Positions 1-32,831 of a stretch of DNA of 32,831 nt are shown in pieces; position 1 is the stretch's first letter; each line of letters opens with the position of its first letter. Source of the DNA: Candidatus Deferrimicrobiaceae bacterium. GTDB taxonomy: Bacteria; Desulfobacterota; Deferrimicrobia; Deferrimicrobiales; Deferrimicrobiaceae. Below the pieces are notes generated by a model. The model made no database searches. It was not told the origin of the DNA and saw nothing but the letters and a program-made list of their open reading frames with translations. Location: positions 1 through 32,831 of the forward strand of contig DATEXR010000257.1 in the NCBI GenBank assembly GCA_035256765.1, given 5' to 3'. A program made the translations under genes and the position numbers.

Positions 1-259
1 GCCAGCCCTTTGTCGGACTCCCTGCGCCCGGCTCGGCGTACCGCCAGTACGCCTGCGCCGTGCTCGGTCGTCCTTCGCGGTCTGACGGCGCATCCGCTTC
101 GCCTCGGCTGCCGACCCTTCCGGGGACAGGCCCCTCGCTCCCGCTTCGTTGCGCTCCTTGCGCCGTACTTCGCTCCAGTACGCCTCAGTCGCGCGCCTCG
201 CTGGCGCGGCGCATCGACGCTCTCGGTGCGTCAAGCTATTTACGAGACGGTACACTAGG
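1..259. other. Non-coding leader with GTAC-type inverted repeats
   Basis: No convincing gene is seen; the short frames here have low-complexity composition. Two related inverted repeats are visible. At 35-53, GGCGTAC and GTACGCC are separated by 5 nt. At 165-181, GTACT and AGTAC are separated by 7 nt, and the flanks GCC/GCC are a decayed form of the first repeat. Both contain AGTACGCC and lie in C/G-rich sequence with many CTTCG and CTCG words. This resembles dispersed intergenic palindromic repeats, but a repeat family cannot be shown from two copies. No clear promoter for ftsK was found. Confidence 0.5.
35..53. repeat. 7-bp inverted repeat, 5-nt loop
   Basis: GGCGTAC (35-41) and GTACGCC (47-53) are perfect reverse complements around CGCCA. 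A partner with the same right arm occurs at 165-184. It is probably an intergenic palindromic repeat unit or a hairpin in the transcript upstream of ftsK. Confidence 0.45.
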
Positions 260-2416
260 ATGGGGGAAGGGATCCGGAGAGACGCCCTCGCCATCGGTTT
301 CCTCACCGTCGGCATCTTCCTCACCGTTGCGCTGGTTTCCTTCCACCAGATGGATCCGTCCCTTTCCGCCTGGAGTTCGAAGGGCGCCGCGGTCCGCAAC
401 TGGGGGGGCGCGGTGGGGGCGATCGTTTCCGACCTCCTCCTCCAGCTGTTCGGCGTAGGGGCGGTCGGTTTCCCGGTCCTGTGCCTTGCGCTGGCCTACT
501 GGACCTTCCGCGGGGAGAAGATGGAGGGCAAGTGGAGCCGGGCCGCCGGCGGGCTGCTCGCGGTCTGTTCCCTCCTGGGGATCGCCTCCTTTTTCGCGGG
601 GCACGTCCGGCTGTTCGACTCCGACATCTTTCTTCCGGGAATCGTGGGGCACCTGCTGGGAGTCCACTTTTTCGGAAGACTGTTGAGCAAGGTGGGAGGG
701 CTGATCTGCCTTGCCGCCCTCTTCCTCTTCTCCCTGATGCTGCTCACCGGGCTGCCGCTCCGCGGCCTGCCCTCCCTGTGGAGTCGCAAAAAGACCGCCG
801 AACAGGTCCGCGCCATCGTCAAGGAGAAGATCGTTTCCCGGGAGGGTCGGGAAGGGGAGAGGCCGCCACGGGAAATGGCCCCGGCGGCGTCCCGCGACGC
901 ATCCCATCCCCGGATCGTGGCATCCCCGGTCGTTCCCGAGGCGACGCCCGCCCCGCGCGGGGGCGGAAAGGAATTCGTTCTGCCCTCCCTCGATCTCCTG
1001 GAGCCCCCCGTTGCGGACGGGAACGGCGGGGACGAGGAGTCGCTGCAGCGGAACGCGGTTACCCTTCTCGAGAAGCTTTCCGAGCACGGCATCGAGGGAA
1101 ACATCACCGAGATCCGCACCGGTCCCCTCGTCACCACCTACGAATTCCGGCCCGCTCCCGGCGTGAAGGCGAACCGGGTGGTGGCGATGGCGGGGGACCT
1201 CGCCCTGGCGATGCGGTGCGAATCGGTGCGCGTCGTTCCGAACATCCCCGGCAAGGGCGTCATGGGGTTCGAGATCCCCAACGGGAAGCGGGCGCTCATC
1301 TCGCTCCGGGAGCTTCTGGGATGCAAGGCCTACGCGGAGTCCGAGGCGATGCTCTCGCTCGTCGTGGGGAAAGACATCTTCGGAGAACCGGTCATCCGCG
1401 ACCTCTCGAAGATGCCGCACTTGCTGATCGCGGGGGCCACGGGGTCGGGCAAGAGCGTCGCCCTGCACAGCCTCATCCTTTCGATCCTCTTTCGGGCGAC
1501 CCCGGAGGACGTCCGCTTCATACTCGTCGACCCGAAGATGCTCGAGCTCACCCTCTACGACAGCATCCCCCACCTGTTCCACTCCGTCGTCATCCAGCCG
1601 CGGGAGGCGGGCCAGGTCCTGAAGTGGGCGGTCGGGGAAATGCGGGGGAGATACCAGGAGATGATGGAAAACGGCGTGCGCCACATCGACGCCTACAACC
1701 AGCTGGTCGACAAGAGATCCCGGTCCGTTCTCCGGGTCCAGGCGCGGGACGGGGAGGCGGAGGAGATGACGCGTCTTCCCTACATCGTCATCGTCATCGA
1801 CGAACTGGCCGACCTCATGTTGACAAGCGCGTCGCGGCGCGAGGTCGAGGACTCCATCACCCAGCTGACCCAGATGGCCCGGGCCGCGGGGATCCACCTC
1901 GTCTTCGCGACGCAGAGGCCGTCCGTGGACGTCCTGACCGGCATCATCAAGGCGAACTTCCCGTCGCGTGTCTCCTTCAAGGTCGCTTCCCAGTTCGACT
2001 CCCGGACGATTCTCGACCAGTCGGGGGCCGAGACCCTTCTCGGGTTCGGGGACATGCTCTTCCTCCAGCCCGGGGTGGGAGGGATCCTGCGGGTTCACGG
2101 CCCGTTCGTGGGAGAGGGAGAGATCCAGCGCGTCGTCGCCCATCTCCGGGCGCAGGGCACGCCCGAATACGAACCCTCCATCACCGCTCTTCCCACCGAT
2201 GAGGAGGAGCGGGACGCTTCGCGGGACGAGAAGTTCGACGAAGCGGTCGAGTTCGTGACCCGGGCGGGACGCGCTTCGGTCTCGATGCTCCAGCGGCGCT
2301 TCCAGATCGGTTTCAATCGCGCGGCCCGCATCGTCGAGGAGATGGAGAGGCAGGGGATCGTCGGGCCGTCCGAGGGCGGAAAGCCGCGGGAGGTCTACGT
2401 CACGCACCGGGAATAG
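260..2416 (+). CDS. ftsK: DNA translocase FtsK/SpoIIIE
   Basis: Membrane-anchored hexameric DNA pump that clears and resolves chromosome dimers at the closing septum. The product is 718 aa. Residues 1-170 hold about four hydrophobic segments (FtsK 4TM region), followed by a short charged, Pro-rich linker (about 180-250) and the motor. The Walker A motif GATGSGKS is at 392-399, and a Walker B-type strand ends in IDELADLM. The last 65 residues form the winged-helix gamma domain that reads KOPS in known FtsK. The linker is much shorter than in E. coli, as in many other phyla. The start is the ATG at 260, just before the first membrane helix; the frame stays open to 149, but that stretch reads as Arg-rich non-coding translation. 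No good Shine-Dalgarno precedes 260, so the start is the least certain part. Confidence 0.93.
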   Translation: MGEGIRRDALAIGFLTVGIFLTVALVSFHQMDPSLSAWSSKGAAVRNWGGAVGAIVSDLLLQLFGVGAVGFPVLCLALAYWTFRGEKMEGKWSRAAGGLLAVCSLLGIASFFAGHVRLFDSDIFLPGIVGHLLGVHFFGRLLSKVGGLICLAALFLFSLMLLTGLPLRGLPSLWSRKKTAEQVRAIVKEKIVSREGREGERPPREMAPAASRDASHPRIVASPVVPEATPAPRGGGKEFVLPSLDLLEPPVADGNGGDEESLQRNAVTLLEKLSEHGIEGNITEIRTGPLVTTYEFRPAPGVKANRVVAMAGDLALAMRCESVRVVPNIPGKGVMGFEIPNGKRALISLRELLGCKAYAESEAMLSLVVGKDIFGEPVIRDLSKMPHLLIAGATGSGKSVALHSLILSILFRATPEDVRFILVDPKMLELTLYDSIPHLFHSVVIQPREAGQVLKWAVGEMRGRYQEMMENGVRHIDAYNQLVDKRSRSVLRVQARDGEAEEMTRLPYIVIVIDELADLMLTSASRREVEDSITQLTQMARAAGIHLVFATQRPSVDVLTGIIKANFPSRVSFKVASQFDSRTILDQSGAETLLGFGDMLFLQPGVGGILRVHGPFVGEGEIQRVVAHLRAQGTPEYEPSITALPTDEEERDASRDEKFDEAVEFVTRAGRASVSMLQRRFQIGFNRAARIVEEMERQGIVGPSEGGKPREVYVTHRE

Positions 2417-2476
2417 GGGGCGCGGACCGCACAGCGTCCCGGCGGCATCCCCCCCGCGTAACGGGTTTTTGAGCCG

Positions 2477-2500
2477 CAGGGCGAAAATCCTTTCGCCCTG
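2477..2500. terminator. Perfect 10-bp hairpin between ftsK and the cyclase gene
   Basis: CAGGGCGAAA (2477-2486) and TTTCGCCCTG (2491-2500) pair perfectly around the loop ATCC. The hairpin lies 61 bp after the ftsK stop and 51 bp before the next start. No T-tract follows, so it is not a classical intrinsic terminator. It could be a weak terminator, an mRNA-stabilising stem, or part of a leader structure for the cyclase gene. None of the c-di-GMP riboswitch core motifs I know was recognised. Confidence 0.45.
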
Positions 2501-2551
2501 TCGCCGCACGGAAGAAAAGGCGGATCGGGAAACGCGCCGGGAAGGCGGAGA

Positions 2552-3457
2552 ATGGACGGAAACATTTCCCGGAACCTCCTCGACATCCTGTTTGAAGGGG
2601 TCTATTTCGTGGACCAGGACAGGAGGGTCACGTACTGGAGCAAGGGGGCGGAACGGATCACCGGCTACCAAGAGCAGGAGGTGCTGGGCCTGCGATGCCG
2701 CGACGGCATCCTGATGCACGTGGACGAGCGGGGGAAGGATGCGTGCGACCGGTCATGCCTGATCGCGGATACGATCCGGGACGGGGGGGAACGCCAGGCC
2801 GAGCTGTACCTGCTCCACAAGGCCGGCCACCGGGTCCCCGTGTCGATCCGCGTCGCGCCGATCGCGGAACCGGGCGGCCGGATCGTCGGCGCGATGGAGG
2901 TGTTCAGCGACAACCTGACGGGGGAGTCGACCGCGCGCCTGATCCAGGACCTGAGGGATATGGCGCTGCTCGACCCGATGACGGAGCTCGGCAACCGGCG
3001 GTACCTGGAGATGCATCTGGAGGCGAGGCTCAAGGAGATGGACCGGTACGGCGGGTCGTTCGGCGTCCTGTTCGCGGACATCGATTTCTTCAAGAACGTG
3101 AACGACACGTTCGGGCACGATGTCGGGGACAGGGTTCTCAAAATGGTCGGGAGAACCTTGCAAAATAGCGTCCGGTCTTTCGATATCGTGGGGAGATGGG
3201 GGGGGGAGGAGTTTCTCGCGGTCATCGCGAACGTGAACGAGGACCACCTGTCCTCCATCGCCCGAAAACTGTGTCATCTGGTGGGGAAATCCAGTTTCAC
3301 GGTGGGAAAGGACACCATCCGCGTCACCGTCTCCATCGGGGCGACGCTCGTTCGGCCGGACGACACGGCGGAAACGCTGGTGAAGAGGGCCGACCGCTTC
3401 CTGTACCGGAGCAAGGCTGCCGGGAGAAACCGGTTCACGATCGGCGGGGACGAGTAG
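2552..3457 (+). CDS. PAS-GGDEF diguanylate cyclase
   Basis: Makes cyclic di-GMP from two GTP. The product is 301 aa and has no membrane segment or signal peptide, so it is cytosolic. A PAS sensor spans about 1-125 and a GGDEF domain about 135-300. The catalytic motif is intact as GGEEF (217-221), and the inhibitory I-site RSFD (208-211) sits five residues before it, so product inhibition is expected. Metal-binding DIDFFK is at 176-181. The PAS carries Cys49, Cys65 and Cys69 near ILMHVDERG, a spacing that could bind a metal or respond to redox; this is inference. The start follows AAGGCGGAG at good distance. The gene stands alone between ftsK and lolA. The only other c-di-GMP gene seen is the HD-GYP protein at 9272. 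Confidence 0.93.
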   Translation: MDGNISRNLLDILFEGVYFVDQDRRVTYWSKGAERITGYQEQEVLGLRCRDGILMHVDERGKDACDRSCLIADTIRDGGERQAELYLLHKAGHRVPVSIRVAPIAEPGGRIVGAMEVFSDNLTGESTARLIQDLRDMALLDPMTELGNRRYLEMHLEARLKEMDRYGGSFGVLFADIDFFKNVNDTFGHDVGDRVLKMVGRTLQNSVRSFDIVGRWGGEEFLAVIANVNEDHLSSIARKLCHLVGKSSFTVGKDTIRVTVSIGATLVRPDDTAETLVKRADRFLYRSKAAGRNRFTIGGDE

Positions 3458-3624
3458 GCCGCGGCATTCCCCCGAGCCCCCGGGTTCCGCGCTTTCGAAG
3501 GCCTGCCGGTCTCGCCTGCCATCTTCCCTCGAACGGGTCCTCCGGAAGAAGGATATACTGGAGGACGGGGAGGCGGAAGAGTCCTCCCCGCAGTTCATCT
3601 CCTCGCGGGGAAGGGAATCACGAT

Positions 3625-4296
3625 ATGCGCGCAACGGGCCGGGCCGCGCTGGCGGCCCTCTTTCTTTTTGCCGCGGTTCTCCCCCCGGCTTCCTCCTGGG
3701 GAGCCGAGGCGGACGGCGCCGCCCTGCTGCAGCGGGTGGCGCGGAAGTTCTCCACCGTCAAGTCCCTGTCCGCGCGGTTTCGGCAGGAGGTGCCGCTGCA
3801 GCACGTGGGGGTCGTGAGAAAGGCCTCCGGCCGGGTGTACTTCCGGCGTCCCCTGATGATGCGCTGGGACTACCGTGCGCCCGGGGAGCAGCTGTTCCTC
3901 TCCGACGGGCGCCATTTCTATTTCCGCCCCCCCGACTCGTCCCGGGTGTTCCGGCGCCCGGTCGACGAGGCGGGACTCGGAGGCAAGATCCCCCTCCTGC
4001 TTCTTTTCGGAAAAGGCGACATCACGCAGTACTTCCGCGTGGAGGAGGCGATGATCGTCCCGGAACGGAAGGAAACCGTCCTTCGTCTGGTCCCGAAGGG
4101 GGACGGTGCGCCGGATGTGCGCAGAGTCGACCTCGTGGTGGAGGAAGCGGATCTCACGATCCGGGAGGTTCACCTCTACGACCGGCTGGGAGGGGAGAAC
4201 CATCTCTATCTCGACGACGTCGTGATCGATCCGGCGCTCCCCGCGGACCTCTTCCGGTTTCAGGAGCTGCCCGGCGTCGAGGTGGTGGACGGATGA
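3625..4296 (+). CDS. lolA: Outer-membrane lipoprotein carrier LolA
   Basis: Periplasmic chaperone that takes lipoproteins from the LolCDE pump to the outer membrane. The product is 223 aa, with a classical signal peptide: Arg-rich start, hydrophobic core LAALFLFAAVLPPA, and cleavage near residue 26. The mature part shows the LolA pattern: a Phe-Arg-Gln-Glu stretch, a strand ending in MRWDYRAPGEQ, then FLSDGRHFYFRPP. The start is the ATG at 3625, after GGGGAAGGG. The stop overlaps the rimO start (ATGA, 4293-4296), so the two are translationally coupled. The coupling of lolA to rimO has no obvious functional logic. Confidence 0.9.
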   Translation: MRATGRAALAALFLFAAVLPPASSWGAEADGAALLQRVARKFSTVKSLSARFRQEVPLQHVGVVRKASGRVYFRRPLMMRWDYRAPGEQLFLSDGRHFYFRPPDSSRVFRRPVDEAGLGGKIPLLLLFGKGDITQYFRVEEAMIVPERKETVLRLVPKGDGAPDVRRVDLVVEEADLTIREVHLYDRLGGENHLYLDDVVIDPALPADLFRFQELPGVEVVDG

Positions 4297-5669
4297 CCGG
4301 AAAGGGGAAGACCGGGATCTCCGTGCGCATCCTGACGCTCGGGTGCGCGAAAAATTCCGTCGATGGGGAGGTGATGTCCGGCCTCCTCGTCAAGGACGGG
4401 TACCGCGTGGTCTCCCGGGGACGTGCGGACGTGGGGATCGTCAACACGTGCGGCTTCATCCGCGACGCGAAAGAGGAGTCGATCGGGGAGATCCTCGCCC
4501 TGGCGCGAGAGAAGGAGCGAGGCCGGATCCGGCGTCTCGTCGTGGCCGGCTGCCTGGCGAAGCGGTACCGGGACGAACTGCCGGGGGCCCTGCCGGAGGT
4601 CGATCTGTTCGTGGGGCCCGGCGATATCCCCGCGATTCCCCGCCTGGTGAGGAGGATGCTCGAGGGAGGCCACCCGCGTTCCTCCGTGGGAGATGGCGCC
4701 CTGCCCGAGGAGGCATACCGGCACCGTCTCCCGAAGACGGGGGAGGCTTCGGCGTACCTCAAGATCCTGGAGGGGTGCGACCACCGGTGCGCCTATTGCA
4801 CGATCCCGGAGATCCGGGGACGCGTGCGGAGCCGGGACCGGGATTCCCTTCTCGCCGAAGTGAGGATGCTGGTCCGCCGGGGAGCGAGAGAGATCAACCT
4901 GGTCGGCCAGGACATCACCTCCTACGGGGCGGACCGGGGGGAGAAAAGGGCGCTTGCCCGCCTCGTCCGGGACATTTGCGCCGTCCCGAAAGTCCGCTGG
5001 GTGCGGTTGCTCTACCTCTACCCCGGCCGCCTGGACGACGAACTGATCGACCTGGTGGGGGGAGCGGAAGGAGGGAAGGTGTGCCGGTACCTCGACATCC
5101 CCGTCCAGCACATCGACCGGGAGGTGCTTGCCAGGATGGGGCGCCGCTATGGGCCCGACGAGGTGTGGGCTCTCCTCGAGCGGTTGCGTGCGCGGGTTCC
5201 CGGCATCTTCCTCAGGACTTCGCTGATCGCCGGTTTCCCGGGGGAGACCGCGGCGGCGTTCCGCCGGCTGCTCCGGTTCGTCCACGACTCCCGTTGGGAT
5301 TACCTCGGCGTCTTCTCCTATTCCCGGGAGGAGGGGACCCCCGCCTGCGCGATGGAGCGTCAGATCCCCGAGGCGGTGAAGCAGGAGCGGGCGCGGCTGA
5401 TCCGGGACGCACAGGCCGACATTCTCGCAGCCCGCACGGCGGGAATGGCCGGGCAGGAGATCGAGGTCCTCGTGGAGGAGACACCCGCCCGGGGCCGCGC
5501 CGTCGGGAGGCACCGGGGCCAGGCGCCGGAGGTGGACGGGAACGTCCTCCTGTCCGGATACCGGGGGCTCCCGGGCCGTTTCTGCCGGGCGCGTGTGACA
5601 GGGGGCCGGGAGTGGGATTTGTTGGCAAAAGCGGTTGACACGGGTCCGCTACCGTGTATACTAACGTAA
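4293..5669 (+). CDS. rimO: Ribosomal protein S12 methylthiotransferase RimO
   Basis: Radical-SAM enzyme that adds a methylthio group to the conserved Asp of ribosomal protein S12. The product is 458 aa. The N-terminal UPF0004 domain carries the auxiliary-cluster cysteines Cys18 (TLGCAKN), Cys53 (NTCGF) and Cys87 (AGCLAKR). The radical-SAM cluster is CDHRCAYC (Cys162, Cys166, Cys169). A TRAM domain forms the last 70 residues. RimO is preferred over MiaB because of LGCAKNSVD, VGQDITSYG and the LYLYPGRLDDELI strand. The ATG at 4293 overlaps the lolA stop by 4 nt. The last codons contain the -10 box of the promoter for the next gene. Confidence 0.93.
   Translation: MTGKGKTGISVRILTLGCAKNSVDGEVMSGLLVKDGYRVVSRGRADVGIVNTCGFIRDAKEESIGEILALAREKERGRIRRLVVAGCLAKRYRDELPGALPEVDLFVGPGDIPAIPRLVRRMLEGGHPRSSVGDGALPEEAYRHRLPKTGEASAYLKILEGCDHRCAYCTIPEIRGRVRSRDRDSLLAEVRMLVRRGAREINLVGQDITSYGADRGEKRALARLVRDICAVPKVRWVRLLYLYPGRLDDELIDLVGGAEGGKVCRYLDIPVQHIDREVLARMGRRYGPDEVWALLERLRARVPGIFLRTSLIAGFPGETAAAFRRLLRFVHDSRWDYLGVFSYSREEGTPACAMERQIPEAVKQERARLIRDAQADILAARTAGMAGQEIEVLVEETPARGRAVGRHRGQAPEVDGNVLLSGYRGLPGRFCRARVTGGREWDLLAKAVDTGPLPCILT
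5635..5662 (+). promoter_or_regulatory. Sigma-70 promoter for the TraR/DksA gene
   Basis: TTGACA at 5635-5640 and TATACT at 5657-5662, 16 bp apart, give a near-consensus housekeeping promoter. It lies in the last 12 codons of rimO. Transcription would begin near 5669, leaving a leader of about 32 nt before the ATG at 5701. Confidence 0.8.
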
Positions 5670-5700
5670 TTTTTCAGGGGCCGCAGGGGGACATAGCGAG

Positions 5701-6099
5701 ATGAAATCGATCAACGACATGCTCCTCAAGATGCGGGAAGAGCTCGTGCGGGGGATATCCCGGAGGTCCAAGGCGACCGCCGTGAGCGGTGTTTCGGACA
5801 TCGGGGACATCCTGGACTCCGTCTCCGAGGAGAGGACCCGGGAACTCGATATGATCCTCACGGACCGGGAGAAGCAGAAGCTCAAGCAGATCGACGATGC
5901 TCTCGAACGGATCGAGGAAAAGACGTACGGTTTATGCGAGGAGTGCGGAGTGAAAATCCCCCGTGCGCGCCTGAAGGTCGTGCCGTTCGCCAAGTATTGC
6001 GTGGAGTGCAAGGAAGTGATCGAGCGCGAGGAGAAATACACCCGGGAAGAACCCGAGGACGGGATCAAGAAGGTCCCGATGGCCGAGGCGGAGGAGTAG
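5701..6099 (+). CDS. TraR/DksA-family zinc-finger transcription factor
   Basis: Predicted RNA polymerase secondary-channel regulator. The product is 132 aa: an N-terminal coiled-coil of about 75 residues, then a four-Cys zinc finger (Cys79, Cys82, Cys100, Cys103) within the family signature CxxCGxxIPxxRL. In E. coli DksA the coiled-coil tip reads DxxDxA. Here the likely tip is D33-I-G-D36-I-L38, keeping both acids but with Leu for Ala. The strong upstream promoter suggests constitutive, growth-linked expression. The 3' end overlaps the opposing mltG gene by 35 bp. It could be DksA itself or a shorter paralogue, so no symbol is given. Confidence 0.88.
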   Translation: MKSINDMLLKMREELVRGISRRSKATAVSGVSDIGDILDSVSEERTRELDMILTDREKQKLKQIDDALERIEEKTYGLCEECGVKIPRARLKVVPFAKYCVECKEVIEREEKYTREEPEDGIKKVPMAEAEE

Positions 6100-7156
6100 A
6101 AGCGGGGAGGCCGCCCTCCCCCAAGTCGTTTGTCCCCTCCGCTTCTGTGGGGGGGCCGAGTTCCGCGTTTTTCCCCTTCCGGTAGACCATTACCGCTTCG
6201 TTGTGCTCCTTCAGGGTCCGGGAAAACCGGTGGGACCCGTCGTTGCGGGAGACGAAGTACAGGTAGTCGGTGTCGGAAGGGTAGATCGCGGCCTTGAGCG
6301 CGGAGAGCCCGGGATTGCAGATCGGCCCCGGCGGAAGTCCCGGGGTCAGATACGTGTTGTAGGAATTCGGGGTCTTCAGGTCCTTTTTCGTCAGGTTCCC
6401 GCCGAATTTTTTAAGCCCGTAGATGATGGTCGGATCCATCTGCAGGGGCATCCCCAGAGAGAGCCGCTTCCGGATAACCGCGGAAACCATAGGTTTCTCC
6501 GCCTCCACTCCGGTTTCCTTCTCGATGATCGACGCGATCGTCACGATCTGGTTCCGCGTGAGCCCTTCCTCCTTCGCCTTGCGCTCCATCTCGGGGGTGA
6601 ACTTCCGTTGGAATCGGCGCACCATGACCCCGAGAATCTCCTCCGCGGACATGTCCTTCACGAGGGTGTAGGTGTCCGGGAACAGGTACCCCTCCAGCGT
6701 GCTCCCCGGGATCTCCATGCGGAGGGCAAGCTCCGGCGACGTGGCTGTCGCAAGGAAGGTCGAGGGATTGGCGAGTTCCAGATTCCCGAGGGTTTGGGCG
6801 ATATCGTAGATGGTCGAGCCGTCGGGGATGATCACCTGGTATTTGGCCACGTCGCCGTGCACGATCTTCCCCCACAAATCGAACGCGGAAGGGGGTGCAG
6901 GGAAGACGTATTCCCCCTGCTGGAGTTTCGCGCCGGTCATGGTCCCGACGACGAGGATCCGGAAGGCGACGGGATACCGGAGAAGCCCCTTCTCGATGAG
7001 CATCTTCTCGATTTCCGGGTAGGTGGACCCCTTGGGGATGTACACCTTCGTCACGCGCCATTGTTCCTGGGGCGGGCGGGCCGTCACGAGGAAAAGAGAG
7101 ACGGAGAACACGGCGAGGACGAGCACGGCGGCGGCACTCCATTTTCGGGCGGACAC
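6065..7156 (-). CDS. mltG: Endolytic murein transglycosylase MltG (YceG-like)
   Basis: Inner-membrane enzyme that cuts nascent glycan strands and sets their length. The product is 363 aa, with one N-terminal membrane anchor (about 7-25), a LysM-like region with PKGSTYPEIEKML and PDGSTIYDIA, then the YceG catalytic domain. Family hallmarks are LEGYLFPDTY (154-163), the catalytic-Glu motif IEKETG (211-216) and MDPTIIYGL. The C-terminal 35 residues are Pro/Gly-rich and probably disordered. The start is GTG at 7156 with no clear Shine-Dalgarno; it lies 6 bp after the ruvX stop, so translation is probably coupled. The end overlaps the TraR/DksA gene on the other strand. Confidence 0.92.
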   Translation of the reverse strand: MSARKWSAAAVLVLAVFSVSLFLVTARPPQEQWRVTKVYIPKGSTYPEIEKMLIEKGLLRYPVAFRILVVGTMTGAKLQQGEYVFPAPPSAFDLWGKIVHGDVAKYQVIIPDGSTIYDIAQTLGNLELANPSTFLATATSPELALRMEIPGSTLEGYLFPDTYTLVKDMSAEEILGVMVRRFQRKFTPEMERKAKEEGLTRNQIVTIASIIEKETGVEAEKPMVSAVIRKRLSLGMPLQMDPTIIYGLKKFGGNLTKKDLKTPNSYNTYLTPGLPPGPICNPGLSALKAAIYPSDTDYLYFVSRNDGSHRFSRTLKEHNEAVMVYRKGKNAELGPPTEAEGTNDLGEGGLPASTPPPRPSGPS

Positions 7157-7162
7157 GGTGGG

Positions 7163-7597
7163 CTACTTCCGGTTCCGGTAGTCGAGGGCGCTCTGCAGCA
7201 GGATGACGGCCGAGAGGCTGTCGCGTATCTCTTTTCGCTTTTTGCGCCGGACGCCCGACGCGATCAGGTGGCGTTCCGCCTGGGCGGTCGTCATTCTCTC
7301 GTCCCAGGTCTCGACCGGTATCCCCAGGCGTTCCGCGATCTTTTCCCCGAACTGCCTTGCCTGTTTCGCCTGGGTCCCTTCCTCGCCACTCAGGTGCAGG
7401 GGCAGTCCGATCAGCACGGAGCGGACGGAGTATTCCCGCACCAGGGCCCCGATCGCCTCGATGTCCCGGCTTTCCCCCTGCCGCCGGATGGCGACAAGGG
7501 GCTGGGCGGTGATCCCGAGGGGGTCGGAGACTGCCGTTCCGATCCTGTGGCTCCCGTAGTCCAGCCCGAGAATCCTCCCCTGCGTTCGCTCCTGCAT
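7163..7597 (-). CDS. ruvX: Putative pre-16S rRNA nuclease RuvX/YqgF
   Basis: RNase H-fold nuclease, thought to mature the 16S rRNA 5' end; it was earlier annotated as a Holliday junction resolvase. The product is 144 aa, the usual size. The first strand ILGLDYGSHRIGTAVSD carries the catalytic Asp. VLIGLPLHLSGEEG and VETWDERMTTAQAE are the next family motifs, and DSLSAVILLQ closes the fold. The start is ATG at 7597 with GGAGGA 7 nt upstream. It is the first gene of a two-gene unit with mltG, a common pairing. Confidence 0.92.
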   Translation of the reverse strand: MQERTQGRILGLDYGSHRIGTAVSDPLGITAQPLVAIRRQGESRDIEAIGALVREYSVRSVLIGLPLHLSGEEGTQAKQARQFGEKIAERLGIPVETWDERMTTAQAERHLIASGVRRKKRKEIRDSLSAVILLQSALDYRNRK

Positions 7598-7616
7598 GCG
7601 ATCATCCTCCGGAAAA

Positions 7617-7646
7617 AGTGTACGTTTGCCGCGCGGCTACCGTCAA
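7617..7646 (-). promoter_or_regulatory. Promoter for ruvX-mltG
   Basis: On the minus strand, TTGACG (7646-7641) and TACACT (7622-7617) are separated by 18 bp. The ATG at 7597 follows after a leader of about 13 nt that contains GGAGGA. The -35 box is the left half of an inverted repeat with the opposing promoter. Confidence 0.6.
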
Positions 7647-7657
7647 CCCGATTGACG
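7641..7657. promoter_or_regulatory. Inverted repeat of two back-to-back -35 boxes
   Basis: CGTCAA-CCCGA-TTGACG is a perfect 6-5-6 inverted repeat. Each arm is also the -35 hexamer of one of two divergent promoters, so the symmetry may be only that. A regulator bound here would control both ruvX-mltG and the peptidase gene. Confidence 0.45.
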
Positions 7658-7680
7658 AACCCGGCATACTCCGGTAGATA
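7652..7680 (+). promoter_or_regulatory. Promoter for the P1 peptidase gene
   Basis: TTGACG (7652-7657) and TAGATA (7675-7680) are 17 bp apart, with an overlapping TATATA at 7679-7684. The predicted leader is only about 15 nt and is mostly the ribosome binding site GGAGGGAGG. The -35 box faces the ruvX -35 box across 5 nt. Confidence 0.55.
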
Positions 7681-7701
7681 TATACAAATTGTGGAGGGAG
7701 G

Positions 7702-8679
7702 ATGGGAGGATCGATCACCGACGTGCCCGGGGTCCTTTTGGGGCACGAGCAGGATCTCATGCGCGGTTCGGGGATCACCGTTCTCCTCTTTCCCCGCGGG
7801 GCGGCGGGGGCCGCCGACATCCGGGGGGAGGCCGCCGGGACGAGGCAGATGGATTCGCTTCTTCGCCCCCATCCGTCGCGTCTCATCCACGGGCTCGTCC
7901 TGGCGGGGGGCAGCGCTTTCGGACTCGACGCGGCGGCGGGGGTGATGCGCCTGCTCGAGGAGCGGGGCGTCGGGTTCCCCACTCCCGCGGGTGTGGTCCC
8001 GATCGTTCCCACGGCGGTCATCTACGACCTGGGGTTCGGGGATCCGACCTTCCGGCCGACTCCGGAAATGGCCTATACTGCCGCGAAAAAAGCATCCGGC
8101 GAGCCGGCGGAGAGCGGATCCGTCGGAGCGGGAGCCGGCGCGACCGTAGGCAAGATTTTCGGGCTGAGCCGCGCGATGAAAGGGGGGTTCGGAACCGCGA
8201 GCGAACGTGCGGGAGGGGCGCTTGTCGGGGCGTGCGCCGTCGTGAACGCCTTCGGGGATGTGATCGACCCCCTCACGGGCGAGTGGCTTGCCGGAGCGCG
8301 TACCGTTGACGGAAAGGAACGGGCGGGGACGGAAGAAGCTTTTCTTGGCGGATACGCGAGGGAGCCGTTCGCCCCGGGGAACACGACGCTTGCCGTCGTC
8401 GCCACTCCCGAGTCTCTCTCGCGGGAGGAACTGATCGGGGTCGCGAGGATGGCGCACGGGGCTCTGTTTCGGGCCATCCGGCCCGTTCACACCCCCATGG
8501 ACGGCGATATCGTAGTGGCCCTGTCCACCGGGGCGGCGGAGCGGAAGGGGAACTTGATGCAGATTGCGGTCCTGGCCGGACGGGCGCTCGAGAAGGCGAT
8601 CACGGACGCTGTGAGGTCCGCTCGGGGGGCGAACGGCCTGCCGGCTGCAGGAGACATGCACAGGAGGGAGAACCCGTGA
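7702..8679 (+). CDS. P1 family (S58, DmpA/NylC-like) self-processing peptidase
   Basis: N-terminal-nucleophile hydrolase of the DmpA/BapA/NylC group, which cleave D-amino acid, beta-amino acid or aminohexanoate amides. The product is 325 aa. It opens with SITDVPGVLLGH, shows HGLVLAGGSAFGLDAA (63-78) and GAGAGATVGK (142-151), and has PGNTTLAVVAT around 225-235. In NylC the autocleavage lies between Asn and Thr; the equivalent here is Asn227/Thr228, so alpha and beta chains of about 227 and 98 residues are expected. No signal peptide is visible. The ATG follows GGAGGGAGG. The stop overlaps the next gene (GTGA). The substrate cannot be told from sequence. Confidence 0.88.
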   Translation: MGGSITDVPGVLLGHEQDLMRGSGITVLLFPRGAAGAADIRGEAAGTRQMDSLLRPHPSRLIHGLVLAGGSAFGLDAAAGVMRLLEERGVGFPTPAGVVPIVPTAVIYDLGFGDPTFRPTPEMAYTAAKKASGEPAESGSVGAGAGATVGKIFGLSRAMKGGFGTASERAGGALVGACAVVNAFGDVIDPLTGEWLAGARTVDGKERAGTEEAFLGGYAREPFAPGNTTLAVVATPESLSREELIGVARMAHGALFRAIRPVHTPMDGDIVVALSTGAAERKGNLMQIAVLAGRALEKAITDAVRSARGANGLPAAGDMHRRENP

Positions 8680-9245
8680 TCGACAGGATCGAGGAGACCC
8701 TCAAGGAAATGCTTTCGGATCCTGCCGTCTCCGTCCGTCTGGCGGCCTCCACCGCTCTCGACAGGATGCGGGCGAAAAGATCGGTCCCCACCTACCTCCA
8801 GATGCTTGCGACCGGCACCCTGGAAGAGCGGGTCCGGATCGTCTTCGCCGCGGAGGAGATCGGCGGTCCGGAAGGGATTTCCCTCCTCCTTGCCGCCTTG
8901 GAGGACAAGGAGGAGGAAGTCCGGGGCGCAGCTGTCCGCAGCCTGGAGTCCGTCCTGGACGAAACCGTCCTGCAGGCGATGATGGCCCGGCTTCCCAGGG
9001 AGCAGGGCGTTGTGCTCGGGAACCTGCTGGAGGCGCTGGGGAAGTCCCGGCAAAGGGAGCTGTCGCCCATGATCGAGCAGTATCTGGAGCATCCGGACGT
9101 CGAGGTGCGCGGGAAGGCGATCCTGGCGTACGCCCGGGTTGCGGAAAAAGCCGGGTGGGAGAAGATCCTCGCGCATACCGGCGAGAACGAGGAAACGATC
9201 AGGGCGGCCGCGGCCCGGGCTCTCGGGGAGTGGAGTTCGGAGTAA
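8676..9245 (+). CDS. Small HEAT-repeat protein
   Basis: The product is 189 aa and almost entirely HEAT-like helix pairs. Repeats are visible as DPAVSVRLAASTALDRM, DKEEEVRGAAVRSLESV, HPDVEVRGKAILAYARV and a final NEETIRAAAARALGEW. It is soluble, with no enzyme motif; it probably acts as a protein-binding scaffold. The GTG start at 8676 overlaps the peptidase stop by 4 nt and has AGGAGGGAG upstream, so the two are co-translated and may work together. This is inferred from coupling only. It is convergent with the HD-GYP gene, which neighbours a second, larger HEAT protein. Confidence 0.82.
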   Translation: MIDRIEETLKEMLSDPAVSVRLAASTALDRMRAKRSVPTYLQMLATGTLEERVRIVFAAEEIGGPEGISLLLAALEDKEEEVRGAAVRSLESVLDETVLQAMMARLPREQGVVLGNLLEALGKSRQRELSPMIEQYLEHPDVEVRGKAILAYARVAEKAGWEKILAHTGENEETIRAAAARALGEWSSE

Positions 9246-9275
9246 CGTCGCGGGGCGTCCCGCCCCCTTCGTTAC
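9242..9275. terminator. Two-way hairpin between convergent genes
   Basis: GTAACG (9242-9247) pairs with CGTTAC (9270-9275), and inside it GGGGCG (9252-9257) pairs with CGCCCC (9261-9266) around a 3-nt loop. The hairpin contains the stop codons of both convergent genes. It lacks a long T-tract, so termination strength is uncertain. Confidence 0.45.
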
Positions 9276-10660
9276 GGGTTGTTCGCCGTGACGGACACCC
9301 CTCGGTGCGCGTCCGGGTACAGGAGAGGGTTGACGGTGCCCAGGATCGACCAGCGGGGGCGGCTGGTCTTCGGGTCGATCTCGCCCAGATCCACTTCCTC
9401 CGGGTGCGGAAGCCGGTTTCCCTGCCGGTCGATGAGGATCGTGATCCTGATCTGCCCTTCCCCGCCAGGTCCGACGCCGGTGACAACCCCCACCTCCATG
9501 CTGTCCAGGCGCACCATCGTTCCGATCGGGAAGCTTCCCATCACGCTTTTCAGCACCGCAAGGATGTTCGGGTCGAGCGACTTCCCCGCAAGCTTCTGCA
9601 TGATGTCGAGCGCTTCGATCGGCTGCTTCGCCATCTGGTAGGCGCGCATCGTCGTAAGGGCGTCGTAGCAGTCCGCCACGGAGATGATCTGCGAATTCGG
9701 GTGCAGGACGTAATCCGAGCCCAGACTCGGATATCCGTTCCTGTCGTACCGGACGTGGTGTTCCCGGACCATGACGGCGGAGGTGGGGCGGATGTGGGAC
9801 ATTTTCCCCAGATAGAGGAATCCCTCCTCGGGGTGCTTCTTGATCTCCTCGAACTCCGCTGCGGTGAGACTCCCCGGCTTCCGGATCAGGTCCAGGGCGA
9901 GCTGGGTTTTCCCCACGTCGTGGAGAAGTCCGGCCACCCCGACCTCGGTCTTCTCCTGGAGGGAGAGGGAGAGCGCATCCGCCATGGAGAGCGCGAGCAC
10001 GGCCACGTTGACGGAGTGGTTGTACGTGTATTCGTCGAAATTCTTGATCAGGGTCAGGGCCATGATGGCATCGCGGTTCCGCTGGAGCATGCCGCTGATG
10101 TCTTTCACCACTCGTTCCGACTCGGCTCCCGAGGGGATTTTGCCCAGGCGGATATCCTGCAGCACCGTAACCACGGCATGGACCGCGTTGTTGTAGATCT
10201 CCCGTGCGAGGGTGTGGTCGTCCTCCTCTTCCTCTTCCGGGGGTTTTACCCGGATGTGGCCGACTCCCAGGGCCTCGATCCGCTTCTGGATGTCGGAGAC
10301 AGAGAGCCGCTCCTCTTTCGTCTCGTGGAGGAAGCGGATGAAGCGATCGATGTCGTCGGGGGAAAGCCCCTTTTCGAACACGATCGCCGGGATCCCGATG
10401 GCGGCAAGCCGCTCCATGAAAAAATCCAGGGAGGAGGTCAGGTTGAATATGGGGACCCCCTCGAACACCAGGGTGTCGTCCGAGATGGCCAGGGCGAGTT
10501 CCGGCTGTTTCGCGAAGAAAGGAAGGATCTCCGAGAAGCATTTATCCACCGGGGTGCGCACCAGGGGGTGCGTGGGGGGGTACAGCTTCCGGTTCTTCAG
10601 GGAGGCTCCCAGAGAGCGGATGATACTCACGATGGACTGTTCTTGCTGCCGCCGTTCCAT
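9272..10660 (-). CDS. HD-GYP protein with N-terminal YPPxHP module
   Basis: Predicted c-di-GMP phosphodiesterase. The product is 462 aa. Residues 1-140 form a domain with YPPTHP at 27-32 that also appears in the next gene. An acidic run (141-148) links it to the HD-GYP domain (about 150-375). The metal ligands look complete: His215 in HxxN, HD at 247-248 with Lys251, His276, HH at 301-302, GYP at 309-311 and Asp330. The last 80 residues form an extra beta-rich tail (MVRLDSMEVGVVTGVG). No membrane helix is seen. It is probably co-transcribed with the HEAT gene upstream (12 bp gap). The sensory input is unknown; the N-terminal module is the likely sensor or docking part. Confidence 0.9.
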   Translation of the reverse strand: MERRQQEQSIVSIIRSLGASLKNRKLYPPTHPLVRTPVDKCFSEILPFFAKQPELALAISDDTLVFEGVPIFNLTSSLDFFMERLAAIGIPAIVFEKGLSPDDIDRFIRFLHETKEERLSVSDIQKRIEALGVGHIRVKPPEEEEEDDHTLAREIYNNAVHAVVTVLQDIRLGKIPSGAESERVVKDISGMLQRNRDAIMALTLIKNFDEYTYNHSVNVAVLALSMADALSLSLQEKTEVGVAGLLHDVGKTQLALDLIRKPGSLTAAEFEEIKKHPEEGFLYLGKMSHIRPTSAVMVREHHVRYDRNGYPSLGSDYVLHPNSQIISVADCYDALTTMRAYQMAKQPIEALDIMQKLAGKSLDPNILAVLKSVMGSFPIGTMVRLDSMEVGVVTGVGPGGEGQIRITILIDRQGNRLPHPEEVDLGEIDPKTSRPRWSILGTVNPLLYPDAHRGVSVTANNP

Positions 10661-10672
10661 GATCCTGCTCCT

Positions 10673-12244
10673 TTACCAGCCCGTTTTTATAAGAATCCGT
10701 TCCGTTTCCAGCCGGAGATACAGCTCGGGCGCCCTCCGTGTCCGAAGGACGATCTCCCTCGGGCGGTTTCCCGACATTCGTGAGATGCTGCGCAGCGCGT
10801 GTTTCTTCATTTCCCGGAATTTTGGCGTTTCCCAGATCACGGAGGCGCGCAGGATCTGCTCGAGCGCTGTGATCGCCCCGTCGGTGTCGATGGACCGCAG
10901 GGAGTCGATCGCCTCGTGGGCCAGCCGGTAGTGCGGGTAGAGCACGTTTTTATGGACGGCCCTCTGGTAAAGAGCCATGACCGCCTCCTCCTCCTTCTTC
11001 AGGGAGAGGACGGCGGTGGCCGTGAGGGCGATCGTCTCCTCGGGGAAGAAGCACAGTTCCCCGAGGGCCTTCACCGCGGCGGGGTGCGGCAGCTTGGACA
11101 GCCCCTTGATCGCCTCTTTCTTCACCCGGAGGTCCGGGTGGGACAGCGTCGTTACGATTTCCGGCGCGAGTTCCGGTATCCCGAGGTTCCCGAGGATCGT
11201 GACCATGTTGCGGACGACGTACCAGCGGGAATCGTTCAGGTTGTCGAGGATGGCGGGGACCGCGGGGTGCCCGATCATGACGATGATGTCGACGATCGTT
11301 TTCCGGACGAGGAGATCCTCCTCGACGGCCAGGGCGGAGATCAAGGCCTTCACGGCGCGTTCGCCGAACGCCATGAGGACCGTCTCCACTTCCTTCCGGT
11401 TCTTTACCCCCCCGTCTTTCAGGCGCCGGATATAATGAGCCACCAGGTCGTCGGAGACGAGCTCCTTGATCCCCATCGCCGCGAACTTGGCGATTTCCGG
11501 GTTCTCCATCGGCGGCGTTTCGATGTGCACCGTGTAGATCGCGATCGCGCGACCGGAATATTCGATGCGCCGGTCCTCGTTCTCCTGGATCAGGGCGCGG
11601 GTCAGGGAGATGACGATGTCGCGGTATCCGGGGGCGTCCGTCTCCTTTTCCAGTCTCCGGAGAAGTTCCTCGACCGTCAAATCCTCCAACGGGGAGGGGT
11701 CCTCCAGGGCCGTGGAGAGATCGGTGGTTTTCAACTCCTCGACCTCCTCCGGCGGAGGCTTTTCCTCTTGCTTCTTGATCAGTTCGGTGAGCCCGTCGTA
11801 GTCGACGCGGTTCACCCAGATTTGGGACACCCCCTCGCGGAGAAGGACCTTCTCCAGACCGCCCTCGTCCTGCAGTTCCTGGATGTCGCGGTTCAGGGTG
11901 GTAAGAAAGGCGATCATCTCGTCCGGCTTCTGGTGGGGCAGGAGAATGATCTTGCTTGCCCGCCGGTAATACAGCTCGCGGTTCAGGTCCGCGATCGCCT
12001 TGTAGTTCGTGGGGAGGGCTTCCTCTTGGTAAAGGAGGTTGTTCTTGGTCACCTCGATCTCGATGCCGGTTTCGGGGGGAGGGATATCCTCGATCGAGGA
12101 GAGGATCTTCCAGACCACCTGGCTGAGAGCGGGGTGGCCGGGGGGATAGAAACCGAAGGCCTTTATCCCTTTCGCAAGTTCGTTTACTGCCAATAGGACT
12201 TTTTGCCGCGTTGCTTCCAGTGTTGGATCCGGCTTCCGTTCCAT
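10673..12244 (-). CDS. HEAT-repeat protein with N-terminal YPPxHP module
   Basis: The product is 523 aa from the ATG at 12244. Residues 1-150 match the layout of the neighbouring HD-GYP protein's N-terminus: a helix, YPPGHP at 33-38, a strand with LLYQEEALP, then LNRELYYRRASKIILLP and PDEMIAFL. After an acidic linker come about six HEAT-like repeats (about 270-470), for example AVPAILDNLNDSRWYVVRNMV and HPDLRVKKEAIKGLSKL. No catalytic motif is seen; it is probably a scaffold or adaptor for the HD-GYP enzyme. The frame is open to a TTG at 12280, but that lies at the predicted transcription start. No Shine-Dalgarno precedes 12244. The function is unknown; the pairing with HD-GYP suggests c-di-GMP signalling. 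Confidence 0.82.
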   Translation of the reverse strand: MERKPDPTLEATRQKVLLAVNELAKGIKAFGFYPPGHPALSQVVWKILSSIEDIPPPETGIEIEVTKNNLLYQEEALPTNYKAIADLNRELYYRRASKIILLPHQKPDEMIAFLTTLNRDIQELQDEGGLEKVLLREGVSQIWVNRVDYDGLTELIKKQEEKPPPEEVEELKTTDLSTALEDPSPLEDLTVEELLRRLEKETDAPGYRDIVISLTRALIQENEDRRIEYSGRAIAIYTVHIETPPMENPEIAKFAAMGIKELVSDDLVAHYIRRLKDGGVKNRKEVETVLMAFGERAVKALISALAVEEDLLVRKTIVDIIVMIGHPAVPAILDNLNDSRWYVVRNMVTILGNLGIPELAPEIVTTLSHPDLRVKKEAIKGLSKLPHPAAVKALGELCFFPEETIALTATAVLSLKKEEEAVMALYQRAVHKNVLYPHYRLAHEAIDSLRSIDTDGAITALEQILRASVIWETPKFREMKKHALRSISRMSGNRPREIVLRTRRAPELYLRLETERILIKTGW

Positions 12245-12287
12245 TACAGGAAATGTAGTTTTATTTATTTGAAAAATCAACTAATTG

Positions 12288-12293
12288 TATAAT
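12288..12293 (+). promoter_or_regulatory. -10 box (TATAAT) upstream of pgpA
   Basis: A consensus TATAAT sits 12 nt before the ATG at 12306. Only a weak -35 (TTATTT, 12265-12270) stands at the right distance. Transcription would start near 12300, giving an almost leaderless mRNA, which agrees with the absence of a Shine-Dalgarno before pgpA. Confidence 0.5.
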
Positions 12294-12319
12294 CTAATGG
12301 TCATAATGCCCCAAGTCAA
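12291..12319 (-). promoter_or_regulatory. Promoter for the HEAT/HD-GYP pair
   Basis: On the minus strand, TTGACT (12319-12314) and TAGATT (12296-12291) lie 17 bp apart. Transcription would begin near 12284, about 40 nt before the ATG. The region 12250-12295 is strikingly AT-rich for this genome, as expected of a promoter. Confidence 0.5.
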
Positions 12320-12776
12320 TCGTTTTCCCGGCCGGGTGATCTGGAGGACCGTCGCCTCCGGGTTCGGGGTGGGGTACATCCCGGCTTTCCCGGGAACGCT
12401 GGGGTCCCTTCTCGCCCTTCCCCTCTGGTACTGGGGGGGAGGGAAAGGGGCGGTTCACTTCGGGGCGCTGGCCGCGGTGCTGATCCTCGCTCTCCCCGCT
12501 ACGATGGTGGAAATCCGGGCAACGGGGCAGAAAGATCCCCCCTCCGTGGTGATCGACGAGGTCGCGGGGATGCTGCTGGCGGCGACGGGCCTCCCGTGGG
12601 GGTGGAAATCCGTCGTCCCCCTGTTTCTTCTCTTTCGACTCTTCGATATCGTGAAACTGGGCCCGGCGGAATGGCTTGACTCCCGCGACGGGGCGATATA
12701 CGTCGTGGCGGATGATCTCGTGGCGGCCATATACGCCAATCTGGCATACCGGGGGCTCATGTGGGTGATCGGGTGA
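12306..12776 (+). CDS. pgpA: Phosphatidylglycerophosphatase A
   Basis: Membrane enzyme that dephosphorylates phosphatidylglycerol phosphate to phosphatidylglycerol. The product is 156 aa. Family marks are [20 protein letters not shown] at 21-40, [15 protein letters not shown] (76-90, the acidic catalytic part) and [17 protein letters not shown] (111-127), with several hydrophobic segments between them. In-frame starts are TTG 12285 (inside the -10 box, unlikely), ATG 12297 and ATG 12306. None has a Shine-Dalgarno, so translation may be leaderless; 12306 is preferred because it lies just after the predicted +1. It is the first gene of the recA block and overlaps pncC. Confidence 0.9.
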
Positions 12777-13267
12777 CCCGGGATTTCGCCGCCCGGGCCG
12801 GCGAAGCGCTCCTCTCCACCGGCCGCACCGTGGCAGTAGCCGAATCGTGCACCGGGGGCGGGGTTTGCGAGGCGTTGACCTCCGTCCCGGGGAGTTCCGC
12901 GTACTTCCTCGGGGGGGTCGTGGCGTACGGAAACGAATCGAAAACGAGAGACCTCGGGGTGCCGTCCGGTCTCATCGAATCCGTGGGGGCGGTGAGCCGG
13001 GAGGTCGCGGAGGAGATGGCGGCCGGCGCCATGAGACGCTTCGGGGCGCATATCGGCATCGGGACAACCGGGATCGCCGGCCCCGGGGGCGGGACCCCGG
13101 AAAAGCCGGTGGGGACCGTGTATGTTGCGATCGCCTCGGAGAAGGTCCGGCTTTCGTACCCCCTTCGATTCCCGGGCGACCGCGAAGCCGTCCGCGGGGC
13201 GACGGTGCTCCGGGTTCTCGAGACGCTCGTCTCCTTCCTGTCGGGGGGGGAGGGAAAAAGCCCGTGA
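12761..13267 (+). CDS. pncC: Nicotinamide-nucleotide amidase (stand-alone CinA C-domain)
   Basis: Deamidates NMN to NaMN in the pyridine nucleotide salvage cycle. The product is 168 aa, corresponding to the CinA C-terminal domain only. The active-site motif AESCTGG is at 27-33, and [24 protein letters not shown] is the second family signature. The start could be GTG 12761 or GTG 12773; the latter makes a GTGA overlap with the pgpA stop, the same junction style as the next gene, but neither has a strong ribosome binding site. Together with RecA downstream this is a common neighbourhood; in some bacteria cinA is co-transcribed with recA as a competence-linked gene. Confidence 0.9.
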
Positions 13268-13860
13268 GATTGTTCATCGGGATCGGGCTCGCCGAGGAAT
13301 GTTGCCGGAGGATTGCCGCGGCAATCTCCCCTCTCCGGGCAAAGGGGCTTCCCGTTTCCTGGGTCGCCGAGCGCAACCTCCACCTGACGCTGAAGTTTCT
13401 CGGGGAGATTCCGCCCGGCGAGGTCGACGGACTTGCCGGATTCATGGCGGAAGCGGCCCGGGACATCCCCCCCTTCGAGTTCCGCGTCGAGGAGGGGGGC
13501 GGGTTCCCGTCGCTCACGGCGCCACGAATTTTGTGGATCGGGATCCGCGAACCGCTTGAATTGGTCGGAAAGTTGCACCAGAATATGGAGAACACGCTTT
13601 CCGCAGCGGGTTTTCCGCACGAGGGAAGGCCGTTCCACCCGCACGTGACGGTCGGCCGCATCAAGGGAAGGGTAGCGCCGGGATGGGGCGGAACATTCGC
13701 CTCCGCGGTTTCCGGAACGACGTTCGGCATCGTTTTCGCAGCGTCGTACCGGCTCTACGAAAGTCGGCTCTCTCCGTCCGGGGCGAACTACACGGTCCTG
13801 CGCGAGGTCCCCTTCGGGGGAGGGCCGGAACGAAGCGCAGAGAGAGGAGCAGGAGGATGA
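13264..13860 (+). CDS. thpR: RNA 2',3'-cyclic phosphodiesterase (LigT/ThpR)
   Basis: 2H-phosphoesterase family, opening 2',3'-cyclic phosphates and ligating tRNA halves in vitro. The product is 198 aa. Both HxTx motifs are present: HLTL at 40-43 and HVTV at 127-130. The first strand RLFIGIGL and the SWVAERNLH approach are typical. The GTG start at 13264 overlaps the pncC stop (GTGA), and the stop overlaps the recA start (ATGA). The physiological substrate in bacteria is unsettled. Confidence 0.9.
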
Positions 13861-14888
13861 GCCAGGACGCGAACCGGCGCAAGGCGCTCGACATGGCCCT
13901 CGCGGCGATCGAGAAGAACTACGGAAAAGGCGCGATCATGCGCCTCGGAAGCGATGTCCAGGTCAAGGACGTCCCGGTGATCTCGACGGGGGCGCTCTCG
14001 CTGGATATCGCCCTGGGGATCGGCGGCATCCCGAGGGGGCGGGTGTCCGAGATCTTCGGCCCCGAATCCTCCGGGAAAACGACGCTGGCCCTGCATATCA
14101 TCGCGGAGGCGCAGAAACTGGGCGGGATCGCGGGGTTCATCGACGCCGAGCACGCCTTGGATCTCAACTACGCCCGGAAACTCGGATTAAACACCGACGA
14201 TCTCCTCGTCTCGCAGCCGGACACCGGGGAGCAGGCGCTCGAAATCGCCGAGATGCTCGTGCGCAGCGGCGCCCTGGACATCCTCGTCATCGACTCCGTG
14301 GCCGCGTTGGTCCCGAAGGCGGAGATCGAGGGGGAGATGGGCGACTCCCATATGGGGCTCCAGGCGAGACTCATGTCCCAGGCCCTCCGGAAACTGACCG
14401 GGACGATCAGCAAGTCCCAGACGGCGGTCATCTTCATCAACCAGATCCGCATGAAGATCGGGGTGATGTTCGGCAACCCCGAGACGACCACCGGCGGCAA
14501 CGCCCTGAAGTTCTACGCGACGGTCCGGATGGACATCCGGCGCATCGCGCAGATCAAGAAGGACGACGGGGTCGTCGGCGCGCGGACCCGCGTGAAAGTG
14601 GTCAAGAACAAGCTGGCCCCTCCCTTCCGGGAAGCGGAGTTCGACATCGTCTACGGGGAGGGGATCTCCCGCGAGGGAGACATCCTGGATCTCGGCGCCG
14701 GCCTGGGGGTCGTGGAGAAAAGCGGCTCGTGGTACTCCGTGGACGGCGAGAGGATCGGGCAGGGCAGGGAAAACGCGCGGGTCTTCCTCAAGGATCACCC
14801 GGACGTCACGGAGGGCCTGCGCAGGAGGATCCTCGAAAAAGCCGGCGTGGTGGAAGCCCCCAAAACCGCGCAAGAAGGGAAGGCGTAA
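13857..14888 (+). CDS. recA: Recombinase RecA
   Basis: ATP-dependent strand-exchange protein and co-protease for LexA. The product is 343 aa, a normal length. Walker A GPESSGKT is at 68-75, DNA-binding loop regions follow, and [22 protein letters not shown] is diagnostic. The ATG overlaps the thpR stop, and GAGAGGAG lies about 8 nt upstream. The gene sits inside a dense operon with no obvious private promoter or LexA-type box in the few bases upstream, so any SOS control would have to act from further upstream or from within thpR. Confidence 0.98.
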
Positions 14889-16019
14889 TTGGAACTCGAT
14901 GAGATTCTCAAGGCCGGGGTCAAGAACGCGGCATCCGACATCCACCTGAAGGTGGGACTCCCTCCCATCCTGCGGATCAACGGAAAGCTCGTGCCTCTCA
15001 AGGTGCCGCAGCCTCTCCGCCCCGAGGATGTGGAGGCGATCTGCGGCAAGGTTCTCATCACCGAGGACCAGCAGCAGAGGTTCGAAAAAAACCACGAGGT
15101 CGATTGCTCCTACAGCGTGCCGGGGTTGGGTCGGTTTCGCATCAACGTGTTCCTGCAGCGCAGCACGGTGGGGGTCGCCATCCGGGTCATCCCGATCGGT
15201 CTCCTCTCGTTCGAGTCGCTTCATCTGCCGAAAGTGATCGAAAAGATAGCCTTGGAAACGAGGGGCCTCATTTTATGCACCGGGACCACGGGAAGCGGGA
15301 AGTCGACGACCCTGGCCGCGATCGTGGAATACATCAATCACCACCGAAGCTGCCATGTGATCATGATCGAGGACCCGATCGAATTCCTTCTCCGCGACAG
15401 GAAGAGCATCATCAACCAGCGGGAGATCGGGGTGGACACCACCAACTTCACCGTGGCTCTCAAGAGCGCTCTCCGCCAGGACCCGGACGTGATTCTCGTG
15501 GGCGAGATGCGCGACTTCGAGACGATCGAGACGGCGATCATGGCGGCCGAGACGGGGCACCTCGTGTTGTCGACGCTCCACACCCTCGACGCGGCGGAGA
15601 CGATCAACCGGATCATCGGCGTTTTCCCGCCCTACCAGCACAAGCAGGTCAGGATCCAGCTGTCCTCGGTGCTGAAGGGGGTCATTTCCCAGCGTCTCGT
15701 GCCCCGCGCGGACGGCGCGGGTCGCGTCCCGGCGATCGAGGTGCTGATCAACACGACGCGCGTCCGGGAATACATCGAGGACAAGGACAAGACGCGCAAG
15801 ATCCGGGATGCGATCGCCCAGGGGTACACCACCTACGGGATGCAGACATTCGACCAGTCCCTCATGTCGCTCTACAAGGAGAACCTGATCTCCCTCGAGG
15901 AGGCGCTCCGGCAGGCATCCAACCCCGACGACTTCGCCCTCCGCGTCCGCGGGATTTCCTCGACCTCCGATCTCACGTGGGAAGAGTTTGAAAAGGACGA
16001 GGCGCCCCCGAAGGCCTGA
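14889..16019 (+). CDS. pilT: Type IV pilus retraction ATPase PilT
   Basis: Hexameric motor that depolymerises type IV pili for twitching. The product is 376 aa. Walker A GTTGSGKST is at 132-140, the Asp box is in IMIEDPIEF, Walker B is in LVGEMRDFET, and the His box is in TGHLVLSTLHT. The C-terminal AIRNLIREG motif of classical PilT appears as KIRDAIAQG, a conservative change. The TTG start begins directly after the recA stop, with GAAGGGAAGG in the end of recA. No other pilus gene is in the window, so pilT is travelling with recA here, an order I recall from Geobacter-type genomes. Confidence 0.93.
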   Translation: MELDEILKAGVKNAASDIHLKVGLPPILRINGKLVPLKVPQPLRPEDVEAICGKVLITEDQQQRFEKNHEVDCSYSVPGLGRFRINVFLQRSTVGVAIRVIPIGLLSFESLHLPKVIEKIALETRGLILCTGTTGSGKSTTLAAIVEYINHHRSCHVIMIEDPIEFLLRDRKSIINQREIGVDTTNFTVALKSALRQDPDVILVGEMRDFETIETAIMAAETGHLVLSTLHTLDAAETINRIIGVFPPYQHKQVRIQLSSVLKGVISQRLVPRADGAGRVPAIEVLINTTRVREYIEDKDKTRKIRDAIAQGYTTYGMQTFDQSLMSLYKENLISLEEALRQASNPDDFALRVRGISSTSDLTWEEFEKDEAPPKA

Positions 16020-16512
16020 GGAAGGGGCGGGGCCCTCTGCGCCGAGGGATCCCCGGTCGACGGCCCTTCGCATGCTCTCCCGGCGGGCGTTGAGCGAGGG
16101 GGAGATCCGGTTCCGGCTTGCGGCCAAAGGGTTCTCGGAAACGCAGGCCGCGGCCGTTCTCGGCAGTCTCCGGGAGCTTGGTCTGGTGGATGACCGCGCC
16201 CTCTGCGCGCACCTGGCCCGCACCTACCGGGATGTCCGACGGTACGGCCCGCGCAGGATCGTCGGGGCGCTCCTTTCGCGGAAGTTCCCCCGGGACCTGG
16301 TCGACGAGGCGGTGCGTGCCGTGTCCCGTCCCGAGGAGGAGCTGGCTGCCGCAGCCGCAGCGCTCGGGAAAAAGTACCGCGACGGGATCCCCGAGGGAAG
16401 GGAGGGGGCCGTCAAGGCGTTCCGGTTCCTTTCCCAGCGGGGATTTTCCCCGGAGACGAGCCGGGAGGCGATCCGGAGGCTGTCGGCCGACATCGAAGAA
16501 GGAGAAGGGTGA
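15988..16512 (+). CDS. recX: RecA regulator RecX
   Basis: Binds RecA filaments and limits their growth. The product is 174 aa. RecX three-helix repeats are recognisable: ALRMLSRRALSEGEIRFRL, LRELGLVDDRALCAHLAR, and YGPRRIVGALLSRKFPRDLVDEAV. The frame's only start that keeps the first repeat is TTG 15988, which overlaps pilT by 32 bp. The next start, ATG 16072, would cut into repeat one. The ribosome binding site GGAAGAG lies only 1 nt before the TTG, so initiation may depend on coupling. recX is separated from recA by pilT. Confidence 0.85.
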   Translation: MKRTRRPRRPEEGAGPSAPRDPRSTALRMLSRRALSEGEIRFRLAAKGFSETQAAAVLGSLRELGLVDDRALCAHLARTYRDVRRYGPRRIVGALLSRKFPRDLVDEAVRAVSRPEEELAAAAAALGKKYRDGIPEGREGAVKAFRFLSQRGFSPETSREAIRRLSADIEEGEG

Positions 16513-16518
16513 ATTCCC

Positions 16519-19161
16519 ATGACCGGAGCAGAAATTCGCGCCGCATTTCTTTCCTATTTCGAGAGGCACGGACACAAGGTGCTGCCCGGATCCTCCCTCG
16601 TTCCGGGGGACGACCCGAGCCTGCTGTTCACCAATGCCGGCATGGTGCAGTTCAAGGAATATTTCCTGGGGCTCGCGTCCGCCGACTGGAAGCGCGCCGC
16701 CACCGCGCAGCGGTGTCTCCGCGTGAGCGGCAAGCACAACGACCTGGAGAACGTCGGGTACACGGCACGTCACCACACCCTCTTCGAGATGCTGGGGAAC
16801 TTCTCCTTCGGCGACTATTTCAAGAAAGAGGCGATCTTCTTCGGGTGGGATTTCCTGACGCGCGAGATGGGACTGGACGGCGAACGGATGACGGTTTCCG
16901 TGTTCCGGGATGACGACGAAGCGTACGACATCTGGCACCGGACGATGGGGCTGCCGGCTTCCCGGATCGTGCGGTTCGACGAGAAGGACAACTTCTGGGC
17001 GATGGGGCCGACGGGACCGTGCGGCCCATGCTCCGAGATCATCTACGACCAGGGGGAGGCGACGGGGTGCGGGCGGCCCTCGTGCGCCGTCGGGTGCGAT
17101 TGCGACCGGTTCCTCGAAATATGGAACCTGGTGTTCATGCAGTTCAACCAGGACGGGGGCGGGGCGAGGACCCCTCTGCCGAAGCCGAGCATCGACACGG
17201 GGATGGGGCTGGAACGGCTGGCGGCCGTGGTCCAAGGGGTCAAGAGCAATTACGACTCCGATCTGTTCCGGGGCATCATCGCGGAGATCGGAAGATTGAG
17301 CGGCGTGGCATACGGCAGATCCCCCCTCCAGGACGCCGCCACCCGCGTGATCGCCGACCATGCCCGCGCGACGGCGTTCCTGATCGCCGACGGGATTCTC
17401 CCCGCCAATGAGGGGAGGGGGTACGTGCTGCGCAGGATCATGCGGCGGGCCTTGCGCCACGGGAAGAAGCTCGGGCTGGACCGGCCGTTTCTCCACCAAG
17501 TGGCGGCCGCCGTGGTTCGGGAGTTCTCGCCCGCCTATCCGGAGCTTGCGCGAAGCGCCTCCTACATCGACACGGTCGCCCTCCACGAGGAAATGCGTTT
17601 TCTCGAGACGCTGGACGCGGGTCTCCGGATGGTGGAAGAGGAATTCGAGCGCATCGGGAAGTCGGGCGTCAGCGTCTTCGCGGGGTCCGTCGCCTTCAAA
17701 CTTTACGATACGTTCGGATTCCCGGTGGACCTTACCGCGGATCTGTGCCGGGAGCGCGGGGTGGCGCTCGACACCGAGGGGTTCGAGGCCGAGATGGAGA
17801 GGCAGCGCGCGCAGTCCCGCGAGGCGTGGAAGGGTGGCGATGTGGGCGTCTCCGATGCGGCAGCCGCGGAGCTCGCCAAGGACGGGGTCTCCGTCGATTT
17901 CGTCGGGTACGATCGTCTCGAGGCGGCGGGGAGGGTGGTCGCCCTCTTTCGGGACGGGAAGCGGGTCATGTCGGCGACGGAAGGGGAGGAGATCGATTTC
18001 GTGACGGATGTCACCCCCTTCTACGGCGAGGCCGGGGGTCAGGTGGGCGACCACGGCGAGGGGACGGGAAGCGGGTTTCGTCTCGGGGTCACGGACTCCC
18101 GGCGGCCCGCTGCGGACCTGGTCATCCACCGGGCGAAGGTGGACGAGGGGAAAGTGGGGGAGGGAATGACGGTGGATCTCCGGGTGGACGCCTCTCTCAG
18201 GCGGCAAACCCAGGCGAACCATACCGCCACCCACCTTCTGCAGGCTGCGCTGCGCAAGACCCTGGGCCCGCACGTCAAGCAGGCGGGCTCCTACGTCGGC
18301 CCCGACAAGCTCCGGTTCGATTTCACCCACTTCGAGGCGGTCCCGGAGGATGCCCTCCGGGCGGTGGAGGACTTCGTCAACGATGCCGTATTCTCCGACC
18401 GGCCGGTCTCCTGGGAGCATCTCCCGTACGAGGAGGCGATCGAGCGGGGGGCGATGGCGTTTTTCGGGGACAAGTACGCCGACGTGGTCCGGATGGTGAC
18501 CGTTCCCGGCGTGAGCCGCGAGCTGTGCGGGGGGACCCACGTCCGGCGGACCGGCGAAATCGCCCTGTTCCGGTTCGTCTCGGAGAGTGCGCTGGCCGCC
18601 GGGGTCCGTCGCATCGAGGCGGTGACCGGCCCGGAGGCCTTCCGCCACCTCCGGGAGGACGCCGACCGGCTTCACCGGATCGCCCTCGACCTCAAGGTTT
18701 CGCCCGCCGACGCCGCCTCCCGAGTCGGCAAGCTCCAGGCCCAGGTCAGGGCGCTGGAAAAAGACGTCCGGGAGGCGAAGCGCCGGGCGGCGCGGGACCT
18801 CGTGGGAGACGTGCTCGCGAAGGCCCGTGAGGTGAAGGGGGTCCGCGTGGTGGAAGCCGAGCTGGAGCCGATGGACCCCGCCGCGCTTCGCGAACTGGCC
18901 GACGCGGTGAAGGGGAGGCTCAAAAGCGGCCTCCTGCTCCTGGGAACCGTGGAGGAGGGCCGCTGCCACCTGGTGGCGGGGGTCACCCCGGACCTTGCCG
19001 AAGCCTATTCCGCCACCGACATCGTCAAGAACGCGGCACGGTTCGTGGGAGGCGGGGGAGGCGGGCGCCGGGACATGGCGCAGGCAGGGGGATCGAAAAC
19101 CGAAGGGTTTGCCTCGGCGGTGTCGTCGCTCTCCGCGTGGCTCGCCGACCGGATCCCCTAG
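16519..19161 (+). CDS. alaS: Alanyl-tRNA synthetase
   Basis: Charges tRNA-Ala and edits mischarged Ser/Gly. The product is 880 aa, full length. The catalytic class II core is N-terminal (FTNAGMVQFKEYFLG, CLRVSGKHNDLENVG). The editing domain has HTATH near 568-572 and CGGTH near 669-673, the four zinc ligands of the editing site. The C-Ala domain ends with GGGGGGRRDMAQAGG. The ATG is preceded by GGAGAAGGG and lies 6 bp after recX. It closes the seven-gene block, and its TAG stop shares the CTAG tetramer with the stop of the convergent TPR gene. Confidence 0.98.
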   Translation: MTGAEIRAAFLSYFERHGHKVLPGSSLVPGDDPSLLFTNAGMVQFKEYFLGLASADWKRAATAQRCLRVSGKHNDLENVGYTARHHTLFEMLGNFSFGDYFKKEAIFFGWDFLTREMGLDGERMTVSVFRDDDEAYDIWHRTMGLPASRIVRFDEKDNFWAMGPTGPCGPCSEIIYDQGEATGCGRPSCAVGCDCDRFLEIWNLVFMQFNQDGGGARTPLPKPSIDTGMGLERLAAVVQGVKSNYDSDLFRGIIAEIGRLSGVAYGRSPLQDAATRVIADHARATAFLIADGILPANEGRGYVLRRIMRRALRHGKKLGLDRPFLHQVAAAVVREFSPAYPELARSASYIDTVALHEEMRFLETLDAGLRMVEEEFERIGKSGVSVFAGSVAFKLYDTFGFPVDLTADLCRERGVALDTEGFEAEMERQRAQSREAWKGGDVGVSDAAAAELAKDGVSVDFVGYDRLEAAGRVVALFRDGKRVMSATEGEEIDFVTDVTPFYGEAGGQVGDHGEGTGSGFRLGVTDSRRPAADLVIHRAKVDEGKVGEGMTVDLRVDASLRRQTQANHTATHLLQAALRKTLGPHVKQAGSYVGPDKLRFDFTHFEAVPEDALRAVEDFVNDAVFSDRPVSWEHLPYEEAIERGAMAFFGDKYADVVRMVTVPGVSRELCGGTHVRRTGEIALFRFVSESALAAGVRRIEAVTGPEAFRHLREDADRLHRIALDLKVSPADAASRVGKLQAQVRALEKDVREAKRRAARDLVGDVLAKAREVKGVRVVEAELEPMDPAALRELADAVKGRLKSGLLLLGTVEEGRCHLVAGVTPDLAEAYSATDIVKNAARFVGGGGGGRRDMAQAGGSKTEGFASAVSSLSAWLADRIP

Positions 19162-19874
19162 CCGGCCCCGGTCTCCCGGTCGAGCGTGTTCATGTAGAGC
19201 TGGATCAGTTTGTTGAGCGGATCCTGGAACAGGGCGGTCTCCCAGGTCTCGCGGGCCTCTTTCTTCCTTCCCATCAGGTACAGGATGATGCCCCGCTGGG
19301 CGAGGGCCGGGACCATCCCGGGATGGTCGGACAGCGCCTTGTCCAGCTCCGCGAGCCCTTCCTCGTAATTTCCCGCCTCCTTCTGCGCGATGGCCAGCTG
19401 GACCCGCAGATCGGGGAACCCGGGGGCGACGAGGAGCGCATTCCGGTATTCCGCGATCGCCTCCCCGTGTTTCCCGAGGGCGAGGTAGAGCTCCCCCAGT
19501 TCCGCGTGCAGGTTGGCGATCTTCCCGGCGAGCTGGTTTCCCTGTTCCATCTTCTCCTGCTGGGTCAGCGATTCGGCGGCCCTTTGGTATGCGGCTCTGG
19601 CCTCCTCGTATCGGCCCAGCTCGTTCAGCGTGATCGCCAGCGACATGAGGGCTTCCGTGTATCCGGGGTTCTGGGCGATGCTTCGCTCAAACTCCCGGGC
19701 GGCCTCCTCGAGCTTTCCCCCGTGGTGACAGATGATCCCGAGGGTGTAATGAATGTCGGGGTAGTTCGCCCCGCCCGCCATCGCCTCGCGCAATAGGGTT
19801 TCCGCGCGTCGGAAGTCCTTTTCCGCGTAGGCCTGTTTCCCCAGCGTGATCAGCGCGGCCAGGTCCCGGTTCAT
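19158..19874 (-). CDS. TPR-repeat protein
   Basis: The product is 238 aa and soluble. Five or six tetratricopeptide repeats run through most of it: for example PDIHYTLGIICHHGGKLEEA, TEALMSLAITLNELGRYEEA, LHAELGELYLALGKHGEAI and VPALAQRGIILYLMGRKKEA. No enzyme domain is present. The ATG at 19874 overlaps the stop of the upstream lipoprotein gene (ATGA) and has AGAGGAAG upstream; the longer frame from 19892 is less likely. It probably works with that lipoprotein in an envelope assembly or scaffold role, inferred from coupling. Confidence 0.85.
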   Translation of the reverse strand: MNRDLAALITLGKQAYAEKDFRRAETLLREAMAGGANYPDIHYTLGIICHHGGKLEEAAREFERSIAQNPGYTEALMSLAITLNELGRYEEARAAYQRAAESLTQQEKMEQGNQLAGKIANLHAELGELYLALGKHGEAIAEYRNALLVAPGFPDLRVQLAIAQKEAGNYEEGLAELDKALSDHPGMVPALAQRGIILYLMGRKKEARETWETALFQDPLNKLIQLYMNTLDRETGAG

Positions 19875-20596
19875 CGCTTCCTCTCTCCCCATCCGGCGAT
19901 TTTCTCCCGAAGGCTTTTTCTCACCTCGGCGGCTTCCTCTTTCTTCCCCTCCCGCTCCAGCGCCTCCGACAGAAGGGACAGGAGGGTGGGAAGGGCACCG
20001 GTGTCGGAATAGTCGAAAACAGCCCTTCTCGCCCTGGCCTCCGCGCTGTCATACTTCCGTCGTCTGAGGTAGTGGGAGATCACGTTAACTTCGTGTTCCG
20101 CGAGCCGGTTGCGCAGCTCCGACAGACGTTTGGCAGCGATTTCCGCGTTCGGGCCGGAGGGGGTTTTTTCCAGGAGGAGCTTGTAGGTCCGGATGGCTTC
20201 GATGGTTTTCGTCTGGTCCCGGCCGGGTTTCCTCACTTCGCGGGAGAGGAGCTCCCCTTTCCGCAGGAGGGCGTAGGGGACGTTGTCGTTGGCCGGGTAC
20301 AGGCGCAGGAAATCGTCGTAGGCGACTTCCGCCTCCACGTTGTCCTTGTTTTCCATGCGGGCGTCCGCGAGGGCGAGCTGCGCGCGCGGCGCCAGGGGGG
20401 AGGTCGGGAACCGTTCCAGCAGGACCTGGAAATGCTCGATCGCACTGCCGTACTTTTTTTTCGCCAACTGCTGCTGTCCGCGGGAGAACAGGGCCGAATC
20501 CGAAAGTCCCGGCTGTTTAGCCAGTTTTTCGGAACAGGAGACGATGAGGAAGGCCGCGGCAAAAAGAATGGCGAGGAGGGTGCGCGTCCGCCGCAT
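19871..20596 (-). CDS. BamD/YbgF-like outer-membrane lipoprotein with TPRs
   Basis: The product is 241 aa. The signal peptide ends in a lipobox IVSC with the lipidated Cys at residue 21, and Ser at +2 predicts outer-membrane sorting by the E. coli rule. Repeats in the mature part (FSRGQQQLAKKKYGSAIEHF, APRAQLALADARMENKDNVEA, PYALLRKGELLSRE) resemble BamD. BamD is essential for beta-barrel insertion, but BamD-like paralogues are frequent, so no symbol is given. The ATG at 20596 is chosen because it begins the signal peptide; the open frame further upstream is non-coding. A TATACT -10-like box (20614-20609) lies only 12 nt before the ATG. Confidence 0.85.
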   Translation of the reverse strand: MRRTRTLLAILFAAAFLIVSCSEKLAKQPGLSDSALFSRGQQQLAKKKYGSAIEHFQVLLERFPTSPLAPRAQLALADARMENKDNVEAEVAYDDFLRLYPANDNVPYALLRKGELLSREVRKPGRDQTKTIEAIRTYKLLLEKTPSGPNAEIAAKRLSELRNRLAEHEVNVISHYLRRRKYDSAEARARRAVFDYSDTGALPTLLSLLSEALEREGKKEEAAEVRKSLREKIAGWGERKR

Positions 20597-20690
20597 GGGG
20601 ACGACGGTAGTATAGCCATCCGAAAAAGTCAATGTTAGGCTGTTTCCTCTCGAGGCGTTCGAAAGAGAAGGGTCCGGGAGGTGCGGTTCC

Positions 20691-21449
20691 ATGAAAGGCA
20701 AGGTCGCGGTGGTGACGGGAGGGTCCCGGGGGATCGGGTTCGCGGTGGCGGCCCGGTTCCTCCGGGAAGGGATGCACGTGGCGGTCCTGGACATCCGGGA
20801 CGAGGGGGCGGAGCAGTTGGCCGCGGTGGGGCACAAGGCCGGCGCCCGGTTCCTCCAAGTCACGGCCGACGTCTCCTTCTATTCGCAGGTCCTGGAAGCG
20901 GGAGAGAAGGTCCGGGAGAAGTTCGGGAGGCTGGACATCTGGGTGAACAACGCGGGGTGGGACCGGATCACCCCGTTCCTTTCCACCGCCCCTCCGGACT
21001 GGGAACGGGTCGTGGGGATCAACCTGATGGGGACGGTGCACGGCACGCGCGCAGCCCTCGAGGGAATGCTCGCCGGGGAGGCCGGTGGGGCCATCGTGAA
21101 TGTCGCGTCGGATGCGGGACGCGTCGGGAGTTTGGGCGAGGCGGTCTACTCCGCCGCGAAGGGAGGGGTGATCGCGTTCACCAAGGCGATCGCCCGGGAG
21201 TTCGCCCGCATCGGAATCCGGATCAACTGCGTCTGCCCGGGGCCGACGGACACCCCCCTTCTCGCGGAGAACTTCGAGGGGGAGGAGGGGGCGAAGATCA
21301 TCGGGGCGATGCTGCGCGGGATCCCCTTCAAGCGACTGGGGACGCCGGAGGAGGTAGCCGCCGCCATCCGGTTTCTCGCTTCCCCGGAAGCCTCTTACAT
21401 CACGGGACAGGTCTTAAGCGTCAACGGCGGTCTGAACATGGTGGGGTGA
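20691..21449 (+). CDS. SDR-family NAD(P)-dependent dehydrogenase (BadH-like)
   Basis: Short-chain dehydrogenase, 252 aa. Cofactor motif TGGSRGIG is at 9-16, NNAG follows LDIWV, and the catalytic Ser lies in NVASDAGRVG with Tyr/Lys in YSAAK. NNAGWD, SDAGRVGS and CPGPTDTPLL resemble 2-hydroxycyclohexanecarboxyl-CoA dehydrogenase (BadH) of anaerobic alicyclic-acid degradation. Without other bad genes nearby this is a guess among many SDR oxidoreductases. The start has GGAGGTG upstream. It is divergent from the lipoprotein gene and is followed at once, in the same frame, by the sensor remnant. Confidence 0.88.
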   Translation: MKGKVAVVTGGSRGIGFAVAARFLREGMHVAVLDIRDEGAEQLAAVGHKAGARFLQVTADVSFYSQVLEAGEKVREKFGRLDIWVNNAGWDRITPFLSTAPPDWERVVGINLMGTVHGTRAALEGMLAGEAGGAIVNVASDAGRVGSLGEAVYSAAKGGVIAFTKAIAREFARIGIRINCVCPGPTDTPLLAENFEGEEGAKIIGAMLRGIPFKRLGTPEEVAAAIRFLASPEASYITGQVLSVNGGLNMVG

Positions 21450-22024
21450 TCCCTGGCAGACCCCGGGAAGGACTCCCTTGCCCGGGCAAATGCCGTCCTC
21501 GATCTCTTCCGGGATTCCCTGAGCGCGGACGTCTGCTATCTCATGGACCGCAACGGGACAACGGTGGCATCCAGCAACCGGACCGCCGCCGACAGCTTCG
21601 TGGGGAAGAATTTCTCGTTCCGCCCGTATGGGAGGCAGGCGATCCGGGGCGAGCCGTCCACCGATCTGGCCCTGGGCGTGACCTCGAACGTACGGGGGGT
21701 CTACTCCAGCCATCCGGTCCGCGGAAAACGGGGGGAAATCCGATCGGCGTTGTGGTCATCAAGGCCCCCATCGCGCGGATCGAAGAGGAGTTCCGACAGC
21801 CGTTCCCGGGTATCGTCCTCCTTGCGGCCCCCAACGGCATCATCTTCGCGTCCAACAGGAAGGAATGGCTCAACCGATCCCTCCGGAAGCTCTCCCCCGG
21901 GGAGGCCGAGGATATCGCGCGCACCCAGCAGTTCGGTCCCGGGCCCAGGGAATGGATCGGCCTGAACATCGGGACAGGGAACACTGCGACCAACGGTTCG
22001 GGAAGGCAAGCGACGACATCGTGA
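21450..22024 (+). pseudogene. Decayed sensor (Cache-like) half of a histidine kinase
   Basis: Coding similarity begins right after the SDR stop without any start codon: LARANAVLDLFRDSLSADV, then YLMDRNGTTVASSN, DSFVGKNFSFRPYGRQAI and GVYSSHPVRGKRG. At about 21730-21735, in a run of six G, the frame changes. With one more G it would read on as RGGNPIGVVVIKAPIARIEE and continue to LNRSLRKL and GPGPREWIGLNI. The stop TGA is at 22022-22024. The expected first membrane helix is missing, and so are the end of the sensor domain and the second membrane helix. This is a remnant of a periplasmic-sensing kinase, with several lesions or assembly errors. Confidence 0.75.
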
Positions 22025-23100
22025 AGCGGAAGGAGGCGGAGGAGGCTCTCCGCGGGGCCAAGGAGGAACTCGACCGGCATTCCCGGGACCTGGAACGCCA
22101 GGTGGGGGAGCGGACGCGGGAAATCGGCAGCATCCTCCGGTACACCCCCGCCGTCGTCTATATCAAGGACAGGGAGGGAAGGGACACCTTCGTCAACTCC
22201 CGGTACGAGCAGCTGTTCGGAGTCCGGACCGAGGAGATCCGGGGGAAGACCGACCACGATATCTTTCCGGAGGAGTTCGCCGGCCGGTTTCAGGCGAACG
22301 ACCGGAAGGTCCTGAAGGACAGGAGTCCTTGCCGGATCGAGGAGAGGGTTCCGCAGGAAGACGGCCCCCACGTCTATCTCTCGACGAAATTTCCCCTCGA
22401 CAACGAGGAGGGGGCCGTGGCCGCCGGATGCGGGATCTCGATCGACATCACGGAGATCAAGAAGGCTCGGGACCAAATGAAGCGTCTTTCGGACAGCATC
22501 ATCGCCAGCCAGGAGAAGGAACGGGCCGCCGTGTCCCGGGAGCTCCACGACGAACTCGGCCAGGTGCTTACGGCGCTGCGACTCGATTCCGCGTGGCTCC
22601 GGGAGCGTTTTCGGGAGTCGGACGCCGGGGTCTCCCTGCGGACCCAGGAGATGTGCGACCTGATCGACAAGGCCATCGACGATGTCCGGGGGATGGCCAC
22701 GAGGCTTCGCCCGGGGGTGCTGGACGACCTGGGGCTGGTCGACGCCATCGACTGGTATATCGACGATTTCGAGAAGCGCACGAAGGTGAGCGACCGGGTC
22801 GCGACGGCGGCCTACCGGATCGCCCAGGAGGCCCTGACCAACGTGGCCCGCCACTCGAAGGCGTCGCACGTCGACGTTTCCCAGCGGGCGGAGGGGGAGA
22901 TCCTGACGCTCTCGGTGGAGGACGACGGGAGGGGATTCGATCTCCGGGAGCTTCCGGAATCGGCGGGACTCGAAGTGGCCGGGATGCGCGAGCGGGCGGA
23001 ACGGATCGGCGGAGTTCTGGAAATCATGTCTCGGCCGGGAGAAGGGACCCGGGTGCGCCTGAAGGTTCCCGTCGCCGGCGCGGAGGAGGTCCTCCATTGA
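22021..23100 (+). CDS. PAS-HisKA_3 histidine kinase core (probably truncated gene)
   Basis: An open frame of 359 codons from a GTG that overlaps the sensor remnant's stop (GTGA). A coiled-coil (about 1-35) leads to a PAS domain (36-145) with YIKDREGRDTFVNS. HisKA_3 follows with the phosphorylatable His176 in ELHDELGQ, then HATPase_c with the N box QEALTN (269-274) and the G1 box DDGRG (301-305). The stretch between EKRT and VSDRVATAAYRIAQ is roughly 10-15 residues shorter than usual for NarL-type kinases, which suggests an in-frame deletion. The GTG start may be fortuitous; the kinase more likely was once joined to the preceding sensor. It is coupled to the response regulator by TTGA. Confidence 0.65.
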   Translation: MKRKEAEEALRGAKEELDRHSRDLERQVGERTREIGSILRYTPAVVYIKDREGRDTFVNSRYEQLFGVRTEEIRGKTDHDIFPEEFAGRFQANDRKVLKDRSPCRIEERVPQEDGPHVYLSTKFPLDNEEGAVAAGCGISIDITEIKKARDQMKRLSDSIIASQEKERAAVSRELHDELGQVLTALRLDSAWLRERFRESDAGVSLRTQEMCDLIDKAIDDVRGMATRLRPGVLDDLGLVDAIDWYIDDFEKRTKVSDRVATAAYRIAQEALTNVARHSKASHVDVSQRAEGEILTLSVEDDGRGFDLRELPESAGLEVAGMRERAERIGGVLEIMSRPGEGTRVRLKVPVAGAEEVLH

Positions 23101-23733
23101 TCCGGGTTCTTCTGGCGGACGACCACAGCGTGGTCCGGGACGGACTTCGTCGCCTCGTGGATGGCGCCGGCGACATGAAGGTCGTCGCCGAGGCCGCCGA
23201 CGGGAGGGAGGCCATCCGGAAAACGAGGGAGTCCTCGCCCGACGTGGCCGTCGTGGACATCTCCATGCCCGGTCTCGACGGCCTGGAAGTCATCCGGCAG
23301 CTTCGCTTGGAGAACCCGAAACCGCCCGTCCTCGTCCTGACGATGCACGAGGAGGAGCAGTACGTCGTCCGGGCGATCGAGGCGGGGGCCATGGGGTACA
23401 TCACGAAGCGGTCGGCGGCGGAGCAGCTGCTGCAGGCCATCCGCAAGGTCCACGCCGGCGGGCGCTCCTTGAGCGAGTCGGCGTCCGAGCCGCTGGCTAC
23501 CCGCAGGGCCAAGGGGGCCGGGGCCCGTTCCCCCCTCGACTCTCTCCACCCGGGAGATCCAGGTGCTCCGGGGACTGGCGCTGGGGAAGAGCAACCGGGA
23601 GATCGCGGAGAGCTATTCGATCAGCACGAAGACGATCGATACCTACCGCACACGTCTTCTCAAGAAGCTGAATTTACGGAACAACGCGGAGCTGACGCGG
23701 TTCGCGATTCAGAACGGGATTGTGGAATGGTAG
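23097..23733 (+). pseudogene. NarL/LuxR-type response regulator, frameshifted
   Basis: Starts at TTG 23097, overlapping the kinase stop, with GGAGGAGGT upstream. The receiver domain (residues 1-120) is complete: Asp8/Asp9, phospho-acceptor Asp54 in VVDISMPG, Thr82 and Lys104. At 23530-23535 a run of six C breaks the frame. With five C the protein would continue ARSPSTLSTREIQVLRG and on through a full LuxR helix-turn-helix (NREIAESYSISTKTIDTYRT) to the TAG at 23731-23733, about 211 aa in total. As written, the product is a receiver with a nonsense tail. It may be a real mutation, a phase-variable tract, or a sequencing error. Confidence 0.8.
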
Positions 23734-23905
23734 TCCCGCCCGCCCCGTATCGTAAGAAAAATTCTGACGTCAGAATCAAAATCGGCCCGATATTTCGGTT
23801 CCCCCCTTTTCAGGTATCCTTTATCCTTAAGGCCTTCTTACCACGGCTGGGTCGAGCGGAGAACGAAGTGCCAAGCCTCCGAACCTACAGAAAGGAGGGA
23901 ACATC
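23734..23905. other. Intergenic stretch with a 16-bp palindrome
   Basis: No gene is seen. It holds a perfect palindrome at 23761-23776, an AT-rich part (23811-23840) that could include a promoter for the CBS remnant, and the ribosome binding site AAAGGAGGGAA at 23891-23901. Confidence 0.5.
23761..23776. promoter_or_regulatory. Perfect 16-bp palindrome, possible operator
   Basis: ATTCTGACGTCAGAAT equals its own reverse complement. It lies 27 bp after the response regulator stop. Without a loop it is better suited to a dimeric DNA-binding protein than to a terminator, though a 6-bp stem with loop ACGT followed by an A-rich stretch is possible. Confidence 0.4.
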
Positions 23906-24151
23906 ATGGCACCACTGAAGGGGGTACGGTTTGCCACTGCCTCGACGGTGATGAAGAAAAACGTCGTCACAATCGATGGCAAGAAAACGGTGGCTGACGC
24001 AATCAAGCTCATGGCCGGCGTTCGAAGGGCGCCTGTGTTCGACGGCAAGGACGTTATCGGAATCCCCGAATCCCGTGCGCACGGCAAGCGTGGCGCCGAC
24101 GCGCCGGGTTGCGAATCGTCCGGTCTCCGGTCCTCCTACTGCGGTCCGTAA
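23906..24151 (+). pseudogene. CBS-domain protein remnant
   Basis: An open frame of 81 codons with a very strong ribosome binding site (AAAGGAGGGAA). Residues 10-50 are a CBS motif: TASTVMKKNVVTIDGKKTVADAIKLM, shortened, then RRAPVFDGKDVIGI. After residue 53 (PESRAHGKRG...) the sequence is no longer CBS-like and runs to a stop. CBS proteins normally carry paired repeats, so this is one half of a pair joined to unrelated sequence. Decay by deletion is the simplest reading, and the IS remnant lies 95 bp beyond. Confidence 0.6.
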
Positions 24152-24246
24152 GTCCTTGGGAACGGGTCGGGTGAGAAGTCGGGGAAGAGCGGCGGCGCGC
24201 GGCCCGGAAGCACCAGCGGCTCGAAGCGTCGACCGACGTGATTTTA

Positions 24247-24820
24247 TTGGCCCTTGCATAAATAATGGTACAGTTTATTATTAGAGTCTGGCGCCGTGAA
24301 AGAACCCTTCGAAGAGGTCCCGCCGGCTTCGCGTTTGTGAAAGAGAGGTAACGACGGCGTGCTCAAGTGTACGGAGACAGTCGGGGGCGAAGTTCGCCAG
24401 ATCCCCGTACTTGGTGTGGCTCCAGACGCATTCCACAGGATTGAGGTCTGGGGCATAGGGCGGCAACCACTCGACGACGATCCGCTTCCGGGCGGCCAGC
24501 CAGGTCTGGACATTCTTTGCCCGGTGGGGGCGGTGTCGGTCCCAGAGGAGCGTGAAACCGGAGGGGATGTGTCGGCGCAGTGCCTTAAGGAACCGAAGGA
24601 CTTCCGCGCATCGGATGTTGTGGGGATACTGGGCCCAGGAGAGGCCGAATCGGCGCCGACGGGGAGCCACGGTGAGGGCGCTGGACGTGGAGAGCCGGTC
24701 GCGGCGGTCCCACAGGCGGAGGATGGGCGTCCGGCCGCGGGGCGCTCAGGTGCGGCGGGCGTCCCATAGGGTCTCATACAGGGGAAGACACCATTGCCTC
24801 ATTATTTACGCAAGGCACAA
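24247..24820 (-). mobile_element. IS630-type element, internally deleted (574 bp)
   Basis: Terminal inverted repeats are at 24247-24267 and 24800-24820; they match at 18 of 21 positions, including the unbroken inner block TAAATAATG. TA is present just outside both ends (24245-24246 and 24821-24822), the target duplication expected of the IS630/Tc1 group. The inside holds only the C-terminal part of the transposase on the minus strand. Intact members are roughly twice this length, so much of the element is missing. It is not autonomous, but its ends look intact. Confidence 0.8.
24281..24746 (-). pseudogene. IS630 transposase, C-terminal part
   Basis: The frame is open from 24746 (an in-frame TGA lies at 24747-24749) to the stop at 24281. 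It reads APRGRTPILRLWDRRDRLS, then LLWDRHRPHRAKNVQTWL and WLPPYAPDLNPVECVW. These are the second Asp and final Glu regions of the DDE domain, in the typical IS630 phrase LNPxE. The helix-turn-helix part and the first catalytic Asp are missing. Before the TGA the same frame reads MRQWCLPLYETLW from an ATG inside the right terminal repeat, probably the remains of the upstream part after a deletion. It is inactive. Confidence 0.8.
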
Positions 24821-24852
24821 TATGATCGGCACCCCTTCGCAGGGTGGCATCG

Positions 24853-25416
24853 ATGATCGAGATCCGCTTTCACGGACGAGGCGGACAGGGCGCTGTGACG
24901 AGCGCGGAGCTGCTGGCGCACGCGGCCATCAGCGAGGGCAAGTACGCGCAGGCGTTTCCTTCCTTCGGCCCGGAGCGGCGCGGGGCGCCGGTGCTGGCGT
25001 TCGCGCGCATCAGCGGCGAGCCGATCTACAAGCGCGAGCAGGTCTACGAGCCGAACGTGGTGATCGTGCTGGACAGCGGGCTTTTGGCCCTCGTGAACGT
25101 CGAGGACGGCATGCGCGTGGGCGGCGTGCTGATCGTGAACACGAAGCAAAGCCTCGAGGAATTCAAGGGGAAACACTCCTTTTCGCACCGCCTCTGCCTG
25201 GTGGACGCCACGGGCATCGCCCTCGAGATCCTGAAGCGTCCGATCACGAACACCACGATGCTCGGGGCCATGGTCCGCGCGACCGGCGCCATCGACCTGA
25301 CTTCGATGAAAGCGCCCCTGGAGGAACGGTTCGGAAAGATCGCCTCGAAGAATTACGCGGTCATGCAGGCGGCCTTCGACAAGTCGATTTTGGAGGGATA
25401 TTGGAGGGATAGATGA
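24853..25416 (+). CDS. porC: Pyruvate:ferredoxin oxidoreductase, gamma subunit
   Basis: Gamma subunit of a four-subunit 2-oxoacid:ferredoxin oxidoreductase. The product is 187 aa. The family opening [19 protein letters not shown] is at 6-24, followed by [14 protein letters not shown] and [10 protein letters not shown]. The ATG at 24853 has AGGGTGG upstream; a GTG at 24844 is possible but less likely. It is the first gene of a seven-gene operon, only 32 bp from the right end of the IS remnant, so any native promoter further upstream has been displaced. The stop overlaps porD (ATGA). Confidence 0.92.
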
Positions 25417-25730
25417 AGCGACTTCCCACCTGGAAGGAATTTCCGCTCGGGTGCGTGGTGACGACGCCGGGCAGCGCGGTCCTGTTCGAGACCGGCGACT
25501 GGCGCAGCTTTTACCCGAGGACGGACGAGGACAAGTGCATCGCGTGCGGCGTGTGCTGGTTGTTCTGCCCGGACAACTCCCGGCGGAAGGTCCCGCGCAA
25601 GGTCAAGCGGCCCGGCGCGATGTACGCGGACTACTTCGACTTCAATTTCAAGTACTGCAAGGGATGCGGGATCTGCGCGGCGGAGTGCCCCTCCTGCGCC
25701 ATCACCATGATCGAGGAGAGCGCGAAATGA
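25413..25730 (+). CDS. porD: Pyruvate:ferredoxin oxidoreductase, delta subunit (2[4Fe-4S])
   Basis: Ferredoxin-like electron carrier subunit, 105 aa. Two CxxCxxCxxxC sets are visible: Cys42, 45, 48, 52 and Cys82, 85, 88, 92, with the usual Pro after the fourth Cys of each. The N-terminal 40 residues (FPLGCVVTTPGSAVLFETGDWR) are typical of PorD. It passes electrons from the TPP/Fe-S catalytic pair outward. It overlaps both neighbours by 4 nt (ATGA), with GGAGGG before its own start. Confidence 0.94.
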   Translation: MKRLPTWKEFPLGCVVTTPGSAVLFETGDWRSFYPRTDEDKCIACGVCWLFCPDNSRRKVPRKVKRPGAMYADYFDFNFKYCKGCGICAAECPSCAITMIEESAK

Positions 25731-26908
25731 CCGGGCCCAAGCGGATCGGGATGGAGGTGTCGATCGCGATCTCCGAGGCGGTGCGTCAGTGCGACGCGGA
25801 TGTGATCTCCGCCTATCCCATCACGCCGCAGACACACGTGGTGGAGCACTTGGCGGAGATCGCGGCGCAGGGACACCTCGATTGCGAATTCATTCCCGTG
25901 GAGTCGGAACACTCGGCGCTGAGCGCCTGCATCGGCTCCTCGGCGGTGGGCGCGCGGACCTTCACGGCGACGGCGTCGCAGGGCCTGGCGCTGATGGTGG
26001 AGATCATGTACATCGCCTCGGCGATGCGGATGCCGATCGTGATGGCGGTGGCGAACCGCGCGCTGTCCGCGCCGATCAACATCTGGTGCGATCACTCGGA
26101 CGCCATGCTCGCGCGGGACACCGGCTGGATCCAGTACTTCGTGGAGAACGGGCAGGAGGCGTACGACATGACGCTCTGCTCGTTCCGCATCGCCGAGGAC
26201 AACCGCGTGATGCTGCCGATTACGCTCAACTTCGACGGTTTCACGCTCTCGCACGTGATCGAGCCGATCGTCATGCTCACCGACGAACAGGTGAGGGAAT
26301 TCCTGCCGCCCTTTACGCCCTTGTATCGGCTCGATCCCAAAAACCCGGTCGCGATGGGCCCGGTCGGCATTCCGGAAATCTACACCGAGGCAAAAAAGGC
26401 GCACGACGAGGCGATCCTGGCGTCCAGGGCCGTGATCGATGAGGTATGGGCGGACTTCGGAAAGCGGTTCGGCCGGCATTACCAGGCGGTCGAGCATTAC
26501 CGGACCGAGGGCGCCCAAACGCTGCTGGTGGGCATGGGCGGGCTGACCGAAAGCATGCGGGGCGCGGTCGACTCCCTGCGCGACAAGGGCAAAAAGGTCG
26601 GACTGATCCGGCTGCGCCTGTTCCGGCCGTTCCCGCACGAGGACTTGCGCAAGGCGCTTGGCGACGCGGGAACGGTGATCGTGTTCGACCGGTGCCTGAG
26701 CACGGGCGGACCCGGGGGACCGGTCGCCTCCGAGATCAGGAGCGCGCTGTACAACCTGCCCAAAAAGCCGGCGATCGTCTCGTTCATCGGCGCACTGGGC
26801 GGCCGCGACGTTCGCACGAGCCAGTTCGCGGAGCTGATCGAGCGCAGCGAGGCGATCGCGGCGAGCGGCTCCATCCCGGATTATGAAATGGTGGGGGTGC
26901 GAGAATGA
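25727..26908 (+). CDS. porA: Pyruvate:ferredoxin oxidoreductase, alpha subunit
   Basis: The product is 393 aa. DVISAYPITPQTHVVEHLAE, VESEHSALSACIGSSAVGAR and TATASQGLALMVEI form the pyrimidine-binding domain I of the enzyme, followed by APINIWCDHSDAMLARDTGWIQ. A C-terminal transketolase-like domain II contains CLSTGGPGGPVASE. Substrate assignment to pyruvate rests on overall resemblance to archaeal and Thermotoga PorA; phenylglyoxylate and other aryl-oxoacid enzymes are close relatives and cannot be ruled out. ATG 25727 overlaps the porD stop and has GAGGAG upstream; an upstream open frame is not coding. The stop overlaps porB. Confidence 0.92.
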   Translation: MTGPKRIGMEVSIAISEAVRQCDADVISAYPITPQTHVVEHLAEIAAQGHLDCEFIPVESEHSALSACIGSSAVGARTFTATASQGLALMVEIMYIASAMRMPIVMAVANRALSAPINIWCDHSDAMLARDTGWIQYFVENGQEAYDMTLCSFRIAEDNRVMLPITLNFDGFTLSHVIEPIVMLTDEQVREFLPPFTPLYRLDPKNPVAMGPVGIPEIYTEAKKAHDEAILASRAVIDEVWADFGKRFGRHYQAVEHYRTEGAQTLLVGMGGLTESMRGAVDSLRDKGKKVGLIRLRLFRPFPHEDLRKALGDAGTVIVFDRCLSTGGPGGPVASEIRSALYNLPKKPAIVSFIGALGGRDVRTSQFAELIERSEAIAASGSIPDYEMVGVRE

Positions 26909-27903
26909 GCACGAATTTCAACATATTCGCGGCCCGGCTGCTTTCCCAGGACGAGTTGTTCACGCAAGGGCACCGCGCGTGCCAGGGATGCGCGCCGGCG
27001 CTGGCCATGCGGTTGATCGGAAAGGCGCTGGGTTTCAACATGATCGTGGCCAACGCGACCGGGTGCATGGAGATCATCTGCTCGCCGTATCCGTTCATGG
27101 CGTGGGCGGTGCCGTGGATTCACGTCGCATTCGAGAACACCGCGGCCGTGGCCTCGGGGATCGAGGCCGGGATCAAGGCGCTGCGGCGCAAGAAACGGCA
27201 TTACATCGACACCGGCGAGAAGATCGCGATCGTCGGGATCGGCGGCGACGGCGGCACCATGGACATAGGGATCCAGGCGCTGTCGGGGGCGATGGAGCGA
27301 GGGCACGACTTCCTCTACGTCTGTTACGACAACGAAGCGTACATGAACACGGGCATCCAGCGTTCGTCGGGCACGCCCTTCGGCGCGTCCACCAGCACGA
27401 GCCCGGCCGGTACGCACAGCATCGGGCAGAACACGCAGAAGAAGGACTTAGCGGAGATATGCGCGGCGCACAACATCCCTTACGTCGCCACCGCGAACGT
27501 GGCGTATCCGTTCGACCTTATCGAGAAGATGCGCAAGGCGAAGGAAGCGAAAGGCCCGGCGGTGATTCACCTGTTCGCTCCGTGCCCCACCGGGTGGCAT
27601 TGCACTGCGTCCTCGTCGATCAAGCTGGCGCGCCTGGCCACGGAGACCGGGTTGTTTCCGCTTTACGAGGTCGTCAATGGGAAATACGGGCTGAGCCTGG
27701 ACATCGAGAAACTGCGCCCCGTGGAGGAATACGCGGCGATCCGGAACATCCGGGACTACCTGTACGACGAGACCGCGGGCTGCAAGGACGCGCAGGGACG
27801 ATACCGGCACCTGTCGCCGGACCTCGTGGCGCGGATTCAGGAGCAGGCGCACGCGCGGTACGAGCGCCTGAAGGCCAAAGTCCGCATGACGCAGGAGTGG
27901 TGA
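26905..27903 (+). CDS. porB: Pyruvate:ferredoxin oxidoreductase, beta subunit (TPP-binding)
   Basis: Catalytic subunit carrying thiamine diphosphate and the proximal [4Fe-4S] cluster. The product is 332 aa. Cluster cysteines are Cys26, Cys29 and Cys54, with Cys227 or Cys233 in APCPTGWHC as the fourth. The TPP/Mg motif is GGDGGTMDIG (113-122) with YDNEAYMNTGIQRSSGTP (141-158). All positions expected for an active PorB are present. ATG 26905 overlaps the porA stop. The NuoE-like gene starts 3 nt after its stop, so the Por and Nuo-like parts are one operon. Confidence 0.94.
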   Translation: MSTNFNIFAARLLSQDELFTQGHRACQGCAPALAMRLIGKALGFNMIVANATGCMEIICSPYPFMAWAVPWIHVAFENTAAVASGIEAGIKALRRKKRHYIDTGEKIAIVGIGGDGGTMDIGIQALSGAMERGHDFLYVCYDNEAYMNTGIQRSSGTPFGASTSTSPAGTHSIGQNTQKKDLAEICAAHNIPYVATANVAYPFDLIEKMRKAKEAKGPAVIHLFAPCPTGWHCTASSSIKLARLATETGLFPLYEVVNGKYGLSLDIEKLRPVEEYAAIRNIRDYLYDETAGCKDAQGRYRHLSPDLVARIQEQAHARYERLKAKVRMTQEW

Positions 27904-27906
27904 CGC

Positions 27907-28371
27907 ATGGAACGGGAAACGGCAAAGATCGACGAATTCATCGCCCGGTACGGCCTGCACCAGGGCGCGCTGATCCAGGTGCTCCAGGACATCCAGGGGG
28001 AGTTCCACTACCTTCCCCGCGAAGCGCTGGAGTACGTTTCGGAGAAGCTGGGAACCCCGCTGGCCGTCGCCTACAACGTGGCGACTTTCTACAATGTGTT
28101 TTCGCTCCAGCCCAAGGGTCAAAATCACATTTGCGTATGCATGGGCACGGCGTGCCACGTTCGCGGGGCGCAGAGCATCCTCGACAAGTTCAGGCGCGAA
28201 CTGAAGATCGAAGTGGGTGAAACCACGGACGACCTCAAGTATTCGCTGGACAAGGTCGCCTGCGTGGGCGCGTGCGCGCTCGGCCCCATCGTGGTGGAAA
28301 ACGTTACGTATCACGCGCACATGAAACTGGACAAGGTAGGGAAGCTGCTGAAAAGGGGGGGCAGGAAGTGA
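27907..28371 (+). CDS. NuoE/HydC-like [2Fe-2S] subunit
   Basis: Thioredoxin-fold [2Fe-2S] protein of the NADH-dehydrogenase module, 154 aa. Ligands are Cys78, Cys83, Cys119 and Cys123 in CMGTACHVRGA and CVGACALGP. An N-terminal helical bundle contains LIQVLQDIQGEFHYLP, the NuoE/HndA type signature. In known complexes (complex I, NAD-reducing and bifurcating hydrogenases, NAD-linked formate dehydrogenases) it pairs with a NuoF-like flavoprotein, which is the next gene here. The start has AGGAGTGG from the porB end. The stop overlaps the NuoF-like GTG. Confidence 0.9.
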   Translation: MERETAKIDEFIARYGLHQGALIQVLQDIQGEFHYLPREALEYVSEKLGTPLAVAYNVATFYNVFSLQPKGQNHICVCMGTACHVRGAQSILDKFRRELKIEVGETTDDLKYSLDKVACVGACALGPIVVENVTYHAHMKLDKVGKLLKRGGRK

Positions 28372-30215
28372 CCCGGTTGGCATCCTTCGACGACCTGGTG
28401 AAACGGCGCGGCGAGATCGCGGCCGGCCGGGCCCCGAACCGCGCCACCCTGGTTCTGGGGGACGGCACCTGCGGTCGCGCGTCGGGTTCGTCCGAGGTCC
28501 GCGCGGCGCTCTCGGAGGCGATTTCGAGTTTGGACACGGAAAAGCGCCTGGCATTTCGAACCACCGGCTGCCATGGCTTCTGCCAGATCGAGCCGAACGT
28601 CCAGGTTCTCCCGGACGAGACGCTTTACGTGCATGTGAAGCCCGAGAACGCGCAGTCCATCGTGGAGGCCGCGCTTTCCGGGAAAGTCCTGAAAAACCTC
28701 ACGTACAAGGACGGACAGAAAAAGAGCTGCGCCAAGATTACGGATGTGCCGTTCTACAAGCGGCAGATGCGACTGCTAAGCGGTCTGAACGTGTACGTGG
28801 ACCCGCTGCGGATCGAGGACTACATCGCCATAGACGGGTACCAGGCGCTGGCCAAGGCTCTTTTCACGATGACGCCCGACTTCGTCGTGGAAGAGGTGAT
28901 CAAGGCCAATCTTCGCGGGCGCGGCGGCGGCGGCTTCCCGGCCGGTTGGAAATGGGATTCCGTGAGGAAGGCCGAAGGCGAGCCGAAGTACGTGGTCTGC
29001 AACGCGGACGAGGGCGATCCGGGCGCGTACATGGACCGCTCGCTTCTGGAGGGCAATCCGCACCTGGTGATCGAGGGCATGCTCATCGGCGCTTTCGCCA
29101 TCGGCAGCCACGAGGGCTACGTGTACGTACGCAACGAATACCCGCTCGCGGTGCAGAACCTGATCGTGGCGCTCGATCAGGCGCGCGAGCACGGGCTTTT
29201 GGGGAAAAACATCCTCGGCAGCGGGTTCGACTTCGACATCAGGATCAACCGCGGCGGCGGCGCATTCGTGTGCGGCGAGTCGTCCGCGCTCATGCAGTCG
29301 ATCGAGGGACGGCCCGGCGAGCCGATCCCCAAGTACGTGCACATGTCCGAGCGCGGGCTGTACAACAAGCCCACGAACCTGAACAACGTGGAGACCTGGG
29401 CCAACGTGCCCTTCATTGTGAACCGCGGCGCGGACTGGTACCGGACCATCGGCACGGAGGGAAGCAAGGGCACCAAGATCTTCTCGCTGGTCGGCAACAT
29501 CAACAACACCGGCCAGGTCGAGGTGCCGATGGGCATCTCCTTGCGGGAGATCGTGGAAGGGATCGGCGGCGGCATTCCCAACCGCCGGAAGTTCAAGGCC
29601 GTGCAGACCGGCGGGCCCTCGGGCGGGTGCCTCCCGGCCGACTGCCTGGACGTGCCGGTGGACTTCGACCAGCTCACGAAGCTGGGGTCGATGATGGGCT
29701 CGGGCGGCATGATCGTCATGGACGAGGACTCGTGCATGGTGGACGTGGCGCGGTACTTCACCAACTTCCTGGTGGAGGAATCGTGCGGCAAATGCGTGCC
29801 TTGCCGCGAGGGCGTCATGCAGCTTCGGGACATCCTGAACGACATCACGCAGGGCCGGGGCCGGGAGGGCGACGTCGAGCTGATGGAGGACCTGTCCAAG
29901 GTCGTCATCGATTGCTCGCTGTGCGCGCTGGGCCAGTCGGCGCCCAATCCGCTTTTGACCACGATCCGCTACTTCCGGGACGAGTACGTGGCGCACATCC
30001 ACGACAAGAAGTGCCCGGCCCGGCGCTGCACGGCGCTGATTTCGTTTCGCATCGACGCGGAGAATTGCACGGGCTGCGCATTGTGTAAAAAACAGTGCCC
30101 CACGGTCGCCATCGCCGGCGAAAAGAAAAAGACGCACGTGATCGACCCGGAAAAGTGCATCCGTTGCGGCGCGTGCTTCGAAGTGTGCAAATTCGACGCG
30201 GTCATCAAGGAGTAG
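28368..30215 (+). CDS. NuoF/HydB-like FMN- and NAD(H)-binding subunit with extra Fe-S domains
   Basis: Diaphorase subunit, 615 aa. In order: an N-terminal thioredoxin-like [2Fe-2S] domain (1-110; Cys35, Cys68 and Cys72 seen), the NuoF core with GRGGGGFPAGWKW (184-196) and CNADEGDPGAYMDR (211-224) for NADH/FMN, an SLBB region, the N3-type [4Fe-4S] (Cys473, 476, 479, 519), and a C-terminal ferredoxin domain with two clusters (Cys567, 570, 573, 577 and Cys597, 600, 603, 607). This layout is that of HydB/HndC, not of complex I NuoF, and is shared with the bifurcating family. The usual second Cys shortly after Cys35 is absent (GRASGSS). The GTG start overlaps the upstream stop, with a G-rich site before it. 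Confidence 0.92.
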   Translation: MTRLASFDDLVKRRGEIAAGRAPNRATLVLGDGTCGRASGSSEVRAALSEAISSLDTEKRLAFRTTGCHGFCQIEPNVQVLPDETLYVHVKPENAQSIVEAALSGKVLKNLTYKDGQKKSCAKITDVPFYKRQMRLLSGLNVYVDPLRIEDYIAIDGYQALAKALFTMTPDFVVEEVIKANLRGRGGGGFPAGWKWDSVRKAEGEPKYVVCNADEGDPGAYMDRSLLEGNPHLVIEGMLIGAFAIGSHEGYVYVRNEYPLAVQNLIVALDQAREHGLLGKNILGSGFDFDIRINRGGGAFVCGESSALMQSIEGRPGEPIPKYVHMSERGLYNKPTNLNNVETWANVPFIVNRGADWYRTIGTEGSKGTKIFSLVGNINNTGQVEVPMGISLREIVEGIGGGIPNRRKFKAVQTGGPSGGCLPADCLDVPVDFDQLTKLGSMMGSGGMIVMDEDSCMVDVARYFTNFLVEESCGKCVPCREGVMQLRDILNDITQGRGREGDVELMEDLSKVVIDCSLCALGQSAPNPLLTTIRYFRDEYVAHIHDKKCPARRCTALISFRIDAENCTGCALCKKQCPTVAIAGEKKKTHVIDPEKCIRCGACFEVCKFDAVIKE

Positions 30216-30218
30216 GTC

Positions 30219-30965
30219 GTGAACGCCAAGGAACACACCCTCACCATCGACGGTCGATCGATCACCGTGAAGCGGGACACGCTCCTGATCGAGGCCTGCA
30301 AAAAGCTCTGCATCGAGGTTCCGACCCTTTGCCACAACGAGAACCTTAAGCCCTACGGCGTGTGCCGATTCTGTCAGGTCGAGCTGAACGAAGGAAAGCG
30401 CACGCGGCTCGTGCCCTCGTGCGTATACGAGATCCGCAAGGACGGCTTGACGGTCACGACCGATTCGGAGCGGATCCGAAACAACCGCAAGTGGCTCATC
30501 CAACTGCTGCTCGCGCGGTGCGACAGGCAAAAGGACGTGCTCGACTTCGCCGCGAAACACGGCGTCGCGCCCATCGAACGGCTCACGAAAAAGAACGACG
30601 ACTGCATCCTGTGCGGGCAGTGCGTGCGGGCCTGCAGCGAGATCGTGGGTGTGGGCGCGATCGGCTACGAGAGGCGCGGCGAAAAGCGCGAGGTCACGTC
30701 GCCGTACCGCGACAAAAACCCGGTCTGCATCGCCTGTGGCACGTGCGTGTACGTGTGCCCCACGCATTGCATCGCCATGACGGAGGAAAAAGGTGTCCGC
30801 ACGATCAGCCGCTACGCGGGCGAAAAGAAGATGGTCGTGCGCGAGGCCAAGATGCTCACGTGCGGGAAGTGCGGCAACTACTTTCTGCCGTCGCCCGTAG
30901 CGGAAGTCTTTGCAAAGAAAATGGGCATCGACCCGACCGTTTTCACCTGCCCGAGTTGCCGGTAA
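30219..30965 (+). CDS. Short NuoG-like Fe-S subunit with C-terminal four-Cys motif
   Basis: The product is 248 aa. It has an N-terminal plant-type [2Fe-2S] domain (Cys38, 49, 52, 68), then two [4Fe-4S] motifs (Cys129, 132, 135, 139 and Cys173, 176, 180, 184 with Cys170). The His/Cys cluster motif HxxxCxxCxxxxxC that normally stands between them in NuoG and HydA is missing. The end carries Cys215-xx-Cys218 and Cys244-xx-Cys247, likely a zinc knuckle or rubredoxin-like site. No molybdopterin or H-cluster domain follows, so it is an electron-transfer and assembly subunit only. The GTG start has AAGGAG upstream, 3 nt after the previous stop. It is the last gene of the operon. Confidence 0.88.
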   Translation: MNAKEHTLTIDGRSITVKRDTLLIEACKKLCIEVPTLCHNENLKPYGVCRFCQVELNEGKRTRLVPSCVYEIRKDGLTVTTDSERIRNNRKWLIQLLLARCDRQKDVLDFAAKHGVAPIERLTKKNDDCILCGQCVRACSEIVGVGAIGYERRGEKREVTSPYRDKNPVCIACGTCVYVCPTHCIAMTEEKGVRTISRYAGEKKMVVREAKMLTCGKCGNYFLPSPVAEVFAKKMGIDPTVFTCPSCR

Positions 30966-30975
30966 TCCGGATAAA

Positions 30976-31008
30976 AAACGCCCGTTTCAAATTTTGAAGC
31001 GGGCGTTT
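30976..31008 (+). terminator. Intrinsic terminator of the por-nuo-like operon
   Basis: A 15-bp stem (30976-30990 with 30994-31008, one G-U pair) has a 3-nt loop and contains the GC block CGCCCG/CGGGCG. It starts 11 bp after the stop codon. A-rich sequence precedes it and TTT closes it, so it can work in both directions. Confidence 0.85.
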
Positions 31009-31081
31009 CCGTGTAGGGAAAGCGAAACCCTCTCCTTTGCGTCAGCGATCCCGTCGATGGTCTCCGGGATGGGCGTTCGAG

Positions 31082-31087
31082 TATACT
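31082..31087 (+). promoter_or_regulatory. Possible -10 box for the malic enzyme gene
   Basis: TATACT lies 107 nt before the ATG, downstream of the terminator. No good -35 hexamer is found 16-18 bp upstream. The stretch 31009-31194 otherwise contains no gene; its 3' end holds the ribosome binding site AAGGAGGG. Confidence 0.35.
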
Positions 31088-31137
31088 TAAGCCAATGGAA
31101 AAACGACAACCGAAGCTTCCCGCAGTGAGGTTTTTGA

Positions 31138-32831
<1,694 letters not shown>

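Follow-up and report, generated by a model that had tools for sequence, protein, structure and literature searches.

A conserved pair of HEAT-repeat and HD-GYP genes shares an N-terminal module, pointing to an undescribed signalling system

Two adjacent genes of a Candidatus Deferrimicrobiaceae bacterium, one encoding a HEAT-repeat protein and the other an HD-GYP protein, begin with homologous N-terminal regions of about 135 residues, and the pair recurs in the same order in dozens of genera within a single phylum of bacteria. This conserved gene pair is pointing to an undescribed signalling system. Both genes are carried by the minus strand of the window, that is, the whole stretch of 32,831 nucleotides that was analyzed. 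The HEAT gene (10673..12244) comes first and encodes a protein of 523 residues from an ATG at 12244; its open frame extends past this ATG up to a TTG at 12280, and the start is supported by an orthologue (locus L062) that begins at roughly the same site. The HD-GYP gene (9272..10660) starts 12 bases after the end of the HEAT gene. Its product of 462 residues, which has orthologues in the phylum, consists of the N-terminal module, a linker helix, the HD-GYP domain and a short C-terminal domain.

Downstream of the module, the HEAT protein contains four stretches matching Pfam HEAT_2 (E 3.1e-18; 66.3 bits for a cut-off of 27.7), the best-scoring of which lies at 11051..11257 on the minus strand (residues 342-410 of the 535-residue frame). 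All matches of this protein to curated NCBIfam models were far under their cut-offs and confined to the repeats. In another genome of the same genus (G127), the HEAT gene is found in two frames of 294 and 238 residues (L068, 6588-8149), probably owing to a frameshift or an assembly error.

The modules of the HD-GYP and HEAT proteins, hereafter A and B, are located on the minus strand at 10217..10660 (profile match 145 bits, E 1.7e-42) and 11774..12214 (140.5 bits, E 5.3e-41), respectively. The sequence-only reading had claimed that both N-termini display common motifs in the same order, and all of these motifs were found in the sequence as quoted: YPPTHP at residues 27-32 of the HD-GYP protein and YPPGHP at residues 33-38 of the HEAT protein, followed by FEGVP and YQEEALP, then AIVFEKGLSPDDIDRFI and KIILLPHQKPDEMIAFL, and finally GVGHIRV and GVSQIWVN. 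The tyrosine of the first motif is the most conserved residue of the module, being present in 73/76 sequences of the HD-GYP type (Y27) and 64/65 of the HEAT type, and the strict YPxxHP pattern is observed in 37/76 and 34/67 of them, respectively. Comparison with hhalign of the two N-terminal profiles, built from 76 and 67 sequences, gave a probability of 99.85 and an E-value of 1.4e-30 over 134 aligned columns, and a repeat using different alignments of the same families gave a probability of 99.76. One could argue that this likeness is convergent or compositional and does not reflect a common domain, since the YPxxHP motif is short and the direct identity of the two N-termini is just 23% over 133 residues (BLASTP, E 2e-5). 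Against this, the hhalign probability never exceeded 1.26 among 100 column shuffles and was 0.37 with the reversed profile; single-sequence queries cross over in other genomes, from the HD-GYP protein to HEAT proteins and from the HEAT protein to HD-GYP proteins, with E-values down to 4e-9; and the structural elements follow one another in the same order in both models. On these grounds, we regard convergence as refuted.

AlphaFold models of the two modules were obtained with a mean pLDDT of 86 for the HD-GYP type (70 sequences) and 92 for the HEAT type (67 sequences). The folds agree, both having the order alpha-alpha-beta-beta-alpha-beta-alpha-alpha-beta with slight differences in the short elements. 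Of the two outcomes that the sequence-only reading had named as refuting, differing folds and a missing reciprocal profile hit, neither was thus observed. In both models, the Y-P-x-x-H-P loop connects two long helices, 1 and 2, which are followed by two to three short strands, a helix, a strand, at least two short helices, a further strand and the start of the linker helix. Foldseek searches of the PDB with both models returned zero matches at E < 0.001 (best E 0.44 and 0.63), and TM was < 0.3 on the query among the matches listed. Nothing significant was obtained among the viral structures of BFVD with the module of the HEAT gene. Sequence matches to PDB entries (Octarellin V.1, a cytochrome c555 trimer and BCL6) were short or weak and were taken as chance. 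Likewise, Pfam and NCBIfam gave zero matches in either N-terminus of the window pair, and when 66 module sequences were searched, each family of these libraries matched at most one member at E 0.1. Sequence and fold searches did not relate the module to GAF, PAS or other known sensor families either. The earlier proposal of a domain without a name thus agrees with the absence of Pfam and NCBIfam models among these 66 members.

We analyzed loci picked for holding a relative of either protein and obtained 89 pairs. In 89/89 of them, the HEAT gene is upstream and the HD-GYP gene downstream on the same strand, and the two genes mostly overlap or nearly touch. The pairing rate is biased upward because the loci were chosen for a relative, whereas order and strand were not selected. 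The module is present in 119/296 genomes sampled evenly across the phylum at a completeness of at least 90. In the family of the window, it is found in 24/24 genomes with 40 pairs, and the only unpaired copies are two contig-end fragments (in G000 and G127). A genome harbors one to three pairs, and a scan of genome contigs revealed a close relative in Deltaproteobacteria bacterium CSP1-8. When 197 modules were placed on a tree, two changes sufficed for the HEAT label and three for the HD-GYP label, compared with 64.8 changes after shuffling. The A and B modules thus form separate branches without late swapping, which indicates that the duplication of the module is old, and the deep resolution of the tree is poor. 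Altogether, the profile homology and the separate branches bear out the earlier claim of a duplicated domain.

A candidate natural fusion of the two genes (L142, genome G203, contig C82), in a frame of 1062 residues, was rejected as its HEAT part lies in another frame (a 500-residue ORF at 844-2346); the long frame resembles a read-through caused by a frameshift, in DNA rich in G+C. L124 holds a comparable long frame, which was discarded because its HEAT part is again out of frame. The one match examined outside the phylum, an HD-GYP protein from a Caballeronia plasmid whose match begins at module residue 82, does not possess the module. Plasmid HD-GYP proteins of Pseudomonas, Aeromonas, Klebsiella, Serratia and Vibrio are 30% identical to residues 146-448 of the HD-GYP protein of the window and do not contain the module region.

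A third gene (8676..9245, plus strand) encodes an all-HEAT protein of 189 residues (HEAT_2, 1.5e-19) and is a probable associated component of the pair. It faces the HD-GYP gene tail-to-tail, the two stop codons being 26 bases apart. Such a small all-HEAT gene is the most recurrent and most widespread neighbor of the pair. A homologue convergent with the HD-GYP gene is observed in 26/83 pairs overall and in 23/35 pairs of the compact class (HEAT protein of 470-570 residues, HD-GYP protein of 430-490 residues, over 700 bases available downstream); it is never co-directional, and the ends of the two genes frequently overlap. The tail-to-tail arrangement with the HD-GYP gene is maintained in many families, and a conserved convergent layout of this kind is unusual and may reflect co-function or an antisense or terminator coupling. 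The genome of the window contains 10 GGDEF matches and one PilZ protein. One of the GGDEF matches lies in the window as a diguanylate cyclase gene (2552-3457, plus strand) about 6 kb from the pair, and on the opposite flank a PilT-ATPase-like gene (14889-16019, plus strand) follows recA.

The HD-GYP catalytic domain (9563..10051, minus strand; Pfam HD_5, E 1.5e-22, residues 204-366) displays the metal ligands H215, H247, D248, H276, H301, H302 and D330 and the GYP motif at residues 309-311. By alignment, these ligands and the lysine of the HD motif correspond to H189, H212, D213, K216, H250, H276, H277 and D305 of PmGH. All seven ligands, together with the lysine of the HD motif and the GYP motif, are retained in the HD-GYP proteins of 89/89 pairs, and the position of PmGH E185 is occupied by a tyrosine in 88/89. 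We read this as a binuclear metal site without the third-metal glutamate of the E185 type. This glutamate is a trait of the trinuclear PmGH-like subgroup and does not define the whole HD-GYP family. Since all ligands and the GYP motif are kept, the HD-GYP member is predicted to be an active binuclear phosphodiesterase. The predicted substrate would be c-di-GMP or 3',3'-cGAMP, between which the sequence does not discriminate; Geobacter is known to use cGAMP as a signal (PMC6456294). In the model, the linker helix that follows the module spans residues 148-164, with low confidence at 145-159. A second HD-GYP copy is present in the genome of the window, cut off at the start of contig C89.

The module is also found in other architectures. 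Two histidine kinases start with it (L163, PAS-HisKA-HATPase, and L173, HisKA-HATPase), and the latter kinase is followed, in L183, by a gene encoding a receiver-like protein of 125 residues. Four proteins of family f15 (L136, L164, L165 and L166) are organized as module-HEAT-cNMP_binding-PilZ and are the sole module copy found in their genomes. The module is internal in an AAA-module-HEAT protein (L167), and tandem modules lie between AAA_16 and HEAT repeats at L159 (2550-6893, minus strand), where a GGDEF domain stands N-terminal to the AAA domain, and at L160 (2539-6000, minus strand), which is cut at the end of the locus. Module proteins of 544-742 residues without any Pfam domain were noted at L172, L175, L176, L177 and L162, and together they form a single branch beside the kinases. 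Partnerless module-HEAT proteins exist without a neighboring HD-GYP gene, and two related solo module-HD-GYP proteins (L170/L180 and L171/L181) have no HEAT or module protein in the stretch read. The latter are encoded downstream of genes that, by inspection of their sequence, we presume to be glutamate synthase components. The existence of both kinds of solo protein indicates that the module can do without an adjacent partner. Given this range, we infer that the module, about 135 residues long, serves broadly as a cytosolic domain for input or dimerisation, with the HEAT and HD-GYP operon as its main setting. Describing the genes as a two-protein signalling pair, as had been done previously, therefore remains apt for the gene organization, borne out by the fixed order of the neighbors in every pair, and is incomplete in view of the frequent third HEAT gene, the other signalling proteins and the partnerless copies.

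How could two proteins with the same head work together? The likeliest mechanism, as we infer it, is that the module brings the HEAT protein and the phosphodiesterase together. An ancient duplication would have given two versions of an undescribed input or dimerisation domain. One version heads a HEAT-repeat adaptor and the other a predicted phosphodiesterase of the HD-GYP kind, within a two-gene operon of fixed order, HEAT first, which is often accompanied by the small convergent HEAT gene. Module A would contact module B, and the HEAT protein would hold or position the phosphodiesterase at a target. The breakdown of c-di-GMP or 3',3'-cGAMP would be set by the state of the two modules, which the linker helix would relay to the HD-GYP domain. 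As a whole, we would give this scheme about an even chance. The contact between modules, the regulation of the enzyme, its substrate and any ligand are putative parts of it. A domain that would work in twos is supported by the consistent pairing of the genes, by modules that are not swapped and by tandem copies within a single chain.

On the other hand, the module could be a ligand-binding sensor, both proteins responding to a common small-molecule or redox signal with no contact between them. This is a possibility we consider only tentatively. The module occupies a sensor position, including the N-termini of histidine kinases, one of which stands beside a receiver-like gene; the loop that connects its helices 1 and 2 carries a conserved Y..(H/N) motif; and the solo copies, like the kinase fusions, also support a sensory role. 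However, a sensor alone leaves the unbroken one-to-one pairing and order of the 89 pairs and the tandem modules unexplained, no pocket or ligand is known, and a fold match is absent. The contact and sensory readings are compatible, and an operon can stay conserved even when its products do not touch. A bolder and rather unlikely extension would be that the module is a new small-molecule-sensing fold and an obligate two-module unit, linking cyclases (GGDEF-AAA-module-module-HEAT), adaptors (module-HEAT, with PilZ in one lineage) and phosphodiesterases (module-HD-GYP) in one phylum-wide, scaffold-based cyclic-dinucleotide system. One would also wonder whether the HD-GYP protein, instead of acting as an enzyme, serves as a receptor of c-di-GMP and signals via its HEAT partner, as the HD-GYP domain of DvhD from Desulfovibrio vulgaris serves as a c-di-GMP sensor (PMC13090378). 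We find this improbable, as invariant ligands, lysine and GYP motif are what one would expect if selection maintained an enzyme. Finally, a plain tandem duplication with inherited order could by itself yield neighbors that are functionally unlinked, and the two modules are indeed deep paralogues on the tree; yet both members and their order are kept despite several pairs per genome and different flanking genes among lineages, which makes this explanation very unlikely.

A parallel can be drawn with PmGH (GAF-HD-GYP, PDB 4MCW) and DvhD (PAS-HD-GYP), which likewise have a sensor-like N-terminal domain, a linker helix and the binuclear ligands. Unlike in these proteins, the N-terminal domain of the window protein is neither GAF nor PAS, a tyrosine almost always replaces E185, and the HD-GYP protein has a paired HEAT partner with the same domain. 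The HD-GYP domains of PmGH and DvhD form dimers, and a helical stalk links PAS to HD-GYP in DvhD (PMC13090378); the helix that follows the window module is found at the same place as this stalk. The DUF3391 proteins (PF11871) also carry an uncharacterised domain ahead of HD-GYP, and the window protein scores 12.9 bits with this family for a cut-off of 27.8 (E 0.16), over residues 140-174, in the linker and outside the module. Stand-alone bacterial HEAT proteins (PBS-lyase HEAT, TIGR02270, NblB-like) have HEAT_2 repeats in common with the window protein, and their models do not cover the module. As for PilZ effectors, the f15 proteins end in cNMP_binding and PilZ domains, whereas the HEAT protein of the window has no PilZ. 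Thus, an HD-GYP protein with an N-terminal regulatory domain is of a known kind, and it is the module that matches neither a family model nor a known fold in the libraries examined. In the literature searched, no paper describing the HEAT and HD-GYP pair was found, and in the co-mentions examined the two terms were unrelated.

HD-GYP enzymes are common, yet their switches and sites of action are mostly obscure. A module present in about 40% of the sampled genomes of a phylum, with a fixed HEAT partner, offers a testable case of scaffold-directed breakdown of cyclic dinucleotides. Many proteins annotated as hypothetical HEAT protein or HD domain protein could then be named as parts of one system.
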